This document shows positions 1 to 64,000 of a stretch of DNA of 64,000 nucleotides, piece by piece. Source of the DNA: Halorussus pelagicus (GTDB taxonomy: Archaea > Halobacteriota > Halobacteria > Halobacteriales > Haladaptataceae); the NCBI RefSeq assembly GCF_004087835.1, contig NZ_CP035119.1, positions 2,418,001 through 2,482,000 of the forward strand, read 5' to 3'. Numbering within the stretch: the first letter of the stretch is position 1; the number at the start of each line of letters is the position of its first letter. The notes below the pieces were generated by a model. It made no database searches. It was not told the DNA's origin and saw only the letters and a list, made by a program, of their open reading frames with translations. A program made the position numbers and the translations under genes.

Positions 1-660
1 GAGTCGGGCGTCGCCATCGTCGGCGGCCACTCGGAGTACACCCCGGCGCTGGAGCGCCCGATGGTGTCGATGACCGCGATGGGACTGGCCGACGAGTTCG
101 TCCCGACCGGCGGCGCGGAACCGGGCGACCGCGTGGTCCTGACGAAGGGCGCAGGCGTCGAGGGAACCGCGGTGGTGGCGACCGACTTCCGCGACGAACT
201 CGACCTGTCCGCGGACCTGCTGGCGCGCGCAGAAGGCTTTTTCGCGGACATCAGCGTCCTGCCGGAGTCGCGGGTCCTCCGGGAGTCGGCCACCGCGATG
301 CACGACCCGACCGAGGGCGGTCTGCTCAACGGGATGGTCGAGATGGCGACTGCCTCGGGGGTTCGTCTCGATATCGACCGGAGCGCGGTGCCCGTCCGCG
401 AGGAGACCGAGAAAATCTGTGCGGCGATGGGCGTGGACCCGCTCTGCATCTTCGGGTCGGGCGCGCTGTTGGCGACCGTCCCCGAGTCCGACCTCGACGC
501 GGCGCTCAACGCGCTCGACGCCGCGGGTATCGAGGCGAGCGAAATCGGGGTCGTGGAGAGCGTCGGCGAGAGCGACGCCAACGAGGACGCGGGCGTCGCA
601 CTCGACGGCGAACTGATTCGTGACGCGATTCGTGACGACCTCTACGACCTCTGGGCGTAG
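1..660 (+). CDS. AIR synthase-like / HypE-like protein, 5'-truncated by window edge
   Basis: The reading frame is open from base 1, so the N-terminus lies outside the window; 219 residues are visible. The first visible residues include a Gly-Gly-His-Ser-Glu stretch, and the rest is the C-terminal half of a PurM/HypE/ThiL-type fold: a HDPTEGG motif (TAMHDPTEGG) followed by a Gly-Ser-Gly-Ala ATP-domain core. The family uses ATP to activate a substrate carbonyl or carboxyl. This haloarchaeal branch has no proven reaction, so HypE (hydrogenase maturation) should not be assumed. The next gene starts about 160 bp downstream behind its own TATA-like box. Confidence 0.8.
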   Translation, partial: ESGVAIVGGHSEYTPALERPMVSMTAMGLADEFVPTGGAEPGDRVVLTKGAGVEGTAVVATDFRDELDLSADLLARAEGFFADISVLPESRVLRESATAMHDPTEGGLLNGMVEMATASGVRLDIDRSAVPVREETEKICAAMGVDPLCIFGSGALLATVPESDLDAALNALDAAGIEASEIGVVESVGESDANEDAGVALDGELIRDAIRDDLYDLWA

Positions 661-782
661 TCCCAACGAGTTTCCGAGTATCTACCGGAACGCCGTCAAT
701 CGCTAGCCAGAATGTGCGCGGTGGGCAGGACGACAGGTGTTGGGTTTCACCCCCGCCCGTATCAGATGTTTACTCGGTATAG

Positions 783-795
783 AATAAATCTTTTG
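783..795 (+). promoter_or_regulatory. TATA-like box of gdh
   Basis: The AT-rich stretch AATAAATCTTTTG lies 25-37 bp before the ATG at 820, in otherwise GC-rich DNA. That is the usual spacing for a leaderless haloarchaeal transcript. It supports the ATG at 820 over the in-frame upstream start at 712. Confidence 0.5.
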
Positions 796-819
796 TCCCC
801 CGCGGTCCTACCACCGGTC

Positions 820-1932
820 ATGGAAGCAATCGTCGTCCGGCGGGGCGAGACCTCGCCGACAGTCGCCGAGGTGGCGCGTCCGGACCCCGAACCGGGTGAG
901 GTGCTGGTCCGAACGCTCCGGGTCGGCGTGGACGGGACCGACCACGAGGTCATCGCGGGGAGTCACGGCGGATTCCCCGAGGGGGAAGACCACCTCGTGT
1001 TAGGCCACGAGGCCGTCGGCGTCGTCGCCGACGCCGAGGGCACCGCTTTCGAGGAGGGCGACGTGGTCGCGCCGACCGTCCGACGGCCGCCCGTCGAAGG
1101 CACCAACGAATACTTCGAGCGCGGCGAACCCGACATGGCTCCGCCCGAGGACTGCCGGGAGTGCGGTATCGACGGCGCGCACGGGTTCATGTCCGAATAT
1201 TTCACCGCGCCCGCGAAGTCGCTCGTGCCCGTGCCGGAAAGCCTCGCGGAGTGGGGATTCCTCGTGGAACCGGTCAGTATCTCCCAGAAGGCCATCGAAC
1301 ACGCCGCGGCCTCGCGGTCGGCGTTCGACTGGAACCCCGAGTCGGGCCTCGTGCTGGGCAACGGAAGCCTCGGCCTGCTCACGCTGGCCATGCTCGACCA
1401 GCGCGGCTACGACCGGACCTACTGCCTCGGACGCCGCGACCGCCCGGACCCGACCATCGATATCATCGAGAAGTTGGGCGCGACCTACGTGGACTCCCGG
1501 CAGACGCCGGTTTCCGAGATTCCGGACGCCCACGAGGCGGTCGATTTCGTCTACGAGGCCACCGGCTACGCGCGCCACGCCTTCGAGTGCATCGACGCGC
1601 TCGCGCCCGGCGGGGTGGGTGCCCTGCTCGGCGTCCCCGAACCGTGGGACTTCGAAATCGACGGCGGGCGACTCCACAAGGAGTTCGTGATGAACAACAA
1701 GGCACTGGTCGGGAGCGTCAACTCCAACGTCTCCCATTTCGAGTCGGCGGTCGAAACGCTCGGGGCGTTCCCCTCGTGGTTCCTCGACGACCTCGTGACG
1801 GGCGTCCACGACCTCGGCGACTACGAGGCCGCATTTGCGAACACCGCCGAAGACGATTCGGCAAGCGCCGAGACGCGGTCTCGGCATGACGAAACGACAA
1901 TAAAGACCGCGGTACAATTTAACCAGATATGA
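820..1932 (+). CDS. gdh: Glucose 1-dehydrogenase (zinc-type MDR, GlcDH)
   Basis: This 370-residue zinc-dependent medium-chain dehydrogenase oxidises glucose to gluconolactone with NAD(P)+, the first step of the haloarchaeal semi-phosphorylative Entner-Doudoroff pathway. The text closely matches the Haloferax mediterranei enzyme from memory: GVDGTDHEVIAG, GEDHLVLGHEAVG, VPTVRRPP, GTNEYFERG..PDMAP, LGNGSLGLL and the cofactor-site CLGRRDRPDPT. A roughly ten-residue insert sits near the C-terminus before the conserved TTIKTA ending. The stop overlaps the next gene by ATGA, so the two are probably translationally coupled. The assignment is firm; sugar range and cofactor preference are inferred from the family. 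Confidence 0.93.
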   Translation: MEAIVVRRGETSPTVAEVARPDPEPGEVLVRTLRVGVDGTDHEVIAGSHGGFPEGEDHLVLGHEAVGVVADAEGTAFEEGDVVAPTVRRPPVEGTNEYFERGEPDMAPPEDCRECGIDGAHGFMSEYFTAPAKSLVPVPESLAEWGFLVEPVSISQKAIEHAAASRSAFDWNPESGLVLGNGSLGLLTLAMLDQRGYDRTYCLGRRDRPDPTIDIIEKLGATYVDSRQTPVSEIPDAHEAVDFVYEATGYARHAFECIDALAPGGVGALLGVPEPWDFEIDGGRLHKEFVMNNKALVGSVNSNVSHFESAVETLGAFPSWFLDDLVTGVHDLGDYEAAFANTAEDDSASAETRSRHDETTIKTAVQFNQI

Positions 1933-2570
1933 AGAACGTAGACGACCTCATCGAGAGCGCGGCAGAACTCGCCCAGCAGGGGCTATCGAAGGGCGAAATC
2001 GCCGACGAACTCAACGTCTCGCGCGAGACGGCGAGTTGGCTGGTCGAGCGGAGCGGCACCGGCGCGACGACGACCGCAACGCCGACCGAACCCTCGGGCG
2101 GTCCCCACGACATCCACGTCGATTGGTCGGCGCTCGGCCGGGACAGCAACCGCCTCCACCACGCCGGGGCCGCGATGGCCGACCTCCTCAAAAAGCAGGG
2201 CGAGGACGTGGACCTAACTATCGGCATCGAGAAAGCGGGTGCGCCGCTGGCCACCGCCGTCGCGCGCGAACTCGACACCGACCTCGGGACGTACGCCCCG
2301 AGCAAGCACCAGTGGGAGGAGGGCGACATCGAGGATTTGGGCGGCACCTTCTCGCGGAACTTCGCCCAGATTCGGGACCGCGAGTGCTACGTCGTTGACG
2401 ACACTATCACCAGCGGGACGACGATGACCGAAACGGTCGAAGCCATCCGCGAGCAGGGCGGCGAACCGGTCGCCTGCGTCGTCCTCGTGGACAAACAGGG
2501 CGTCGAGGACATCGAGGGCGTCCCGGTCCACTCGCTCATCAACGTGGTGCGGGTGGGCAACGACGACTAA
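1929..2570 (+). CDS. gfcR: GfcR-type transcriptional regulator (HTH plus PRTase-like domain)
   Basis: 213 residues. An N-terminal HTH (about residues 10-42, with GEIADELNVSRETASWLVE) is joined to a phosphoribosyltransferase-like domain with a PRPP-loop motif VVDDTITSGTT at 155-165. Such proteins are often annotated as orotate phosphoribosyltransferase (PyrE2). In Haloferax volcanii the family member GfcR activates sugar-catabolic genes. Its ATGA overlap with gdh fits a regulator made together with a target enzyme. Whether the PRTase domain senses a sugar or phosphate metabolite here is inference; the family is not thought to supply OPRT activity. Confidence 0.85.
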   Translation: MKNVDDLIESAAELAQQGLSKGEIADELNVSRETASWLVERSGTGATTTATPTEPSGGPHDIHVDWSALGRDSNRLHHAGAAMADLLKKQGEDVDLTIGIEKAGAPLATAVARELDTDLGTYAPSKHQWEEGDIEDLGGTFSRNFAQIRDRECYVVDDTITSGTTMTETVEAIREQGGEPVACVVLVDKQGVEDIEGVPVHSLINVVRVGNDD

Positions 2571-2607
2571 CGCAACTTCTTTGCGACCGGGCCGCCTATC
2601 AGGGAGT

Positions 2608-2949
2608 ATGACTTTCCAGCCGGAAAGCGACCTGACCGAGGACGAGGTTCGAGACCGCGTGGACTCGGCCATCGAGGGCAACGAGGTTGTCCTCTTCATG
2701 AAGGGCAACGAGTTGATGCCCCAGTGTGGCTACTCCCAGAAGGCGCTCGAACTCATCCAGCAGCACCGCGACGACTACGAGACCGTAGACGTGCTAGACG
2801 CGCTCGGAGAGTTCCGAACCGCACTGGAGGACCACAGCGGTTGGGAGACGATTCCACAGACGTTCGTGGACGGAGAGTTCGTCGGCGGAAGCGACGTGCT
2901 CGCGGAACTCGAGGAGCGCGGCGAACTCGCCGACGAGCTGTCGGCTTGA
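2608..2949 (+). CDS. Monothiol glutaredoxin
   Basis: 113 residues with the Grx4/GrxD layout: a VVLFMKG strand, active-site CGYS with Cys40, and the WETIPQTFVDGEFVGGSDVL cis-Pro and glutathione-binding segment. Most relatives carry CGFS; the Tyr replacement is conservative. The family binds and transfers [2Fe-2S] clusters rather than acting mainly as a disulfide reductase. In haloarchaea the thiol partner would be gamma-glutamylcysteine or another thiol, which I cannot tell. The ATG at 2608 is chosen over an in-frame TTG at 2581 because family homology starts just after it. Confidence 0.85.
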   Translation: MTFQPESDLTEDEVRDRVDSAIEGNEVVLFMKGNELMPQCGYSQKALELIQQHRDDYETVDVLDALGEFRTALEDHSGWETIPQTFVDGEFVGGSDVLAELEERGELADELSA

Positions 2950-3061
2950 ATAGTAATTTCAACGGACGTACTGAGGACCAAAAGAGTAGGCCATATATGT
3001 TCGGATACCTTAGAAGCCCGTGTACCGTGTCGCCAGCCGGGAACCTGCATGTCAATTACAA

Positions 3062-3646
3062 ATGACGGGGCAAGTATATCGACTTCATTCGACGCTCGAA
3101 CTGCCGCTAGAGAACGTTTACGACCACTTCGAGGAGGACCCTGACCTTCCCCCGAGCATCGACAGCGTCGATATCACCCGGCGCAAGAACACGCTCATCA
3201 TCAGTGCGGTTTCGGACGACGACAGCATCAGCAAGTACACGCCGACCGCACAGCTGAAAGCGTCCATCTCGGAGACCCGCGTCTACACCGAAGAAGAGCA
3301 AAAGCGACGCGAGGGACCGCGCTGGAACGACGACGAGGACCTCGACGAGGAGGAAGACGACGAACCGATGGGCGAGCTCATCGAAGTCGCCGCGTTCAAG
3401 GGCGACCGCGAGACCGTGCTTCAGAACACGGCGCTCCAGTACCCGATGTTCCTCGTCCTCTGTGACATCGCGCGACTCGCCGAGAAGGGAACGCTGACCG
3501 CGATTACCGAGAAGGACGGCGACCTGCAAGCGACCCGCATCGTGGACGGCGAAGACCGACCCGCCTCCATCGAAGTGGTCGAAGGGCCGGACTCCTCGAA
3601 CTCCGGGTCCAGCGGGGTCGATTGGCGCGACAACGAATTTATCTAG
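3062..3646 (+). CDS. Conserved haloarchaeal hypothetical protein (DUF7110-like)
   Basis: 194 residues, very acidic. An N-terminal alpha/beta part (about 1-85: VYRLHSTLELPLENVYDHF, then DSVDITRRKNTLIISAV) is followed by a low-complexity acidic linker (about 95-115, rich in Asp/Glu) and a second conserved part (about 115-165). A Ser/Gly-rich tail ends the protein. I recognise it as a widespread haloarchaeal family without known function; the DUF number is from memory. The ATG at 3062 follows a TATA-poor leader; the in-frame GTG at 3020 looks too far upstream. No membrane segment is visible. Confidence 0.7.
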   Translation: MTGQVYRLHSTLELPLENVYDHFEEDPDLPPSIDSVDITRRKNTLIISAVSDDDSISKYTPTAQLKASISETRVYTEEEQKRREGPRWNDDEDLDEEEDDEPMGELIEVAAFKGDRETVLQNTALQYPMFLVLCDIARLAEKGTLTAITEKDGDLQATRIVDGEDRPASIEVVEGPDSSNSGSSGVDWRDNEFI

Positions 3647-4068
3647 ACAACCTTTTGCTGCACTCACGAACTGCGAGCCGACGGCTCGCAGTTCGTTCGC
3701 TGGCAAAACGTTGATGAAAAACACTGCGCTCCTCTCGTCGCTCACTACGTTCGCTTTGGTCGTCGCTTGGTCTGCTCGCTCAGTCGCTACGCTCCCTCGC
3801 TCGCAGTACGGTTGCTGGTGCGCGAGCCTTCGGCTCGCTGTTGGTGGGAATTTCGGCCGGGCCGGTCAGTCGGAAGTCGTCCTCGGGCGCGCTCGTGCGC
3901 TCACAGTTCGCTCAGCCCGTGTTTGTGTGAGAATTTGCCACGTTGGTAGTTGGCACTAATTAGGAGTTAGAACCCCGTCAAACGGAGCTTTCGGTTCCGC
4001 TGGCACGACTTGCGAGCGCGAAGAGCCGAAAAGCACTTTACGGTCCTAATTAGATGTAATTACGAACG
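3647..4068. other. 422-bp intergenic region without a convincing gene
   Basis: Besides repeat copy A, the stretch holds another short hairpin (GCGAGCC at 3822-3828 with GGCTCGC at 3832-3838). It also carries many CGCTCGCTNCG-like near-palindromic words. An 82-codon open frame at 3711-3959 has a composition unlike haloarchaeal protein (Cys/Trp/Arg-rich, few acidic residues), so I do not call it. An AT-rich patch near 4040-4062 (CCTAATTAGATGTAATTACG) is the likely promoter of the gene starting at 4069. Confidence 0.5.
3652..3755. repeat. Intergenic 3'-UTR structured repeat, copy A
   Basis: It starts five bases after the stop of the preceding gene. The outer arms are TTTTGC (3653-3658) and GCAAAA (3703-3708). 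Inside is a perfect inverted repeat, 3667-3680 against 3682-3695 (14 nt arms, a 13-bp hairpin with a 3-nt loop in practice). Then come ATGAAAAACAC (3714-3724) and a CGCTCACTACGTTCGC motif. Copy B at 5042-5190 has the same order of parts but a different inner hairpin sequence. The likely role is as a 3'-end structure or terminator. Confidence 0.6.
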
Positions 4069-5040
4069 ATGCCCGAAGACTTCCCGAACTACGTCGACGT
4101 AGACTACACCGACGGCGAAGGCGAAGACCCCGAGAACTACGCCTCCATCGAGCACAAAATCGAGAAGGCCATCGACGTGACCCGGCAGGGACTCGAAGAG
4201 TACGAGAACCCCGCCGTGATGTGGACCGGTGGGAAGGACTCGACGCTCACCCTCTACTTCATCAAGGAGGTCGCCGAGAAGTACGACCTCCCGACCCCGA
4301 CCGCGGTCTTCATCGACCACTTCCAGCACTTCGACGAGATTCACGACTTCGTCGCCAAGTGGGAAGACGAGTGGGACCTCGACGTGGTCTACGCGAGCAA
4401 CGACGACGTGGGCGAGTACGCCGAGGCAAACGACCTCTCGCCGGGCGACGACATCCCCATCGACGCCCTGAACGACCACAATCAGCACCACGTCCGCGAG
4501 ATTCTGGAGTACGAGGAGGACAGTTTCCCGTTCCTGCTCGACACCTACGTCGGCAACCACCTGCTGAAGACCGTCGCGCTCAACGACACCATCGAGGAAC
4601 TCGACATCGACGGTATCATCTCCGGCGTCCGCTGGGACGAGCAGGAGGCCCGCGCCGACGAGACGTTCTTCTCGCCGCGCCACGACCCCGACATCTACCC
4701 GCCCCACGACCGCGTCCAGCCGATTCTCCAGTTCGACGAGCGCGCGGTCTGGGACGCCTTCTGGCACTTCGTCGTCCCGGACACCGTCGAGGACTACCCC
4801 GACGACGGCCACGTCCCGCAGTCCGACGACGACCTGCCGAACGGTCTCACGCAGGACGACATCCCGGTCAGTCCCAAGTATTTCGCCGGATTCCGCTCGC
4901 TGGGGAGCGAAGTCAGCACCGAGAAGTCCGACGAGGAACCCGCGTGGTTGCAGGACCTCGAAGACACGACCGAGCGCGCGGGCCGCGCCCAAGACAAAGA
5001 GGACCTGATGGAGCGCCTGCGCGATCTGGGCTACATGTGA
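4069..5040 (+). CDS. PAPS reductase / ATP-sulfurylase-small-subunit-like PP-loop protein
   Basis: 323 residues. The N-terminal helix leads into a PP-loop nucleotide-binding motif WTGGKDST at 52-59, then VFIDHFQHFDEI and an IISGVRWDEQEAR motif typical of the CysH/CysD PAPS-reductase superfamily. These enzymes bind ATP, APS or PAPS. No C-terminal CGxHC-type reductase cysteines are visible, so a dissimilar adenylating or sulfur-transfer role is as likely as sulfate reduction. It stands alone, flanked on its 3' side, and separated on its 5' side, by the two copies of an intergenic structured repeat. Confidence 0.8.
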   Translation: MPEDFPNYVDVDYTDGEGEDPENYASIEHKIEKAIDVTRQGLEEYENPAVMWTGGKDSTLTLYFIKEVAEKYDLPTPTAVFIDHFQHFDEIHDFVAKWEDEWDLDVVYASNDDVGEYAEANDLSPGDDIPIDALNDHNQHHVREILEYEEDSFPFLLDTYVGNHLLKTVALNDTIEELDIDGIISGVRWDEQEARADETFFSPRHDPDIYPPHDRVQPILQFDERAVWDAFWHFVVPDTVEDYPDDGHVPQSDDDLPNGLTQDDIPVSPKYFAGFRSLGSEVSTEKSDEEPAWLQDLEDTTERAGRAQDKEDLMERLRDLGYM

Positions 5041-5041
5041 A

Positions 5042-5190
5042 ACTTTTGCTGCGCTCGGAAATTCGCCTTCGGCGAATCTCCTCGCTGGCAAAACTTTCAT
5101 GAAAAACACGTCGTCACCCCCTCATTCACGCGCCTCTGGCGCGTGAGTTCGAGGGATTCCTCGGTCCGCTCGCTCACTTCGTTCGCATCG
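5042..5190. repeat. Intergenic 3'-UTR structured repeat, copy B
   Basis: It begins directly after the stop of the PP-loop gene. The outer arms are TTTTGC (5044-5049) and GCAAAA (5088-5093). The inner hairpin is ATTCGCC (5061-5067) with GGCGAAT (5071-5077). ATGAAAAACAC follows at 5099-5109, then a second hairpin CACGCGCC (5127-5134) with GGCGCGTG (5138-5145) and a GCTCACTTCGTTCGC word. The part order matches copy A while the inner stem sequence is different. It sits between convergent genes, where a terminator is expected. Confidence 0.6.
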
Positions 5191-5274
5191 CGGTCGTCTA
5201 CTCGGACTCGACTGGGTAGGGTCAGGATGACCGCAAAAGCGAGTCGGACCGCGCGCTTGCGGTTCTTTTCGAGA

Positions 5275-5466
5275 TTATCGCGTCGCTCGGTACTCACCGT
5301 GCTTGATACCGAGGAAGAGCGCGACGAGGCCGAACGCCAGCATCGAGGGCGTCACCATCATCAACACCGTGTTCGTCGCCATGAAACCCATACCGATGAG
5401 CGCCGCCGTCCCGACGCCGACGATTGCGAGCAGTGCCGCCGCGGTTACGGGCAGATTAAACTCCAT
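5275..5466 (-). CDS. Small haloarchaeal membrane protein
   Basis: 63 residues with two predicted membrane segments (about 8-28 and 33-53) and a short charged C-terminus. It resembles small haloarchaeal membrane families of unknown function (possibly DUF7333, from memory). It lies 37 bp downstream of a longer membrane-protein gene on the same strand, so the two may be cotranscribed. No catalytic motif is visible. Confidence 0.6.
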   Translation of the reverse strand: MEFNLPVTAAALLAIVGVGTAALIGMGFMATNTVLMMVTPSMLAFGLVALFLGIKHGEYRATR

Positions 5467-5503
5467 ACGCGAATGTCAGGACGAGAGAAGCAAAAACGTT
5501 GCT

Positions 5504-6247
5504 CTACTCGCTTTTCGGCCGCGCCACGTCGGCCAGCGTCACCAGCAGGCCGAGGACCCACCCGGTCGGCACCGAGAGTCCGACCCACATCGCCACGTAG
5601 TTCGCGCCCTCAAGCGTGAACTGCTCGCGCAGGAACGTGTTGATTCCCCAGAGGTTGAGGGGGTTGTCGAGCAACCAGACCGCGAGGGTGTAGCTCTTCG
5701 GGAAGATGACCTCCGAGAGCGTCGGCGAGTAGAGCGCCGCGACGACCGGCGGGAGGAAGATGGCCGTCATGGCGAAGGGGTAGGCCAACAGGACCGTACT
5801 GACGCGCCCGCCGCGAGTCCCCGTAAGATACGCCAGCACGGCCGCCACGGTGGCGACGCCGCCCGCGGTCCCCACCGCGAGAAAGCCGTCCGTCGAGAAC
5901 CGGAGTCGGGCGAGCGCCGTCAGGCCGCCCCACGCCAGCAGAGACAGCAGGAGGACGCCGACGACGCCGAGGCGCGTCGCCGTGCCGTCGATTTTCCGCG
6001 TGTAGTACCGGGCCGCGAAGCCGAACAGCGTCAGAGGGTAGAGGAGCGCGACGGCCGCCGTACCGACCGCGCTCCACCCCCGGTAGGCGACTCTCCCAGA
6101 GGTCGAGGAAGGTTCCCACTTCCCGAGGACGCCGCCCTGCTCGCTTCGCTGGCGAGGGAAAAACAGGGCCATCCAACTCTCGTGTAGTCGCCGTAGGTCG
6201 TACCGAATCGCCCCGACGAGACCGGTGTTGCTCGTTCCACCGTGCAT
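5504..6247 (-). CDS. Polytopic membrane protein, function unknown
   Basis: 247 residues. A polar N-terminus (about 1-55, including RYDLRRLHESWMALFFPR) is followed by five to six hydrophobic helices spread over about 58-240. No transporter signature or catalytic motif is recognisable. The N-terminal segment looks like a cytosolic or interfacial helix. The start at 6247 is the first ATG of the frame and sits beside an AT-rich patch. The gene is paired with the 63-residue membrane protein downstream. Confidence 0.65.
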   Translation of the reverse strand: MHGGTSNTGLVGAIRYDLRRLHESWMALFFPRQRSEQGGVLGKWEPSSTSGRVAYRGWSAVGTAAVALLYPLTLFGFAARYYTRKIDGTATRLGVVGVLLLSLLAWGGLTALARLRFSTDGFLAVGTAGGVATVAAVLAYLTGTRGGRVSTVLLAYPFAMTAIFLPPVVAALYSPTLSEVIFPKSYTLAVWLLDNPLNLWGINTFLREQFTLEGANYVAMWVGLSVPTGWVLGLLVTLADVARPKSE

Positions 6248-6361
6248 CTGAGTTTTACTACGGTGCGGTCGTTATCAAGTTTCGGGGTCGTTTTGGGAAG
6301 TAAACGGAGGCTGACATTCGGGGGCGTCGTCAGACTGCCGCGCGTTCGGTTTCGAGACTGG

Positions 6362-6865
6362 CTACCGATTCCGAGCGCGCTCGCGGCGTTCGTCGTCGCG
6401 TCGCTCCTCGTTGGGGCGCGGTTTCTTGTGGTCGCTCTCGGACGTTTCCAGCAGCGCATTGAGTTGGTGTTCGAACTGCTCGCGGGAGAGTTCTCCGGCG
6501 GCGTATCGGCGCTTCAGGATGGCTTCGGCGCTCTCGCGGTTCTCGTTCGGTCTCGATTTGCTCGCGCCGTCGGGGTACATCGCCGCGGACTCAACGTTGC
6601 CGATGAGCGAGAGGTAGACTGGCCAGAGCGTCAGGATTCCGACGAAGAATGCCGAGAGTCCGACGACGAAGCCGAACAGTCCCATCAGGGAGGTGGTGAG
6701 CGTAATCACGGGAAACAGCATTTCGATACCGCCGAAGAACAAAAACGGGGCGAAGGTGAGGGCGATTCCGCCGAGCAGGGTTCGGCCGAGCGTTCCGTCG
6801 GGCGTGTAGTGTTCCACGAGTCGATGGACGGCGCGGAACGTGGAGGAGTCGGCTGACTCGTTCAT
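6362..6865 (-). CDS. Membrane protein with C-terminal SHOCT domain
   Basis: 167 residues. Two or three hydrophobic helices (about 28-50, 53-75 and 78-95) are followed by a SHOCT motif around 113-140 (AILKRRYAAGELSREQFEHQL) and a strongly charged tail. SHOCT is a short helical oligomerisation domain found at protein ends in bacteria and archaea. A second SHOCT membrane protein occurs at 33981-34496. Function is unknown. Downstream of this point the base composition becomes noticeably AT-richer. Confidence 0.75.
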   Translation of the reverse strand: MNESADSSTFRAVHRLVEHYTPDGTLGRTLLGGIALTFAPFLFFGGIEMLFPVITLTTSLMGLFGFVVGLSAFFVGILTLWPVYLSLIGNVESAAMYPDGASKSRPNENRESAEAILKRRYAAGELSREQFEHQLNALLETSESDHKKPRPNEERRDDERRERARNR

Positions 6866-7025
6866 CGTCCGCCAAATCGCACACCTTTCAGTAAAGAATT
6901 GTGTTTTCCGGGATAAACGAAACTCGTCGGAAGAAGCGGCGGGCTACCGGGTGCGATTCAGCGAAGCATGAATGCCGAGAGAGTCAGAATCCAGAAGCAG
7001 AATTTCGAGAACTTCGAGAAGTAGA

Positions 7026-7358
7026 TTACTCTTCACCGACTGGTTCCACTTCAATCATGACGTACACTATCAGTTGTTCGGCGATGCCATCCGCAGTAGA
7101 GTACTCCGCATGCGTGTAACTCGTCCACTTCTCTTCAACGGTGTAGCGGCCAACCTCTTCTATCTCTAAATCTAACTCATACGTTTCCGGGTCCTCACTA
7201 CCACCTGCTTCTCTCAATTGGACTTTTTCTCCTGTCTCCGGTAGTGGAACGGATTCCTTTTCCGTGAACGTGGAAATTGGGTTCCCCGGTTCTTCATCAT
7301 AGAATACAAACATTTTTACAGGGTCTCGTGATTCCGTTTCGGTAGATTCCATCGGCAT
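7026..7358 (-). CDS. Orphan acidic protein in AT-richer patch
   Basis: 110 residues, soluble and acidic, with beta-rich character (KMFVFYDEE, then YELDLEIEEVGRYTV, then IAEQLIVYVMIEVEPV). I do not recognise a family. It starts 2 bp after the stop of the winged-helix gene on the same strand, so the pair is one operon. Codons use A/T in the third position far more often than neighbours do (for example many AAA, GAA and TCA), suggesting recent arrival. A Met two codons in (7352) is an equally possible start. Confidence 0.6.
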   Translation of the reverse strand: MPMESTETESRDPVKMFVFYDEEPGNPISTFTEKESVPLPETGEKVQLREAGGSEDPETYELDLEIEEVGRYTVEEKWTSYTHAEYSTADGIAEQLIVYVMIEVEPVGEE

Positions 7359-7360
7359 AA

Positions 7361-7837
7361 TTAGTTCGGAACTTCGACTTCACCCGTAATCGTGTCACGG
7401 TTTCGCCTTCTGCTACGGGGTGGTGTCTTTTTCTTTGAACGTCTGTTTTGTGCCGATAGAACTTCTTCGATGTTCGGGAGTTCGGAAGACTCCGTCTCGT
7501 TCATCACTTTGCGACTGTACTCCAACAGTTCTGATTGCGCCCGCCCAAGAGTTTGCGCAATCGGACTGTCTTCGTTTAATTTGTATCGAGTCGTACCGGC
7601 AACAGGTTCGGTTTCCCGAACAACGCTGAGGTCTTTCAACTCGTTTATGTTCCGATGGAAGGTACTCGGGGAGACACCAGCTAGATCGGCAACTTCTGCA
7701 GCAGTCAACTCCTTGTAGTGCTTCCTCAGAAAGACATCGAGTATCCGAACTCTTCCTTGAGTCCCTAGCAACCGGACAAACGGCGAGTTCTCGCTATAAG
7801 ACCCCTCTGCATTAGGCGCGTTGTTCACCGAGTCCAT
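7361..7837 (-). CDS. Winged-helix transcriptional regulator (ArsR/MarR-like)
   Basis: 158 residues. A winged-helix domain covers about 20-100: RLLGTQGRVRILDVFL, AEVADLAGVSPSTFHRNINEL as the recognition helix, and a TTRYKLNE wing. A basic tail (about 130-150, KKKTPPRSRRRNR) may add DNA contacts. The ATG at 7837 is preferred because a TATA box (TTTATA, minus strand, 7863-7868) lies 26 bp upstream and the family domain begins shortly after. A 15-bp dyad overlaps this start, pointing to autoregulation. The downstream 110-residue gene is its operon partner. Confidence 0.7.
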   Translation of the reverse strand: MDSVNNAPNAEGSYSENSPFVRLLGTQGRVRILDVFLRKHYKELTAAEVADLAGVSPSTFHRNINELKDLSVVRETEPVAGTTRYKLNEDSPIAQTLGRAQSELLEYSRKVMNETESSELPNIEEVLSAQNRRSKKKTPPRSRRRNRDTITGEVEVPN

Positions 7838-7869
7838 ACACGTATTGTGTAGTGCACCGTGTATAAACC
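7837..7869 (-). promoter_or_regulatory. Promoter with dyad overlapping the regulator start
   Basis: Read on the plus strand, TACAC (7837-7841) and GTGTA (7847-7851) form a dyad with a 5-nt spacer. A second GTGTA at 7859-7863 abuts the TATA box (GTATAAACC, 7861-7869) of the minus-strand gene. A protein bound here would cover both the start site and the TATA box, as an autorepressor would. Confidence 0.45.
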
Positions 7870-7926
7870 TATTCCTCCTGTGCAAGGAGTCGTTCCAACG
7901 CTGCAAAAGGACAACTCTAATTACTC

Positions 7927-8250
7927 GTGGCTGATAGTCCTGTAAAAGTGGACGGACGGAGTCATTACGACGAAACAAATCTGACTATCGACCTCTTAGA
8001 GACACTAGTAGGGCAAGATGTGGTCGAACCAGATAAAGTTCCGATGCGGACAGTTCGGTCGTGGTTCGGTGCCGAGGACCAAGAGGCTGCCAAAGAGATA
8101 GTACGCGATTTAGATACTGACGATGAAGCACCGTTCGTCTGGGAATCATCGGAACGCGGAGAAGGACATGTTTATCTCATAGATTACGATGAAACATTAA
8201 TCTTCATCGACCATCTGCAAGAAAATCCGCCGTGGTACGAACGGCTGTAA
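7927..8250 (+). CDS. Orphan small acidic protein, GTG start
   Basis: 107 residues, acidic. It shows an alpha/beta pattern with DLLETLVGQDVVEPDKVPMRTV and a C-terminal HVYLIDYDETLIFIDHLQENPPW. The family is not recognised. It is divergent from the winged-helix gene and shares its AT-richer composition. The only plausible start near the promoter is GTG at 7927; a Met-poor N-terminus means the true start could be up to 15 codons downstream. Possibly cargo of the same small acquired segment. Confidence 0.5.
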   Translation: MADSPVKVDGRSHYDETNLTIDLLETLVGQDVVEPDKVPMRTVRSWFGAEDQEAAKEIVRDLDTDDEAPFVWESSERGEGHVYLIDYDETLIFIDHLQENPPWYERL

Positions 8251-8270
8251 AGTTTGAAGTCGTTAGACGG

Positions 8271-9104
8271 TCAGTTCCACGGGCCGAAGTCGGGGTCTAC
8301 CTGTCGCTCGCGCCGGTCGATGCTCTCTATCTTCGCTACGTCCTCGTCGTCGAGTTCGAGGGCCAACGACTCCCAGTTGTCCCGAATGTGGGTCTCGCTG
8401 GAGGCCTTCGGAATCGCGGCCACGCCGTCGCGCTGGCGGAGCCACGCGAGACTGACCTGCGCCGCAGAGGCGTCGTGTTTCTCGGCGATTTCCTGCATCT
8501 CGGGCACGTCGAAGACCTCTCCGCGGGCCAGCGGCGAGTACGCGACGAGGTTCACGTCGTTCTCCTGCCCGTACTCGACCAGCTCGTCCTGCGGGAGCAG
8601 CGGGTGCATCTCGACTTGATTGGCGAAGACGGGCGCGTCGAGTACGTCTTGGGCTTCGTCGAGATGGCGCGGTTCGAAGTTGCTCACGCCGACGTTCTCG
8701 ATGAGACCGTCGTCGTAGAGTTGGTCGAACGCCGGAAGGGTGTCCTCAGCGTCGTACTCGTTGGCTGGCCAGTGGACGTACAGCAGGTCCACGTAGTCCA
8801 CGCCGAGTTTGTCGAGGCTCTCTTTCGCGGTGTGAATCACGTCGTCGTACGAGAGGTTGCTCGTCCAGATTTTCGTTGCCAGAAAGATGTCCTCGCGGTC
8901 AACGTCGGCCGCCGCGATGCCCTCGCCGACGTGTTCCTCGTTGTCGTATATCTGTGCGGTGTCGATGTGTCGATACCCCATTTCGAGCGCCTGCCGGACG
9001 CTATCCGCGCACGTCCCGGCGTCGGTGTTCTCCCACGTCCCGAGACCGAGTCGCGGCATCCCGTCCAGTCGCTGTCCGTCGTCGAAGTCCTCGCGTTGAG
9101 CCAT
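8271..9104 (-). CDS. Aldo/keto reductase
   Basis: 277 residues, typical for a bacterial or archaeal AKR (2,5-diketo-gluconate reductase-like). The catalytic tetrad is visible as Asp48, Tyr53, Lys78 and His111 (HIDTAQIYDNE, ATKIW and VHWP). NADPH-site segments include VAAIPKASS near the C-terminus. It reduces aldehydes or ketones with NADPH; the natural substrate cannot be read from sequence. Monocistronic, divergent from the HTH_10 gene at 9291. Confidence 0.88.
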   Translation of the reverse strand: MAQREDFDDGQRLDGMPRLGLGTWENTDAGTCADSVRQALEMGYRHIDTAQIYDNEEHVGEGIAAADVDREDIFLATKIWTSNLSYDDVIHTAKESLDKLGVDYVDLLYVHWPANEYDAEDTLPAFDQLYDDGLIENVGVSNFEPRHLDEAQDVLDAPVFANQVEMHPLLPQDELVEYGQENDVNLVAYSPLARGEVFDVPEMQEIAEKHDASAAQVSLAWLRQRDGVAAIPKASSETHIRDNWESLALELDDEDVAKIESIDRRERQVDPDFGPWN

Positions 9105-9290
9105 AGCGTCTCCGTCTTGGGCGAGCGCGAGGAAAGTGGTTTCGGCGTCGGAAATCTCTGAGCGCCCGCGGTCGGGTCGCGGGACTTCGTACAGGGACCG
9201 ACCGGCGACACTTTACCCAATCGCTATCGAAAGCGAAGAAAAGTCTTTTTATCCTATCTCTCGTATGAGGTTCAATAGCAAGGACAGAAT

Positions 9291-9992
9291 ATGATAGATA
9301 TCACGATGGACATGGAGCAGTACGACTGCCCGTTCATCGACACTACCGACGACCACGCGGTGGGGTTCTCGGCCATCCAGTGGGACTTCGACCGGGCGAA
9401 CGACCGGTTGGAGACGCGGATGATGGTCGAGGGCGAGGACCGCGGGACGCTCTCGAAGGGTCTCTCGTCGCTGCGCGACCACCAGAACATGCACGACTAC
9501 GCCCTGTTGACCCGCAGGGACAACGTCGCGCACATCCGGACGGTCATCGGCGAGACCGACGCAATGGCGACGATTCGAGACAACGACGGCTACGTCACCG
9601 GCCCGTTCCACATCGAAGGTGGCAGCGAGGTCTGGCACGTCGGTTTCGACGGCATCGAGGAGGCCGACACGACGCTCTCGGAACTGGAGCGAGGCAACGA
9701 GTTCGACGTTCTCGACCGGAATAACACGGAACTGCCCGAGATGCAGGACTTCGTCCAGAACGCGGGGGCCGCGATGACGCTCATCGAGGGGTGTCGGGAC
9801 CTCTCGGACGTGGAGCGCCAGACGCTCGAAACCGCGGTTTCGGACGGTTACTTCGAGAACCCGCGGGGCGCGACGCTCGGCCACCTCGCCGACGAGTTCG
9901 ACGTGTCCAAGCCCGCGGTGTCGAAGAATCTCCGGCGCGGCCAGCAAAAGATGATCCAGCGCGTCGTGGAAGCCTTAGACGAGTTGGAGTGA
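9291..9992 (+). CDS. HTH_10 (bacterio-opsin activator-type) transcriptional regulator
   Basis: 233 residues. The N-terminal part (about 1-155) is the alpha/beta sensor-like region seen in haloarchaeal Bat-related proteins. The C-terminal HTH_10 domain lies at about 168-228: LSDVERQTLETAVSDGYFENPR, then LADEFDVSKPAVSKNLRRGQ. The family includes Bat of Halobacterium, but most members have unknown targets. A TATA-like TTTTTATCC at 9245-9253 precedes the start by about 40 bp. A relative with the same architecture is at 55139-55807. Confidence 0.8.
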   Translation: MIDITMDMEQYDCPFIDTTDDHAVGFSAIQWDFDRANDRLETRMMVEGEDRGTLSKGLSSLRDHQNMHDYALLTRRDNVAHIRTVIGETDAMATIRDNDGYVTGPFHIEGGSEVWHVGFDGIEEADTTLSELERGNEFDVLDRNNTELPEMQDFVQNAGAAMTLIEGCRDLSDVERQTLETAVSDGYFENPRGATLGHLADEFDVSKPAVSKNLRRGQQKMIQRVVEALDELE

Positions 9993-10180
9993 CCTGCCTC
10001 GCTCACCTGTAGCATTCCCGTCCCGGCTTGCGGATTGCGGTGGATTTATTCGGATTCGTCGGCCACGCGCCGGTAGGATGAGTTCGAAGTGCAACCGATA
10101 CTCGTCGGGCGATTCCCCGACGACGAGATGGTACGTCCAGCGTTCGAGTTGGTACGCTCGGCGTTCGGGGTGGTGACTCC

Positions 10181-11350
10181 GTGGAGCGTGGCTGGCGGTC
10201 GGTCCTCGTCATCGCTGGCTGGCAGACGGCGGCCAGCCTCTGTTACTACAGCATCTTCGCCGCGACCTCATTCGTCCGGGAGGATTTCGACGTTTCGCGG
10301 ACGCTCGTCGGCCTGTTCCTCACGGCCGCGCTGGTCGGCTACACGCTGAATCTCTTCCCCAGCGGCGCGGCGGTGGACGGATTCGGCGAGCGCCGGACGA
10401 TGGTCGTCAGCCTGCTCGCGCTGGCGGGCGGGACTGTCGCCGTCGCGCTCGCGCCGACCTACCTCCTCCTGCTCGGGGCCGCCGTCGTCCTCGGGGGCGC
10501 CTACGCCGCCGCGATGCCCGCCTCGAACAAGGGCATCGTCGCTGCCGCGCCTCGCGGTCGGGAGAACCTCGCTATGGGCGTCAAGCAGGTCGGCGTCACC
10601 GCCGGGAGCGGCGCGGCCTCGCTGGTGGTCACGGGCGTTGCGGCCGTCTTCGTGTGGCGACGTGGCTTCTGGGTCGTCGCCGCGGTCGCGGGTGCCTACG
10701 CCGTCGTTTTCGCGTTCCTCTACACGGGGACCGGCGGCTCCGGTCGGTGGGAACTCCCCGACCTCTCGGGGTTGGCCGACGACAGGGCCTACCTCCTGCT
10801 GGTCGCGGCGGGTCTGTTTGTCGGCGCGACCATCTTCTCGATGCTCGGCTACATCATCCTCTACGTCGAGGACATAGTGGGTGCCGGGGCCGCGGCGGGC
10901 GGCGTCGTCCTCGCGCTGACCCAGACCACGGGGAGCGCGGGCCGAATCGGCGCGGGGTCGCTGGCCGACGCGCTCGACGGCGACTCCGGCGCGGCGACGG
11001 TCTCGCTCGCGCAACTCGGCGGGTCGGTCCTGCTCTTCGGGTCGCTCGCGCTCGGCATCACGGACCTCGCGGTCGCCGCGGCGGTGTTCGCCGGACTCGG
11101 CCTGACCGTCCTCGGGATGCCCGGCGTCTACTACTCCTGTCTCGGCGAACTCGTGGCCAGCGAAGACCTCGGGGCCGCAACGGCGGGCGGCCAGACCGCC
11201 ATCAACGTCGGGGGCCTGCTGACCCCGCCAGCGTTCGGCTACCTCGTGGACACGACCGGGTACGGGGTCGGGTGGGCCGCGCTCGGCGCGCTGTCTGCCT
11301 GCGGGATGGTCCTGCTGTGGGGCGTCCGACGCGAGATGGCCGGGCGCTGA
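10181..11350 (+). CDS. MFS transporter
   Basis: 389 residues with about 12 hydrophobic helices and the major-facilitator layout. A DGFGERR motif after TM2 (about 66-72) matches the loop-2/3 signature, and MGVKQVGVTAGSG resembles the TM5 motif. The N-terminal half resembles nitrate/nitrite- or oxalate-formate-type MFS proteins, but substrate is unknown. The GTG at 10181 begins just before the first helix; no ATG is available close by. No metabolic partner sits beside it. Confidence 0.78.
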   Translation: MERGWRSVLVIAGWQTAASLCYYSIFAATSFVREDFDVSRTLVGLFLTAALVGYTLNLFPSGAAVDGFGERRTMVVSLLALAGGTVAVALAPTYLLLLGAAVVLGGAYAAAMPASNKGIVAAAPRGRENLAMGVKQVGVTAGSGAASLVVTGVAAVFVWRRGFWVVAAVAGAYAVVFAFLYTGTGGSGRWELPDLSGLADDRAYLLLVAAGLFVGATIFSMLGYIILYVEDIVGAGAAAGGVVLALTQTTGSAGRIGAGSLADALDGDSGAATVSLAQLGGSVLLFGSLALGITDLAVAAAVFAGLGLTVLGMPGVYYSCLGELVASEDLGAATAGGQTAINVGGLLTPPAFGYLVDTTGYGVGWAALGALSACGMVLLWGVRREMAGR

Positions 11351-11399
11351 CGGGCGACTTCCCCGAAAATTTTTGTCGCGTGCCTGAGCAGAATCGGAC

Positions 11400-11552
11400 A
11401 TGCCACGCGTCGAACGCACCGACGGAGCGAGCGTCACCTGCGACGCCTTCGAGGAAGGCCGCGAGGGACTGATTCTGAAAGACAGCCACGGCCGAAACGT
11501 CGGATGGCTCCCCTTCGAGAACGTCGAACACGTCCTGCCAGAGAGCGGGTGA
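11400..11552 (+). CDS. Small haloarchaeal protein, 50 residues
   Basis: An ATG at 11400 opens a 50-codon frame, too short for common length cut-offs. It has strongly haloarchaeal composition: acidic, with EEGREGLILKDSHGRNVGW and LPFENVEHVLPE. An AAAATTTTTG patch at 11377-11386 lies about 15-23 bp upstream as a possible TATA element. The pattern (two short beta pairs and a helix) suggests a folded mini-domain. I recall similar small conserved proteins in haloarchaea but cannot name a function. Confidence 0.65.
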   Translation: MPRVERTDGASVTCDAFEEGREGLILKDSHGRNVGWLPFENVEHVLPESG

Positions 11553-11612
11553 GACCTCCCGAACGGCGGTGACGCGCCGCTCGGAGAGCGGCGCGTCGGC
11601 GACCGCACGGAC

Positions 11613-12455
11613 TCACTCGTAGGTCAGCGTCATCCCGCCGTCGAACCGCAGGTCCCCGCCGTTGAGATGCTGGCCGTGCTTCGAGAAGCCGAACGCGAAC
11701 AGGTTCCCGACCTCGACCGGCGTCATCATCTCCGTCGTACGCGACTGGCCGAGCATCACGTCCTCGACGACCTCCTGCACCGAAATCCCGCGCTGGTCGG
11801 CGGTGTCGGGAATCTGGTCGGTCACGAGCGGCGTCTTCACGTAGCCCGTGCTGACCGAGAAGGCGCGGATATCGCCGTCGCCCTCCGCGGCGATGGACTG
11901 GGTGAGACCCCGAATGCCGAACTTCGCCACGTTGTACGCCACCTTGTCGCCGGTGACGTAGTGGCCGTGGACCGAGGCCATGTTGCCGATACAGCCAAAC
12001 CCGTTCTCGCGCATGCGGGGCAGACACTCCTTGGAGAGTTCGACCGGCGCGCGGACCATGACTTCCTGCATCCGGTCGTAGGTCTCCATCGGAAACTCCT
12101 CGATGGGGTCGATGTGTTGCATCCCCGCGACGTTGGCGAGGAAGGCAACGTCGCCGTACTCGGCCGCGGCGTCCGCGATTTCGGGCACGTCCTCGCGCAG
12201 GTCACCCGCGACCGTCTCGACGGTGCCTGGCGCGTCGTGTTGCTCGGCCTTCGCTTGAGTCTCAGCAAGTCCGTCCTCGTCCACGTCCGTCCCGACCACG
12301 GTCAGGCCGTTCTCGGCCAGCACGAGCGCGGTCGCGCGTCCGATGCCCGAGGCCGCGCCCGTCACGAGCGCGACGTTCTCGGGCGCGAAGCGGTCGTCGT
12401 CCACGACGAGGGCGTCCTCGCTGGCGAACTCGGGAGCGGTGACTTCGTCGGTCAT
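11613..12455 (-). CDS. SDR oxidoreductase, 3-hydroxybutyrate dehydrogenase-like
   Basis: 280 residues, classical short-chain dehydrogenase. The cofactor motif TGAASGIG is at 32-39, NVAG at 108-111, and the catalytic Ser161, Tyr174 and Lys178 are in place (MASVHGHYVTGDKVAYNVAK). The SVHGHYV..DKVAYN context resembles D-3-hydroxybutyrate dehydrogenases, which interconvert 3-hydroxybutyrate and acetoacetate with NAD(H). The ATG at 12455 is preferred over an in-frame start at 12557. It is divergent from the ABC importer operon, so both may serve uptake and use of an organic acid; this link is inference. Confidence 0.8.
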   Translation of the reverse strand: MTDEVTAPEFASEDALVVDDDRFAPENVALVTGAASGIGRATALVLAENGLTVVGTDVDEDGLAETQAKAEQHDAPGTVETVAGDLREDVPEIADAAAEYGDVAFLANVAGMQHIDPIEEFPMETYDRMQEVMVRAPVELSKECLPRMRENGFGCIGNMASVHGHYVTGDKVAYNVAKFGIRGLTQSIAAEGDGDIRAFSVSTGYVKTPLVTDQIPDTADQRGISVQEVVEDVMLGQSRTTEMMTPVEVGNLFAFGFSKHGQHLNGGDLRFDGGMTLTYE

Positions 12456-12607
12456 GACCGGTGAGAGTCGCCCTGTCCATGAGAAACCGGAGGTTAACGT
12501 GTGAAGCGTCGGGAGGACGACGCCGCCGGACTCGCGGAGTCTCGCACCGCTGTTCACATGTTAACCCCGCAGTACTTGCCGGATAGAATGTATCACTCCA
12601 ATCTGTT

Positions 12608-14029
12608 ATGGTGGATGACAGCGTTTCACGGCGGCGATGGCTCACTGCGCTCGGCGCGACCGGCGTAGCGGGACTCGCCGGGTGTACCGGCGACGACGGC
12701 GGACAGAGTACAACAACGACAACTGCGAGCGACGAGACAGATGGCGGAATGACAGAGACCACGGCGACGACGACGGAGCAGGCATCAACCTCGGGCGTCA
12801 AAATCGGCGTCCTTCAGCCGACCTCGGGAGACCTGAAATACTACGGCCAGCAGGCGCTGTGGGGTTTCTACTCGGGTCTCGCGTACAAGGGCGACACCGA
12901 CCCAATCGAGGACGCCAGCACGGGCCGGAAGTCCGTCACGGTCGGCGATGTCGAGTACGAACTCATCGTCCGGGACACGCAGTTCGCGGCCGACAAGGCC
13001 CAGTCGCTGGCGACCGACCTCGTGAAAAACGAGGAGGTGGACATGCTGTTCGGATGTGCCTCCTCCGGGGCGGCCAACCGCGTCATCAAGACCGTCTCAA
13101 AGCAGGCCCAAGTCCCGTACATGGTCGGTCCCGCGGCGTCGGCCAGCACCACGGCGAGTTCCGATACGTGCAGTAACCTCGTCTTCCGTGCGAGCGAGAA
13201 CACCGCGATGGACGCCCGCTCGGGCGGGAAGTACGTCGCCAACCAGACCGACGTGAGCAAGGTCTATCTTTTCGGCGCGGACTACTCGTTCGGCAAGGCG
13301 GTCGTCAACAACTACGAAGAGGTACTGAAGAACGAGGGCGTCGAAATCATCGACAAGAAGTTCGTCCCGCAGGGTTACTCCGAGTGGAAGAGTCTGCTCG
13401 ACAACGCCCAGAGCGCGGGCGCGGAGGGTATCGTCGGCGGCTTCACGGTCGCTACCCTGCCCAAACTGTTCACCTCGTATCTCAACGGCGACTACGACTA
13501 CCGGGTGTTCGGCGGCTTCGCCACCCAGATTACCAACAGCGTCGTCGGCCAGACGCTCCAGAAGGCGCTGGGCAAGCCGCTCACGACGGAGAAACTCGCG
13601 GACACCGGTCTCGGGCCGTTCACGACGCGCTACCACTGGAACCAGTACGACAACGACATCAATAGCGAGTTCGTGGACACCTACACCAGCACGTACGGCG
13701 TCGTCCCGGACCTGTTTACCTCCGGTTCGTTCACCGCCGCGTCGGCCATCTCGCAGGCGGTCACGGAGAGCGGTTCGACCGAAGGCGCGGACATCGCCGA
13801 GGCGCTCCGCGGGATGACCGTCGCGGACACACCGAAGGGCGAGGGTGCGTACACCTTCCAGAAGTACAACAATCAGGCCCGGTCGGCGATGACTGTCGCG
13901 GACCCGGTTCCCACGAGCGACGAGTGGGCTGACAACTGGGACGCCGCCATCATGCCTAGCGAGCCGCTGGCGACCATCGGGGCCGACGAATCCACGATTC
14001 CCAAGAGCGGCGTGGACTGCTCGCTGTAG
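12608..14029 (+). CDS. Branched-chain-type ABC importer substrate-binding Tat lipoprotein
   Basis: 473 residues. The N-terminus has a twin-arginine motif SRRRWL (7-12) and lipobox LAGC with Cys26, then a Thr-rich linker (about 30-60). It should be exported folded and anchored by lipid on the cell surface. The body is a periplasmic-binding type I fold of the LivJ/urea-amide class: VKIGVLQPTSGDLKYYGQ, later LVKNEEVDMLFG and a GPAASASTTA segment. Ligands of this class include amino acids, urea, amides and aromatic or short-chain acids; which one here is open. First gene of the importer operon, 3 bp before the ATPase. Confidence 0.85.
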   Translation: MVDDSVSRRRWLTALGATGVAGLAGCTGDDGGQSTTTTTASDETDGGMTETTATTTEQASTSGVKIGVLQPTSGDLKYYGQQALWGFYSGLAYKGDTDPIEDASTGRKSVTVGDVEYELIVRDTQFAADKAQSLATDLVKNEEVDMLFGCASSGAANRVIKTVSKQAQVPYMVGPAASASTTASSDTCSNLVFRASENTAMDARSGGKYVANQTDVSKVYLFGADYSFGKAVVNNYEEVLKNEGVEIIDKKFVPQGYSEWKSLLDNAQSAGAEGIVGGFTVATLPKLFTSYLNGDYDYRVFGGFATQITNSVVGQTLQKALGKPLTTEKLADTGLGPFTTRYHWNQYDNDINSEFVDTYTSTYGVVPDLFTSGSFTAASAISQAVTESGSTEGADIAEALRGMTVADTPKGEGAYTFQKYNNQARSAMTVADPVPTSDEWADNWDAAIMPSEPLATIGADESTIPKSGVDCSL

Positions 14030-14032
14030 GCC

Positions 14033-14863
14033 ATGTTGCGAACTTCGGAACTGACGAAGGATTTCGGCGGTCTCACGGCCGTCGATGACGTAGATTTCGC
14101 GCTCGACGACGGGGAGCTGTGTTCGCTCATCGGACCCAACGGTGCCGGGAAGACCACGTTCTTCAACCTACTGACGGGCGTGTTGACCCCGACCCGCGGG
14201 ACCGTCGAAGTGCGCGAGCAGGGAGGCTGGCGCGACGTGACCGACGCCACGCCCTACGAGACCGCGAATCTCGGCCTGCACCGCTCGTACCAGATAACGA
14301 ACGTCTTTCCGACCAGCACGGTACTGGAGAACGTCCGGGTCGCCGCGCAGGCCGCCTCGAACGACGGCGCGAAGCTTTGGCGCAACGCCGAGGCGTTCGA
14401 GCGCCACCGCGAGGAGGCCCACCGAATCCTCGACCGCGTGGGTCTCGCCGACGAGGCCGACACCGCGGCCGAGAGCCTGAGCCACGGCGCGAAGCGCCAG
14501 TTGGAGGTCGGTATCGCCCTCGCGGGGGACCCCGACGTACTCCTGCTGGACGAACCCAACGCGGGGGTCTCCTCCGAGAGCGTGGACCGCATTATCGACC
14601 TCATTGAGGACGTGGCGACCGACCACGCGGTCCTGCTCGTGGAACACAACATGGACATCGTGATGAACGTCTCTGACCGCGTCGTGGTGCTGAATCAGGG
14701 CGCGGTCATCGCGGAGGGACCGCCCGAAGAGGTTCGGGGCGACCCGACCGTGCAGGAGGCGTATCTCGGCGGCTACGAGGCCGGGAGCCTCGACGCCGAC
14801 GAAACTGCGCCCGACGCCGACGCCGCGGACGCCGGGACCGACCCGGAGGAGGGGACGGCGTGA
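14033..14863 (+). CDS. ABC importer ATP-binding protein, LivG-type
   Basis: 276 residues. Walker A GPNGAGKTT (about 34-42), a Q-loop region, a degenerate signature LSHGAKRQ (about 150-157) and Walker B VLLLDEPN are visible, followed by an H-loop VEHNMD. The LSHG signature and the ETANLGLHRSYQ segment are typical of LivG. The C-terminal 30 residues are an acidic Asp/Ala tail. It energises uptake of the substrate delivered by the lipoprotein upstream. The gap to livF is 274 bp, unusually long for this operon, and contains a structured repeat. Confidence 0.85.
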   Translation: MLRTSELTKDFGGLTAVDDVDFALDDGELCSLIGPNGAGKTTFFNLLTGVLTPTRGTVEVREQGGWRDVTDATPYETANLGLHRSYQITNVFPTSTVLENVRVAAQAASNDGAKLWRNAEAFERHREEAHRILDRVGLADEADTAAESLSHGAKRQLEVGIALAGDPDVLLLDEPNAGVSSESVDRIIDLIEDVATDHAVLLVEHNMDIVMNVSDRVVVLNQGAVIAEGPPEEVRGDPTVQEAYLGGYEAGSLDADETAPDADAADAGTDPEEGTA

Positions 14864-14946
14864 CGCCGACGCTCTCCGCCGCGGCGCGCTCGGTGCGACG
14901 GACCACGGGCGAACGCTCGGTGACTCGTAGAGAATCGGGCGGGACT

Positions 14947-15061
14947 GAAAGGGGCCGACCGCTCGCGTTTACGTGGTCGTCTCAGCGACCCCTATCTCGG
15001 CCGGGCGGTGCAGAGAGGCCGAGATATGTTGGTGAGCGACCGCGAGCGGTCGGGGGCTTTC
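14947..15061 (+). repeat. 115-bp structured repeat element, copy 1
   Basis: The ends are GAAAG and CTTTC. The outer stem pairs CCGACCGCTCGCG (14955-14967) with CGCGAGCGGTCGG (15042-15054), separated from the GAAAG/CTTTC pair by a G-rich internal loop. A second stem uses GGTCGTCTC and GAGCGACC. The inner stem is TATCTCGGCC (14993-15002) with GGCCGAGATA (15017-15026) around a 14-nt loop. Copy 2 (41575-41696, minus strand) shares ends, second stem and loop, while its inner stem differs yet still pairs. It sits between livG and livF in sense orientation. Confidence 0.8.
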
Positions 15062-15125
15062 GAGAACTTCGTAGTACCACATGCGCCCTCGGTCGCTCGA
15101 CAGACGCTGCAGACGACCACTCCAC

Positions 15126-15130
15126 GGAGG
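15126..15130 (+). promoter_or_regulatory. Shine-Dalgarno of livF
   Basis: GGAGG lies 7 nt before the ATG at 15138. It decides the start over an in-frame upstream ATG at 15081 and shows this cistron is translated from a leadered message. Confidence 0.75.
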
Positions 15131-15137
15131 AATTACC

Positions 15138-15836
15138 ATGACCCTACTCGAAGTCGAGGACGCCCACACCTACTACGGCGAGAGCCACATCCTCGAAGGC
15201 GTCTCGCTCGAAGTCGAGGAGGGCGAAGTCGTCGCCCTCGTGGGCCGCAACGGCGTCGGCAAGACGACCACGCTCCGGACCATCCTCCAGTTGACCCCGC
15301 CGAGCGAGGGCGCGGTCCGCTACCGCGGCGAGGACGTGACCGGACTAGAGACCCACGAAGTCGCCAAGATGGGCGTCGGGTGGATTCCCGAGGAGCGGCG
15401 CATCTTCACGCAACTCTCCGTCGAGGAGAATATTCGCGTCGCGGTGCCCGACGGGACGGACGCCGACGCGGCGGTCGAACGCGCTTTCGAGACGTTCCCC
15501 GACCTGCGAGACCACAAGGGCCGCGACGCCGGGAACCTCTCGGGTGGCCAACAGCAGATGCTCGCGCTCTCGCGCGGGTTGGTCGGCGACAACGACCTCC
15601 TGCTGGTGGACGAACCGAGCGAGGGTCTCGCGCCGCTCATCGTCGAGCGCGTGGCCGAGGCCCTGAACGACGCCGCAGACGACACGACCATCCTGCTGGT
15701 CGAGCAGAACCTGCCGCTGGCGCTCGACCTCGCGGACCGCTTCTACGTCGTGGACAACGGGCAGGTGGTCGAGTCCGGGAACGCCGACGAGACTTCGGCC
15801 GACGACGAACGACTCAGGAGGTATCTCAGCGCATGA
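15138..15836 (+). CDS. ABC importer ATP-binding protein, LivF-type
   Basis: 232 residues. Walker A GRNGVGKTT (about 36-44), signature LSGGQQQML, Walker B LLLVDEPSEGLAPL and H-loop VEQN are intact. The EDAHTYYGESHIL start and EERRIF segment identify the LivF branch. It pairs with the LivG-type ATPase to drive the two-permease importer. The stop overlaps the permease start by ATGA. The spacing to livG is occupied by the structured repeat. Confidence 0.87.
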   Translation: MTLLEVEDAHTYYGESHILEGVSLEVEEGEVVALVGRNGVGKTTTLRTILQLTPPSEGAVRYRGEDVTGLETHEVAKMGVGWIPEERRIFTQLSVEENIRVAVPDGTDADAAVERAFETFPDLRDHKGRDAGNLSGGQQQMLALSRGLVGDNDLLLVDEPSEGLAPLIVERVAEALNDAADDTTILLVEQNLPLALDLADRFYVVDNGQVVESGNADETSADDERLRRYLSA

Positions 15837-16867
15837 CTGGATTCGAATCGACACTGGCGAACCTCGTCGTGATGGCGGGGTTCGCAGACGCACTCGGACA
15901 GTTCCTCCGGCCGGAGAATCTGGCGGCCGTCCTCGTGGACGGACTGGCGAAGGCCGGACTCTACGTGATGATTGCGAGCGGTCTGACCCTCATCTTCGGA
16001 CTGATGGGCGTGCTGAACTTCGCGCACGGTTCGATGACGATGATCGGGGCGTATCTGGGCGGCCTGATAATGGTCGGTCTCGTCGGCGGGAGTACCGGAT
16101 TCGGCGCGAACCTGCTGTTTTTCTTCGTCGCGCTCGCGGCGACGTTCGCGCTGCTGGCGGGTCTCGGCGGCGTCGTGGAGGTCGGTCTCATCCGGCAACT
16201 CTACGACCGACCGCCGGTCTACCAGATTCTACTCACCTTCGGGTTGACGCTGATTCTGGACGAAATCGTCCGCATCGTCGTCCTCTTCTACGGGATGCAA
16301 CCGACTAGCGACTGGCAGGCCGCGCTGGGCACCAAGCCCGCCGCGCTCGCCGAGTCGGTCGATTTGGGCATCGTCTCGGTCAGCGGTCTCTCGCTGTTCG
16401 AAATCGCGTTCGGGACCGCCACGGTCGCGGGTCTCTGGGCGTTCCTCACCAAGACGCGCTACGGGATGATAATCCGGGCCGGGAGCGAGGACGCCGAGAT
16501 GACCGAAGCGCTGGGCATCGACGTGCGCCGGGTGTTCACCGTGGTCTTCGCGCTCGGTGCGGGCGTCGCGGGCGCGGCCGGGACGCTCCTGATGTGGGAC
16601 CCCGCGTGGGGTGCCAGCGTCCCCTTGGCGGCCGACACCTTGCTCCCGGCATTCGTCGTCGTCATCATCGGCGGTCTCGGCACCTTCCGGGGCACTGTCG
16701 TCGCGGCGGTCATCGTCGGGATGACGGACGCCACGATGACGTGGTGGTTCGTCAACGAGATAGAGTTCGCGGGCCTGCCCGAGATGACCATCTTCCTCAT
16801 CCTCGTGGTGATGCTCGTCCTGCGCCCACAGGGACTGTTCGGCGTCGAGGAGGTGGGCGGCCATTAG
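15833..16867 (+). CDS. ABC importer permease, LivH-type
   Basis: 344 residues and about eight membrane segments. The LivH hallmark GLTLIFGLMGVLNFAHGSM (about 48-66) is present, along with GSEDAEMTEALGIDVRR, the cytosolic loop that contacts the ATPase, and a GGLGTFRGTVVAA stretch. The frame is open far upstream (to 15008), but the family start and the ATGA overlap with livF fix the ATG at 15833. It forms the transmembrane channel with the next gene. Confidence 0.87.
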   Translation: MTGFESTLANLVVMAGFADALGQFLRPENLAAVLVDGLAKAGLYVMIASGLTLIFGLMGVLNFAHGSMTMIGAYLGGLIMVGLVGGSTGFGANLLFFFVALAATFALLAGLGGVVEVGLIRQLYDRPPVYQILLTFGLTLILDEIVRIVVLFYGMQPTSDWQAALGTKPAALAESVDLGIVSVSGLSLFEIAFGTATVAGLWAFLTKTRYGMIIRAGSEDAEMTEALGIDVRRVFTVVFALGAGVAGAAGTLLMWDPAWGASVPLAADTLLPAFVVVIIGGLGTFRGTVVAAVIVGMTDATMTWWFVNEIEFAGLPEMTIFLILVVMLVLRPQGLFGVEEVGGH

Positions 16868-18161
16868 CACCGAAACCGCAGACGCCGCTTCGTCCGATTC
16901 CACCGCGGAATCGGCGGCGTCGTGGCCGGTTCGCTACGCCCGCGAGCAGACTGCCCACCTCGTAGTCATCGCGCTGTTGGCGGCCTACCCCGCGCTCTAC
17001 TCGGCGCTGATAACCTCGCCGCTGAGTTCCGAGATGGTCGCGGTCCTGCCCAAAGTCGAGACGATGGTCGCGGTCCTCTACTTCGGACTGTTCGCCATGT
17101 CGTTCGACTTCATCAGCGGCTACACGGGCTATCTCTCCTTCGGCCACGCGGCCTTCTACGGCGCGGGGGCGTACTTCGTCGTCCTCGCGTCGAACGGGAA
17201 GATACCCCTCGTCGCAACGGACACGTCGTTCGTCGTCCTGCTCGCGCTGGCGGGACTCGTCGCGGTCGTCCTCGCGTTGCTCATCGGCGCGGTGTCGTTC
17301 CGCCTCTCGGGCGTCTATTTCGCCATGATTACGCTTGGCTTCTCGCAGGTGCTGTACGTGTTCGTCCGCGGATGGGACTACGCCGCCTCGAACCCGCGGG
17401 ATGGTCCCGCGGTCCTCGAACGCACCGACCCGTTCAGCGTCGGCGTCCCCGGCGTGGACTCGCTGAACCTCGCCATCGGCCAACTCGCGGGCGACAGCGT
17501 TGAGGGCTTGCTCGGCGTCCTGAACTTCGGGACGACCGAGGTGTCGTACTACATGATCGGTCTCGTGGTGTTGGTCTGTTACTTCGCCATGCAGCGCATC
17601 ATCCACTCGCCGTTCGGCCGCGTCCTCGTCGCTATCCGCGAGAACGAGGAGCGCGCCGAGGCGGTCGGCTACAACACCTTCTGGTACAAACTCGGCGCGT
17701 TCGCGGTCAGCGCCTTTTTCGCCGCGGTCGCCGGGGGCCTGTTCGCGGGCTTCCAGCGGTCGGTCTCGCCCGAGAACACCTTCTACTTCCTCGTGACCGG
17801 CGACGCACTGCTCGCGTCCATCATCGGCGGATTCGGCACGCTCGCCGGGCCGCTGTACGGGTGGCTCTTCGACGAGAGCGTCACGGAGTTCCTGTCGAAG
17901 ACCGGCGAGGGCGGCGGACTGCTCCCGTATCTCCGGGAACACCTCGGCGAGGCGACGATGACGACCGAACTCTACAACGGGCTGACGGTCGGCCAGACCA
18001 TCGACACGTTCCTGAACGGCCACGCCGAACTCTACGTCGGCGTCATCTTCGTGCTGTTCGTGCTGTTCGTGCCGAACGGTCTGCTCGGCACCGTCCGAGA
18101 CCGCCTCGGCGGTCCGGTCGGCGAGCAAGTCGCCGCGCGACTGCGAGGTGACGAGGAATGA
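16863..18161 (+). CDS. ABC importer permease, LivM-type, apparent ATT start
   Basis: 432 residues if translation starts at ATT 16863. LivM hallmarks are present: DFISGYTGYLSFGHAAFYG, IRENEERAEAVGYN and GGFGTLAGPLYGWLFDE, with about ten membrane segments. There is no in-frame ATG or GTG before the first helix. Frame analysis gives ATT-AGC-ACC-GAA at 16863, overlapping the LivH stop as ATTAG and encoding an N-terminus (M)STETADAASS that looks like an ordinary haloarchaeal start. The next start-like codon is TTG at 16977, inside the first hydrophobic helix. A rare ATT start or a base error at the junction are the alternatives. Confidence 0.75.
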   Translation: MSTETADAASSDSTAESAASWPVRYAREQTAHLVVIALLAAYPALYSALITSPLSSEMVAVLPKVETMVAVLYFGLFAMSFDFISGYTGYLSFGHAAFYGAGAYFVVLASNGKIPLVATDTSFVVLLALAGLVAVVLALLIGAVSFRLSGVYFAMITLGFSQVLYVFVRGWDYAASNPRDGPAVLERTDPFSVGVPGVDSLNLAIGQLAGDSVEGLLGVLNFGTTEVSYYMIGLVVLVCYFAMQRIIHSPFGRVLVAIRENEERAEAVGYNTFWYKLGAFAVSAFFAAVAGGLFAGFQRSVSPENTFYFLVTGDALLASIIGGFGTLAGPLYGWLFDESVTEFLSKTGEGGGLLPYLREHLGEATMTTELYNGLTVGQTIDTFLNGHAELYVGVIFVLFVLFVPNGLLGTVRDRLGGPVGEQVAARLRGDEE

Positions 18162-19228
18162 GCGGGAACGAATCGACGGGCGACGGTCCGACGAACGGCG
18201 AACCGCCGAGCGACGACTCCGCGGTCGGACTCACGGGCTACGGAACCTACGTGCCCGAGCGAGTCCTCACCGGCGAGGAAATCGCCGCCGAGAGCGACAT
18301 CCCCGAGGAGGTCGTCGTCGAGAAGATGGGCGTCCGCGAGAAGCGGGTCTGTCCGCCCGACGGCGACCACGCCACCGACATGTGCGTGAGCGCCGCCGAG
18401 GACGCCCTCGCGGATGCCGACCTCGCGCCCGCAGACGTGGATATGGTCCTCTACCACGGGTCGGAGTTCAAGGACTTCGTGGTCTGGAGCGCCGCGGCGA
18501 ACGTCGCGGAACGCCTCGATGCCGAGGACGCCTTCGCGGTCGAGAGCTACGCGCTCTGTGCGGGCGCGCCGTTGGCCATCCGGCAGGCCAAGTCCCAACT
18601 CCTCGCCGACACTCCCGAGACCGCACTGCTGGTCTCGGCGAGCCGGGAAGAGGACTTGGTGGACTACGAGAACGAGGACTCGTCGTTCATGTTCAACTTC
18701 GGGAGCGGGGCCTGCGCGATGGTCTTGGAGGAGGCTCCCGACGAGTCGCGCACGCGGGCGGTCGTCCGCGAGAGCGCTGCCGTCACCGACGGCAGTTTCT
18801 CGGAGGACGTGGTGATGCCCGCGGGCGGGTCCCGAAACCCGACCAGTCATACGACCGTCGAGCAGGGGCTTCACACCCTCGACGTGCCCGACCCCGAGGG
18901 CATGAAGGAACGACTGGCCGACGCCAGTCTCCCGAACTTCCTCGACGTGGCCGACGACGCCTTGGCCCGGTCGGGCTACGACCGCGACGACCTCGACTTC
19001 GTGGCGCTGACCCACATGAAGCGGTCGTTCCACGATATTTTGACCGGGAAACTCGACGCCGAGAACTACTACCTCGACGAGTACGGACACGTCCAGAGCG
19101 TTGACCAGATTCTCGCGCTCGACGAGGCGCTATCGCGCGGACTGGTCGCGGAGGGCGACCTGCTCTGCTTCCTCGCGGCCGGAACCGGCTATACGTGGGC
19201 CGCCACCGTGTTAGAGTGGCAGGGCTGA
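18158..19228 (+). CDS. Ketoacyl-synthase III / thiolase-superfamily protein
   Basis: 356 residues. The fold is FabH/HMG-CoA-synthase-like: a GYGTYVPERVLTGEEIA start, active-site Cys134 in YALCAGAP, a His in the LTHMKRSFHD segment, and a C-terminal AAGTGYTWAATVL glycine loop. The usual Asn of the Cys-His-Asn triad is less clear. Such enzymes condense or transfer acyl groups from CoA or ACP. Archaea lack classical fatty-acid synthesis, so acyl-CoA chemistry on the imported compound is the better guess. It overlaps livM by ATGA, making it the last cistron of the importer operon. Confidence 0.8.
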   Translation: MSGNESTGDGPTNGEPPSDDSAVGLTGYGTYVPERVLTGEEIAAESDIPEEVVVEKMGVREKRVCPPDGDHATDMCVSAAEDALADADLAPADVDMVLYHGSEFKDFVVWSAAANVAERLDAEDAFAVESYALCAGAPLAIRQAKSQLLADTPETALLVSASREEDLVDYENEDSSFMFNFGSGACAMVLEEAPDESRTRAVVRESAAVTDGSFSEDVVMPAGGSRNPTSHTTVEQGLHTLDVPDPEGMKERLADASLPNFLDVADDALARSGYDRDDLDFVALTHMKRSFHDILTGKLDAENYYLDEYGHVQSVDQILALDEALSRGLVAEGDLLCFLAAGTGYTWAATVLEWQG

Positions 19229-19292
19229 AGCCCGGCGTCGTTTTTCGCGTCGCCGCGAACGAGAACCGACGCCCGAGACGGCGAGAGGGAAG

Positions 19293-19298
19293 TTTATA
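19293..19298 (+). promoter_or_regulatory. TATA box before the 19325 gene
   Basis: TTTATA within AGTTTATATCC lies 27-32 bp before the GTG at 19325 and only 9 bp before the alternative TTG at 19307. The spacing favours the GTG as a leaderless start. Confidence 0.5.
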
Positions 19299-19324
19299 TC
19301 CGTCAGTTGGGACAAGACGTTCCC

Positions 19325-19738
19325 GTGCCGGTACCTACGGATTCGATACGGTCCGGGTTGAACTACCTGAAGGCGTTCCTCGACAACGAGGGAGACATCT
19401 TCGTCATCGACATCGGACGGGACGATATTCACTCGGAACCGCTCCTCTTGACGACATGGGACGGGGCCACATCACCCCAAGACGAGTCGTTCGCGCACGC
19501 GGTGTTCGACCCCGAACACATGACGCGGTCGTACGCCCCGGAGGAAAACATCCGAGTGACGTACGACGACGGTGCCGCCCCGGCAGGCGGAGAGTACGTT
19601 GGCGAGTGGTCGTCGGTATCGGTCTACGACGTGGGACGCGAGTACCGCGACTACTACAGAGAAGAGAGCGGCGATTTCTACGACCCAATCGAGAACCCGG
19701 CGGGGAAGATAGCCGAAACGCTCGACTTCTACAAGTAG
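19325..19738 (+). CDS. Conserved-looking hypothetical acidic protein
   Basis: 137 residues, soluble and acidic. It shows an alpha/beta start (RSGLNYLKAFLDNEGDIFVIDIG) and a C-terminal stretch rich in Tyr/Asp (YDVGREYRDYYREESGDFYDP). No family is recognised. The start GTG is chosen from the TATA spacing; a TTG six codons earlier is possible. It stands alone between the importer operon and a GNAT gene. Confidence 0.6.
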   Translation: MPVPTDSIRSGLNYLKAFLDNEGDIFVIDIGRDDIHSEPLLLTTWDGATSPQDESFAHAVFDPEHMTRSYAPEENIRVTYDDGAAPAGGEYVGEWSSVSVYDVGREYRDYYREESGDFYDPIENPAGKIAETLDFYK

Positions 19739-20054
19739 TCCGACACTCCGCCGCGCCGAACTCCGAACCATCCCCAGAGATGTCCGGACCCTGCACGAAT
19801 GCCACGGTGGAACGAAATCGGCTTTGTTTCTAAATCGGGTTTTATACCCTTTCGTGATTGGCGATGTAAACGATGACAGAATCCAGTTTTACGCGCTCTA
19901 TCTGACGCGGTTCGAATCCGGGTTCGGCGTCGTCACGCTGTTGACGCTCCTGCCGAGATACATCATGCGGAACTCGCCGCCGCCAGAGGCGCGAGGTCGG
20001 GAGGGGTCGGGCGGTGTGGTGCAGAGTGAGGCGGACTGATTTCCATCTCGTTGC
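19739..20054. other. 316-bp intergenic region, no supported gene
   Basis: It contains an AT-rich promoter-like stretch (GGTTTTATACCC, 19833-19844). A 71-codon frame at 19824-20039 follows, with mixed composition that I do not trust. A GGTTCGAATCC word at 19909-19919 resembles a tRNA T-loop, but no matching T-stem, D-arm or acceptor stem surrounds it. Both flanking genes end here, the upstream one on plus and the downstream one on minus. Confidence 0.4.
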
Positions 20055-20813
20055 TTACAAATACGACGCGTCCCACCGAACCGGCTTCTTCGTGTTCCCG
20101 CAGTCGTTGCACTCCAACCGCTCCATCGAGTCCATCGCGGTGTCGAAACTCTCGCAGTTCGAGCAGAAGTAGCCGTAGAGGTCCTCGCCGTCCTCGTCGG
20201 TGTAGGCCGCGTAGAACGGGGCCTTCGACCCGCGGTCGCTCTCGGCCCAGTTGACCGAGAGCGTCTGGCCCTCGAACTCGCGGGTCTCGTACTTCGCTCG
20301 GCCCTCGTGGACGTAGACGTTCTCGACGTGGCTCTCGCCGCCGATGTCGCGCTCGCGCTCGCTGGCCTTCTCGAAGCCGTTGGCCTCGTAGAAGGCGCAT
20401 CCGGCCTCGTTCTCCGCGAGGACTTCGGCCGCGATGCGCTCGACGCCCCGCTCCGAGAGCGTGGCCAGCGTCTGATTCAGCAGGGTCGTCCCGACGTTCT
20501 CGTCGCGGTTGTCAGGGTTGACGTGCAACCAGAGGATGGTACCGTCCTCCTCGGCCACGAGGTTCTGTGAGAAGCCGACGACCTCGTCGCCAGCGACCGC
20601 GAGGAGATAGAGCATCCCCTCTTCGTCGATTTCGGCTTCCATCGCGTCGTCGGCGTACCACTCCCCCACTGCGGTCTCGATGACCTCCTCGTCGAGTACG
20701 TCGGCGTAGGACGCCCGAAGCGATTCCAGCGCGACGCTCCGAATCCCGTCCACGTCCCCCGATTCGGCCTCGCGGATTTCGATACTGTCGGAATCGGCCT
20801 CTCTCTGTCCCAT
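20055..20813 (-). CDS. GNAT acetyltransferase with C-terminal zinc-ribbon-like domain
   Basis: 252 residues. The N-terminal GNAT domain (about 8-155) has LWLHVNPDNRDENVGTTLLNQ as the acetyl-CoA loop and CAFYEANGFEKA near its end. A C-terminal domain (about 165-252) carries CSNC and CNDC, a likely zinc ribbon, with TLSVNWAESDRG before it (DUF5816-like, from memory). It probably acetylates an amine on a protein or small molecule; the ribbon may bring substrate or DNA binding. The ATG at 20813 is chosen over a GTG at 20837. Confidence 0.78.
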   Translation of the reverse strand: MGQREADSDSIEIREAESGDVDGIRSVALESLRASYADVLDEEVIETAVGEWYADDAMEAEIDEEGMLYLLAVAGDEVVGFSQNLVAEEDGTILWLHVNPDNRDENVGTTLLNQTLATLSERGVERIAAEVLAENEAGCAFYEANGFEKASERERDIGGESHVENVYVHEGRAKYETREFEGQTLSVNWAESDRGSKAPFYAAYTDEDGEDLYGYFCSNCESFDTAMDSMERLECNDCGNTKKPVRWDASYL

Positions 20814-21000
20814 GCTCCCTGCATTCAACGTTCTCACTGATAAACGTTCGACCCGATTCGCGCAAATCAGACGAAAAGCCGACGTTCGTAGCGAGGAATC
20901 CTGTATTCTACCTCGACTGTCCGGGAAATAGTCCAGAACTGTCTACTCGTCGGATTTCCGAGTCCAGTAGGTCTTTGGGACCGGGCGACCAAGCGCGGGC

Positions 21001-21990
21001 ATGGACACCGCACTCGTCATCGGCGGCACCCGGTTCATCGGCCGCCACCTCGTCTCGGAACTGCGCGACCACGACTACGACGTGACGATTTTCAACCGCG
21101 GGAACCACGACAACCCCTTCGCCGACGCGGAGGGCGTCACCCACTACGAGGGCGACCGGAGCAACGAGACCGCGCTCGAACAGGCCCGCCGTGAGGTGGA
21201 CCCCGACGCTGTCTTCGACTGCGTGGCCTACAAGCCCCGAGAAGTTCGGGCCGCGACGGAGATATTCTCGGACGCCGACGCCTACGTCTACATCTCGTCG
21301 GGCGACGCCTACGGCAACGAGGAGATTCCCAAGCGCGAGGACGAGACCGAACTCCGGCCCTGCACGCGAGAGCAGGCGACCGACGACTCGGGTGACACCT
21401 ACGGCAACCGGAAGGCCGAGGGCGACCGCGCAATCGAGGCGGCCGCCGAGCGCGGCGTGAACGCCTACAGCGTCCGGCCCTGCATCGTCTACGGTCCCCA
21501 CGACTACACCGAGCGACTGGACTACTGGATAGATAGAGTTGCGAACTACGACCGCGTGGTCGTCCCCGGCGACGGCGACAACGTCTGGCACCGCGCCTAC
21601 GTCGAGGACGTGGCGAGCGCGCTCCGGGTCGTCGCCGAGGAGGGGACGCCCGGCGAGTCCTACAACGTCGGCGACCGCCGCGTCGTGACGATAGACGAGA
21701 TGCTGAACCTCATCGCCGACGCCCTCGATACGGACCTCGAAATCGTTCACGCTGGCGAGCGCGAACTCGCGGCCGCGGACCTCTCGTCCGACGACTTCGT
21801 GCTATATCGGGATTATCCGCACGTCCTCGACACCGACAAACTGGCGAGTCTCGGATGGGACTCGACGCCGCTCCCGGCGGCGATGGCGACGACTGTCGAG
21901 GAACACCTCGACAGCGACCGCGACGGGAGCGAGTACGACCCCGGACGCGAGGCCGAAGAGCGCGTGCTGGGCGTGCTGGACACGCTCTGA
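21001..21990 (+). CDS. NAD-dependent epimerase/dehydratase (extended SDR)
   Basis: 329 residues. An N-terminal Rossmann motif GGTRFIGRHL (8-17) is followed by CVAYKPREVRA, YISSGDAYG and a catalytic YGNRK (Tyr-x3-Lys). The C-terminal part has SVRPCIVYGPHDY, typical of sugar-nucleotide epimerases and related isoflavone-reductase-like members. The substrate is unknown; a nucleotide sugar is likely. It is monocistronic, with its ATG in a GC-rich context at 21001. Confidence 0.83.
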   Translation: MDTALVIGGTRFIGRHLVSELRDHDYDVTIFNRGNHDNPFADAEGVTHYEGDRSNETALEQARREVDPDAVFDCVAYKPREVRAATEIFSDADAYVYISSGDAYGNEEIPKREDETELRPCTREQATDDSGDTYGNRKAEGDRAIEAAAERGVNAYSVRPCIVYGPHDYTERLDYWIDRVANYDRVVVPGDGDNVWHRAYVEDVASALRVVAEEGTPGESYNVGDRRVVTIDEMLNLIADALDTDLEIVHAGERELAAADLSSDDFVLYRDYPHVLDTDKLASLGWDSTPLPAAMATTVEEHLDSDRDGSEYDPGREAEERVLGVLDTL

Positions 21991-22215
21991 CCGCGCGAGG
22001 CGGGCGAATCGTCAATCCGGGCGAACCGTCGCGGTGGGCGGTCCGACGCGATACGTACCCGACTCTCGGCTGAAGCGGCCGTTACCCCCGACGTTCGACC
22101 GTTCGCAGGCCCGCGCTACCATCCTCAGGTAGTTGATAACAAATACCCTCGATGGCGATTGCCAAGCTATGCCACTGCATCGTCGTCGCAGAACGTCGGT
22201 CTCACCCCTCCGACG

Positions 22216-22887
22216 ATGATACGCGAGGCGATTCGGACGACCGTCAGAGCCGTCGGCGTCGTCTGCCTGACGGTCGTCGAGGTCACCGCGCTGTCGGTGT
22301 GGCTCGGGTTGGTCGGCGACGCCGCCCCGCTGTCGGCGTCGGCGCTGGTCGGCGTCGTCGGTCTCTCGGCCGGGATGCTCGTGGAGGCGTTGCTCGCCCA
22401 CGTCACGGTCAACGGGTGGGGTCGGGCGATTCCGGCGCGGGCGCTCGCTGGTCTCGCGCTCGCCGAGACCGCGCTCTGGGTCGGGTGGTTCGGCGCGGTC
22501 GAGGTGACCGCCGGACTCGTCGGCGTCATCGGCGTCGGTCTCGTCTTCGCCGCCGCGCTCGTGGCCCGCCACACCGTCGCGGACAACGTCGTCCGTGGTC
22601 GGAACGCGCTCGCCTCGCTGGTCCAGCGCGCGACCATCGGGACGGCGGTGCTTCAGGCCGCGGGCGCGACGGCGTGGGTCGTCGTCGTCACGGGACGGGT
22701 GGCCGTCCCGCAGTGGGTCGTGGCGGTCCCGACCGCTGGCTTCTCGACGAACGCGGTGGTCGGCGCGGGTCTTCTCGCGGCCGCGGCGTTCGCCCGCCAC
22801 TTGCTGGCGGTCCGCCACGCGCTCCGCCGACCGCCGCGGGCGTCGCAGTCGGCGTGGCGCTCCTCGCGGAGTCCGCTCCGGGAGTAG
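22216..22887 (+). CDS. Polytopic membrane protein, function unknown
   Basis: 223 residues with about six hydrophobic helices and a basic C-terminal tail (RRPPRASQSAWRSSRSP). No signature is recognised. The ATG at 22216 is preferred over 22159 because hydrophobic content begins directly after it. It is followed by an unusual repeat-bearing spacer before egsA. Confidence 0.6.
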   Translation: MIREAIRTTVRAVGVVCLTVVEVTALSVWLGLVGDAAPLSASALVGVVGLSAGMLVEALLAHVTVNGWGRAIPARALAGLALAETALWVGWFGAVEVTAGLVGVIGVGLVFAAALVARHTVADNVVRGRNALASLVQRATIGTAVLQAAGATAWVVVVTGRVAVPQWVVAVPTAGFSTNAVVGAGLLAAAAFARHLLAVRHALRRPPRASQSAWRSSRSPLRE

Positions 22888-22906
22888 TCGAGCGCGGAGT
22901 GTCATT

Positions 22907-22984
22907 GTCCACGGAATGCGCTCGGTGGGAGGGTCCACAGGATGCGCCCCATGTCGCAGTCCACGGGACGCGCCGCGTCTGCGC
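22907..22984. repeat. Three degenerate 26-bp tandem units
   Basis: Units start at 22907, 22933 and 22959, exactly 26 bp apart. Each opens with GTCCAC followed by GGAATGCGC, AGGATGCGC or GGGACGCGC. The remaining 11 bp of each unit are variable. The third unit runs into the adjacent hairpin. Confidence 0.6.
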
Positions 22985-23016
22985 TCGCGCTTGCGGTCCT
23001 GCGCGAGCGCAGACGC
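22975..23016. terminator. 16-bp perfect hairpin upstream of egsA
   Basis: GCGTCTGCGCTCGCGC (22975-22990) pairs fully with 23001-23016 across a 10-nt loop. There is no T-run on either side, so it is a structural element or REP-like sequence rather than a classical archaeal terminator. Confidence 0.45.
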
Positions 23017-23237
23017 AAGCGGGGAGGTTCGGGGCGCGGTGCTGTGCGGGGCGGTGCGGTCGCGGTGACTCCTCGTCATCGGCAGTAGTCCGTCTCTCGC
23101 GTTCGTCACCTTCCTCCGCGGAGAGCCGAACAGCAATAGTTCGCTGGGAGTCGGACACAGTTCTTCCACCGAAACCCAATCTCGCGGAACCGCCAGAGAC
23201 GTAAACTGTTTTGCCCGAGCACGAGAGAGTAGCGGGT

Positions 23238-24287
23238 ATGTTCGACAAAACGACGTGGATTCGCCTGCCGCGGAACGTGCTGGTGGGCCACGGCGTCCTC
23301 GACCAGACCGTCGAGGCGGTCTCGGAACTCCACCTGCACGGGCGGCCGCTGGTCGTCACCAGCCCCACGCCCCGGCAGATCGCCGCCGAGCGCGTCGCCG
23401 CCGACTTCGAGGACGCGGGCGAGAACCCCGCGGTGGTCGAAATCGCGGAGGCGAGTTTCGAGGCGGTCCAAGAGGTCATCGCCGTCGCCGAGGAAGTCGA
23501 TGCGGGCTACCTCGTCGGCGTCGGCGGCGGGAAGGCCATCGACATCGCCAAGATGGCGAGCCACGACCTCGGCCGGGGGTTCGTCTCGGTTCCGACTGCG
23601 GCGAGCCACGACGGCATCGTCTCGGGCCGCGGGTCGGTCCCCGAGGGCGATACGCGCCACAGCGTCGCCGCGGAGCCACCGCTGGCGGTCGTCGCCGACA
23701 CCGAGATTCTGGCGGACGCGCCGTGGGAACTCACCACGGCCGGATGCGCCGACATCATCAGCAACTACACCGCCATCAAGGACTGGCGGCTGGCAAACCG
23801 GCTTCAGAACGTGGAGTACCACCACTACGCCGCGGCGCTCGCCGAGATGACTGCCGAGATGCTGGTGGACAACGCCGACTCCATCAAGCAGGGACTCGAA
23901 GAGTCCGCGTGGGTCGTCGTCAAGGCACTGGTCTCCTCGGGCGTGGCGATGTCCATCGCCGACTCCTCGCGGCCCGCCTCCGGCGCGGAACACCTCTTTT
24001 CCCATCAGTTGGACCGGATGGTCCCCGACGCCGCGCTTCACGGCCATCAGGTCGGCGTCGGCACAATCGTCGCGGAGTATCTCCACGGCGGCAACTGGCA
24101 GGGCGTCCGCGACGCGCTGGCGACCATCGGCGCGCCGACCACGGCCGCACAACTGGGCATCGACGACGAGACGGTCGTTGCGGCGCTGACCGCCGCCCAC
24201 GAGATTCGGGACCGCTACACGATTCTGGGCAACGGAATGAGCGAAGCGGCCGCCTACGAGGCCGTCGAGACGACCGGCGTTATCTGA
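23238..24287 (+). CDS. egsA: sn-Glycerol-1-phosphate dehydrogenase
   Basis: 349 residues. It reduces dihydroxyacetone phosphate to sn-glycerol-1-phosphate with NAD(P)H, the stereochemistry-defining step of archaeal lipid synthesis. Family marks are VGVGGGKAIDIAK, SVPTAASHDGI, CADIISNYTA (metal Asp), SGAEHLFSHQLD and ALHGHQVGVG (metal His residues). The ATG at 23238 matches the family start (MFDKTTWIRLPRNV). It is expected to be essential. It has its own spacer and no operon partners. Confidence 0.95.
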   Translation: MFDKTTWIRLPRNVLVGHGVLDQTVEAVSELHLHGRPLVVTSPTPRQIAAERVAADFEDAGENPAVVEIAEASFEAVQEVIAVAEEVDAGYLVGVGGGKAIDIAKMASHDLGRGFVSVPTAASHDGIVSGRGSVPEGDTRHSVAAEPPLAVVADTEILADAPWELTTAGCADIISNYTAIKDWRLANRLQNVEYHHYAAALAEMTAEMLVDNADSIKQGLEESAWVVVKALVSSGVAMSIADSSRPASGAEHLFSHQLDRMVPDAALHGHQVGVGTIVAEYLHGGNWQGVRDALATIGAPTTAAQLGIDDETVVAALTAAHEIRDRYTILGNGMSEAAAYEAVETTGVI

Positions 24288-24323
24288 GAAGCGCGTCTCT
24301 TCGAGAGGCGAGCGATTCGACGC

Positions 24324-24785
24324 TTACTCGTCCTCTGCGACGCGGAGGAACGCGAGCGCACCGCCGAGCAGGGCGGTGTTTTTCAGGAAGTGAATCATGT
24401 GCTGTTCTTTCTCTTGGTCGTCCTCTTTCGCCCAGAAGTCGTGCATGACCGGCGTGATGGCTACGAGGAAGGTGGCGACCGCTCCGGCCGCGAGTCGGGG
24501 GAGTTTCCACGCGGCGACGCCGAGACCGCCGAACAGCAGGCTTCCGCTGATGGCCGGGACCGACCGGTCGGCCATCGGTGCGCCCTCGCTCTCGGCGTAG
24601 GCGATCATGTCGTCTAGCTCCCGGAAGTTGTCTATCGCCGTGAACGCCAGTACGCCGCCGAACAGGACGCGAGCGAGTTTGAACGACGAGGAGTGAGTCT
24701 CGACGTTCTTGCTACTCGCGCTCTCTTGGTTCTGTTCTGCGGTTTCAGCGACGCTATCGGCCGATTCGCTGTCAGATGGTGACAT
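24324..24785 (-). CDS. DoxX-like membrane protein
   Basis: 153 residues. A polar Ser/Glu-rich N-terminus (about 1-37) is followed by four hydrophobic helices in the DoxX arrangement: LARVLFGGVLAFTAIDNF, then GSLLFGGLGVAAW, AVATFLVAITPVMHDFW and FLKNTALLGGALAF. HDFW and the following acidic loop are typical of the DoxX family, whose members serve in quinone or thiosulfate-linked redox or have unknown roles. The ATG at 24785 fits; a (GGGTT)n tract lies 65 bp upstream of it. Confidence 0.75.
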   Translation of the reverse strand: MSPSDSESADSVAETAEQNQESASSKNVETHSSSFKLARVLFGGVLAFTAIDNFRELDDMIAYAESEGAPMADRSVPAISGSLLFGGLGVAAWKLPRLAAGAVATFLVAITPVMHDFWAKEDDQEKEQHMIHFLKNTALLGGALAFLRVAEDE

Positions 24786-24846
24786 GGAAATCCGTAATCG
24801 CGTGGGCGACTTACGTCTGTTCGCCGCGTTCGAAATCGCCGGTATC

Positions 24847-24920
24847 GGTTGGGTTGGGTTGGGTTGGGTTGGGTTGGGTTGGGTTGGGTTGGGTTGGGTT
24901 GGGTTGGGTTGGGTTGGATT
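24847..24920. repeat. (GGGTT)13 microsatellite
   Basis: There are thirteen perfect GGGTT units from 24851 to 24915, flanked by a CGGTT and a GGATT variant. The plus strand is G-rich with GGG runs every 5 bp, a strong G-quadruplex pattern resembling telomeric repeats. It lies between the start of the DoxX-like gene and the end of the ABC permease gene, both on the minus strand. Confidence 0.95.
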
Positions 24921-24984
24921 GAGTGTTTCGTCGCAACTGCCGAACTTCGCTACTCGTGAGCACGCTCCGAGAACGAGAACGACG

Positions 24985-25818
24985 CTACCCGAGGTCGGTC
25001 CGCTCGAAGCGCAGGTAGCCCACCAGTAGGGGCAACAGAATCCACGCGCCCAGAATGACGAGCGAGAACTCGGCTTCGAGGTAGAACGGCGTCGAGGGGT
25101 CCGCGGGCGGAATGTCACGGTAGCCCTCGGGGAACGCCAGTCGGAGCGATTGGAGGTACGCCGCCGCGGGACTCAGCGACTGGACGAACGCCTCGGTGTT
25201 TTGCGAGAGCGCGACTCCCAGCGTGTCCTCGAAGACGAACCGGAGCGCGCCGACGACCGAGAACGCCGACCCCTGAATCCAGAGGATGTTGAACACGAAG
25301 AAGTAGCCGACCGACCCGGCCATCGCCCGCGAGCGCGAGGCGGTCAGCGCCGAGATACCGATGGCGACGGCGACGTACGCCAGCGCGAAGTAGAGGACGA
25401 GCGCGACGACCCGAGCGAACGTTGCGAGTTCGAGAGCGGGGTAGAGCGCCGCGGTCAGCGCCGCGCCGACGGCGAACGCCACCGTAATCGCGCCACAGAC
25501 CAGTCCGGCCCGCGAGAGGAACTTGCCGAACACCACGTCGCGGCGACGGTTCGGAATCGACAGCAGGAACTTGATGCTTCCCGACTCGCGCTCGCCAGCG
25601 ACGGCGAGGTAGGCCGCCACCAGCGCGACTAAGGGGATGAACAGGATGGCCAGCCCCGACATGTTCCAGAGCTGTCGCAGGACCGAGGGGTCCTGACCCG
25701 TACTGCCGGTGTAGAAGAACAGCGCGGCGAACAGCGTGTAGATGCCCCCGACAAACCAGAGGAGTTTCGCGCGGCGAACGTCCTTGAAGTCCTTGCTGAC
25801 AACGGCGCGGAGACTCAT
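24985..25818 (-). CDS. ABC-2-type exporter permease
   Basis: 277 residues with six hydrophobic helices. The N-terminus AVVSKDFKDVRRAKLLW is the amphipathic entry helix of NosY/ABC-2 permeases, and AGERESGSIKFLLSIPNRRRDVVFGKFL is their conserved cytosolic stretch. It exports or expels a compound together with the ATPase encoded just upstream. The genes overlap by 4 bp. Substrate is unknown; multi-copper or nitrous-oxide reductase neighbours are absent. Confidence 0.82.
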   Translation of the reverse strand: MSLRAVVSKDFKDVRRAKLLWFVGGIYTLFAALFFYTGSTGQDPSVLRQLWNMSGLAILFIPLVALVAAYLAVAGERESGSIKFLLSIPNRRRDVVFGKFLSRAGLVCGAITVAFAVGAALTAALYPALELATFARVVALVLYFALAYVAVAIGISALTASRSRAMAGSVGYFFVFNILWIQGSAFSVVGALRFVFEDTLGVALSQNTEAFVQSLSPAAAYLQSLRLAFPEGYRDIPPADPSTPFYLEAEFSLVILGAWILLPLLVGYLRFERTDLG

Positions 25819-26810
25819 GCCGTCACCTCCGAGGCGTCTTCGGGTTCGGCGTCGGTTTCATGCGCCTCGCTCCCGGTCGCGCCGGTTCCGTCGCCGGGGT
25901 TAGTCGCGGTGTACTGGTTGAACAGGTCTTCGAGCGACGACTCCTCGGAGTGGATGTCCCGAACCGTCGTTTCCTCGTCGATGCGCTTGAGGACGGTCAT
26001 CTTCGCGCCGGGGTCCGAGCAGACCGCGGTCACGTCGGTTCCCTCGACGCTCGCGCGCTCGACGCCCCCGAGGTCCGCGAGTGCGGTTGAGTCGAAGCCC
26101 TCGGGCACGCGGTCCACGGTGGCGGTAATCTGGCTGGTTCCGCCGGTCGATTCCCGGAGACCCGCGATGGTGTCCTCGGCGACGAGGCGGCCGTTGCTCA
26201 TGATGCCCACGCGGTCACAGACCGCCTCGACCTGCGGCAGGATGTGACTGGAGAAAAAGACGGTCGTTCCCCGGTCGGCCTCCTCGCGGAGCAGTTCGCG
26301 CATCTCCTGAATCCCGTTGGGGTCGAGTCCCGAGGAGGGTTCGTCCAGAATCAGCAGGTCGGGGTCGCCGACCAGCGCCATCCCGAGCGCGAGGCGCTGG
26401 CCCATTCCCTTTGAGTACCCGCCAGCGCGTCGCTGGCGGTCCTCGCGGCCGAGACCCACCCGGTCGAGAATCGCGTCGGGGTCGGCGTCCGCGCCCTTGG
26501 TCTGGGAGACCCACTCGACGTGTTCGCGGCCGGTGAGTCGGTCGTAGAGGGTCGCGCCCTCGGGGAGGACGCCGACGCGCTCGCGGATGGCTTGAGTTTC
26601 GCGCTGAGCGTCGTGGCCCAGCACCTCCGCGGACCCCTCGCTCGGCCGGATGAAGTCCAGCAGGAGGTTGATGGTCGTGGACTTGCCCGCGCCGTTCGGC
26701 CCGAGGAAGCCGAATATCTCGCCGGACTCGACGGTCAGGTCGAGCGAATCGACGGCGACCACGTCCGCGCCGAACCGTTTGGTCAGTCCGCGAGTCTCTA
26801 TCGCGGGCAT
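25815..26810 (-). CDS. ABC-2-type exporter ATP-binding protein
   Basis: 331 residues. Walker A GPNGAGKST (about 36-44), signature YSKGMGQRL, Walker B LLILDEPSSGLDP and H-loop SSHIL are all visible, as in DrrA/CcmA-type exporters. The C-terminal 90 residues form a small beta-rich domain followed by an acidic tail. It works with the permease downstream (ATG/stop overlap). Its start has no nearby TATA; an AT-rich TATAAAAG word lies 130 bp upstream at 26944. Confidence 0.85.
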   Translation of the reverse strand: MPAIETRGLTKRFGADVVAVDSLDLTVESGEIFGFLGPNGAGKSTTINLLLDFIRPSEGSAEVLGHDAQRETQAIRERVGVLPEGATLYDRLTGREHVEWVSQTKGADADPDAILDRVGLGREDRQRRAGGYSKGMGQRLALGMALVGDPDLLILDEPSSGLDPNGIQEMRELLREEADRGTTVFFSSHILPQVEAVCDRVGIMSNGRLVAEDTIAGLRESTGGTSQITATVDRVPEGFDSTALADLGGVERASVEGTDVTAVCSDPGAKMTVLKRIDEETTVRDIHSEESSLEDLFNQYTATNPGDGTGATGSEAHETDAEPEDASEVTA

Positions 26811-27050
26811 GAGTGGAGAATCGTCGCGTCGGGGTCGGTCTCTCGGGCGGCGCTGGGCGATACCCGGAGTCGGTTCGTCGGGACGTCAGTGGCGGACGGC
26901 GGGTGTCTCGTCGGTTTCACGGACGAACGAAAGGCCACGAGGAATATAAAAGCTCCCGCACAGTTGCCAGCTCTGCAACTGCGCCCGGCGTTTTCGCGGG
27001 CGAGTCGGAGAGCGCGCACACGCGATTTCGGGCGGTTAGGCCGGGCCTAC

Positions 27051-28871
27051 TCAGACGTGTTTGCCGAGGAAATCGGCGACCGTCGTGTACGCCTCGATGC
27101 GGTTCTCCAACTTCGTGAATCCGTGGCCCTCGTCCTCGAAAATCAATTTCTCGACGGGCACACCCTGCTCGGCCGCCGTCTCGGCTATCTGCTCGGCCTC
27201 GCCCACCGGGACCCGAGGGTCGTTCGCGCCGTGGAGGACCAGCAGGGGCGCGCGGATGTTCTCGACGTTGTTCGTGGGACTGATGGACTCCAAGAACTCG
27301 CGGTCGTCGGCCAGCGACCCGTACTCGGCCTCGCGGTGTTCGCGCCGCCAGTCGCCCGTGTTTTCGAGGAACGTGACGAAGTTGGCGATGCCGACCACGT
27401 CCACGCCCGCGGCCCAGAGGTCGGGATACTCCGTCAGGGCCGCCAGTACCATGAACCCGCCGTAGGACCCGCCGAAGGCGACGACGCGCTCGGGGTCGAT
27501 TTCGGGCCGGTCGTGAAGCCACTCGACGCCCTCCGCGATGTCCCGAACCGAGTCCATGCGCTTTTCCACGTCGTCAAGATGGGTGTAGGCCGTGCCGTAC
27601 CCCGTCGAACCGCGGACGTTCGGTTCGAAGTAGGCGTAGCCGCGGTTCAAGAAATACTGCTTGACCGGATGGAACGTCGGTCGGCGTTGGCTCTCGGGAC
27701 CGCCGTGGATGTCCACGATGACGGGCGTCTCGCCCGGTGTCGCGTCTTCAGGCACCGAGAAGAAGGCCGGAATCTCGCGGCGCTCGCCCGACTCGTCGTC
27801 GTCAAACGTCTCGTAGCGAACCAACTCCGGTTCCACGAAGGACTCTTTGGGCAGGCCCGCGGTCGCGGCGTCGGTCCAGCGCTCGGTCTCGCCGGATTCC
27901 ACGTCCACGACGGAGACGTTGGTGTTCTCGGCGCTTCCCGTGACGCCGAACGCCACCCGCTCGGCGTCGCGGTCGAAGACCCCGGTGCCGGTGACGGCTT
28001 TCGGGAGGTCGGGCGTGGGGAACGTCTCGAACTCGGTCTCGCCGGTGAGTTCGCCGACCGTGAGGTCGGTGTAGCCGTCTACGTTTCGACCGAAGACGAA
28101 CCGACCGGTGTCCTCGTCCACGGTGACGCTCTCGACGTTCCACTCCCCGCCCGAGGCGACCGTCTCCAACGCTCCGGTTTCGAGGTCGAGACGCGCGAGG
28201 TACATCGTATCGGCACCCTCGTCGGTGCGCAGGTAGAGCGCGTCGCCGTCGGGACCCCAGTTAACCGACTGATAGCGAACGTCGCCCCCGTGGGGCGTCA
28301 CGCAATCGAGGTCGCCGGTAGCGAGGTCGAGGACGTACACGTCGTAGTCGAAACTGGAGTGCATCTCGGTGACGGCGAGGCGGTTCCCCTCGGGACTCCA
28401 CCCCGCGACCGTGAGCCAACCGTCGCCCTCGTAGACCATCTCGGCGTCGTCGCCGCACTCGTCGCGGCCCTGCACGTACACGTCGAAAACCGACTCGTCG
28501 CGCCGGTTCGACGTGAACGCGAACCTCGACCCGTCCGAGTTCCACTCGCCCCAGTGGTGGATGGCCTCGGGCATGTCGGTCAGCGGCGTGACGGTCTCGC
28601 CGTCGGCGTCGAGTCGGAACAGTTGGGTGCGCTCGTCGCCGCCCTGGTCCATCCCGAAGACGAGTTCGTCACGCTCGGGCGACCAGTCCGCGAAGCTGAC
28701 TTCCTCCTCCTCGAAGGTGAGTTGCTGGGGCCACTCGCCGGGTTCGTCGAGTCGCCATACCTGCGGTACGCCTGTCGTATTCAGCAGGAACGCGAGTTCC
28801 CCGTTAGGACCGAACGTCGGGACCCTCGCGCTCCGGACGTTGAGATAGCGCTCGAAATCGTACGTTGGCAT
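27051..28871 (-). CDS. S9-family serine peptidase (prolyl-oligopeptidase/acylaminoacyl type)
   Basis: 606 residues. The N-terminal half (about 5-340) is a WD/Kelch-like beta-propeller with repeated DWSPERDELVF, EWNSDGSRFAF and GWSPEGNRLAV blades. The C-terminal alpha/beta-hydrolase domain holds the triad: Ser469 in GGSYGG, Asp551 in GANDPRV and His583 in DEGHGF. No signal peptide is seen, so it acts in the cytosol on short peptides. The ATG at 28871 is preferred to an in-frame start nine codons upstream. It is monocistronic. Confidence 0.9.
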   Translation of the reverse strand: MPTYDFERYLNVRSARVPTFGPNGELAFLLNTTGVPQVWRLDEPGEWPQQLTFEEEEVSFADWSPERDELVFGMDQGGDERTQLFRLDADGETVTPLTDMPEAIHHWGEWNSDGSRFAFTSNRRDESVFDVYVQGRDECGDDAEMVYEGDGWLTVAGWSPEGNRLAVTEMHSSFDYDVYVLDLATGDLDCVTPHGGDVRYQSVNWGPDGDALYLRTDEGADTMYLARLDLETGALETVASGGEWNVESVTVDEDTGRFVFGRNVDGYTDLTVGELTGETEFETFPTPDLPKAVTGTGVFDRDAERVAFGVTGSAENTNVSVVDVESGETERWTDAATAGLPKESFVEPELVRYETFDDDESGERREIPAFFSVPEDATPGETPVIVDIHGGPESQRRPTFHPVKQYFLNRGYAYFEPNVRGSTGYGTAYTHLDDVEKRMDSVRDIAEGVEWLHDRPEIDPERVVAFGGSYGGFMVLAALTEYPDLWAAGVDVVGIANFVTFLENTGDWRREHREAEYGSLADDREFLESISPTNNVENIRAPLLVLHGANDPRVPVGEAEQIAETAAEQGVPVEKLIFEDEGHGFTKLENRIEAYTTVADFLGKHV

Positions 28872-29254
28872 GCGAACAGATTGCAAGCCGACGGTCAAAT
28901 CGCTTTGGTCTCCGGAAGTCGTCGCGTGCGCCGGGGACGCGCGCGGAAACAGTCGATTACGCCGCCCCTCGCGGGAGTAACGGCGGGTTCCGACTGCGCC
29001 GCGACGCGCCGCCTGCCGGGGTCCGAGCGCGTCGAGGGTCCCGTTCAGTCGGGTGGTCGCTGATGGCGGTCGGTCGCCGAGCCTCGACCCGACGGGTTTG
29101 GCGACTGGTCTCGTTTCGGGTATCTCCCGGAATGGAGAGTTTCGTCCGGCAGCGAGCGCGCAACTTTTGGTTGAACCGTTGAACGATTCTCGCCGGGAAG
29201 TGAACGGTCGAATCCGTTTATCCGGCGTTCTATCGTCTGTTTTCTACGGTACGC
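28872..29254. other. 383-bp intergenic region, promoter at its right end
   Basis: I see no gene in this GC-rich stretch; Arg/Ser-rich open frames on both strands are shadows. The right end turns AT-rich (ATCCGTTTATCCGG, 29212-29225), a TATA-like element about 30-40 bp before the gene at 29255. It separates divergent genes. Confidence 0.45.
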
Positions 29255-29818
29255 ATGGCTACTGAAACCACACGCCCCTCTCGGGAGGAAGTATTCGACG
29301 CCGTCAAGAATCTCCGGCGTCGGTACGTTCTCTACTATCTCCAGCGATACGGCGGCGCTGTTGACCTCGGCGAACTCGCCGAGCAGGTCGCGGCGTGGGA
29401 GAACGACACGACCGTCTCGAACGTGTCGCCGGGAGAGCGCAAGTCCGTCTACAGCGCGCTCCATCAGACCCATCTCCCGAAGTTGCAGTCGGCGGGCGTC
29501 CTCCGGTACGACCCCGACCGGAGTCTGGTCGAACCCACCGAGCGAGCCGAGCGACTGGAACTGCAACTGGCCAGCGACCCCCAGACCTCGGTCCCGTGGC
29601 ACCGGCTTTACCTCGCTCTCGCCGCCGTGAGCCTCGTCCTGCTGGCCTCGGTCTGGGTTGACCTCTACCCCTTCACTCTCCTCTCGGGCGTCCAGTACGC
29701 ACTCGTAGTCATCTCGGTGTTCGGTGCGACCGCGCTGTGTCACACCTACGACCTCCGGCAGTGGCGTCGCCGGGCCGACAACGCTGCGCCGGATTTCATC
29801 CTCGAACTGAACGACTGA
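29255..29818 (+). CDS. Winged-helix (DUF7344-like) protein with two membrane segments
   Basis: 187 residues. The N-terminal domain (about 8-105) reads as a winged helix: FDAVKNLRRRYVLYYLQRYGG, LGELAEQVAAWEND, KSVYSALHQTHLPKLQSAGVLRYD. Two hydrophobic helices follow (about 118-137 and 143-163) and a short polar tail ends the protein. This DNA-binding-fold-plus-membrane layout is very common in haloarchaea, with no defined function. A TATA-like box precedes it. Confidence 0.75.
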   Translation: MATETTRPSREEVFDAVKNLRRRYVLYYLQRYGGAVDLGELAEQVAAWENDTTVSNVSPGERKSVYSALHQTHLPKLQSAGVLRYDPDRSLVEPTERAERLELQLASDPQTSVPWHRLYLALAAVSLVLLASVWVDLYPFTLLSGVQYALVVISVFGATALCHTYDLRQWRRRADNAAPDFILELND

Positions 29819-29926
29819 GCGCCACCGCACGCACCGAGAGAGCGAGCGCCACCGAGCGACCCCCGACCGGCCGCCCCGCGGACCCAAAGAGTTGGGTTTT
29901 TAGTGGCCCGCTTCGTGGCGAAACGT

Positions 29927-31060
29927 ATGCGCGTCGCGTTCGTCTCGGAAACGGTCGCTCAACACCGCCAGACGGGGGCAACGCGACGAATCCGGCGCAC
30001 CGCCGAGGCGCTCGCTGGCCGGGGTCACGACGTGGTCGTCTGCTGTGGACAGTGGTGGGACGGCGACCACGAGACGTTCGAGCAGGACGGCGTGACCTAC
30101 CGGGCAGTCACCGACGGGCGCGGCGAGGGCCGATTCGCCGTCTCGCTCCCGGCCGCCCTCCGGGCCGCCGACCCGGACGTGATTCAGGCCACCGCCGCCG
30201 ACCCGACCCACGTTCTCGCCGCGAAGGCCGCGAGCGTCTTTCTGCGCGCACCGCTTGTGGTGGACTGGTACGAGTCCCCGCAAGCGGGCGACGCCGACGA
30301 CCCCGTCTGGCGACTCGCTGCGACGGTGCCCGAACTCGTTTTAGTTCCGTCCGAAACCGTCCGGACTCGCGTTCGGGAACTCGGCGCGGACGGCGAGGCG
30401 GTCCGGGTCGTGCCCAACGGCATCGACGTGGACGCCATCCGCGCGGCCGACCCCCGCGAAGTCGCCGACATCGTCTACTCCCGGCGACTCGACGCCGACG
30501 CCAACCTCGAAAGCTTGCTCCTCGCGCTGGCGGAACTGCGCGACCACGACTGGTCGGCCGTCGTCATCGGCGACGGTCCCGAACGCGACGTGTACGAGCG
30601 ACAGGTTCGTGACCTGCGAATCGAGGACCGCGTCTCGTTCGCTGGCGACCAACCGCTGGAAAATCGGCTGGCGGCGTTCAAGGGCGCACACGTCTACGCC
30701 CAGACCGCCCGCCGCGAGGCGTTCCCGACCGACCTCCTCCGGGCGCTGGCCGCCGGATGTGCGGGCGTCGTGGAGTACCACGTCGAGTCCAGCGCCCACG
30801 AACTGGTCGAGCAGGAGGACCGTGCGTTCCGGACCACCAGCGAGCAGGAACTCACCGACGCGCTAATCACGGCCAGCGACATGGACCCGATGGAGTTCAA
30901 CGAGAACTTCGCAGAGTACGACGAGGAGCAAGTCCTCGACAAGTACCTCGCGGCCTACGACGAGGCCGGAGACCGGATGAGTTGGGTCGAACCGGCCGCG
31001 GTGGCTGGCGGCGTCGTGTTGGTTGTTGTGTTGGTGGCGCTTCTGGTCTTCTTGCTGTAG
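29927..31060 (+). CDS. Glycosyltransferase family 4-like, C-terminal membrane anchor
   Basis: 377 residues of GT-B fold. The N-terminal Rossmann half starts MRVAFVSETVAQHRQTGATRR. The C-terminal half has VPSETVRTRVRELGADGEAVRVVPNGID, VVIGDGPERDVYERQ and YAQTARREAFPTDLLRALAAGC, the EX7E-type donor region. A single C-terminal helix (about 355-376) anchors it in the membrane. It probably transfers a sugar to a lipid carrier or glycoprotein in surface glycosylation; donor and acceptor are unknown. The ATG at 29927 fits the family start and follows a TTTTTAG promoter patch. Confidence 0.82.
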   Translation: MRVAFVSETVAQHRQTGATRRIRRTAEALAGRGHDVVVCCGQWWDGDHETFEQDGVTYRAVTDGRGEGRFAVSLPAALRAADPDVIQATAADPTHVLAAKAASVFLRAPLVVDWYESPQAGDADDPVWRLAATVPELVLVPSETVRTRVRELGADGEAVRVVPNGIDVDAIRAADPREVADIVYSRRLDADANLESLLLALAELRDHDWSAVVIGDGPERDVYERQVRDLRIEDRVSFAGDQPLENRLAAFKGAHVYAQTARREAFPTDLLRALAAGCAGVVEYHVESSAHELVEQEDRAFRTTSEQELTDALITASDMDPMEFNENFAEYDEEQVLDKYLAAYDEAGDRMSWVEPAAVAGGVVLVVVLVALLVFLL

Positions 31061-31113
31061 AACGAGACCGAAATCGAAACTCCGTCGTCTCTCCTCCGAA
31101 CCGTTCCGGTCGT

Positions 31114-33585
31114 CTATTCTCCGAACTGCTCCGGAGTATCCGCCGCCTCGACAGCGTTTACGGCGGCGACGTTCTCGGCAACGTCGTGAACCCGAACGAT
31201 GTCGGCCCCGCGCTCGGCGGCGATTGCGGTCCCGGCCACCGTCGCCGCGGTCCGGTCGTCGTCTTCGCCGATGAGGTCGAACATCGACTTGTGGGAGTGG
31301 CCGACGAGGACGGGACACTCCAGCGCGTGGAACTCGTCGGTCCGGCCCAGTAACTCAAAACTCTCGGAACTCTCCTTGCCGAAGCCGAGTCCGGGGTCCA
31401 CGAGTATCTGCTCGCGGTCGAGTCCGGCCTTCTCAGCCAGCAGGACCTTCTCCTCTAACTCCTCGATTACGTCCTCGACCACGTCGTCGTAGTGAACGTC
31501 TCTGTCCGGGACGACCGGGGCGTCGATGCTGTGCATCACGACGATGGGCACGTCGCGGTCGGCCGCGACGAAGCGCATCTCCGGGTCTTCGAGACCCGAC
31601 ACGTCGTTAAGGATGTCCGCGCCCGCGTCGAGGGCGGCCTCCGCGACGGCGGCCTTGCGGGTGTCGATGGAAATCGCGGCGTCGAGGTCTGCGATGGCCT
31701 CGATGACCGGAACCACGCGCTCGATTTCGTCTTCGACCGAAATTTCGTCCGCGCCGGGGCGAGTGGACTCGCCGCCCACGTCGATGATGTCCGCGCCCGC
31801 TTCGACCATCTCCTCGGCGCGGGCGATGGCGTCCTCGACGGCCTCGTAGCGCCCGCCGTCGTGGAACGAGTCGGGCGTGACGTTCAGGATGCCCATCACG
31901 GCGGTGCCGTCCTCCCACGGGTAGCCCCGGCGCTCGCTCTCGGTCTGGATGCCCAGCGCCTCGCGCACGTCGTCGGCGAACACCGACAGGCCGTAGGGTT
32001 GGCCGTCGAGTTTCCCGGCGAGGCGCTTGAACTGCGCGAGCGTGCCCATCAACACTACGTCCACGTTCTGGTCGTCCTGCTCGTTGGTTCCCGAGACCGC
32101 GCACTCGCCGCCGAGACTCAGCATCTCCTCTTTGAGGTAGCGCGCCTGTCGGACCTGCACGCGGGTCTTCAGCACGCGGTGGACCGCCTTGCCGCGCATC
32201 CGCCAGACGCCGGGGTCAGTCACGTCCGCGCCCGAAAGTGCCTCGCGGGCGTCGTCCAGATTCCGGATGCGCTTGGGAATCTCGGCGCGAGTCCAGCGCG
32301 TCCGGGCCTCGGCGACGGCGTACAGCGACCCCGCGACCAGTACGAGGTCGTCCTCCTCGGCGGCGTTCAGCGCGTTCTCGACCGCGCCCTCCACCGCGTT
32401 GCGGGTCAGCACCTCGCCAGCGCCCGCCTCCTCGAAGGCGCGGGCGACGACCGCCTCGTCCTCCGCGCGGTCCAGATTCGGTTGGCAGGCGACCACTCGG
32501 TCTGGCGTCGGCAGGGCCTCGGCCATCCCCCGGAGGTCCTTGTCGTGCATCGCGCCGAAGACGAGATGGAGGTCGTCGTACTCGCCGTCGAACTCGCCGA
32601 CGGTCTCGGCCAACGCCTCGCACGCGCCAGGGTTGTGCGCCCCGTCGAGGGCGACGACGGGGTCACGGCCCATCACCTCGAACCGGCCGGGCCAATCAGC
32701 CTTCCGGAGGCCGCGGGCGAGTGTGTCCTCGTTCAGCGCGGTCTCCGGCAGGTCGCGGCGCGCCGCGACCTGTCGGGCCAGCGCGGCCGCCACACCCGCG
32801 TTTTGCGCCTGATACTCTCCGAGCAGGGGAATCTCGGTCTCGACGCTCCAGTCGGGACCGGCGAGCGAAATCGCGGCCTCGGTGTGGTTGGTCCGGCCGC
32901 CGTACTCGACCTGCACGTCCGGCGCTTCGGCGTCCTCACCCACACGGACGACCTCGCCCGCCTGTTCCCGTACCGCGTCCAGCGCCTCGCCGGTCGTCGC
33001 GGTCACGAGCGGTGCGTCCGCGGGCGCGACGTGGGCCTTGTCGCGGGCGATTTCCTCGATAGTCTCGCCGATGATGCCGGTGTGTTCCAAGGTGACGCTC
33101 GTGACCGCGCTGGCGACGGGGTCCACGACGCTGGTCGCGTCGTACCGCCCGCCGATGCCGACCTCCAGAATCGCCACGTCGAGGTCCTCGCGGCCGAACT
33201 GCCAGAGCGCGAGTCCCGTCATCACCTCGAAGAAGGTGGGGGCCTCGCCGTCCGCGGCCCGGTCCTCGACGTACTCTTTCACCGATTCGACGTACTCGAC
33301 CAGCGCGGACTTGGGAATCTTGCGACCGTTCGCTCGGATGCGCTCGCGCACGTCGTCGAAGTGCGGAGAGGTGTAGAGTCCAACGTCGAGGTCCGCCTCG
33401 CGGAGGGCGCGCTCGGCCATTCTGGCCGTCGATCCCTTCCCGTTCGACCCGGCCACCTGCACGAAATCGACCCCCTCGTGGGGGTCGCCGAGGTGGGCGA
33501 GAAGTTCCGCGGTCGATTCCGTCCCCGGTTTGGGGCGGAACCGACGCAGGTCGAACAGGAAGTTCGCCGCCTCGTGGTAGTCCAT
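31114..33585 (-). CDS. folP: Bifunctional folylpolyglutamate synthase / dihydropteroate synthase
   Basis: 823 residues. The N-terminal FolC-like half (about 1-430) has GSNGKGS at 46-52 and the YTSPHFDDVRERI and DGAHNPGA ligase motifs. A middle part (about 435-545) leads into a dihydropteroate synthase domain starting at GILNVTPDSFHDGG and continuing with VGGESTRPGA, SIDTRKAAVAEAAL and LVGHSHKS. The fused enzyme joins pterin to p-aminobenzoate and extends the product with glutamate. This folC-folP fusion is known in haloarchaea (folCP). The large plus-strand frame across it is a shadow. Confidence 0.9.
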   Translation of the reverse strand: MDYHEAANFLFDLRRFRPKPGTESTAELLAHLGDPHEGVDFVQVAGSNGKGSTARMAERALREADLDVGLYTSPHFDDVRERIRANGRKIPKSALVEYVESVKEYVEDRAADGEAPTFFEVMTGLALWQFGREDLDVAILEVGIGGRYDATSVVDPVASAVTSVTLEHTGIIGETIEEIARDKAHVAPADAPLVTATTGEALDAVREQAGEVVRVGEDAEAPDVQVEYGGRTNHTEAAISLAGPDWSVETEIPLLGEYQAQNAGVAAALARQVAARRDLPETALNEDTLARGLRKADWPGRFEVMGRDPVVALDGAHNPGACEALAETVGEFDGEYDDLHLVFGAMHDKDLRGMAEALPTPDRVVACQPNLDRAEDEAVVARAFEEAGAGEVLTRNAVEGAVENALNAAEEDDLVLVAGSLYAVAEARTRWTRAEIPKRIRNLDDAREALSGADVTDPGVWRMRGKAVHRVLKTRVQVRQARYLKEEMLSLGGECAVSGTNEQDDQNVDVVLMGTLAQFKRLAGKLDGQPYGLSVFADDVREALGIQTESERRGYPWEDGTAVMGILNVTPDSFHDGGRYEAVEDAIARAEEMVEAGADIIDVGGESTRPGADEISVEDEIERVVPVIEAIADLDAAISIDTRKAAVAEAALDAGADILNDVSGLEDPEMRFVAADRDVPIVVMHSIDAPVVPDRDVHYDDVVEDVIEELEEKVLLAEKAGLDREQILVDPGLGFGKESSESFELLGRTDEFHALECPVLVGHSHKSMFDLIGEDDDRTAATVAGTAIAAERGADIVRVHDVAENVAAVNAVEAADTPEQFGE

Positions 33586-33693
33586 GTCTGCGTGATGCCA
33601 CGCGGCGCGCTTAGGAGTATCGGAGTCGGAAACGGTCGGGACCGCGAGCGACTGCCCGAACGACCGCGCCGAATTTTGGGTAGCACTTACAGA

Positions 33694-33707
33694 CTTATAA
33701 ATATATA
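33694..33707 (+). promoter_or_regulatory. TATA box array
   Basis: CTTATAAATATATA lies 54-67 bp before the micro-ORF ATG. It would place transcription start near 33725-33732 and give a leader of about 30 nt containing the Shine-Dalgarno. Confidence 0.55.
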
Positions 33708-33746
33708 TTAGAAAATTATTTGTATAAATATGAAATCCGATAATAC

Positions 33747-33754
33747 GGAGGTGA
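33747..33754 (+). promoter_or_regulatory. Perfect Shine-Dalgarno of the micro-ORF
   Basis: GGAGGTGA is an eight-base match to the anti-SD at the 3' end of archaeal 16S rRNA, 6 nt before the ATG at 33761. Such a full match is uncommon in haloarchaea and argues for real translation. Confidence 0.7.
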
Positions 33755-33760
33755 CAACGT

Positions 33761-33832
33761 ATGTTCTCGTTCCCCGTTTCGCCGCTGGATTGCGTCTGTA
33801 ACGACGAAGGATGCTACTGTGGCGACTTTTAA
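33761..33832 (+). CDS. 23-residue Cys-rich micro-ORF
   Basis: The predicted peptide has an N-terminal FSFPVSPLD half and a Cys-rich C-terminal half, CVCNDEGCYCGDF, with four cysteines in a CxC...CxC arrangement. Evidence for it being real is the perfect SD six bases upstream, the strong TATA array, an AT-rich isolated location and TAA termination. No family is recognised. It could be a metal-binding microprotein, a precursor peptide or a regulatory leader peptide. It lies between two minus-strand genes, so it is its own unit. Confidence 0.5.
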   Translation: MFSFPVSPLDCVCNDEGCYCGDF

Positions 33833-33980
33833 GTAGCTCCCAAAGTCGTTGCGCCAAACTGAATCATATTTTTGCCGGTCAACCATCGACATTGGACTAG
33901 CCGCTGGTAGCGAACCGGTCTGCTCGCTCTGCCGGGATGGCACCCGTCTCGAAAGACGATACGACGAACCTACACATCGC

Positions 33981-34496
33981 TTATAGTTCGAACTCGCGGT
34001 CGCGCTGGTCGCGCTCCCGACGCACGCGCTCGTCGCTCACGTCCTCCTCGCGCATCAGGTCTTGAAGTCGCCGCTCGTACTCCAACTCGGTTATTTCGCC
34101 ATCGACGTATCGCTCTTTCAACTCGTCGATGCGGTCCTCGGTCGTGGGTTCGAACGTTTCGGAGAGACCGAGGTCCCGAGCGCCAGCGGAGTAGCGTTCG
34201 ACCGTCCGGGCGAGACCCGCGAGTCGGGCGCTCCGAGGTATCGACGCGCTCCGGACGGCGGTCACGACGAGACCGACCAGCAAGAACAGCGAGACGAACC
34301 CCAGCATCGCGGCGACGGCGACGAAGGGCGCGGCCGTCTCCAACAGGACGACCAGAATCGACGCCCCCGCGGCCGGGTCGAGAAGCGCCGTGAGGACCGC
34401 GAACGCGCCGAGCGCGGTGACGCCGACCAGCGCGAGAAGCGAGAGGATGAAGCCGCCGAGAAACACCGTGACGCGAGAGTCGTCTGCCAATCCCAT
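33981..34496 (-). CDS. Membrane protein with C-terminal SHOCT domain
   Basis: 171 residues. Two hydrophobic segments at about 10-40 and 48-80 are followed by a linker and a SHOCT motif near 125-150 (DRIDELKERYVDGEITELEYERRLQDLM), then a charged tail. Same plan as the 6362-6865 protein, though the sequences differ. Function unknown. It is separated by 82 bp from the carotenoid operon end on the same strand. Confidence 0.75.
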   Translation of the reverse strand: MGLADDSRVTVFLGGFILSLLALVGVTALGAFAVLTALLDPAAGASILVVLLETAAPFVAVAAMLGFVSLFLLVGLVVTAVRSASIPRSARLAGLARTVERYSAGARDLGLSETFEPTTEDRIDELKERYVDGEITELEYERRLQDLMREEDVSDERVRRERDQRDREFEL

Positions 34497-34578
34497 CGTC
34501 GGGGTTTGGGGGCGCGAACACTTGAATATCGTCCTTCGAGCGGGGCGAGTCGTTCGTTACGAACGACTCGCGTCCGCC

Positions 34579-35427
34579 TCAGCTCTGCTCGGGACTCTCC
34601 GGACCGACTCCCGCGAAGTCAAAGCGGTCGGTCCGGACCAGTCCCGCCGAGAGACCGACCGCCAGCGCGACGGCGACCCAGTTGCCGAAGTAGGCGTTCA
34701 TCGCGCCCCAGAGGACGACGAAGCTCACGAAGTCGTCGAGCGCGAACTCGCAGTCGGCCAGTCGGTCCGCCAGCGCCTCGCGGTCGAAACTCCACTCCAC
34801 GACCGAGACCGCAATCAGGCCGCTCAGGACCCACCCGGCGTAGTTCGAGAGGGGGACGCCGTAGTAGACCCCGCCGCCGTAGTCCCAAAAGTCGAGACCG
34901 ACCGCCGCGGGGTCCAGCACGAGGTCCACCACGAGGACGAGCGCGAGCGCCGCGAGGGTTCGTTTGGCGCGGGACGCCCGCGGGAGCAAGAGTAGGACCA
35001 GCAGATAGCTGTTGAGGACCAGCGGAAGGAAAAACACCGGGAGACCAATCGGGACCCCGCCGACCATCGGCCCGAGTTGAAGCTCATAGATGAACTCGCC
35101 GTAGGGAACGCCGTAGTGGACCCCGACGTACTCGATGGCGTAGCTGTAGGCCGTGATAAGTAGGAGACCGACTCCGGCCTTTCGGTCCACGAGGGGCGCG
35201 AGACCAGCCACCAGCGGCAGGCGCATCACGAGGGTTCCGAAGAGAATGAGCAGGGGGTGCATCGCCAGCCACGACGGGAGCAGCACCTGCTCGTGGCTCA
35301 GGACGAACAGCGCGGCCCCGACGAGGGGGAAGACGACCGCGATGGTGAAACGGTTCTCGCGGACGAGTCGGGAGAGTTCCGCCTCGACTCGCGCTCTAGT
35401 CACGGAGTCGCGGGTCGAGTTATCCAC
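34579..35427 (-). CDS. cruF: Bisanhydrobacterioruberin hydratase (CruF)
   Basis: 282 residues with about seven membrane helices. CruF family marks are YSYAIEYVGVHYGVPYGEFIY, the acidic LVVDLVLDPAAVGLDFW and GGGVYYGVPLSNYAGWVL. It hydrates the psi ends of bisanhydrobacterioruberin to give bacterioruberin, the red C50 membrane carotenoid. It is the last gene of a crtD-lye-cruF operon and overlaps the prenyltransferase by 8 bp. The order is that described in Haloarcula japonica. Confidence 0.9.
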   Translation of the reverse strand: MDNSTRDSVTRARVEAELSRLVRENRFTIAVVFPLVGAALFVLSHEQVLLPSWLAMHPLLILFGTLVMRLPLVAGLAPLVDRKAGVGLLLITAYSYAIEYVGVHYGVPYGEFIYELQLGPMVGGVPIGLPVFFLPLVLNSYLLVLLLLPRASRAKRTLAALALVLVVDLVLDPAAVGLDFWDYGGGVYYGVPLSNYAGWVLSGLIAVSVVEWSFDREALADRLADCEFALDDFVSFVVLWGAMNAYFGNWVAVALAVGLSAGLVRTDRFDFAGVGPESPEQS

Positions 35428-36313
35428 GCACGACCCCCCAGAGACCGCCCAAGGTCAGCACCATCCCGACCAGTCCGTTGACCGCCGGGAACCACCAGTA
35501 GGCCCGCGCTACGTCCACGTCGGTCTCGGCGACACCCGCGGCGAGCAGGGGGTACAGCAGGAGGAGCGCCCCGGCCCGGAGGTCCAGCAGGCCGAACGCT
35601 CCCGCGGCGACAAGCCAGACCGTCCCGCAGTACGCCAAGGTCGCTCGCTCACCTAGCATGGTCGCCGTCGTCCGAATCCCGGCCCGGCGGTCGGGTTCGA
35701 TGTCGGGAATCGCCGAGAAGGTGTGCATCGCCATCGCCCAGAGCCACCCGCCAGCGACCGCGAGCGCCGGGGGTTGGCGGCCCGCCAAGGCGACGAACGC
35801 CGCCGCGCCCGGCAGGACGTAGAGACCGTTCGACACCGAGTCGAGCGGCGGGACGGTCTTGAGGCGGAACGGCGGCGCGCTGTAGGCGTAGCCGAGAACG
35901 AGGAACGCGACGACCCAGAGCGCCGCGCCCGCGCCAGCGGACGCGTTCGTACCGAGCGCGCCCGCGAGGAGCGCACCCGCCAGCGCGAGGCCCGCGAGAC
36001 CGCAGACCGCGACGACGGCGGCGACCGCTTTCCCGCCCCGGAACCGGGCCTCGGGAGCGCCTTCACCCGTCTTCTTCGGATTCTCGGCGTCGATGTCCGC
36101 GTCGAAGATGTCGTTGACGCCGTAGAGGTAGACGTTCGCGGGCACGAGGAAGTACGCGAACAGCGCGACAGCGACGGGGGCGAACAGGTCGCTCGCGCTC
36201 TCCGCGCCGTAAGCGACCCCGACGAGGACCGGCCCGGCGAGATAGAGCCAGAACCGGGGCCGCGAGAGTGTCAGGAGATAGCCCGGCGTCGCGTTCGGTG
36301 AGCGTCCGGCCAT
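35420..36313 (-). CDS. lyeJ: Lycopene elongase / hydratase (UbiA-type)
   Basis: 297 residues with eight to nine membrane helices. The first aspartate-rich motif is NDIFDADID (67-75) and the second DIEPDRRAG, as in UbiA prenyltransferases. It adds C5 units to lycopene ends and hydrates them, leading to the C50 bacterioruberin skeleton. It is 6 bp downstream of crtD and overlaps cruF. Cluster context makes this assignment much safer than the fold alone. Confidence 0.9.
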   Translation of the reverse strand: MAGRSPNATPGYLLTLSRPRFWLYLAGPVLVGVAYGAESASDLFAPVAVALFAYFLVPANVYLYGVNDIFDADIDAENPKKTGEGAPEARFRGGKAVAAVVAVCGLAGLALAGALLAGALGTNASAGAGAALWVVAFLVLGYAYSAPPFRLKTVPPLDSVSNGLYVLPGAAAFVALAGRQPPALAVAGGWLWAMAMHTFSAIPDIEPDRRAGIRTTATMLGERATLAYCGTVWLVAAGAFGLLDLRAGALLLLYPLLAAGVAETDVDVARAYWWFPAVNGLVGMVLTLGGLWGVVRG

Positions 36314-36319
36314 CGCTGG

Positions 36320-37846
36320 CTACCGGCCGTAGTCCTCCAGCACGGCGTCGGCGGTGTGCTGGCCGCTGATGAGACACATCGGGACGCCGATGCCGGGCGT
36401 TGTGAACGACCCCGTGAAGTAGAGACCGGGAACCTCCGAGGAACGGTGGCCGGGCCGGAGCGGGCCGGTCTGGCGGAGCGTGTGTGCCAACCCGAGCGCG
36501 GTGCCCTCGATGGAGTTGTACCGGTCGGCGAAGTCCGAGACGCAGAAGCTCTCTTCGAGTACGATTCGGTCCCGCAACTCGACGCCGGTGTTCTCGGCGA
36601 TGTCGTCCAACACGAGGTCCCGGTAGCGCTCGCGGGTCTCGGGACCGTCTTCGAGACCCGGCGCGATTGGCACCAGCGCGAACAGGTTGCTGTGGCCCTC
36701 GGGCGCGACCGTCTCGTCGGTCTCGCTCGGCACGCAGAGGTAGTAGGCGGGGTCGTCGGGCCACTCGGGGTCCTCGAAAATTTTGTCGAAGTGGTCGTTC
36801 CAGTCGCTGGGCAGGACGAGCGTGTGGTGTTCCAGTCCGTCCACGTCGCCTTCGACGCCGAGATACAGCAGGAACGCGGAGGGCGCGTAGGTTCGAGAGT
36901 CCCAGTAGTCGGCGTCGTACTGGCGGCTCTGGGGCGGCAGGAGTTCCTGCTCGGTGTGGGCGTAGTCGGCGTCGCTGACCACGAGGTCCGCGCGGAGGTA
37001 GTCGCCTTCCTCACTCCCGTCGGTGTCCAATTCCACCCGGAAGTTCCCCGCGGACCCAAGGATGGACTCGACCTCGCTGTCGGTGCGGTACTCGACACCC
37101 AACTCCGCGCCCAACTCCGCGATGCCGTCCACGACGACGCCCATCCCGCCGCGGGATTCGCCTTCCTCGTCGTTCGCCACGGGATAGTGGACCCCGAGGT
37201 TGAAATCGACGTGGCTCATCAGGTTGTAGAGCGCGGGCGTGTTCTTCGGTGACCCGCCGAGGAAGACCAGCGTGTACTGCATTATCTGCTGGAGTTTCGG
37301 GTGGTCGAAATACTCCTCGACGTGGCCCTGCATCGACCCGAGGAAGGTGAGTCCGCGGGCGTGGCGAACCACGTCTAGGTCCACGTAGTCGCGGAACCGC
37401 GGTCGGTCCTCGTAGACGAAGTGTTCCATCCCGATATCGTAGGTCTCCTCGGACTCCTCGAGGTAGGCGTCCAGCGCCGCGCCCGCACCGGGTTCGTACT
37501 CCTCGAAGGTCGCCTTCGTCGCCTCGCGGTCGGCCGTGACGGTCACCTCGTCGCCGTCCTTGAAGAAAATCCCGTAGTGGGGGTCGAGATGTTCCAGTCC
37601 GTAATACTCGTCGGGACTCCGACCGAAGTGGCCGAAAAAGCGCTCGAACACGTCGGGCATCAGATACCACGACGGACCCATATCGAATCTGAAACCGTCG
37701 CGTTCGAGGACGCTCGCCCGGCCACCCAACTGTTCGTTCTTCTCAACTACGGTCACGTCGGCCCCCGCGTCGGCGAGGTAACAGGCCGTCGAGAGACCGC
37801 CGAAGCCGCTGCCAACGACCACGACGGACCGGTCGGCGAGTTCCAT
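36320..37846 (-). CDS. crtD: Carotenoid 3,4-desaturase (phytoene-desaturase family)
   Basis: 508 residues. The N-terminal dinucleotide motif VVGSGFGGLSTACYLADAGADVTVVEKN binds FAD, followed by GGRASVLERDGFRFDMGPSW. The C-terminal GLYFTGSFTTPGIGVPMCLISG is the family end-motif. It introduces the 3,4 double bonds during bacterioruberin synthesis. First gene of the operon with lyeJ and cruF. A TATA-like ATTTATG (minus strand, about 37873-37880) is 27 bp before the ATG, and a 10-bp dyad lies further upstream. Confidence 0.9.
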   Translation of the reverse strand: MELADRSVVVVGSGFGGLSTACYLADAGADVTVVEKNEQLGGRASVLERDGFRFDMGPSWYLMPDVFERFFGHFGRSPDEYYGLEHLDPHYGIFFKDGDEVTVTADREATKATFEEYEPGAGAALDAYLEESEETYDIGMEHFVYEDRPRFRDYVDLDVVRHARGLTFLGSMQGHVEEYFDHPKLQQIMQYTLVFLGGSPKNTPALYNLMSHVDFNLGVHYPVANDEEGESRGGMGVVVDGIAELGAELGVEYRTDSEVESILGSAGNFRVELDTDGSEEGDYLRADLVVSDADYAHTEQELLPPQSRQYDADYWDSRTYAPSAFLLYLGVEGDVDGLEHHTLVLPSDWNDHFDKIFEDPEWPDDPAYYLCVPSETDETVAPEGHSNLFALVPIAPGLEDGPETRERYRDLVLDDIAENTGVELRDRIVLEESFCVSDFADRYNSIEGTALGLAHTLRQTGPLRPGHRSSEVPGLYFTGSFTTPGIGVPMCLISGQHTADAVLEDYGR

Positions 37847-37921
37847 ATCGGATTCTCAGGGCGCGAGTCACATAAATCGACGGACCGGACTCCGACGAAT
37901 CCGACGGCTGAGACGCCGCGC

Positions 37922-37953
37922 TATCGGTGATTTTGCGGAAAATATCACCGATA
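37922..37953. promoter_or_regulatory. 10-bp dyad upstream of the carotenoid operon
   Basis: TATCGGTGAT (37922-37931) and ATCACCGATA (37944-37953) are perfect inverted arms around a 12-nt AT-rich centre. The dyad lies 75-107 bp upstream of crtD and directly abuts the TATA box (CTTATAT, 37956-37962) of the divergent gene at 37992. It is a good operator candidate. Confidence 0.6.
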
Positions 37954-37991
37954 CACTTATATCTGAACCATGACGGTCTTGCAAACGTGAA

Positions 37992-38300
37992 ATGAACCCC
38001 GCGAAGTTCGCCCTCCTGCTGGGCGTCGGCCTGCTCGCGTTTCTGTTCGTCACGTCGCTGTACGTCGTCTGGACCCGAATCGTGGGTCTGGACCCGACGC
38101 TCGCCCAGCGGTGTGCGAACCTCTCGCGGCCGGGCCGGACGACCATCGCCCTCGCATCGGGGGCACTGCTGGGCACCGGGAGTCTGGCCGCGCCCACCGT
38201 CGGCGTCGGCATCGCCGGGATGATCCTGTTCGCGGCCAGCACGTTCGCGTCGCTGATGCTGTTCGAGTTGGCCCAACAGCGCGAACGCGCCGCGAGTTAG
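37992..38300 (+). CDS. Small membrane protein divergent from crtD
   Basis: 102 residues with three hydrophobic segments (about 4-24, 50-68 and 70-90). A signal-like N-terminus KFALLLGVGLLAFLFV is followed by a loop with Cys42. No family is recognised. A TATA box 30 bp upstream and the adjacent dyad suggest joint control with the carotenoid operon. It overlaps the convergent methyltransferase gene by 4 bp. Confidence 0.65.
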   Translation: MNPAKFALLLGVGLLAFLFVTSLYVVWTRIVGLDPTLAQRCANLSRPGRTTIALASGALLGTGSLAAPTVGVGIAGMILFAASTFASLMLFELAQQRERAAS

Positions 38301-39010
38301 GCTTTTTCGAGCGCGACCCGGTAGTGGGGTCCTTCGTCGCCGTACCGCACCTCTTCGACCGACCACCCGGTCCCGACCGCGGCCTCCCGAATCCGGTCGG
38401 GACCGAACAACCGAAACAGCAGGGTTTCGCCCAGTTCGCCCTCGTACTCGAAGGTCATCACGCGCGCGGCCATCCCCGGCGTCGGGTCCGGTCGGTAGCC
38501 GAGCAGTTCCCCGGTCTCGATTCGCGCCGGGTCGTAGCAGTCCACCACCGCCGTCGCGTCCGGCGTCGTCACGACCGCGAGGTCCCCCAGAAATCGCCGA
38601 AGGCCGTCCATTGACCCCGCGAGACCGAGTTGCGTCCCGATGGCGAGCGCCGACCGGAACCGGTCGCGCTCGAACTGCTCGCGGAGCGCGAACATGTCGC
38701 CTTCGCGGGCGTCTTCGACGCCGCGCTCGCGCATCGTCGCCACGAGGTCGTCGCTGACCTCGACGGCGACCGTCTCGAAGCGCTCCTGAAAGTACAGCGC
38801 GTGGCGGCCCGCGCCAGCCCCGAGGTCCAACAGCGGCCCGTCGAGTCGGGCGTCGAGCCAGCGGCCGTTCTCACCCTCGCCAGCAAACTCCGTGAAGTAG
38901 AACTGCTCGATGGGATGCTCACGGGTCTGCTCGCCGTCGCGCTGAGCCAGCGGTTCGTCGCGCTCGCCGCGATGGTGGTCCCGGACCGCGCGGCCGAAGG
39001 GGTCTGCCAT
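38297..39010 (-). CDS. Class I SAM-dependent methyltransferase
   Basis: 237 residues. SAM motif I is LLDLGAGAGRHALYF, with VAVEVSDDLVATMRERG as the acidic post-loop and ALAIGTQLGLAG as motif II. The region following holds an AVVDCYDP segment. The target is unknown. The ATG at 39010 fits the family start better than a TTG-type start eleven codons upstream. A 17-bp hairpin stands between it and the lipoprotein gene. Confidence 0.82.
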   Translation of the reverse strand: MADPFGRAVRDHHRGERDEPLAQRDGEQTREHPIEQFYFTEFAGEGENGRWLDARLDGPLLDLGAGAGRHALYFQERFETVAVEVSDDLVATMRERGVEDAREGDMFALREQFERDRFRSALAIGTQLGLAGSMDGLRRFLGDLAVVTTPDATAVVDCYDPARIETGELLGYRPDPTPGMAARVMTFEYEGELGETLLFRLFGPDRIREAAVGTGWSVEEVRYGDEGPHYRVALEKA

Positions 39011-39076
39011 GCGTGAATTGGCAAGCGGCTGTCGGAAAAGCATTCGTGAGTAGTGGTAGCATGCGACGCTACAGGG

Positions 39077-39112
39077 CGCGCTCGCGTCGTCGCTGGCGAC
39101 GACGCGAGCGCG
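39077..39112. terminator. 17-bp near-perfect hairpin between minus-strand genes
   Basis: The arms 39077-39093 and 39096-39112 are exact reverse complements with a 2-nt centre. It lies 50 bp after the stop of the 39162-40154 gene and 67 bp before the start of the methyltransferase. No T-run follows, so it could be REP-like. Confidence 0.45.
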
Positions 39113-39161
39113 TCAGCCACAGTACCGAGGCGAGCGCGCCACAGTTACTGACGCGAGTGCG

Positions 39162-40154
39162 TCACTCGTCGCCGACGAACCGCAGTCGGAACTCGTAGTA
39201 CCTGCCGTCGAGTTGGAGCAGTTCGGGCGTCTCCGGTTGCGCGAAGGCGTCTTTCCGGACGTTCCCGTCGATATACGCCCGGCGTTCGAGTCGCTTCAGT
39301 ATCGACCGGTACGCCGACGAGTAGGGATGGGTCTCGCTGTAGGCGTCGTGACCTCTCGCTTCCCGGAGAATCGTCCGTTCGTCGGCCGAAAGGTCGTCTC
39401 TGTCGAGTCGAGGGCCAACGAAACGCGCGCGGAGAACCGCCTCCATCTCGTCGGGCGACTCGGCGACCGGTTCGACCTCGGCGCGGTAAATTCGCTCGTA
39501 GAACGTCTCACGGGCGACTTCGACCGAGTAGATTTTGTCTCGATACTCGACGTGGCTCGGTCCCGAGTCCCCGAGGAGACTGCTCGCCTCGATTGCCTCC
39601 TCTCTCCGGTAGACGTAGCCCCCTCGCTGGACGAGACCCCGCGGAACGCCACCTGCGTTACCCCGAGCGCGGGCGGCCATCTGCGCGATTTTGACCGCTC
39701 GCTGGTCGGTCCCCGGTAGGTCGCCGTGCGCGACGTGGTCGGGCACGGAGTCGAGTTCGTCGGGTCGCCCGACCGTTTTCAGACGGAGAACGGGGTGAGT
39801 CACTTCTGCCTCGCCGACGACGATGGAGCCGAGTCGGTAGTAGGTTCCGTCGCGTTCAGCGTACGTCGGGTCGTCGCGCGCGAAGAACGGCTCTCGGTAC
39901 TGAATGGTGTACGTCTCGCCGTCGAGCGCGGCCGCGAAGGCGTCTTCATCCCAATCGGGACGACTCTCTTCGAGGTCGGTGACGTACCTGTCGCGGAGCG
40001 ATTCCGTCTCGCGCAAAAGCGTGAGCCTGAGTCGTCGCTCACCGTCCTGACCGTCCGTTACTCCGTCGATGGCGTCGAGACAACCGCTCGCTCCCGCGAG
40101 ACCGACCGCGCCGGTCGCCGCCAGCAGTCGCCGCCGCGAGATGGTGGAGGGCAT
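39162..40154 (-). CDS. Tat lipoprotein, function unknown
   Basis: 330 residues. A twin-arginine SRRRLL (6-11), hydrophobic stretch and lipobox SGC with Cys25 mark export by Tat and lipid anchoring. The mature protein is acidic and beta-rich with several Tyr/Glu-rich segments (VEVARETFYERIYRAEVEPV) and paired similar halves (YTIQYREPFF.. and YVYRREE..). No enzymatic motif is recognised. It is upstream of a hairpin. Confidence 0.7.
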   Translation of the reverse strand: MPSTISRRRLLAATGAVGLAGASGCLDAIDGVTDGQDGERRLRLTLLRETESLRDRYVTDLEESRPDWDEDAFAAALDGETYTIQYREPFFARDDPTYAERDGTYYRLGSIVVGEAEVTHPVLRLKTVGRPDELDSVPDHVAHGDLPGTDQRAVKIAQMAARARGNAGGVPRGLVQRGGYVYRREEAIEASSLLGDSGPSHVEYRDKIYSVEVARETFYERIYRAEVEPVAESPDEMEAVLRARFVGPRLDRDDLSADERTILREARGHDAYSETHPYSSAYRSILKRLERRAYIDGNVRKDAFAQPETPELLQLDGRYYEFRLRFVGDE

Positions 40155-40225
40155 CGCCCGTCAGTTTCGCCACAGTTGACAAATTCCTTGCGTCTCGGTG
40201 CGACTCGAACCGGTTCCCTGACGAC

Positions 40226-41494
40226 TCACTCCACCTGCGCGCTCGGTCGCTCGCCCGGACCGGCCACGGCCGCCTCCACCGCCGAGAGCAGTTCGTCCGG
40301 TCCCACGACGCGCCCGCGCTCGCTCAACTCGCGGTAGAGCGCCGCGGCGTCGCTCCCGGCGTAGTTGCGCTCGGCGAAGGGTCGCTCCTCGACCACGACT
40401 ACCGAGTCGGCCTCGCGGGCGGCCCGGAGGTTGGCGAGGTTGCCCGCGCCGACCTCCACGTCCGCGAGGACCGTCGCGTCCGCCCGGCGAATCCGGTCCT
40501 CGACTGCCCGGCGGGCCTCGTCGCCGACCGGCGCGAACGGTTCCTCGGTCACGGCGTCGAGACCGAGCGACCGGGCGGTTTCGAGGTCCGAATCGCCCTC
40601 GTTGAGCGCGCCGACCGACACCTCGTAGCCCGCCGCCGAGAGGACGTAGAGAAGTCGTGAAACCGTGCCGCCGCCTCCGACGACGTGAACGCGCCCCTCG
40701 CTCTCGGTCGGGCGCTCGGGCAGGGCCGTGACGTACGTGGACCCCGTGACGGGGTGACTGGAGACCACCGCGCGCGTGTCGAAAGCCGCTTCGAGGTGGT
40801 CCTCCGCGAGGACCGCCTCGGGGTCGCCGCTGGCCTGAATCTCGCCGCCAGCGAGCAGGCGGAGTTCGTCGCAGTAGTGGGCCGCCAGATTCAGGTCGTG
40901 GATGGCCGCCACGACAGTCTTGCCGTCCTCGTTGGCCAGTTCGCGGACGAGTTCGAGCGTTCGCACCTGATGGTTGATGTCGAGGCTCGCGGTCGGTTCG
41001 TCCAGCAAGAGTGCGGGGGTGTCCTGCGCGAGCGCGCGTGCCAGTAGGACGCGCTGGCGCTCGCCGCCCGAGACCGCCGTAATCGACCGGTCGGCGAAGT
41101 GGTCTACCTCGGTTCGCTCCATCGCGGCCTGCACTCGCTCGCGGTCGGACTCGCCCCCGTCGGAGGGTCCCGAGAACCGCGACCGATAGGGGTGGCGACC
41201 CATCGCCACCACGTCCTCGACCGGGAAGTCGAACGAGAGCGTCGTGTCCTGCGGGACGACTGCGACCCGGCGACTGGTCTCTTTCGAAGCCAACGAGGAA
41301 ACGGAATCGCCCGCCACCCGGACCTCGCCGCGGTCGGGAGTGAGGACGCCGTGAATAGTCCGGAGCAGAGTGGTCTTCCCGGCACCGTTTGGACCGACCA
41401 AGCCGACGAACTGGCCGTCCTCGATAGTCGTTGTCACGCCGTCGAGGATGGCGTTCTCGCCGAGTCGGACGGATACGTCGTCTATCTCTATCAT
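40226..41494 (-). CDS. btuD: Cobalamin importer ATPase (BtuD-like) with C-terminal extension
   Basis: 422 residues. The ABC domain (1-255) has Walker A GPNGAGKTT (34-42), signature VSGGERQR (141-148), Walker B LLLDEPTASLD (162-172) and H-loop IHDLN. The segment after residue 266 is an extra Rossmann-like domain (VHVVGGGGTVSRLLYVLSAAG) without a named function. This is the BtuD-type layout of haloarchaea; the importer was characterised in Halobacterium salinarum. The gap to btuC is 335 bp and contains the structured repeat copy 2. Iron-siderophore transport is the main alternative. Confidence 0.8.
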   Translation of the reverse strand: MIEIDDVSVRLGENAILDGVTTTIEDGQFVGLVGPNGAGKTTLLRTIHGVLTPDRGEVRVAGDSVSSLASKETSRRVAVVPQDTTLSFDFPVEDVVAMGRHPYRSRFSGPSDGGESDRERVQAAMERTEVDHFADRSITAVSGGERQRVLLARALAQDTPALLLDEPTASLDINHQVRTLELVRELANEDGKTVVAAIHDLNLAAHYCDELRLLAGGEIQASGDPEAVLAEDHLEAAFDTRAVVSSHPVTGSTYVTALPERPTESEGRVHVVGGGGTVSRLLYVLSAAGYEVSVGALNEGDSDLETARSLGLDAVTEEPFAPVGDEARRAVEDRIRRADATVLADVEVGAGNLANLRAAREADSVVVVEERPFAERNYAGSDAAALYRELSERGRVVGPDELLSAVEAAVAGPGERPSAQVE

Positions 41495-41829
41495 CGGTTT
41501 CTACGTGGGGTTTCGGTCGTCGGAGTCGTGAGAATCGTCGGAGCTGTGACTGTCGCCGGAGGAACGTGGTTTTAGAAAGCCCCCGACCGCTCGCGGTCGC
41601 TCTGCGGGATACTCGCGCCTCTCGGCAACGCCCGGCGCGAGTAGTGCCCGCAGAGACGACCACGGGTCGAAGACCCGCGAGCGGTCGGTCCCTTTCATCC
41701 ACCCACACGGTAGTCGGTAGGAGTTAGCGCGTTCCCGTCGGCTGGTCGGTTGAGCGTTCGCCTGCCAGTTGGTCGGCCGAGCGCATCCAATCGAACGTCG
41801 TCGCCTTGCGCGCGTGTCCAAATCCCGTC
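41495..41829. other. 335-bp gap inside the btu operon
   Basis: No gene is supported. The gap contains the structured element (41575-41696) in its middle. The right part (about 41700-41829) encodes nothing convincing on either strand. All neighbouring genes here run on the minus strand. Confidence 0.5.
41575..41696 (-). repeat. 122-bp structured repeat element, copy 2
   Basis: Minus-strand orientation relative to copy 1, so it is sense to the btuC-btuD transcript. The ends GAAAG/CTTTC and the 13-bp outer stem CCGACCGCTCGCG are the same. The inner stem is ACTCGCGCC (41611-41619) with GGCGCGAGT (41634-41642). The loop 41620-41633 is 12/14 identical to that of copy 1. It carries one additional hairpin (CGGGTC/GACCCG, about 41663-41677). 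A 28-nt end segment is identical in both copies. Confidence 0.8.
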
Positions 41830-42942
41830 TCACAGCGCATGCACCTCCCGCGTGCGGAGGAGATAGAGGAAGAAGGGCGCGCCCAGAAACGCAGTCACGA
41901 TGCCGACTGGTAGCTCCGCCGGTCCCGAGCGCGCCAGCGTGTCCGTGGCGACGAGGAACGTCGCGCCAGCGAGCGCGGAGGTGGGGAGTAGGATTCGGTG
42001 GTTCGGGCCGACGAGCAGGCGCATGACGTGGGGCACCACGAGACCGACAAAGCCGATGACGCCGGTGACCGCAACCGCCGCGCCGGTCATCACGCTGGCG
42101 ACTCCGAGCAGGAGGCGCTTGGTGCGCTCGACTTCGACGCCGAGCGCGTGGGCGTCCTCCTCCCCGAGCAGGAGGACGTTCAGGTCCTCCGCGTACGCGT
42201 AGAGAATCATGAACCCGGCAAGCGCGACCGGGAGGACCATCGTCACGTCGGTCCACGACGCCAGATGGAGGTGGCCCATCAACCAGTAAACCGCCCGGCG
42301 GAGGCTCTCGCCGCTCTGGAGGAGTAGAAAGGAGACGACTGCGCCGAGGAACGTCTGGACCGCGACGCCAGCGAGCAGGAGCGTTGCGACGGGCGTCCGG
42401 CCGTCCTCGGTGGCGAGCAGGTAGACGCCGAAGGCGGCCCCGAGCGCGCCGAGGAACGCCGCGGCCGGGAGCGCGAGGTGGGGCGCGAACGGGAGCGCGA
42501 AGGGAAGCGCGATGGTCGCCACCGCGCCCACCGCCGCGCCGGACGAGACGCCGATGATGGAGGGGTCGGCCATCGGATTCCGGAAGAACCCCTGCATCAC
42601 GACCCCCGCCGTCGAAAGCGCGAGACCGACGACCGCCCCGAGCGCGATGCGGGGCAGGCGCAGCGTTATCACGATTGTTTGGGCGGTCTCGGGCACTGCG
42701 AAGTCGAAAATCGCCGCGAACGCGACGGTCGGGGTCGGGACCGAAATAGCGAGTCCCGCGATTCGGAGCGTCCGCTCGGCCACGCCGACCCCGGCGGGCA
42801 CGGCGACGGCGTTCAGAAGCACTTTCCCGACGACGAGATAGTCGAGCGCCACCGGCCCGATTGCGGCGCTGACAACCACGACGACCGCCAGCGCGGCGGT
42901 CAGTCCGGCCGACCAGCCGACGACTCGCGCGGAGCCACGCAT
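41830..42942 (-). CDS. btuC: Cobalamin/siderophore-type ABC permease (BtuC/FecCD family)
   Basis: 370 residues with about ten membrane segments. Family marks are [56 protein letters not shown] as the ATPase-coupling loop, and [23 protein letters not shown]. The frame runs upstream to 43284, but the ATG at 42942 fits the family and leaves the btuF promoter intact. It is divergent from the binding-protein gene and precedes btuD. Confidence 0.85.
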
Positions 42943-43003
42943 CGTCTGAAAGCCAGATTGCTTTAGGTAAATACTTATTGGATACAGCCGGAGTTGGGCA
43001 CGC
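42943..43003. promoter_or_regulatory. Divergent btuC / btuF promoter region
   Basis: 61 bp between two start codons. An AT-rich core (GGTAAATACTTATTGG, 42966-42981) can serve as TATA for both directions, about 25-35 bp from each start, suggesting shared control of the binding protein and the permease-ATPase unit. Confidence 0.5.
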
Positions 43004-44149
43004 ATGAGTAAGAAGTTCACGAGCCTATTCGCGGTACTGCTGTTGCTCGCGGCGGGCGTCGCCCCGGTCGGTGCAGTTTCCGGCGACGCCGCAGTTGCGA
43101 GTACCGGAGCGACCGCGACCCAGACTGATTGTTCGTTCCCCGTCACGGAGACCGACGCGACGGAGACCGAAGTGACCGTCGAGCAGAAACCCGAGCGCGT
43201 CGTCACGCTCGCGCCGAGCGCGGCCCAGACGATGTGGGAAATCGGCGGCGAGTCGCAAGTCGTCGGCGTCTCCCAGTACGCCAACTACTTGGAGGGTGCC
43301 GACTCCCGGACCAACATCTCGGGCGCGGGCCAGAGCTACGTCAACGTCGAGAAAGTCGTCTCGACCGAGGCCGACCTCGTTCTCGCCCCGAACGTCATCC
43401 CGAACGAGACGGTCCAGAAGCTCCGTGACGCCGGACTCACCGTCTTCAAACTCGGCTACGCGTCCTCCGTCGAGGACATCTACGCGAAGACGAATCTGAT
43501 TGGCACGCTCACTGGTAACTGCGAAGGTGCCACCGAGACGGTCTCGTGGATGCAGGACCGCATCGGCACGGTCCGTGACGCCGTTGAGGGCGAGGACGCG
43601 CCGGGCGTCCTCATCTCGCAGGGCGGCGGATGGACCGCCGGAAGCGGCACGTTCGTCGGCAACGTGGTCGAACTCGCTGGCGGAACCAACGTCGCCGCCG
43701 AGGCGAACGTCTCGGGCTACGGGAAGATTAGCGAGGAGGTCATCGTCCAGCAGAACCCCGAGTGGATTATCCAACTCGGCGCGTTCGGCGCGTACCCACA
43801 GACCGAGGCGTACAACGGCACCAACGCCGTCAAGAACGGGCAGGTTCTCACGGTCAGCAACGAGAACATCAGCCAGCCCGCGCCGCGAGTCGTCCACGCC
43901 GTGGTGAAGATGGCCCAAGCGTTCCACCCCGACGCCTACGCCGAGGCGAACACCACGACGACCACGGTCGAAACGACTGAGGCTCCTGACACGACGACCG
44001 ACGCCGCGACGACGGCCGAGGACGCGATGCAGGAGGCGACCACGGAGACGACGACCGCCGACTCCTCCACGGGGTCCATCCCCGGATTCGGCGTCTCCGC
44101 GGCGCTCGCCGCGCTGGCTGGCGCGGCGATGCTCGCCGGTCGGCGCTGA
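43004..44149 (+). CDS. btuF: Cobalamin-type substrate-binding protein, PGF-CTERM anchored
   Basis: 381 residues. A Sec signal peptide (1-24) is followed by the BtuF/FepB-type fold: [31 protein letters not shown], a helical linker and [17 protein letters not shown] Thr-rich stalk (about 310-357) precedes a PGF-CTERM anchor ([19 protein letters not shown]), which archaeosortase cleaves and lipid-links. It binds cobalamin or a siderophore outside the cell and feeds the BtuC-BtuD pair. Divergently transcribed from them, sharing a promoter region. Confidence 0.83.
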
Positions 44150-44233
44150 CGCGACACCCTTGAGCCGTCCCGAGGAATCTCTTCTTTCGCGCGTTTCCTA
44201 AGGTGTTTAGTGGCCGGAGTGAGAGGGTGAGAT

Positions 44234-44515
44234 ATGGTCGAGAAAGTGCTGTGGCCCGCCTACTTCGACGCGGAGAAGACCCGCAACGAGGGCCGACGGG
44301 TCGCCGCCGAGATGGCCGTCGATGAGCCGACGGTAGACGAGATAGCCCAAGCAGTCCAGCAGGTCGGGTACGACGCGATAATCGAGCGCGACAAGGCCTA
44401 CTCCCGCGAGAACTGGGACGAGCGCGGCCGCGTGCTGGTCCAGAACGCCGACGATTCGACGAAGAACGACCTGATTCAGGCGGTCGCGGCGTACGTCGCG
44501 GCGCTCCGAGACTGA
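44234..44515 (+). CDS. srp19: Signal recognition particle protein SRP19
   Basis: 93 residues. [19 protein letters not shown] is the SRP19 signature that binds the 7S RNA helix 6/8 tips and allows SRP54 loading, needed for cotranslational export. The length and fold match archaeal SRP19. It overlaps gar1 by one base, a haloarchaeal pairing. A GTTTAG promoter patch lies about 30 bp before the start. Confidence 0.93.
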
Positions 44516-44748
44516 TGGCGATGCAGAAACTCGGTGCGGTCGTCCGGACCGCGCAGGGACTCGCGGTCGTCCGCTGTTCCGACGACGACCATCCGGACGT
44601 GGGCACCGAGGCGGTGGACGAGCAGTTGCGTAGCGTGGGCCGAGTCGTGGACGTGTTCGGCCCGGTCTCGCGGCCCTACGTCGCGGTCACGCCCGACGAA
44701 GGGGTCGCGCTGGCTCCCCTTCTCGGCAAGAAACTCTACGCGCGGTAG
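44515..44748 (+). CDS. gar1: H/ACA ribonucleoprotein protein Gar1
   Basis: 77 residues, a small six-stranded beta-barrel: QKLGAVVRTAQGLAVVR, then LRSVGRVVDVFGPVSRPYVAVTP. Gar1 joins Cbf5, Nop10 and L7Ae in the H/ACA RNP that makes pseudouridine in rRNA. It overlaps srp19, so both are one transcript. The RNA-pairing partner genes are outside the window. Confidence 0.88.
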   Translation: MAMQKLGAVVRTAQGLAVVRCSDDDHPDVGTEAVDEQLRSVGRVVDVFGPVSRPYVAVTPDEGVALAPLLGKKLYAR

Positions 44749-44787
44749 AGCGGCCGACGACTGATTTTTCACCCGCTTCCGACTCAC

Positions 44788-47664
44788 CTACTCGCTCGCG
44801 GACCGTCCGACTAGTAGCGCGACGGTCCCGACACCGACCGGGACGAGCGCCGAGAGACCGTCATCGGACTCTCCGGAGGCCGACGCGAACGTTGTCGTCC
44901 CTCCGGCGGTCGTCGCGGTGTCCGTGGTCGGAAGCGCCTCGGTCGTCGTGGCGACCGCATCGCCGCCGAAGTCCACGATGGCGGTGTCGAAGACGAACTC
45001 GTCGGTGGCGTTCGCGTACGGCACGTCCGTCGAACCGCCGCTCTCCACGAAGTCGAACTGCTGGTCGGCGTCGGTGTCTCGGTGGGGAACCGCGAGGAGG
45101 ACCTGTCGGCCCGAGAGGTCGGCGAGTAGCGACACCTCGACCGCCTCGTATTCGCCCGGCGCGAGGTACTCCGAGACGCCGACGACGTTCCCGTTCGCGT
45201 CGTAGGCCGCGACGAATCCGCCCTCGGGCAGGACCGCCGACTCGACGACGACCGCGTCGTCGGCGCTCTGGTTCTGGAACGTGACGCTCGCCGGGGTCAC
45301 GGTCGTGGTAGTTTCCGTCGCGGTGGTTGTGGTGGTTTCCGGTGTGGTAGTTGCGGTGGTCGTGGTGGTTTCTGGCGTCGTGGTTGTCGTGATTTCCGTC
45401 GTTGTAGTTGTAGGCGTCGCGGTTTCCGTGGTGGTCTGTTCGGTCGTCGTCTCGGTCATCGCGGTTGTCGTCGTTTCCGCTGTCGTGGTGGTCTCCTCAG
45501 TCGTAATGGTCTCGGTCGTCGTTTCTGCTGTCGCGGTCGTCTCCTCAGTGGTCTCGTCCGTGGTCGTGGTCTCCTCCGTTATCGTGGTCTGAGTCGTCGG
45601 GGTTGCGGTCGTAGTTGTCTCCTCTGTCGTCGGGGTTGCGGTCGTTGTCTCAGTCGTGGTTGTCGTCAGGTTTCTCGTAGTCGTCGCCTCGGTTGTCGTG
45701 GTTTCAGTTGTCTTCGGAGTTTCCTCGGTCGTTGCCGTAGTCGTGGTCGTCTCGATAGTCGCGGTTTCGGTCGTCTCGGTCGTCGTCGCGGTTGTCTCCG
45801 TGGGTTCGATTACGGTCTCCTGAATCGGGGTCACGGTCTCCGTGGTCGTGGTACGAACCGTGGTCGTGCCCGGCGTCTCCGTCGGTTGCGTGGCAACCAC
45901 CTCCGCGGCGGCCGAGGCGGCGCTCTGCTGCAACTCCTCGGGGGGCACGTCCTCGCCCTCAGCGACCAGTTCCGCCGTCTCGACCGCGGCCTGCCGACTC
46001 GCGTCCAGTATCTCCGCGGCCGCGGTAACGCCCTCCTCGGCGGCGGACTCCGCGGCCCCGGCGGCCGCGCCGCTGGTGATAGCGAGGGTCTGCTCGGCGC
46101 TGGCGTCCTCGGTCTCGGCGGCCGACGCGACGCCGCCGGAGGCGGCACCGCGGGCGGCGGCCTGTATCTGGGTGACGCTGGCCACCTGACTCTGCGAGAC
46201 GCTTCCGGTCGCGGCCCCCTGCGCGGCGGCGAGAATCTGGACCTGCGTCACGTCCACGCGCTGACTCTGGACGACCGCACCGGCGGCCGACCCCTCCGCC
46301 GCGGCCTGAATCTGCGCGACGTTCGCGGACTGGGACTGGACCAGCGACCCGAACGCGGCCCCGCGAGAGGCCGCCTGCACCTGTCGCACGTTCACGGTCT
46401 GGACCTGCGTCACGCCGCCCTTGGCCGCGCCGAGCGCGGCGGCCTGCACCTGCTCGACGGTCACCTCTTGGCGCTGGACGACGGACTCGACCGCGCCGGT
46501 GGCCGCGCCCGCGGCGGCGACCTGAATCTGGACGACGTTCACTATCTGGACCTGCACGACCGTCACCTTGGTCAGCGCGCCGCGGGCCGCGCCGAGCGTC
46601 GCGGCCTGCACTTGCTCGACGTTCACCCGCTGGACCTGCTTCACCACTCCGCCTTGGGCCGCACCCTCGGCGGCGAGTTGTATCTGCTCGACGGTGACGC
46701 GCTGGGTCTGACTGATGGCACCCGAGGCCGCCCCGCGGCAGGCCGCCTCGACCTTCTCGGCCGGGACCTCCCTCGGCTTGGGCTTTTTCACGCCGCCCTT
46801 GGCCGCGCCGAGGGCGGCGACCTGCACCTGCTTGACGTTCACTCGCTGGACCTGGACGAGCGCGCCGCCCGCGGACCCGCGCGCGGCCGACTGAAGCTGA
46901 CGAGCGCCGACGCGCTGGTGCTGGGCGAGCGACCCGAACGCCGCGCCTTGGGCGGCCTCCTGCACCTTACCGATGGCCGTCACGTCGTTCCGACCGGCCG
47001 AGGTCGCCGCGCCGTGGGCCGCCCCGCGCGCCGCGACCTGTATCTGGGTCACGCTCGCGGTCTGTCGCTGGGCGACCGACCCGTGGGCCGCCCCGAACGC
47101 CGCACCTTGCACTTGGACGATTTCGGCGGCTTGGGTCTGGACGATGCCGCCCGTCGCGGCCCCGCGGACCGCGGACTGAATCTGGCGGACGGTCGTCTCT
47201 TGGGACTGCAACAGCGCGCCGTGGGCCGCTCCGCGCGCCGCGACGAGAACCTTGCCGACGTTCGCGTCGGAGTCGTTCGGTGCGGCCGCGACCGCACCGC
47301 GGACCGCCGCCGTCCGCTTTCGGTCGGGAACGGTCGCGCCCTGAATCTCGGCGAGTTGCGCACCCTGTCTGGCACCGAGTTCGGCCGCCTCGCGCGGCGT
47401 CAGTTCGCCCACGTCCTGTTCGGCCCGCGCCGCGTTCGCGGGCGCGACGCCGAGTCCGGTCGCGTCGGTGTTCGGAAGCGTTTCGAGCGTTCGCACGACT
47501 TGCAGAGCGTCGCCAGTGCGAGCCGATTCGGCGTCTCCTTGCGCTGTCGATTGGTTCGACTGCGCCGCGTCGTCTCCGGCCGAGAGACCCACGGCGGTCG
47601 GGGCCGCGAACCCGGCGACGAGGATGACGACGAGGACGAGCGCGCGAGCGCGATTCGAGTGCAT
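44788..47664 (-). CDS. Large repeat surface protein with Thr-rich stalk and C-terminal anchor
   Basis: 958 residues. A Sec signal (about 1-26) is followed by sixteen repeats of 23 residues on average (145-513) with consensus GAAxG..[VL]xQxQ...VxQ[VI]QxAA. A helical Ala/Glu-rich part (about 515-592) leads into a stalk of almost pure Thr with Glu and Ala (593-790), a likely O-glycosylated rod. A beta-rich domain (about 792-896; DUF7282-like, from memory) and a C-terminal hydrophobic segment (939-953) finish it. The repeat part looks like a solenoid or self-assembling array. No enzymatic site is visible. It is convergent with gar1. The shadow frame on the plus strand is spurious. Confidence 0.8.
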   Translation of the reverse strand: MHSNRARALVLVVILVAGFAAPTAVGLSAGDDAAQSNQSTAQGDAESARTGDALQVVRTLETLPNTDATGLGVAPANAARAEQDVGELTPREAAELGARQGAQLAEIQGATVPDRKRTAAVRGAVAAAPNDSDANVGKVLVAARGAAHGALLQSQETTVRQIQSAVRGAATGGIVQTQAAEIVQVQGAAFGAAHGSVAQRQTASVTQIQVAARGAAHGAATSAGRNDVTAIGKVQEAAQGAAFGSLAQHQRVGARQLQSAARGSAGGALVQVQRVNVKQVQVAALGAAKGGVKKPKPREVPAEKVEAACRGAASGAISQTQRVTVEQIQLAAEGAAQGGVVKQVQRVNVEQVQAATLGAARGALTKVTVVQVQIVNVVQIQVAAAGAATGAVESVVQRQEVTVEQVQAAALGAAKGGVTQVQTVNVRQVQAASRGAAFGSLVQSQSANVAQIQAAAEGSAAGAVVQSQRVDVTQVQILAAAQGAATGSVSQSQVASVTQIQAAARGAASGGVASAAETEDASAEQTLAITSGAAAGAAESAAEEGVTAAAEILDASRQAAVETAELVAEGEDVPPEELQQSAASAAAEVVATQPTETPGTTTVRTTTTETVTPIQETVIEPTETTATTTETTETATIETTTTTATTEETPKTTETTTTEATTTRNLTTTTTETTTATPTTEETTTTATPTTQTTITEETTTTDETTEETTATAETTTETITTEETTTTAETTTTAMTETTTEQTTTETATPTTTTTEITTTTTPETTTTTATTTPETTTTTATETTTTVTPASVTFQNQSADDAVVVESAVLPEGGFVAAYDANGNVVGVSEYLAPGEYEAVEVSLLADLSGRQVLLAVPHRDTDADQQFDFVESGGSTDVPYANATDEFVFDTAIVDFGGDAVATTTEALPTTDTATTAGGTTTFASASGESDDGLSALVPVGVGTVALLVGRSASE
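45295..45888 (-). repeat. Thr-rich low-complexity stalk coding segment
   Basis: Residues 593-790 of the surface protein, roughly 65 percent Thr, with TTTTE, TTEE and TATP motifs. At DNA level this is an ACC/ACG/ACT/GAA-rich low-complexity tract, a likely site of length variation by slippage. Confidence 0.85.
46126..47244 (-). repeat. Sixteen 23-residue (69-bp) repeats
   Basis: Glycine of the GAAxG or GSAxG motif falls at residues 145, 168, 191, 214, 240, 263, 286, 311, 334, 358, 386, 412, 435, 458, 483 and 506. The spacing is 23 in nine of the fifteen intervals and 24-28 elsewhere. Units are diverged in DNA but keep the Gln-x-Gln and Val-x-Gln-Val/Ile-Gln pattern. Confidence 0.9.
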
Positions 47665-47841
47665 GCGAATCGGCGACGATGCGTCTCCGGTTCAATCCCG
47701 AGAACGGTTAATTCCGTTCGGCGTCGCTCGCGCCGGGAAATCGCGGATGGCACCGATTCCAGCGGTCACTACTCGCGGGCAACGCGCGTTACCGACAGCG
47801 AATCCACAACCACAAAGGCGGCCGGGTGGCAACGCCACGGC

Positions 47842-48870
47842 ATGGAGAATCGAACGCGCGTATTCGCGGCCGTCGGGTTGACCGTCGCCATGTTCCTGCT
47901 GGTCCAACTCGGCGCGCTGGCGCTCGTCGAGCCGTTTCAGCAGGCGGGCTACCAGCAGGTCGAGAACCCCTCCGACCCGACGAACAGTCTGTTCTACGTC
48001 GCGGCAGTGCTAGTCCTGACCGGCGTGATGCTCGCCATCATCAAACTCGAAGTGCAGTGGTTGCTCCGCGGGGCGCTTATCTTCACCAGCGGACTGCTCT
48101 CGTGGTACGTCTTCTCGGTCGTAATTCCGGGATGGCTCCTCGTGCAGTTCGGGGGCGCACCCCTCAACGTCCTCGCGCTGGCCGCGGCGGCGGGCGTCTC
48201 GCTCGCGCTCGCGGTTCATCCGGAGTGGTACGTTATCGACGCCGCGGGCGTCGTGATGGGCGCTGGCGCGGCCGGACTGTTCGGTATCAGTTTCGGTCTG
48301 CTCCCGGCCATCCTGCTGTTAACCGTGTTGGCCGTCTACGACGCCATCAGCGTCTACGGCACCGAACACATGCTGACGCTGGCCTCGGGCGTCATGGACC
48401 TCAAGATTCCCGTCATCCTCGTGATTCCGATGACGCTCTCGTACTCCTTCTTGAACGACGACGGCGGAATGACCGGTGAGGAGGACGAAGCCGAAGCCTC
48501 GATGGAGGACGAACCGAGCGCGGCCGACGGCGGCGACCCCGCGGCGACCGACGCCGACGCCGAGCGCCCGGACGTGACCGAGCGCGACGTGTTCTTCATC
48601 GGTCTCGGCGACGCGGTGATGCCCTCGGTGATGGTCGCCAGCGCGGCGTCGTTCGCGCCGCCGGAACCGCTCGTCTCCGGTCTCGCGCTGAATCTGCCCG
48701 CGCTGACCTCGATGGTCGGAACTATCGCCGGACTGCTCGCCCTGCTCTGGATGGTGATGAAGGGTCGGGCGCACGCCGGACTGCCGCTGTTGAACGGCGG
48801 CGCTATCGGCGGCTATCTGGTCGGCGCGCTGGCGAGTGGCATGACGCTGATGCAGGCGTTGGGGCTGTAG
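47842..48870 (+). CDS. Presenilin-family intramembrane aspartyl protease
   Basis: 342 residues, about nine membrane helices. The catalytic pair is Tyr166-Asp167 (AVYDAISVYGTEHM) and Gly254-Leu-Gly-Asp257 (FIGLGDAVMPSV), and the C-terminal GLPLLNGG (313-320) stands where the PAL motif is expected. A long acidic cytosolic loop (about 203-248) lies between the two halves, as in presenilin and signal-peptide-peptidase homologues. It cleaves membrane segments of unknown substrates. The frame extends far upstream, but the ATG at 47842 follows the family start. Divergent from the repeat protein. Confidence 0.88.
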   Translation: MENRTRVFAAVGLTVAMFLLVQLGALALVEPFQQAGYQQVENPSDPTNSLFYVAAVLVLTGVMLAIIKLEVQWLLRGALIFTSGLLSWYVFSVVIPGWLLVQFGGAPLNVLALAAAAGVSLALAVHPEWYVIDAAGVVMGAGAAGLFGISFGLLPAILLLTVLAVYDAISVYGTEHMLTLASGVMDLKIPVILVIPMTLSYSFLNDDGGMTGEEDEAEASMEDEPSAADGGDPAATDADAERPDVTERDVFFIGLGDAVMPSVMVASAASFAPPEPLVSGLALNLPALTSMVGTIAGLLALLWMVMKGRAHAGLPLLNGGAIGGYLVGALASGMTLMQALGL

Positions 48871-48934
48871 ACGGCAGACAAGTCAGGTTCTGTTCGCTCA
48901 TTCTCTCTCCTGTTCTCTTTTCGTTTCCTCTCGT

Positions 48935-49261
48935 TCAGAACCACTCGCGCGCTGGCGGAACGACGCCAAGCGTCGCCGCGCCGAGATAGAGTCCGAAGGC
49001 GACGGCGACGACGCCAAACCCTGTCGCGGCCGCGCTCACCGACTGAGTGGCGAGCAGAATACCGGTCCACGTAATCACGAGCGCGACGCCGACCAGCAGG
49101 AGGGTGCCGATGACGCCGAGGATGGCGTCCTCGACGGCCGTTCGGACGACGCCGTAGAGCGCGGCCTCGTCGAAACCGACATCTCTGCCGCCGTCGGTTT
49201 CCGGGGCACCTTCGGCGTTGTCGGAAGGCGAGTCGGAGTCTTCGTCCATGGCGGAGACCAT
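48935..49261 (-). CDS. Small membrane protein, function unknown
   Basis: 108 residues (or 104 from the ATG at 49249). An acidic N-terminus (about 1-40) is followed by a hydrophobic pair at about 48-70 and 76-98. No family is recognised. The choice between the two start codons is open. It is convergent with the presenilin-family gene. Confidence 0.55.
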   Translation of the reverse strand: MVSAMDEDSDSPSDNAEGAPETDGGRDVGFDEAALYGVVRTAVEDAILGVIGTLLLVGVALVITWTGILLATQSVSAAATGFGVVAVAFGLYLGAATLGVVPPAREWF

Positions 49262-49613
49262 GCGTCGGCTTCGAAGTGACGATACAGAAACCTGACGGTA
49301 GGGTAAGGTTTCCGTCGGACTCGCGTCCTACCCCGTGCCGTGCCATCCCCAATGATTTGCGAGCCGCTGACAGAGACCTAACCGAGATAATATCTCAAGT
49401 ACGAGTAAATATTTAGCAAGGCTGTGCAGTGGTAGCACCCCGCCTAACCGACGCAGAGCGCAAAAAGCAAGAAACCAAAGCCGGTACCGACTCGTCGTTC
49501 ATCGCCGCCGTGATGCTCGCGGCGCGAGAGAGCGTGCGACGACTCAGTAATTATCCTCTTCTTCGAATCGCTGGCCCGTGAGCGGTCTCACCGTCCCTCG
49601 ATGAGCGACCGAA
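49262..49613. other. 352-bp intergenic stretch, possible short CDS inside
   Basis: The left half is AT-rich with a TATA-like TAAATATTTAG (49405-49415). The right half contains a possible 50-codon GTG-initiated frame described separately. A GTGGTAGCAC word near 49429 resembles a tRNA D-loop but no anticodon stem, T-arm or acceptor partner follows. Confidence 0.4.
49429..49581 (+). CDS. Possible 50-residue protein, GTG start
   Basis: The frame encodes a basic-acidic helix-like peptide: LTDAERKKQETKAGTDSSF, then AAVMLAARESVRRLSNYPLL. TAAATATTTAG lies 14-24 bp upstream, which suits a leaderless start. No SD is present and no family is recognised. Support is only the promoter spacing and an ordinary amino-acid composition, so it may be the remnant of a longer gene or chance. 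Confidence 0.3.
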   Translation: MVAPRLTDAERKKQETKAGTDSSFIAAVMLAARESVRRLSNYPLLRIAGP

Positions 49614-50612
49614 CTACCTCCCGGTCAGCGCCTCGCTCGCTGGCGCGAGCGAGATGTCCGACCCGAGACCCGCCTCGCTCGCTTTCTCGTAGAGCATGTG
49701 GGCCGCGGCGACCGTCTCGATTCCCGTCCCGCCGCTGTCGAAGACCGTGATGTCCTCGTCGCTCTCCCGGCCCGGCGCTTGCCCGGCGACGACCTCGCCG
49801 AGTTCCGCGTGAATGTCGTCGTCCGAGACCGCGCCGTCTTCGACCGCGGCGATGAACGACCCGGCGTCCTGCATGACGCGCTCGCGGAGGTCCGGGACGT
49901 AGGTCGCGCGCTCGATGGTCGTCGCGTCGAGTTCGCGCTTGTCGGGATGGTACTGGCCCATCGCGGTGACGTGGGTGCCCGGCGCGAGCAGGTCGCCATC
50001 GAACACCGGGTCGCTCGCGGTCGTCGCCGTAATCACGATATCGGCCTCCTCGACTGCGGCCGCGCTGGAGGCGACCGCCGCGACCGAGGGGTCCAGTTGT
50101 TCGTTCATCTCGGCGGCGAACGACTCCCGAGACTCTTTCGTCGGCGAGTAGACCCAGACGCTGTCGAGGTCCCGGACGGTTTCGGTCGCGCGCAACTGCC
50201 CGCGGGCCTGCGACCCGGTGCCGATGACTGCCAGCGTCTTGGCGTCCTCGCGGGCCAGCGCGTCGGTGCCGACCGCGCCCGCCGCGCCGGTCTTGAAGGG
50301 GTTCATGCTCGCGCCGTCCAGCAGTGCGAGCGGTTCGCCCGACTCGGCGTCGAACAGTGGCGCGACGAACCACGCGTCCTCCGCCCCGAACCCGGCGGCG
50401 TACATGTACCCGCCCATCGCACCGGTCTCGGGGAGGACGGCCGCGTAGTCGGTGAGCATCCCCGGTGGCTCGGCATTGGTGAGTTTCGCGCGCGGTCGGG
50501 CCGGAGCGCCCTCGCCGCGCTGGCGGTAGCCCTCGCGGACCGCTTCGACGTACTCGCCGGGCGACGCCAGTCCGGAAACGTCCTCGCTGGTCAGAAAGAC
50601 TGCGTCCGTCAT
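49614..50612 (-). CDS. Ornithine cyclodeaminase / mu-crystallin family protein
   Basis: 332 residues. The NAD-binding motif GTGSQARGQLRA sits about 130-141, with GAVGTDALA before it and VFDSGGTGIETVAAAHMLYE near the end. The family contains ornithine cyclodeaminase, alanine dehydrogenase and ketimine reductases; the exact activity cannot be fixed. It is monocistronic. It probably converts an amino acid to a keto acid or cyclic imino acid. Confidence 0.83.
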   Translation of the reverse strand: MTDAVFLTSEDVSGLASPGEYVEAVREGYRQRGEGAPARPRAKLTNAEPPGMLTDYAAVLPETGAMGGYMYAAGFGAEDAWFVAPLFDAESGEPLALLDGASMNPFKTGAAGAVGTDALAREDAKTLAVIGTGSQARGQLRATETVRDLDSVWVYSPTKESRESFAAEMNEQLDPSVAAVASSAAAVEEADIVITATTASDPVFDGDLLAPGTHVTAMGQYHPDKRELDATTIERATYVPDLRERVMQDAGSFIAAVEDGAVSDDDIHAELGEVVAGQAPGRESDEDITVFDSGGTGIETVAAAHMLYEKASEAGLGSDISLAPASEALTGR

Positions 50613-50757
50613 GCGCGAGTTAACACAGTCCAGTCGGAAAACGATTGAGGCACCGGCCGAGACGACTGGTTGTTCAGCGTCGCTCGACGGTCAGAAACTG
50701 TCGGACCCAAAATGAAAACCGAAGTGAAAAATCGAATCGAGAGAGCGGAGAACCGGA

Positions 50758-50991
50758 TCAGTCAGCGGCTTCGAAGGAGGTCGAAGACGAAGACTCGACC
50801 GTTTCGGGCGAAGACTGGGTGTCCTCAACGGGACTGTTGACGAACAGTGCGTGACCGATGAGTGCAACCGGGATGCTGGCCGCCAGCGGGACGGCGGACG
50901 TGAGTGAGAAACCGAGGACGCTCAGGGTCGCGGTTACACCGATCAGGGAAAGCGGAATCAGGCCGAGGATGAAGTCGTAGTACCCAGTCAT
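50758..50991 (-). CDS. Small haloarchaeal membrane protein
   Basis: 77 residues with two hydrophobic segments (about 8-28 and 30-52) and a Ser/Glu-rich C-terminal tail. It resembles a common haloarchaeal small membrane family without function. TATA-like TATATAAC is present upstream near 51019-51026 in reverse sense. A separate 8-bp dyad lies about 180 bp further on. Confidence 0.6.
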   Translation of the reverse strand: MTGYYDFILGLIPLSLIGVTATLSVLGFSLTSAVPLAASIPVALIGHALFVNSPVEDTQSSPETVESSSSTSFEAAD

Positions 50992-51169
50992 AGTCTATTA
51001 CAAAATATGCCCCATAGGTATATAACTCTTTCCCGTAGTTGACCGGTTCAATACCGATAGGCGAATCGTATGCACTCCGTGAGATTTCCATAAGTTATGA
51101 GTACGATACTGGTCTGTTTTCGGCTCTACAGTGCTTCAAATGAATCAGAAAGCGGCTCTCTGGCGGGTC

Positions 51170-51194
51170 TAGAAATTCCTGTCAGTAATTTCTA
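51170..51194. promoter_or_regulatory. 8-bp dyad between two minus-strand genes
   Basis: TAGAAATT (51170-51177) and AATTTCTA (51187-51194) are exact inverted arms, with a further TAGAAAT at 51204-51210. It lies just downstream of the FAD/Rieske gene stop and could be its 3'-end structure or an operator for the 77-residue gene. Confidence 0.35.
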
Positions 51195-51242
51195 CGTCGT
51201 GACTAGAAATCGTGTACGTCTCTGAAAATCGCTCGAACGAAC

Positions 51243-52811
51243 TCACTCTCCGCGCTCGGGCAGGTCCGCGACCGCGGGACCGTCCAGCACCTCGCCGTCT
51301 ATCGAGAAGCGCGACCCGTGACACGGGCAGTCCCACGACTGCTCGGCGTCGTTCCAGTGGACGATGCAGTCCATGTGCGTGCAGACCGCCGACGTGACGT
51401 GGAGTTCGCCCTCCTGGTCGCGGGCGACAGCGAGTTGCGTGCGGTCGCGTCGGACCACCTCGCCCTCGCCGGGCGCGACCATCGGGTCCTTACCGCGAAA
51501 CGGGGCCTTCGCCCAGTCGCGGGCGAACTCCGTGCCAACGTCGAGATTCTCCTTGAGAAACTCCTCGCCCCCGGCCTCGGGGTCGAATCGCTGCGAGTCG
51601 AAGGCCTCGGCCCACCGCGGGGACTCTCCGCGGGCGTACGCCGCGAGCATCCGCCCCGCCGCGGTCCCGTTGGTCATGCCCCACCCGCCGAACCCCGTGG
51701 CGACGTACACCCCGTGAGTCGTCGGACCGAGTTCTCCCACGAAGGGAATCTGGTCCACGGAGACGAAATCCTGCGTGGACCACCGGTACGCGACCGATTC
51801 GACCTCGAAGTGGTCGCGGGCCTGTCGCTCCAGTCTCCGGTACCGCTCGGCAGTCGAATCGCCCTGTCCCGTCTTGTGGTTCTGGCCGCCAATGAGCACC
51901 ATCTGCCGGTCCGACCCCTGTCCGCCCGCCCCGGACCCCAACGCCTCAGTGCTCGGCACCGGCCGGACAGAGAAGTACGGCGACTCGTCGCGGTAGAACA
52001 TCCCTTCGGGCGGTTCCTCGGCGAGTTCGACCGCCAGCACGTACGACCGCTTGGGGTACTGGCGCGCGAAGTAGAACGCCGGGTCCTCGATGGGGAAGTG
52101 GGTCGTGACGAGGACGCTGTCGGCGGTGACGGTTCCGCGCTCGGTCTCGACCCGGCAAGGGTCGTCTTGCCCGCCGTCGTCCACCTCGGTCACCTTCGTC
52201 TGCTCGAAGACGTGGGCGTCCTCGCCCGGAATCTCGTCGGCGAGTTCGAGCAGATACTTCCGCGGGTGGAACTGCGCCTGCTCGGCGAACTTCACCGCGC
52301 CGGGCGTCTCGTCGGGGAACGGCGGGTCGGCGACGAACTCCGCGGGCAGGTCCAGTCCTTCGGCAACGGTGGTCTCGCGGCCGACCGCCGCGCGTTGGTC
52401 CTCGTCGGCGGCGTAGGTGTAGGCCGGAAGTCGCTCGAAGTTACAGTCGATGTCGTGGCGCTCGACGCGGTCGGCGATTTCCTCGATTGCGGCCGCGTTG
52501 GCGCTGGCGTACTGCTTGGCGGCGTCCCGACCGTGCTTGTCCAGCAGGTCGTCGTAGACGAGTCCGTGCTGTGCGGTCACCTTCGCGGTCGTCCGGCCGG
52601 TGACGCCCTCGACGATGCGGTCGGCTTCGAGCAGGGCGACCGACTGACCCGCCTCGGTGGCGTGGAGCGCGGCGGTAACCCCCGCGATACCCCCGCCGAC
52701 CACCGCCGTCTCGACGTAACGGTCCCCGTCGAGCGCCGGAAAATCCGTCCGGTCAGTCGTCGCCAGCCAGAACGATTCGTCTTCCCCCGGTAGCGGATGT
52801 TTCTCGTCCAT
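51243..52811 (-). CDS. FAD-dependent oxidoreductase with C-terminal Rieske domain
   Basis: 522 residues. The N-terminal FAD domain has VVGGGIAGVTAALHATEAGQ (about 37-56) and a DAO-like fold through about 420. The C-terminal Rieske domain binds [2Fe-2S] through Cys477-x-His479 and Cys495-x2-His498 (CTHMDC and CPCHG). Such fusions pass electrons between FAD and an iron-sulfur centre; the oxidised amine or aromatic substrate is unknown. The Rieske part has an intact disulfide pair, Cys482 and Cys497. It is monocistronic. Confidence 0.87.
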   Translation of the reverse strand: MDEKHPLPGEDESFWLATTDRTDFPALDGDRYVETAVVGGGIAGVTAALHATEAGQSVALLEADRIVEGVTGRTTAKVTAQHGLVYDDLLDKHGRDAAKQYASANAAAIEEIADRVERHDIDCNFERLPAYTYAADEDQRAAVGRETTVAEGLDLPAEFVADPPFPDETPGAVKFAEQAQFHPRKYLLELADEIPGEDAHVFEQTKVTEVDDGGQDDPCRVETERGTVTADSVLVTTHFPIEDPAFYFARQYPKRSYVLAVELAEEPPEGMFYRDESPYFSVRPVPSTEALGSGAGGQGSDRQMVLIGGQNHKTGQGDSTAERYRRLERQARDHFEVESVAYRWSTQDFVSVDQIPFVGELGPTTHGVYVATGFGGWGMTNGTAAGRMLAAYARGESPRWAEAFDSQRFDPEAGGEEFLKENLDVGTEFARDWAKAPFRGKDPMVAPGEGEVVRRDRTQLAVARDQEGELHVTSAVCTHMDCIVHWNDAEQSWDCPCHGSRFSIDGEVLDGPAVADLPERGE

Positions 52812-52883
52812 CGTGAACCCCCAGAATCGCGTCGCAATTCGGTCGCCGTGCGCTTAACCTCGGTGGCTGGCGAGGTCGCCCGA

Positions 52884-53504
52884 CTACTCGGAGACCGGAG
52901 AGTCGATAATCTCCGGCGGTCCCGCGTCGGCCTTCGCGGCCAGAAAGTCGCGCTCGGCGTCGCCGAGGTCGTCTCGCTCGCGGTAGGCGTCGAGTCCGGT
53001 CCGGTAGCGCTCGGCCGACCGGTCGCCGGGCGAGACGAGGACTAACTCCGCGAGACCGGTCTCCTCGCCGGTGTAGCCGAACCCGGCCTTGTAGAGCGCG
53101 TGGTACGCGAAGGGGTTGTTCACCGCGATGCGGACCCGCTCGTACCCGCGCTCGCGGAGGCGCTCGGTGGCAAATCGACAGAGGCGCGCGCCGACGCCCG
53201 CTCCGCGGCGGTCCTGCCGGACGGTGACGTACCGAAGCCACGCCGTCTCGGGGTCGGTCCGGTCTTCGTTGAACGCGACGGCGGCGATGATGCGGTCGTC
53301 TTCGACCCAGTCGCGGTCCGGGGCGTCGCTCTCGGCGGCGGTACCGGTCTCGCTCTGACGGGTCGGGCGCGCTCGGCCCTCGTCGTCGCGGACCACCGCC
53401 TTCCCGGTGTTGGACATGACGAACTTCCCGGCATAACTGAACTCGCGGTGGTCGAGTCGGAGTTGCGGGCCGTCGTCGGGCCACCCGAGTACCGCGTACT
53501 CCAT
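52884..53504 (-). CDS. GNAT-family acetyltransferase
   Basis: 206 residues. The acetyl-CoA loop QDRRGAGVGARLCRFA (about 96-111) and the GNAT strand LRYVTVRQ are clear, with AVNNPFAYHALYKAGFGY at the end of the core. A polar insert (about 38-72) interrupts the N-terminal part. The acceptor substrate is unknown. No operon partner. Confidence 0.75.
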   Translation of the reverse strand: MEYAVLGWPDDGPQLRLDHREFSYAGKFVMSNTGKAVVRDDEGRARPTRQSETGTAAESDAPDRDWVEDDRIIAAVAFNEDRTDPETAWLRYVTVRQDRRGAGVGARLCRFATERLRERGYERVRIAVNNPFAYHALYKAGFGYTGEETGLAELVLVSPGDRSAERYRTGLDAYRERDDLGDAERDFLAAKADAGPPEIIDSPVSE

Positions 53505-53739
53505 GACCCAGTTTGGGGTTCGTACGGTAACTGCTCTTCGCTCGCGGGAGGATGGGTCGGCGTGCGCTCGGATGAACTCAGAGTCAGTGCGTGCGGGCGC
53601 GATGGGGCAACTCCTCGGTGTCGGCAGTAGCTAGTCGCTCCCCCGTCCCAATCCTCAGTCCGTGAGCCGATACCGGAAGCCCGACTCGACCGCCCACGCT
53701 CGCCGACACGCTCTTGACACCGACCGACGTACGCTCGGC

Positions 53740-53937
53740 ATGGTCGTTCGCCTCACACTGCTGGCGCTCGGCGTCCTCGAAGCCGTCTATCCCCGCCGAG
53801 TCGTGGACTTCTGGATGAACCTCGCCGCCGCCGACGGCGACGTGGAACTCCGACCGTGGGTGTACCGGATGGCTCGCCTCGAAGGCGTTCTTATCGTTCT
53901 CTGGGCACTCACGCGCCGACGCGAGCGAGAGTCATAA
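53740..53937 (+). CDS. Small membrane protein
   Basis: 65 residues with one or two hydrophobic segments (about 2-14 and 42-57) joined by a polar loop (YPRRVVDFWMNLAAADGDVELRPWVYRMARLE). The ATG at 53740 is favoured because the frame upstream has unusual composition. No function known. It lies 43 bp before the methyltransferase start. Confidence 0.6.
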   Translation: MVVRLTLLALGVLEAVYPRRVVDFWMNLAAADGDVELRPWVYRMARLEGVLIVLWALTRRRERES

Positions 53938-53980
53938 CCGAGCGTCCGGTTTTTTCTCGCTCCGGCCCGTCTGCATCGAC

Positions 53981-54559
53981 ATGTCCAGCGCACTCGGCGA
54001 CACCGCCACCTTCGACCGCTTCGCCCGGTTCTACGACTGGTTTTCGCCGACGCCCGACGCCGAGGAGTTCCGGGCGGCGCTCGACTTCGCCGACCGGGAG
54101 GTAGAGCGCGTTCTCGACGTTGGCGGGGGCACCGGCCGCGGCGCGTCGGCGCTCGGTGCGCGCGAGCGCATCGTCGCCGACGCCGCGGCGGGCATGACCC
54201 AGCAGGCCCGCCGAAACGGGTTCGAGGCGGTCCGGGCCGACGCCGCACGCCTACCGTTCGCCGACGAGAGCGTCGATGCCGTCCTCGTGGTGGACGCGCT
54301 CCACCACTTCGGCGACCCCGAGCGCGCGGTCGAGTCGGCCGCCCGCGTCCTCCGACCGGGCGGCGTCCTCGTCGTCCGCGAAATCGACCCGACCGCGCCG
54401 GTCGGGCGACTCGTAGAACGCGGCGAACAGCTCTACGGCTTCGACTCCACGTTCTTCGCGCCAGCGGACCTCGGCCGGATGGTCGCCGACGCGGGTCTCG
54501 ACGCCAAATATCGCTCGCGGGGGTTCGAGTACACCGTGGTCGGAACGCGGAGCGAGTAG
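53981..54559 (+). CDS. Class I SAM-dependent methyltransferase (Methyltransf_11-like)
   Basis: 192 residues. SAM motif I is VLDVGGGTGRGASALG, motif II DAVLVVDALHHFGD and motif III RPGGVLVVREIDP, as in ubiquinone- or menaquinone-type methyltransferases. The substrate is unknown. It follows a small membrane-protein gene, with which it may be cotranscribed. Confidence 0.85.
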   Translation: MSSALGDTATFDRFARFYDWFSPTPDAEEFRAALDFADREVERVLDVGGGTGRGASALGARERIVADAAAGMTQQARRNGFEAVRADAARLPFADESVDAVLVVDALHHFGDPERAVESAARVLRPGGVLVVREIDPTAPVGRLVERGEQLYGFDSTFFAPADLGRMVADAGLDAKYRSRGFEYTVVGTRSE

Positions 54560-54635
54560 ACGGTGATCGGGTGCTGGAAAGCGACCACGGTCACGTACCG
54601 GGGGAAACATTACCGACGGGTCCCAACGCGAAGCT

Positions 54636-55052
54636 ATGAGCAACGCCGACGGACTCGCTCGCTCGCGGTTCGACCGCTCGCTCGCTACCGCCGGAATTGC
54701 CCTCGGCGATCTGCTGGTGCTGAGTGCCTTCCTCACGGTCGGGTCTATCAACCACGGCGTTGACCCCATCGCGTCGCCGGGGTACGTCGCCGAGACGATT
54801 GCCCCGTTCCTCGTCGGGTGGGTCGTCGCCGCGCTGGTCTCGGGCGCGTACGCTCCCGACGCGACGCGCACGGTCGGGACCGCAGTGGTGCGCGCGGTCA
54901 CGACGTGGATTCCCGCGGCGGCCATCGGACTGACGCTCCGCTCGACCGACTTCTTCCACGGGAGTTCGCCGGTGACGTTCATCATCGTTATCAGCATCGT
55001 CGGGACCGTCTGTTTCTCGGCGTGGCGCGGTCTCGTGGCGTACGCCCGGTGA
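54636..55052 (+). CDS. DUF3054 family membrane protein
   Basis: 138 residues with four membrane helices. RFDRSLATAGIALGDLLVLSAFLTVGSINHG is the DUF3054 start, and APFLVGWVVAALVSGAYAPDA and WIPAAAIGLTLRS follow. The family is widespread in actinobacteria and haloarchaea with no known role. A conserved acidic residue in the first helix may be functional. Monocistronic. Confidence 0.8.
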   Translation: MSNADGLARSRFDRSLATAGIALGDLLVLSAFLTVGSINHGVDPIASPGYVAETIAPFLVGWVVAALVSGAYAPDATRTVGTAVVRAVTTWIPAAAIGLTLRSTDFFHGSSPVTFIIVISIVGTVCFSAWRGLVAYAR

Positions 55053-55084
55053 GCTTCTCCGACGACCCTTTTTCGTGACGACCG

Positions 55085-55103
55085 CCTGTTTTGAACAAAC
55101 AGG
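55085..55103. promoter_or_regulatory. 7-bp dyad upstream of HTH_10 gene
   Basis: CCTGTTT (55085-55091) and AAACAGG (55097-55103) are perfect inverted arms around TGAAC. The dyad is 36-54 bp before the ATG at 55139 and would overlap the transcription initiation region. A possible site for autoregulation by the adjacent HTH_10 protein. Confidence 0.45.
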
Positions 55104-55138
55104 TGACCTTTTCGTCGCACGAGCCAATCTGTCCGAAC

Positions 55139-55807
55139 ATGGCGACCATCGCGGAGTTCACTATCCCGGCGCGCGACTTCGCTCTCGGCCGACTGTTCGA
55201 ACACCTGCCGGACGCGGCGATAGAACTCGAACGCGTCGTTCCGACCAAAGACCACATCCTCCCCTACTTCTGGGTTCGTGACGACGACATCGAGCAGGTC
55301 CGAGAGACGCTGGCGGCCAACCCCGCGTTCCTGTCGGTGACGCTGGTGGACGACCTCGGCGACGAAGGTCTCTTTCGCATCCAGTGGAATCCCGAAGACG
55401 AGACTGTCCTGAGCGGCGTTCTCGAAAGCGAGTTGACGCTCCTGTCCGCATTCGGGTCGCAGGGAAACTGGACGTTCGAGTTTCGGGCCACGGACACCGA
55501 CCAGATAGCGACGTTCCAGCGACACTGCACCGACCACGACATCGGCGCGACGCTGACGCGGCTCAACTCGCTCGCGGAGATGCAGGTCGGCGACGAGTAC
55601 AACCTCACGACCGACCAGCACGAGGCGTTACTTCTCGCGTTCGCTGAGGGGTACTACGACGACCCCCGTGAAACCGACCTCGAAGCGCTCGCTTCCCGAA
55701 TCGGTATCTCTCGCCCGGCGTTTTCGAATCGTCTCCACCGGGGCATTCGCAACCTCCTCGGCAGTACCATCGCTCGACACGACTCGTCGGGCGACGCGAC
55801 GCAGTGA
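55139..55807 (+). CDS. HTH_10 (bacterio-opsin activator-type) regulator
   Basis: 222 residues. The N-terminal HVO_0513-like sensor part (about 1-155) starts ATIAEFTIPARDFALGRLF. The C-terminal HTH_10 (about 160-212) has LTTDQHEALLLAFAEGYYDDPRE, then LASRIGISRPAFSNRLHRGIRNLL. It regulates unknown genes. The ATG at 55139 gives the family start, and a dyad immediately upstream may be its own site. The HalOD1 gene follows 75 bp later. Confidence 0.82.
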   Translation: MATIAEFTIPARDFALGRLFEHLPDAAIELERVVPTKDHILPYFWVRDDDIEQVRETLAANPAFLSVTLVDDLGDEGLFRIQWNPEDETVLSGVLESELTLLSAFGSQGNWTFEFRATDTDQIATFQRHCTDHDIGATLTRLNSLAEMQVGDEYNLTTDQHEALLLAFAEGYYDDPRETDLEALASRIGISRPAFSNRLHRGIRNLLGSTIARHDSSGDATQ

Positions 55808-55882
55808 GACCTTCGACGGCATATAAAGTGGTTTCATAGTTAACACCAACTGTCAATCGTTTCCTCTGGCTATATAGCGAGT

Positions 55883-56215
55883 ATGCCTGACGAAGCTATT
55901 GCCGACACTACCCACCATTCTACTGATAATTCCTCTGCGTTCGAGTACCGTTTCGACGAGGACGAGAGCGTCGTCGAAGCGGTCGTTCGCGCCGTCGAAA
56001 CGGTGACCGAGGCCCGTCTCCTGCCGATGCCGGACGAACTGGCCGCCGATGGTGGTGTCGGGCACACGGACGCGTGCCCGCTGCACGACGTTATCGATCC
56101 CGACGCACTCGCCAACCTTTCGGCTGTCGATGCCCACGTAACGTTTCCCTACGCCGGATGTACGGTGACGGTCGCCGGTTCCGACGCCGTGTTGGTGAGC
56201 GAGAAGTCCCCGTAG
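55883..56215 (+). CDS. HalOD1 output-domain protein
   Basis: 110 residues. The HalOD1 domain (about 20-105) shows DESVVEAVVRAVETVT, LHDVIDPDALANL and VTFPYAGCTVTV with the final VLVSE strand. HalOD1 is a haloarchaea-specific domain tied to two-component and phosphate-type output, usually stand-alone. A TATA box (ATATAAAG, 55821-55828) lies 55 bp upstream. Role unknown. Confidence 0.8.
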   Translation: MPDEAIADTTHHSTDNSSAFEYRFDEDESVVEAVVRAVETVTEARLLPMPDELAADGGVGHTDACPLHDVIDPDALANLSAVDAHVTFPYAGCTVTVAGSDAVLVSEKSP

Positions 56216-56272
56216 TCGAGTTCGGGAGCCTTCTCGGCGGACGGCGTGAGACTCGCGGTCTCGTTTCCGACA

Positions 56273-56914
56273 CTACGTGCTGACGTTCCGATAGGCCACG
56301 TAGGAGTAGACCGTGCTGTACAGCGCCACGGCGAACACCGGGGCCGCGAGGAGTAGTTCTGCGTAGGCCGGAACCACCGCGCCGAACGCGGCCACGACGC
56401 CCGCGAGTTTGAACAGCGGCGCGGCGCGCTCGTGGGTCCGTCTCCAGACCTCGTCGTCGGAGATGGTCCACGGCGTGCGGATGCCGACGAACCAGTTGCG
56501 CTCGGCGTGGGCCGACAGGACCCCGACGTAGTAGTAGAGCGCGCCGACGGCGGGCGCGAGCGCTTGGACCATCTCGAACTCGTAGCCCGCGTTGGCCGCG
56601 AGGACGAGCGCGTGGACGTACGTCAGGAAGGCCAGCAGAAGGACGACGAACGTGTCGTACTGCTCGCGGAACGCCGCGACGTTCTCGCCGAGCGGGTCGA
56701 TTCGCGGGAGGAGCGCGAACAGCGCGAGCATCCCGGCCGACAGCGCCGGGAAGAGAGCGAGCGCGACTATCTTCGGCGTCTGACCGTCGATTTCGCCCGC
56801 GGCGTTCCAGTGGGTCGCCATCTCGGCGGGCATCTCGGAGACCGCCAGCGCGCTCATCGCGGCCGAGAGCGCCACGAGTGCGAGTCCCGCGAGGTGACTC
56901 CGTCGAAGGGACAT
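56273..56914 (-). CDS. SdpI-family membrane protein
   Basis: 213 residues with six membrane segments. MPAEMATHWNAAGEIDGQTPK is the conserved DUF1648 segment, and NWFVGIRTPWTISDDEVWRRTHERAA is the SdpI signature between helices. The bacterial SdpI confers immunity to a killing factor and signals to a regulator; in haloarchaea the role is unknown. The ATG at 56914 agrees with the family start. Convergent with the HalOD1 gene. Confidence 0.82.
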   Translation of the reverse strand: MSLRRSHLAGLALVALSAAMSALAVSEMPAEMATHWNAAGEIDGQTPKIVALALFPALSAGMLALFALLPRIDPLGENVAAFREQYDTFVVLLLAFLTYVHALVLAANAGYEFEMVQALAPAVGALYYYVGVLSAHAERNWFVGIRTPWTISDDEVWRRTHERAAPLFKLAGVVAAFGAVVPAYAELLLAAPVFAVALYSTVYSYVAYRNVST

Positions 56915-56987
56915 ATTCGATTCTCGTCCGCTTTCGGGTATAAACCTACGGTCAACCTTCGCGCGGCCGGGTCCCTCCCCCACGCGA

Positions 56988-57021
56988 GGGTTTAAACCCG
57001 AGGACGGGACGACCCCGGCCC
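56988..57021 (+). promoter_or_regulatory. Promoter-leader block before the pilus ATPase (copy 1)
   Basis: GGGTTTAAACCC is a 12-bp palindrome at 56988-56999 whose TTTAAA acts as a TATA-like element 26-31 bp before the ATG. AGGACGGGACGA (57001-57012) follows. The same block recurs at 60699-60730 with identical spacing. Confidence 0.65.
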
Positions 57022-58926
57022 ATGCGAAACCCGCTCGCGCGCTTCCGCGACGACGACCCGGACTGCGCCTGCGACCCCCGATTCGAGGACGACCGCCTCC
57101 TGCTCGACGCCGCGGACTGCCCCGGCGCGGGCGACCTCGCGGCCGAACCGGCCTGCCGCCGGACCGCAATCGCCGCGCTGGCAGACCGCGAGGCCAGCGC
57201 GGTCGTGACCCGGACCGAGCGCATCGAACGCGCCTACGAGGGCGAGTCGGCCGCGCTGCTCGTCGCGGCCGGACGGTTCGCCGAGCGCGCGGCGTTCTAC
57301 GACCGAACGCTCGCCGACCGCGCCGAATCCGACCCGCTCGCCGCCGCTCGCGCCGCCCTCGGCCGCGCGGGACCGGTCGGCGAACTCGTCGCCGAGACCG
57401 GTCTCGCCGAGTGCGCGCGCCGCGTCGAGGGGTACGCCGACGCGCTCCGTCCCTTCGTCGGCCCGCCGATTGCGAAGGCCCGCGTGGCCGCCGAACCCCC
57501 GCCCGAGGCGACGTTCGCCGAGACCCGCGAACTCGACACCGGCGCGACGGTCCGAATCTACGCCGACGAGCGTGCGCTCCGGACCTACCACCTCGAACCG
57601 GTCGAACACGCGTTCGACGCCAGCGCGCTCGACGCGCTCGCGGAGGCCTACGGTCTGCTCGCCGACGGCGCAGTTGCTAGTGAGAGTTCCACCGCCAGCG
57701 AGCGCGCGCCGGGCCGAGCAGTCCGGGAAGTCGCCGACTCCGACGACCCCGTAGACGCCCTCGCGGCCGCGCTCCGGAAGCACACCCGCGGCTACGGCGT
57801 CCTCGCGGACCTCTTCGCCGACCCCGCGGTCTCGGACGCGTTCGCCACCGCGCCGGTCGGCCGGAACCCCCTGCGGGTCACAGTGGACGGCGAGCGCATG
57901 CGGACGAACGTCCGACTCACTACTGGGGGCGCACAGGCGCTCGCCTCCCGATTCCGGCGCGAGAGCGGCCGTGCGTTCTCGCGCGCCGCGCCGACGCTCG
58001 ACGCGACGGCGGAAGTCGGCCCGGACGAGGACGACTCCGGCGCGGTCCGCGTCGCGGGCGTCACCGACCCAGTAAGCGATGGGCCGGGGTTCGCGTTCCG
58101 CGCCCGCGACGCGACGCCGTGGACCCTGCCCGCGCTGGTCAGCAACGGAACCCTTCCCGTTGACGCCGCCGCGCTCCTCTCGCTGGCCACCGAACGCGCC
58201 GCGGCCGGACTCGTCGCCGGACCTCGCGGTGCGGGCAAGACCACCTTGCTGGGCGCGCTCTGCTGGGAACTCCCCGCGGCGACCAGAACCGTCGTCATCG
58301 AGGACACGCCGGAACTCCCGGTCGCACCGCTCCAGCGCCGTGGCCGCGATGTCCAACCGCTTCGGACTGAGACCGGTGACGGGCCGGGTCTCGCGCCTGC
58401 GGAGGCGCTCCGGACCGCGCTCCGACTCGGAGAGGGTGCGCTCGTCGTCGGCGAAGTCCGCGGCGAGGAGGCCGCGGTCCTCTACGAGGCGATGCGCGTC
58501 GGCGCGAACGGCGACGCCGTCCTCGGAACCATCCACGGCGACGGCGGCGCGGGCGTCCGCGAGCGCGTCGTCTCTGACCTCGGCGTCTCGGCTTCATCGT
58601 TCGCCGCGACCGACCTCGTGGTGACGCTCGAAGCCGTCTCGACGCCAGCGGGCAAGCGCCGCCGCGTGAAAGCTGTCGAGGAACTCGTGGACGGCGACCG
58701 GTTCGAATCGCTCTACCGAGTCCGGGACGACGAACTCGCGCCCACCGGACGCATCGACCGCGGAAACAGCGCGTTGGTCGCCGCGCTCGCCGATGCCGGG
58801 GAGTCCTACGCCGACGTGCGCGAGGCGTTGAGCGAGCGCGAGACCCTGCTCGCCGACCTCGCTCGGAAGAACCGAACGGACCCGAAAGCGGTCGTCTCGG
58901 CCTACGCCGACCGGAGGGTGTCGTGA
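57022..58926 (+). CDS. Archaeal type IV pilus/secretion ATPase (PilB/GspE-like)
   Basis: 634 residues. The N-terminal 250 residues carry four cysteines (Cys15, 17, 33 and 45), a possible zinc or iron-sulfur site as in haloarchaeal relatives. The ATPase core has Walker A GPRGAGKTT (400-408), Asp-box VVIEDTPEL (424-432), Walker B GALVVGEVRGEEA (472-484) and His-box GTIHGDG (502-508). It hydrolyses ATP at the cell membrane to assemble a pilus-like fibre. The stop overlaps the next gene by ATGA-type coupling, and a TTTAAA leaderless promoter precedes it. Confidence 0.85.
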   Translation: MRNPLARFRDDDPDCACDPRFEDDRLLLDAADCPGAGDLAAEPACRRTAIAALADREASAVVTRTERIERAYEGESAALLVAAGRFAERAAFYDRTLADRAESDPLAAARAALGRAGPVGELVAETGLAECARRVEGYADALRPFVGPPIAKARVAAEPPPEATFAETRELDTGATVRIYADERALRTYHLEPVEHAFDASALDALAEAYGLLADGAVASESSTASERAPGRAVREVADSDDPVDALAAALRKHTRGYGVLADLFADPAVSDAFATAPVGRNPLRVTVDGERMRTNVRLTTGGAQALASRFRRESGRAFSRAAPTLDATAEVGPDEDDSGAVRVAGVTDPVSDGPGFAFRARDATPWTLPALVSNGTLPVDAAALLSLATERAAAGLVAGPRGAGKTTLLGALCWELPAATRTVVIEDTPELPVAPLQRRGRDVQPLRTETGDGPGLAPAEALRTALRLGEGALVVGEVRGEEAAVLYEAMRVGANGDAVLGTIHGDGGAGVRERVVSDLGVSASSFAATDLVVTLEAVSTPAGKRRRVKAVEELVDGDRFESLYRVRDDELAPTGRIDRGNSALVAALADAGESYADVREALSERETLLADLARKNRTDPKAVVSAYADRRVS

Positions 58927-60641
58927 GCGAACCGGACTGGTGGGCGCGCCTCGTCCGACGGCTCGCAACCTGCTGGCCGTGGTCGGTCGGGTGCGGCGAC
59001 GACGAGAATCGCGCCGACCTCCGGCGGGCGCTGGCGTACCTCGATGCCGGGGTGGACGCCGAGACGACGGTCCGGGCGGGCAACGGGACCGCCGCGCTCG
59101 TCGCGCTGGTCGGAGTTCCCCTCGCGGTAGTCGCGCCAGCACCGCTCCGGATTCCGGCCGCGGTGGCCGTCCTCGCCGTCGCGTTCGGCGTCGCGCACGC
59201 CGCGCGGCGAGGCCCGATTGCGCTCGCCACCGCCCGGCGGACCGCCGCGCTCGGGACCGCGCCAGCGCTCATCGCACGGGCAGTGTTGCGGATGCGCGTC
59301 GAACCTGCCAGCGAGCGCGCGGCGGCGTTCGCCGCGCGAGGCGAGGGGCGATTGGCCGCCGACCTCCGCGAACACGTCCGACGGGCGGAGGGCACGCCGC
59401 GGTCGGGTCTCGCGTCGTTCGGCGCGGCGTGGGCCGACTGGAACCCGCCGCTCCGGCGCGCGGCCCTGCTGGTGGAGTCGGCGGCCGACGCGCCCGCTGG
59501 CGAGCGCGAGACCACGCTGGACCGCGCGATGGCCGCGATTCTCGACGGCACCCGCGACCGGATGGCCGAGTTCGCCGAATCCGTCCGCGGGCCGACCACG
59601 GCGCTGTACGCCTTCGGCGTCCTGCTCCCCCTCGCGCTGGTCGCGGTCCTCCCCGCGGCGCGCGTGGCCGGTCTTCCCCTCTCGATTCCGGTTCTCGTGG
59701 TCGTCTACGACCTACTCCTGCCCGCGGCGCTGGTCGGCGCTAGCGCGTGGCTCTCGGTCCGGCGGCCCGCCGCGTTCCCGCCGCCGGAGGTGTCGCCCGA
59801 CCACCCCGCGATTCCCGACCGACGTTGGCCGACGCTCGCGGTCGGGGTCGGCGCGGGTCTCCTCGCGCTGCTCGCCACCGCGCCGCTTCCGGGGTGGACG
59901 TGCTGGCCCGTGCTCGCTGGCGGCGGACTCGGCGCGGCGCTGGTCTGGTGGTTCCGGCCGGTGAAAGCAGTGCGCGACGACGCCCGCGCCGTCGAAGCGA
60001 ACCTGACCGACGCGCTCTATCTGGTCGGTCGGCGCGTGAGCGACAGTGCGGCGGTCGAGTCAGCGATTGCGGACGCCGCGCCGGAAGTCGCCGGGCGCAC
60101 GGGCGAGACGCTGGCCGAGACCGCGGAGATTCAGCGACGACTCCGGGTCGGCGTCCGCGAGGCGTTTCTTGGCGAGTACGGCGCGCTCGCCGACGTACCG
60201 AGTCCGCAGGCCCGGAGCGTTGCCGCCCTGCTTGCGCTCGCGGCGCGGGAGGGCCGCCCCGCCGGACGCGCAATTGTCGCCATGGCCGACCACGTTGACG
60301 ATCTTCAGCGCGTCGAGCGCGAGGCCCGGCGCGAACTCGCCAGCGTGACCGGGACGCTCCGGAACACCGCGGCGGTGTTCGGCCCGCTAGTCGGCGGGGC
60401 CACGGTCGCGCTCGCGGACGGGATGGCCGCCGGAACGCTCGGCGACCCGCTCCCGACCGCGGCGCTCGGTCTCGCCGTCTCGGCCTACGTCCTGCTGATG
60501 GCCGCCGTGCTGACCGCGCTGGCGACCGGACTGGAGCGGGGGTTCGACCGCGCGCTCGTGGGTTATCGGGTCGGTCTGGCGCTCCTCGGCGCGGTCGGGT
60601 CGTTTCTCGCTGGCTTCGTCGGCGCGGGGTTCGCGGCGTGA
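58923..60641 (+). CDS. Type IV pilus platform protein (PilC/TadC/FlaJ-like)
   Basis: 572 residues with about eight to nine membrane helices in two groups. Two T2SF-type domains are visible: EHVRRAEGTPRSGLASFG..AALLVESA..TTLDRAM, and later DALYLVGRRVSDSAAVESAI..VREAFLGEYG..RAIVAMADHVDDLQRVEREARREL. The second is the canonical T2SSF motif. It anchors the pilus base in the membrane and works with the ATPase upstream (4-bp overlap). The start is a GTG. Confidence 0.82.
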   Translation: MSEPDWWARLVRRLATCWPWSVGCGDDENRADLRRALAYLDAGVDAETTVRAGNGTAALVALVGVPLAVVAPAPLRIPAAVAVLAVAFGVAHAARRGPIALATARRTAALGTAPALIARAVLRMRVEPASERAAAFAARGEGRLAADLREHVRRAEGTPRSGLASFGAAWADWNPPLRRAALLVESAADAPAGERETTLDRAMAAILDGTRDRMAEFAESVRGPTTALYAFGVLLPLALVAVLPAARVAGLPLSIPVLVVVYDLLLPAALVGASAWLSVRRPAAFPPPEVSPDHPAIPDRRWPTLAVGVGAGLLALLATAPLPGWTCWPVLAGGGLGAALVWWFRPVKAVRDDARAVEANLTDALYLVGRRVSDSAAVESAIADAAPEVAGRTGETLAETAEIQRRLRVGVREAFLGEYGALADVPSPQARSVAALLALAAREGRPAGRAIVAMADHVDDLQRVEREARRELASVTGTLRNTAAVFGPLVGGATVALADGMAAGTLGDPLPTAALGLAVSAYVLLMAAVLTALATGLERGFDRALVGYRVGLALLGAVGSFLAGFVGAGFAA

Positions 60642-60698
60642 CGGTGACGTTTTGGGCACCGCCCCGCCGGTGGCCTGCGTCACCGAGCGCACCCCGAC

Positions 60699-60730
60699 GT
60701 TTAAACCCGAGGACGGGACGAACCCGGTCC
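60699..60730 (+). promoter_or_regulatory. Promoter-leader block (copy 2)
   Basis: TTTAAACCCG (60700-60709) followed by AGGACGGGACGA (60710-60721) recurs 31 bp before the ATG at 60731. It matches copy 1 at 56991-57012 base for base, and the remaining leader differs only in a few bases. Confidence 0.65.
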
Positions 60731-61195
60731 ATGTTCGACGCACCAGTCGAGACGTGGTATCTCTGGGTCGGCCTCGCGTTGGCGAGCGCCACCGCAGTCG
60801 GTGTCGCGGCGACGCTCCCCCGCGCCCCGCCGCCGGACGCCGCGGGCGCGGCCGCAACCGTCGATTCCGTCGCGGCGAGCGCTCACCAGACAACCGGTCT
60901 TCATCCGCTTTCTGCCGAGCGCGCCCGCATCGGCCCGTACCGACTCTGGCTCAGCGAGGACGGCGAGACCGGCCATGCGACGTTCGCCTACGGGCCGGTG
61001 ACGCCGGTTCGGCGCGACACCGCGCTCTGGGACGTGCTTCACGGAACGCCACCGGAACGGGCCTTCGGCACCCCCGCCGACTTCCAGCGGGCCGCGGCCG
61101 ACGCCCGCGACCGGACGCCGGAGTGGCGCTCGCGCGAGCGACTGACCATCCGCCGAGTCTCGTGGGAGGGCGTCGATGTCACGCTCGTCGGGTAG
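60731..61195 (+). CDS. Haloarchaeal pilus-cluster protein (DUF7311-like)
   Basis: 154 residues. One N-terminal membrane segment (about 9-29) is followed by a soluble Arg/Asp-rich domain with YRLWLSEDGETGHATFAYGPVTPV. It lies between the platform protein and pilin-like genes and overlaps the next start by 20 bp. No prepilin-type processing site is seen. Function within the system is unknown; the DUF number is from memory. Confidence 0.65.
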   Translation: MFDAPVETWYLWVGLALASATAVGVAATLPRAPPPDAAGAAATVDSVAASAHQTTGLHPLSAERARIGPYRLWLSEDGETGHATFAYGPVTPVRRDTALWDVLHGTPPERAFGTPADFQRAAADARDRTPEWRSRERLTIRRVSWEGVDVTLVG

Positions 61196-61577
61196 CGACG
61201 CCGCGAACCGCGCGCAGGTCGAACCCCTCGCGGCGCTCGTTGCCGTCTTCGTCGTCGGCGTCGCGCTGACTGCCTACACTGGCGTCCTCGACGCGACTAT
61301 CCCGACGCCCGACCGGAACGTCGCCGACCCGACCGTCGAGCGAGCGAACCGCGCACTCACGGAGACCGGCATCGCGGACCCCGAGGCGCTCGCCGCGGGC
61401 CTGCGCGCCGGGCCGGATGGCTACCGCCTGAACCTCACGCTCCAAGCCGCGGGACAGTCGTGGCACGCCGGACCAACCCCACCGCCGAGCGCCGACGACG
61501 CCGCGCTCGCGGTGAGCGTCCGCATCGCGCCGGGGAGCGTCCGCCCAGGCCGCCTCCGCGCGGAGGTGTGGTCGTGA
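61176..61577 (+). CDS. Pilin-like protein (DUF7285-like), prepilin-type N-terminus
   Basis: 133 residues. The N-terminus NRA-QVEPLAALVAVFVVGVAL resembles a class III (prepilin peptidase) signal: short basic leader, small residue, Gln at the +1 position, then a hydrophobic H-domain. The mature domain (about 35-133) is acidic and Ala-rich. It probably assembles into the fibre or works as a minor pilin. Overlaps the next gene by GTGA. Confidence 0.65.
   Translation: MSRSSGSDAANRAQVEPLAALVAVFVVGVALTAYTGVLDATIPTPDRNVADPTVERANRALTETGIADPEALAAGLRAGPDGYRLNLTLQAAGQSWHAGPTPPPSADDAALAVSVRIAPGSVRPGRLRAEVWS
61562..61568 (+). promoter_or_regulatory. Shine-Dalgarno inside the pilus operon
   Basis: GGAGGTG lies 5 nt before the GTG at 61574 and inside the end of the preceding gene, supporting the GTG as start. 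Confidence 0.65.
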
Positions 61578-62104
61578 GGGCAATTAGTACGGTCCTCGAC
61601 GTGTCGCTCTGCCTCCTGCTGGTCTCGGCGAGCGCGCTGACCCTCGCCGGGACGCCCGCGCAGGACCGCCGGTCCGGACCTCCGACGGCACCGGACTCTG
61701 CGGACGAAGCCGCGACCCTGGTGGCGACGAGTACCGCGAGCGTGACCTACCGACCGGCGGACTCGGCCAACGAGAACACCCGGAATCGGACGGTCCACGA
61801 CACGCTGGCCGGACTGCTCGCCAGCGCGTCCGCGGCGAACGCAGAGCCGGAATCGGCGACCGACTTCGTGCGCGCCGCCACGGCAACGGTCGGGCGGGCG
61901 CTCCGACGCGCCGGAATCAGCGCGCAGGTGGTCGCGCGACCGTCAGAGACTTTGCCCACCTCGTACTCGCCCACTTCGCAATCGACTCCCGAGCGCTCCG
62001 GCCGAGTCGTCGCTGGCCCCGCGCCGCCGCCCGACGCCGACGTGTACGCGGCCGCGGTAGCGGTCCGGGAGGTCCGCCTGACCGTCAGGACGTGGTCGAG
62101 ATGA
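61574..62104 (+). CDS. Pilin-like protein (DUF7284-like)
   Basis: 176 residues. After the GTG start, RA-ISTVLDVSLCLLLVSASAL gives a very short leader and a hydrophobic helix of the prepilin type. The rest is acidic and Ser/Thr/Ala-rich with a central RTVHDTLAGLLASASAANAEPES stretch. It overlaps the next gene by ATGA. Minor-pilin role inferred from context. Confidence 0.62.
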   Translation: MRAISTVLDVSLCLLLVSASALTLAGTPAQDRRSGPPTAPDSADEAATLVATSTASVTYRPADSANENTRNRTVHDTLAGLLASASAANAEPESATDFVRAATATVGRALRRAGISAQVVARPSETLPTSYSPTSQSTPERSGRVVAGPAPPPDADVYAAAVAVREVRLTVRTWSR

Positions 62105-64000
62105 GACTGGCCGAGGACCGCAGGGGCCGGGTCCCCTTCGCGCTCGTCGGCGTCCTCCTGCTGGTCGGGAGCGCGGGCATCAGCGCCTCGTTGGCGGGCG
62201 GGCCGACCCCCCGAACGGACGACTCGGTGGGGGTCGCCGTCGAGCGCACCACTGCCGCGACGAACACCGCGCTCCGCGGCGCGGTCGCGCGCGCCGGGCG
62301 AGCGGCCGCCAGCGCGCCGGTCACCGCGCCCGGAAACTCCACCGCGGGACGCGCGCTCAACGACTCGACGCCGTTCCGCGACGCGCTCCGACTCCGCATC
62401 TATCTGGCGGCCCGCGAGGACCTCTCGGCGGTCGGCGTCGGGCGGTCCGACATCGGCCAGTCCGAGGGCGTTCGCACCTCGGTCTCGCTTCCGGCGATTC
62501 GGAACGCCTCGGACCTCCGGGCGGCCAAGCGCCGAGTCGAAATCGAACCCGCGGGCGGCGCGGACCGCGCGGAGAACGCCGGACTGCGGGTCCGCATCCG
62601 GAACGTTACCGTCACGGCGACCCGCGGCGGCCGGGTAGTCGAGCGCGAGCGAATCGCGCCGGAGTTGGTCGTGGCGACGCCCGCGCTGGCGCTCCACGAG
62701 CGCACGGTGCGCTTCGAGTCCCGGCTGAATCGCGGCCCGCTCGCGCCCGGTCTCGGCCGCCGACTCACCGCGCGACTCTACGTCGCGGCGTGGGCGCGAG
62801 GGTACGCCCAGTACGGCGGCGCGCCGGTCCAGAACGTCGTGGCGAACCGCCACATCGAACTCGCCGCGAACGGCGCGCTCCTGCGCGAACAGCGAGACGC
62901 CTTCGGGAAGAGCGACCCGCGAGCGCGGCGCGCGCTCGGGTGGGCGACCGCCAGAATCGGCGCGACAGACCTGTTGACGGCCGCTGACAACCAACGCGGG
63001 TCGGCGTGGACCGGGCGACTGCTGGCGACGGCAGAGCGGTACCAGCAGGACAATCCGATGCCCGGCGGGGTGACGAGCAAAAATCTGACCGAGAATCCGC
63101 GCGAGACCCGGCGGTCCCTCCGCGTCGGCGTGAATCGGACGGCCGACCGCGCGTTCACAGACCTCGTGTCGGGTGCGGACGGTCCCGGCCTCTCGGAGGT
63201 CCTACGTTCGGCCTACACCGCCGACGCGCGCGTCGTGGCCGCGGTTCGGGAGAACCCCGCAGAGAGCGAGGCACGACCTGCGCTCGAATCGCCGGGCGCG
63301 AACTGGACGCTCCGGTCGAGCGAGGTCCGGACGCGGACGGCGGTCGAGCGGTCGGCAGATGGTCCCGCAAGCGCGCCGACGCTTGGCGCTCCGGAGGAGT
63401 GGCACCTGCTGGACACCGAATCGCACCGAGTCGTACGGAGGCACGCGCTGGTCGCCGAGTGGGAGCGAGAGGGCGGCATCGAGGGCAACGACGGCAACGA
63501 TGGCGGGGAACGCGGCAACGAGACGAACACTCCCGAAACGCGCCAAACGGTCCAGCGGTGGACCGAGACGTTCGCGGTGCGCGTCGGCGTCGCGGGCGAC
63601 CACAGCATCGAATCCGACCTCGCGCCCTCGCGGCCGGTCTCGGGAATCCACGAGCACGGCGGCGCGCTCGACGGACCGAACTTCCGGGAGTTTGGCGAGC
63701 GAGCGACCGAGCAGGTGGTCGGTTCTCGCGGTGGGTTCGACGCACTCGCCGAGCGAGCGGTCGCTGGAACGCTCGATACTCGCTCCGAGGAAGTCGCAAG
63801 TCGCCGACCCGCCGACCTCCGGGAGTGGGTCTATCGAGACCTCGTGGCACTGCGCGAGCGCGTCCGGAACCTCTCGGTGACCGTCTCCCGGAATCGGGCG
63901 GTCGGCGGCGAACCGCCGACCGCCGAACTCGCTCGGACGGTCCGGAGTCGGCGCGCGGCGCTCCTCGACGCGCCCGCCCGCTACGACGGCGTGGCCGACC
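62101..64000 (+). CDS. Large pilus-cluster surface protein (DUF7286-like), 3'-truncated by window edge
   Basis: At least 633 residues, running off the window. The N-terminus RRG-RVPFALVGVLLLVGSAGIS fits a prepilin-type signal with basic leader and hydrophobic helix. The exported part is long, acidic and Arg-rich, with several NxT/S sequons (for example NVT, NLT) that N-glycosylation could use. A Gly/Asn-rich linker (GNDGNDGGERGN) is near residue 463. It is the largest subunit-like protein of the operon. Downstream genes lie outside. Confidence 0.7.
   Translation, partial: MRLAEDRRGRVPFALVGVLLLVGSAGISASLAGGPTPRTDDSVGVAVERTTAATNTALRGAVARAGRAAASAPVTAPGNSTAGRALNDSTPFRDALRLRIYLAAREDLSAVGVGRSDIGQSEGVRTSVSLPAIRNASDLRAAKRRVEIEPAGGADRAENAGLRVRIRNVTVTATRGGRVVERERIAPELVVATPALALHERTVRFESRLNRGPLAPGLGRRLTARLYVAAWARGYAQYGGAPVQNVVANRHIELAANGALLREQRDAFGKSDPRARRALGWATARIGATDLLTAADNQRGSAWTGRLLATAERYQQDNPMPGGVTSKNLTENPRETRRSLRVGVNRTADRAFTDLVSGADGPGLSEVLRSAYTADARVVAAVRENPAESEARPALESPGANWTLRSSEVRTRTAVERSADGPASAPTLGAPEEWHLLDTESHRVVRRHALVAEWEREGGIEGNDGNDGGERGNETNTPETRQTVQRWTETFAVRVGVAGDHSIESDLAPSRPVSGIHEHGGALDGPNFREFGERATEQVVGSRGGFDALAERAVAGTLDTRSEEVASRRPADLREWVYRDLVALRERVRNLSVTVSRNRAVGGEPPTAELARTVRSRRAALLDAPARYDGVAD

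Follow-up and report, generated by a model that had tools for sequence, protein, structure and literature searches.

What is the structured repeat that occurs twice in a 64,000-nt stretch of the Halorussus pelagicus genome (hereafter, the window), and for what is its structure kept? An initial annotation of the sequence had placed copy 1 at 14947-15061 (+) and copy 2 at 41575-41696 (-), in sense orientation between genes of ABC importer operons, and both copies were found at these positions. The core hairpin of copy 1 begins at 14947 as proposed, but the conserved sequence reaches about 10 to 15 nt further 5′. The features of the two loci are as follows.

14033-14863 (+): livG/urtD-type ABC ATPase gene, upstream of copy 1 (NCBIfam similarity, below curated cut-offs)
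14885-14926 (+): about two upstream units of the 27-nt type, around GCGCTCGGTGCGACGGACCACGGGCGAACGCTCGGTG
14937-14946 (+): conserved 5′ flank GGGYGGRACT (alignment columns 1 to 10)
14947-15061 (+): copy 1 core, the P1-P2-P3 hairpin, sense, between the livG- and livF-type genes
14947-14951 (+): basal stem, 5′ strand GAAAG, near-invariant in the alignment, pairing with CTTTC at 15057-15061
14952-14954 (+): basal 3x3 internal loop, 5′ side GGG; 3′ side GGG at 15054-15056
14955-14967 (+): P1, 5′ strand CCGACCGCTCGCG; 3′ strand at 15041-15053
14975-14989 (+): P2, 5′ strand with a single-nucleotide bulge, T, at 14980; 3′ strand at 15028-15041
14990-14992 (+): P2/P3 junction, CCC opposite a single T (15027)
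14993-15026 (+): P3 and terminal loop; 14993-15002 pairs with 15017-15026, with a 14-nt loop at 15003-15016, subtype GGGCRKTGCNGAGA
15138-15836 (+): livF/urtE-type ABC ATPase gene, downstream of copy 1 (NCBIfam similarity, below curated cut-offs)
40226-41494 (-): BtuD/corrinoid-type ATPase gene, downstream of copy 2 (NCBIfam similarity to NF007082)
41575-41696 (-): copy 2 core with an extra hairpin, P1b (GGGTCTTCGACCC), sense, between the btuC- and btuD-type genes
41697-41829 (-): copy 2 upstream region between the btuC stop and the core, with GCGCTCGG units and P0-like TACCGTGTGGGTGGAT
41830-42942 (-): BtuC-type permease gene, upstream of copy 2 (NCBIfam NF007081, above cut-off)

Both hairpins form as described in the initial annotation, with minimum free energies (MFE) of -69.5 kcal/mol (z, -6.1) for copy 1 and -88.2 kcal/mol (z, -8.2) for copy 2; no shuffled sequence was equally stable in either case. 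The 13-bp outer stem (CCGACCGCTCGCG/CGCGAGCGGTCGG) has the same letters in the two copies, and the G-rich internal loop, which is GGG/GGG in copy 1, reads GGA/GGG in copy 2. The inner stem differs at five adjacent positions (TATCTCGGCC versus TACTCGCGCC), every one of which is paired in both copies, as had been claimed; P2, which was absent from that list, also covaries (CTCAGCGAC versus CTCTGCGGG). Twelve of 14 loop positions are indeed shared (GGGCGGTGCAGAGA versus GGGCGTTGCCGAGA), but to call this loop conserved is true only of a subtype (27 of 87 copies). In many other copies, the 5′ flank GGGYGGRACT is part of a small hairpin, P0 (CCACCGnnnGGGTGG). Element length ranges from about 115 to 245 nt, and long copies bear additional arms (P4 and P5) plus a nested two-hairpin insert.

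Copies 1 and 2 are members of a large, haloarchaea-wide family of noncoding intergenic structured repeats. In a BLAST search, copy 1 matched its own genome at about eight places, some of them longer. A covariance model (R1) was built on ten short copies taken from H. pelagicus and its relatives; it gives copy 1 142.8 bits and copy 2 139.1 bits, scores that are not independent because both are among the ten training copies, and the rest of the window lies far below. A weak match at 44522-44615 was dismissed, being without a recognizable core motif. Elsewhere in the window, 44788-47664 (-) encodes a predicted 958-aa protein with repeats of about 23 residues and a long Thr/Glu-rich tail. R1 identifies eight sense copies in the H. 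pelagicus genome. The search of haloarchaeal genomes that had been proposed as a check on the two copies found further copies in 177 of 394 Halobacteria genomes and 60 of 86 genera (class-wide sample, E<=1e-4), the copies per genome being lower bounds because at most the best eight candidates were scored in each. Besides Halorussus, carriers include Haladaptatus, Haloarcula, Halomicroarcula, and Halonotius, and core copies also reside on plasmids of Halorussus, Haladaptatus, and Haloarcula, one of them in Haloarcula hispanica. Copy number varies widely among sister Halorussus genomes: there are at least 115 matches in G005, 96 in G010, 82 in G012, 55 in G007, and 34 in G009, among the best 150 or fewer candidates scored per genome and with some weak antisense matches to the palindrome taken in, whereas G013 has a single match and G008 none.

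No core was seen outside the class Halobacteria, the eight matching genomes of a phylum sample all belonging to one order, and a phage collection searched with the core gave no match. Rfam holds no family that matches the core at the gathering score, and thresholds of E<=1 or 5 gave weak chance matches only. A literature search for the core sequence found nothing, and haloarchaea go unmentioned in the RepRanger and GTAG/CGTC papers. The family appears not to have been described previously: neither Rfam nor the literature searched contains this class-wide, strongly covarying element, of which a genome can carry up to about 100 copies.

That selection acts on structure, as the initial annotation had concluded from two copies, is now strongly supported by covariation over 62 copies and, separately, at two orthologous sites. 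In the alignment of 62 copies from named genomes, which was fitted by the model and is hence biased toward the structure, 95.5% of pair cells are standard pairs and double changes occur at 28 of 41 pairs; none of 500 shuffles matches these values, and sliding the partners by 1 to 3 columns lowers pairing to 34 to 44%. The covariation thus exceeds these controls, as expected of a structured RNA. An independent MAFFT alignment of ten copies shows double changes at 16 of 41 pairs. At the btuC-btuD site alone, 97.7% of cells are paired and both sides have changed at 18 of 41 pairs; at the livG-livF site, the values are 95.0% and 19 of 41, in a set (A6) that contains one antisense row. The unpaired features are as well kept as the paired ones, and it is the terminal loop that varies instead. 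The basal 3x3 loop is exactly GGG/GGG in 76 of 87 copies, the one-nucleotide bulge is kept in all 87 (84 with nothing opposite), and the P2/P3 junction has its 3-nt side in 82 and its single T in 87. Because the shape is kept while the letters change, a cell factor most likely recognizes the folded form. A G-quadruplex at the G-rich base (G tracts in 82 of 87 copies) was also considered but is not supported; ViennaRNA with the quadruplex option places none in the core MFE structure.

The strands are not equivalent. In two copy sets, with one ambiguous pair omitted, the ratio of G-U pairs to A-C mismatches is 48:8 and 67:25; these tallies count related copies more than once, so that p-values serve only as a guide. 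With that pair, at the base of P2, included, the ratios are 48:35 and 68:45. Equal numbers would be expected of a DNA palindrome that behaves alike on both strands, and the asymmetry therefore points to folding of a single strand, either RNA or single-stranded DNA; a folded single DNA strand would likewise yield it.

None of 147 copies overlaps a gene predicted by a simple gene caller made for this analysis. Among 138 copies with both neighbors called, those between codirectional genes are in sense orientation in 61 cases and antisense in 24 (p=7e-5), while 29 copies lie between divergent and 24 between convergent genes, together 53 (about 38%). Distances to the neighboring genes vary. Sense placement within ABC importer operons holds for copies 1 and 2, but such operons are not representative of the family; similarly, the suggested RNA element internal to operons suits this pair and the sense excess, but the divergent and convergent placements show that the core is not specific to operons. 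These 53 copies, as well as the varying distances, count against a reading in terms of transcripts, and the copies between divergent genes lie about 170 nt before the next start, where leaderless haloarchaeal transcripts would not extend.

The two sites have a long history within Halorussus. At livG-livF, the element is found in 15 of 16 species (12 full copies, 2 reduced to P1, and 1 degenerate and without an R1 match), and at btuC-btuD in 15 of 17, in the same orientation across the genus at both sites, where flanking genes are just about 75 to 90% identical. G008 has the element at neither site. The btuC-btuD site of G013 is without the core but retains a remnant of the GCGCTCGG unit upstream together with an end resembling CTTTC, a pattern that suggests loss of the core by internal deletion. 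Since G013 has one copy and G008 none, either the function can be done without or it requires a factor missing from those genomes. In three genomes, mean identity is 0.821 between orthologous copies (10 pairs), 0.829 within a genome, and 0.811 between genomes; that orthologous copies are no more alike than others fits either gene conversion or saturation under structural constraint. One G014 copy (L033, 1506-1698, -) has its inner P2/P3 arm inverted relative to P1, which is evidence of DNA-level inversion within the palindrome.

Other repeats accompany the core. A second structured repeat, D0 (GGCGCGYGCTGG-hairpin-GCGCGAGGGAYGAG...CGGYTGGGGAGG), is likewise haloarchaea-wide (137 of 294 genomes by model R2) and often lies upstream of the core; it was seen in L003 (1339-1440), in L223 (near 4870), and at loci of G189, G200, and G254 (L181-L185 and L192-L200). 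In the last three genomes, every examined core copy has D0 immediately upstream, as do some Halorussus copies; D0 also occurs alone, was not found beside any of six core copies in the f13 genome G125, and is lacking from G008, as is the core. D0 had no Rfam match in the loci tested. That it might form an invariant 5′ part of a single long RNA was considered but set aside, since D0 and the core also occur apart and oppositely oriented. Small-hairpin units of 27 nt form exact tandem arrays upstream of the core at livG-livF in G010 and G003 and are seen at this site in L109 and L112 (e.g., CACCGGGAAACGGACGGTGACACAGAC). A nested two-hairpin module (GGTTCGAGAG..CTCTCGTCATCCCGAAAATC..GATTTTCG; L005 1640-1720, L036, L053, L054, and L277) sits within arms of the core and of D0 and stands alone in other haloarchaea. 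In some species, the P1 3′ half (GCGAGCGGGCGGGGGCTTTCGAGG) is repeated in tandem downstream of the core with a period of about 55 nt (L038 1631-1740, L109, L114, and L123).

A mobile origin of the core is possible. Its dispersal, with 0 to more than 100 matches per genome inside one genus, its presence on plasmids of three genera, the hairpin modules inserted in its arms, and its resemblance to the small mobile repeats (SMRs) of Haloquadratum in size (about 110 bp), inverted ends, and lack of a visible target duplication (PMC3119063) would all suit a selfish nonautonomous palindrome, like SMRs, PATEs, or REPINs, whose structure is selected so that an enzyme acting in trans can mobilize a folded DNA strand and for which any host function is incidental. 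We consider this rather doubtful, because both sites are occupied in one orientation genus-wide between genes that have diverged as noted, old resident copies still covary, and no copy lies within a gene. A Y1 (HUH) transposase that tracks the core, as in REP/REPIN systems with RAYT, was rejected as the enzyme: Y1 genes are absent in 8 of 18 Halorussus genomes, several of those with more than 20 core copies, and many-copy G010, G002, G001, G003, and G009 have none. A plain MITE, as the initial annotation had also considered, does not fit, given the strong covariation, the occupancy conserved between species, and the absence of a target site duplication flanking either window copy (judged by eye; conserved sequence passes the stem 5′, and the true ends are uncertain). 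Scattered copies without covariation would have spoken for it; the copies are many and scattered, and they covary.

Could covariation arise by mutation without selection? Template switching in a DNA palindrome would copy changes between the arms and gene conversion would spread them, which accords with the equal identity of orthologous and other copies (0.82 against 0.83 within and 0.81 between genomes) and with the inverted arm of L033. Palindrome correction would also mend irregularities, however, and almost every copy retains the G/G loop, the 1-nt bulge, and the 3/1 junction in unpaired form; nor is an excess of G-U over A-C expected from a strand-symmetric process, and we hold this origin to be improbable. 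The strong structure and the copies between divergent genes might indicate a family of independent small noncoding RNA genes with their own promoters, but the 200 nt upstream show no AT-rich or TATA-like peak (AT, 0.28 to 0.39 versus 0.32 for the loci overall), which makes such genes very improbable. Least credible of all is a transcription terminator: the hairpin is stable and located between genes, but it is found inside operons and between divergent genes and has no clear downstream enrichment of T runs (TTTT within 40 nt in 10 of 80). In sum, known MITEs, terminators, and independent genes all seem poor matches for the core.

The reading that we prefer, tentatively and without granting it quite an even chance, is that the core is a structured repeat akin to REPs and under selection as a nucleic acid in its folded form, most likely as RNA, which would act as an intercistronic processing or stability element. 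Counted in favor of folded RNA are the structure, the sense excess, the retention of sites, the G-U asymmetry, and the intergenic placement. The folded form would most likely be present in a transcript read through from the upstream gene, where a putative host factor might recognize it by its fixed irregularities, and the fold could then serve as a processing or stability boundary between cistrons, as proposed for REPs in bacterial operons. Haloarchaea reportedly have no exosome and depend on RNase R (PMC2841640). Copies would have spread by some mechanism in trans, their sequences being homogenized or approaching saturation while the shape is retained. Mobile DNA is the better account of spread and of the swings in copy number, and RNA of the sense excess, retention, and strand asymmetry; both may apply, if a repeat that is mobile is retained because it affects transcripts. 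An unlikely extension is a haloarchaea-specific shape recognition system, in which a dedicated partner would read both the core and D0, as folded RNA or DNA strands, by bulges and G/G loops rather than by sequence, so that loss of the partner would entail loss of both repeats (G008 has neither). What keeps such repeats is a testable question, since the sister species include carriers of about 100 copies as well as one that has none.

Among known systems, integron attC sites conserve structure rather than sequence, with an unpaired spacer, an extrahelical base, and a variable tip. The core resembles them in keeping structure over sequence, with unpaired and bulged positions and a variable tip, but it has no GTTRRRY box at its base and does not occur in cassette arrays. 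PATEs, which are derived from IS605, carry near-terminal palindromes without inverted ends, whereas the core is one continuous hairpin with paired ends. The SMRs of Haloquadratum walsbyi, which occur in tens of copies, are about 110 bp long, have inverted ends without a target duplication, show nested insertions, and are mobilized in an enigmatic way; SMR-A insert into PATEs, and SMRs of one type are commonly more than 95% identical (PMC3119063). The core is like SMR-A and SMR-B in length, inverted ends, the lack of a visible target duplication, copy numbers in the tens, and nested insertions, and any mobilization of it would be just as enigmatic; unlike SMRs as described, its copies are about 75 to 88% alike (mean identity, 0.81 to 0.83), its structure is kept by covariation, and orthologous intergenic sites are held. 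REPs are palindromes of 20 to 40 bp with a GTAG/CGTC tag and associated RAYT genes (PMC3733652); they occur in many intergenic copies, also between operon genes, with proposed roles in mRNA stability and a debated evolution by gene conversion (Higgins 1988, cited in PMC12306157). Like REP, BIME, and REPIN elements, the core exists in many intergenic palindromic copies, some of them between operon genes. It does not share the short tagged palindrome of REPs, being about 115 to 245 nt long with a GAAAG...CTTTC base and three stems with fixed loops, and it is confined to Halobacteria, where it would give archaea a counterpart of the bacterial REP elements.

Follow-up and report, generated by a model that had tools for sequence, protein, structure and literature searches.

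A palindrome between btuC and btuD as a probable member of an order-wide family of structured intergenic repeats in haloarchaea

The gap between the vitamin B12 transport genes btuC and btuD of Halorussus pelagicus holds an imperfect 122-bp palindrome. Most probably, this palindrome (copy 2 below) is one member of an order-wide, non-coding, transposase-less interspersed repeat family of haloarchaea whose units measure ~110 to 135 bp. We document the family, its fold and covariation, a strand asymmetry, its intergenic placement, and both gain and losses of copies.

The palindrome and its site

Within the window (the whole 64,000-nucleotide stretch of H. pelagicus DNA that we analyzed), the btuC-btuD intergenic region spans 335 bp (positions 41495-41829). 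Both flanking genes are encoded on the minus strand. Of these, btuC (41830-42942), the gene for the permease of the vitamin B12 ABC transporter, matched NCBIfam model NF007081 at 581 bits, over the cut-off, as well as Pfam FecCD. The product of the btuD-type gene (40226-41494), which carries Pfam ABC_tran, had the corrinoid ABC ATPase family NF007082 as its best NCBIfam match, with a score of 482.5 bits that falls under that family's cut-off of 537. Elsewhere in the window (44788-47664, minus strand), we observed a gene whose 958-aa product is of surface type and has a Thr-rich linker as well as tandem repeats of ~23 aa (QVQ..AA.GAA.G).

A preliminary description of this DNA had reported a 122-bp element inside the 335-bp gap, on the strand of transcription, and both statements hold exactly: the palindrome occupies 41575-41696 on the minus strand, the coding strand of btuC and btuD, and is bounded by the inverted ends GAAAG (41575-41579) and CTTTC (41692-41696). 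Our covariance model matched 41575-41701 (minus strand) with 139.6 bits (E 8e-30). The RNA fold of copy 2 reached -95.7 kcal/mol versus -66.0 kcal/mol in shuffled sequences (z -7.2), and its DNA fold had a z of -9.3. The opposite strand likewise folds well, as a palindrome should.

Read on the minus strand, copy 2 opens with the 5' strand of terminal helix P1 (GAAAG, 41692-41696), identified by the inverted ends, the fold, and pair conservation. Adjoining it is the GGG-type side of an internal loop, GGA in this copy (41689-41691), followed by the 5' arm of helix P2 (CCGACCGCTCGCG, 41676-41688), which is supported by fold and pair conservation, and by a side hairpin, GGGTC-TTC-GACCC (41664-41676). 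The inner helices and loop (41596-41663) comprise a GTGGTCG..CGACC stem, a conserved internal loop of the CTA[CT]/[AG]TAT type, and a variable apical hairpin. The strand then returns through the 3' arm of P2 (CGCGAGCGGTCGG, 41583-41595) and the internal loop's conserved GGG (41580-41582) to the adjoining 3' strand of P1, which reads CUUUC (41575-41579). Upstream companion repeats of the GCGCTCGGCCGACCAACTGGCAG type, which we call module B, lie at 41727-41784 on the same strand.

A second copy in the window (copy 1; 14942-15061, plus strand, 122.5 bits) sits between LivG/UrtD-like and LivF/UrtE-like ATPase genes and folds like copy 2. As described earlier, the extra short hairpin is confined to copy 2 of this pair; copy 1 has TTTA in its place. 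Both forms are common across the family, with bulges of either ~9 to 10 nt or 14 to 16 nt.

How constant is the occupancy of these sites? Among 17 Halorussus genomes, the btuC-btuD site was occupied in 15, with the element in sense orientation every time. The two remaining genomes bear out the earlier expectation of tight spacing and, as the proposed comparison of this interval in relatives was meant to reveal, indicate that the element can be missing while both genes stay intact: the gap is 32 bp in G009 and 100 bp in G007. We read the 100-bp gap of G007 as holding relics of both element ends. The copy 1 site was occupied in 15 of the 16 relatives that have the gene, 3 of these being weak or partial matches only. 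The liv-type site behaves like the btuC-btuD site: both are filled in nearly all Halorussus and always in sense, a constancy that speaks against a purely dispersed repeat and could reflect local function.

Extent of the family and selection on its fold

Searches with blastn and with a covariance model based on 34 copies revealed 7 to 8 copies in the H. pelagicus genome, so that both copies reported earlier are real and a count of two is too low. Matches by blastn were present in 16 of the 18 genomes of the Halorussus group, and the model counts per genome were 0 (G009), 1 (G007), 33 (G004), 84 (G001), 96 (G012), 98 (G003), and 145 (G011). G012 appears to be Halorussus salilacus, as one of its matches has coordinates identical to those in plasmid NZ_CP099994. 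Because copy number ranges from 0 to 145 inside one genus, cost, spreading mechanism, and any host use are directly testable. In a class-wide sample, the repeat was found in 86 of 194 genomes and in 42 of 65 genera; in a phylum sample of 197 genomes, for which the number from outside the order is not given, matches were confined to its own order. Plasmid records with the repeat include those of Halorussus (NZ_CP099994), Haladaptatus, Haloarcula, Salinibaculum, and Halorientalis. Full-length model matches measure ~107 to 139 nt. The conserved end of the unit is GGGACTGAAAG; distant members retain the end GGGACTGAAAGGGG, and GGGGCTTTC and the inner CTAT/ATAT motifs are kept with some variation.

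Rfam gave no match at the gathering threshold in the window and only chance matches at E values up to 10. The neighboring B12 transport genes could suggest a cobalamin riboswitch or another known cis-regulatory RNA of a B12 operon. We give that reading practically no credence and regard it as refuted, given that no Rfam match was plausible and that the same element lies beside unrelated genes throughout the genomes. Scans of IMG/VR for viral carriage returned no match, which says little because exact patterns only were used. Among the papers searched, none gives the core sequence in such a setting. We consider it quite probable that these copies form a previously undescribed, apparently mobile family of structured, intergenic repeats across Halobacteriales. 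Such a family, which Rfam lacks, which reaches 145 copies in a genome, which is shared by many genera of one order, and which shows clear compensatory evolution on one strand, matters in two ways: archaeal counterparts of the bacterial REP and ERIC elements are so far poorly described, and the family explains anomalous gaps that might otherwise pass for operon-specific regulators.

Selection acts strongly on the fold. In an alignment of 106 distinct sequences fitted to the model, with statistics that ignore relatedness, 98.4% of paired cells were kept versus 87.5% after shuffling; for the individual helices, the values were 99.5% (P1) and 98.3% (P2). Double compensatory changes were present in 23 of 34 pairs, including 9 of the 13 pairs of P2. 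The covariation score was 0.291 versus 0.083, a value that none of 500 shuffles reached, and sliding the pairing partners lowered pairing to ~40%. Non-Watson-Crick cells were G.U in 41 cases versus A.C in 12 (again in the model-fitted alignment, with kinship ignored). This excess of G.U argues that the modeled strand is the constrained one, either as RNA or as single-stranded DNA.

Genomic context, turnover, and a proposed mechanism

We analyzed the surroundings of 94 copies, nearly all of which came from G012, G003, G006, and G004 and a handful from G011 and G001, using genes called with a home-made gene caller. All 94 were intergenic, overlapping no called gene, at a coding density of ~78 to 82%. 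Their neighboring genes were arranged as tandem with the copy in sense (33), tandem with the copy in antisense (19), divergent (25), or convergent (16), and 1 copy was unassigned. This mix is near the background mix of gaps, and the bias of 33 sense versus 19 antisense copies was not significant (P = 0.07). In a runs test on two chromosomes, orientation was not clustered (z -1.8 and 0.3), and on this ground a replication-strand bias was rejected.

These frequencies bear on the earlier proposal that an intergenic RNA structure tunes the two cistrons, in which a hairpin in the btuC-btuD mRNA would set processing, stability, or attenuation and thereby fix the BtuC:BtuD ratio. In its favor are a structured element that lies on the coding strand between the permease and ATPase genes, at a site kept in 15 of 17 species, the similar behavior of the liv-type site, and a fold conserved in the manner of an RNA strand. 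So much of it stands. However, under vertical inheritance each site counts as only one orientation event; over the 94 copies there was no significant sense bias and the contexts were those of ordinary gaps, and G007 and G009 do without the element while their genes are intact. We thus regard an intercistronic regulatory RNA as unlikely. The stronger claim, that the element was made to set btuC:btuD stoichiometry, finds no support: the element is a dispersed repeat with no significant orientation preference. A local effect on expression that followed insertion, as a side effect, is possible.

No TATA-like box was present within 60 nt upstream of any of the 94 copies, and T-runs were not enriched downstream of them; a role as transcription terminator or as a carrier of its own promoter was accordingly rejected. 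Could the copies instead be an independent multi-copy family of small non-coding RNA genes that function in trans? The very strong strand-specific covariation, the conserved unpaired positions across genera, and the one conserved copy that each Haloarcula plasmid carries agree with this idea. The lack of a promoter-like signal upstream of the 94 copies speaks against it, as do the missing Rfam match and a copy number that falls to 0 or 1 in two species at no evident cost. We hold it to be a little less likely still than the intercistronic reading.

The copies often keep company with other repeats. For 60 of the 94 copies (64%), a B-type motif lay no more than 150 nt upstream, versus 6% of random positions, and repeated 3' half-hairpins were found downstream of 33% of copies versus 2% of random positions. 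Several cores (L072, L073, L074, L129, and L183) enclose another hairpin repeat, GACCGTCTCGTGAGCGAAGCGAACGAGACCTCGGAAGTCGCAGCCCGC..GAGCAGGACCGTCTTCCGG, which replaces or interrupts one arm. A conserved module A (CGCGCGAGGGATGAG...CAGTCGGTTGGGGAGG), observed among others in gaps L123, L126, L128, and L131, sometimes lies upstream of the core; it is separable, because an indel between L182 and L192 (G002 and G016) removes module A alone. In G003, GGAGTC hexanucleotide tandem arrays (L160, 3002-3322, and L165, 3231-3539) directly adjoin two repeat copies and are 90% identical over 321 bp.

Comparison of sites between genomes indicates turnover, with one lineage-specific gain and several losses. 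The sister genomes G002 and G016, which are ~93% identical, have six sites in common; one insertion is present in G002 only, where G016, G007, G004, and G000 have short spacers. Two sites of the H. pelagicus genome are empty in G007, which has a possible 3'-end relic at a third. Recent copies were also found: G003 has three that are identical over 120 nt and lie near one another, and G012 has a pair whose members are 97% identical over 198 bp but differ in their upstream flanks. Mean identity was 0.70 for copies at orthologous sites, 0.70 for copies at different sites across genomes, and 0.74 for copies within a genome, a pattern suggesting that the occupants of old sites keep being rewritten, by either conversion or replacement. 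We identified no mobilizing enzyme, and the recent copies inspected had no visible target-site duplication and no exactly resolved empty-site junction; for these reasons, transposition itself is something we infer.

Haloarcula plasmids carry one core copy each, in a conserved noncoding region of ~1.2 kb that corresponds to L110 5480-6760 in pNG500 of Haloarcula marismortui and has counterparts in L111 to L114 and L116. The gene adjoining this region is annotated as a SOSS-B-type single-strand-binding protein, an annotation that stands without Pfam confirmation, and a T4SS-type gene lies a few kilobases from the plasmid copy. The upstream part of the region, outside the core, matches the small rolling-circle plasmids pNB101 and pHLAJ5II. 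Presence of the core itself in rolling-circle plasmids was rejected, as the weak model scores there are noise and the shared segment is another one. The Haloarcula context hints at a role in single-stranded DNA. One could go further and derive the family from a single-strand hairpin of plasmids, whether a priming site, a single-strand origin, or a transfer origin; it would now spread in chromosomes via a folded single-stranded DNA or RNA intermediate and would be homogenized in each genome by conversion. We view this scenario as speculative and rather improbable.

Our favored account of the repeat family runs as follows. One strand forms a long interrupted hairpin, with a GAAAG/CTTTC base helix, a G-rich internal loop, a 13-bp helix, an optional side hairpin, and inner helices. 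Copies are placed in intergenic DNA, where they are long-lived, undergo losses, and are now and then gained, and they appear to exchange sequence inside a genome. A trans-acting factor may recognize the strand-specific fold for dispersal or maintenance, either in RNA form or in single-stranded DNA that replication or repair exposes. The btuC-btuD copy would then be a long-standing occupant of its site, one that widens the spacer and would be cotranscribed, and any influence it has on how btuD is expressed would have arisen as a by-product or been adopted later.

Comparison with known repeat systems

Bacterial repeats of the ERIC/IRU, RUP, and Correia types are imperfect palindromes of ~100 to 150 bp that lie in intergenic DNA in both orientations and have no promoter of their own. 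Compared by description, the present repeat resembles them in size, imperfect palindrome, intergenic location, use of both orientations, and lack of a promoter; it differs in being archaeal, in its compensatory evolution, and in its conserved G-rich internal loop.

The REP/BIME elements of bacteria with their RAYT proteins are likewise dispersed, palindromic, intergenic, present in high copy, and composite with companion repeats. However, REP units measure 20 to 40 bp and carry a GTAG/CGTC tag, whereas the unit described here, ~120 bp with the end GGGACTGAAAG, is 3 to 6 times longer, has a complex multi-helix fold, and requires no Y1 protein in high-copy genomes. The co-occurring Y1 (TnpA-REP) of REP/RAYT pairs was also not found: Y1_Tnp (PF01797) was not detected in G001, G003, G004, G005, G008, or G010, among which G001, G003, and G004 hold 84, 98, and 33 copies. 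This result bears on the idea that an IS200/IS605 Y1 transposase of the RAYT type moves the repeat as a REP-like element, or else that the repeat is the right-end RNA of a TnpB element. In favor of that idea, the repeat is palindromic, dispersed, and intergenic, and PATE elements of Haloquadratum have such an origin (PMC3119063). Because G001 and G003 are high-copy genomes without Y1, the transposase is not needed as a current driver, and it was excluded as a necessary one. An omega RNA at the 3' end of tnpB was rejected as well, since no model match fell in any of the four TnpB loci that the H. pelagicus genome contains. We judge a Y1 or TnpB origin very unlikely.

Haloarchaeal PATEs are themselves transposase-less mobile repeats with palindromes, but they have no terminal inverted repeats and are akin to IS605-type ends, whereas the present repeat is a single terminal-to-terminal hairpin. 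With respect to MITEs, we identified no cognate transposon, and no target duplication was resolved at recent copies, which offered no exact empty-site junction.

Among described kinds, the closest is the SMR (small mobile repeat) class of Haloquadratum walsbyi. Its SMR-A type (HqIRS42/43/55) is ~110 bp long and too short to code, with prominent inverted terminal repeats unrelated to transposons, no target duplication, and unexplained mobilization (PMC3119063). The present repeat is similar in length (~107 to 139 nt, with no gene called over 94 copies); its own inverted ends pair in P1 and P2 at the frequencies given above (99.5% and 98.3%). It is also non-coding, occurs in tens of copies, and has a haloarchaeal host, and its presumed mobilization is likewise unexplained. 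SMR types are commonly >95% identical and target IS605/PATE palindromes (PMC3119063), whereas the copies described here are ~70% identical, order-wide, located in ordinary intergenic DNA, and endowed with a strand-specific covarying fold. The repeat is thus set apart from HqIRS42/43/55 by their descriptions, not by their sequences; the H. walsbyi plasmid PL47 gave no model match. Given that the repeat has no Rfam family and does not qualify as a RAYT-linked REP, we file it under transposase-less interspersed palindromic repeats, and with good though not complete confidence we interpret the btuC-btuD element as a transposase-less structured repeat of the REP/ERIC/SMR-like kind.
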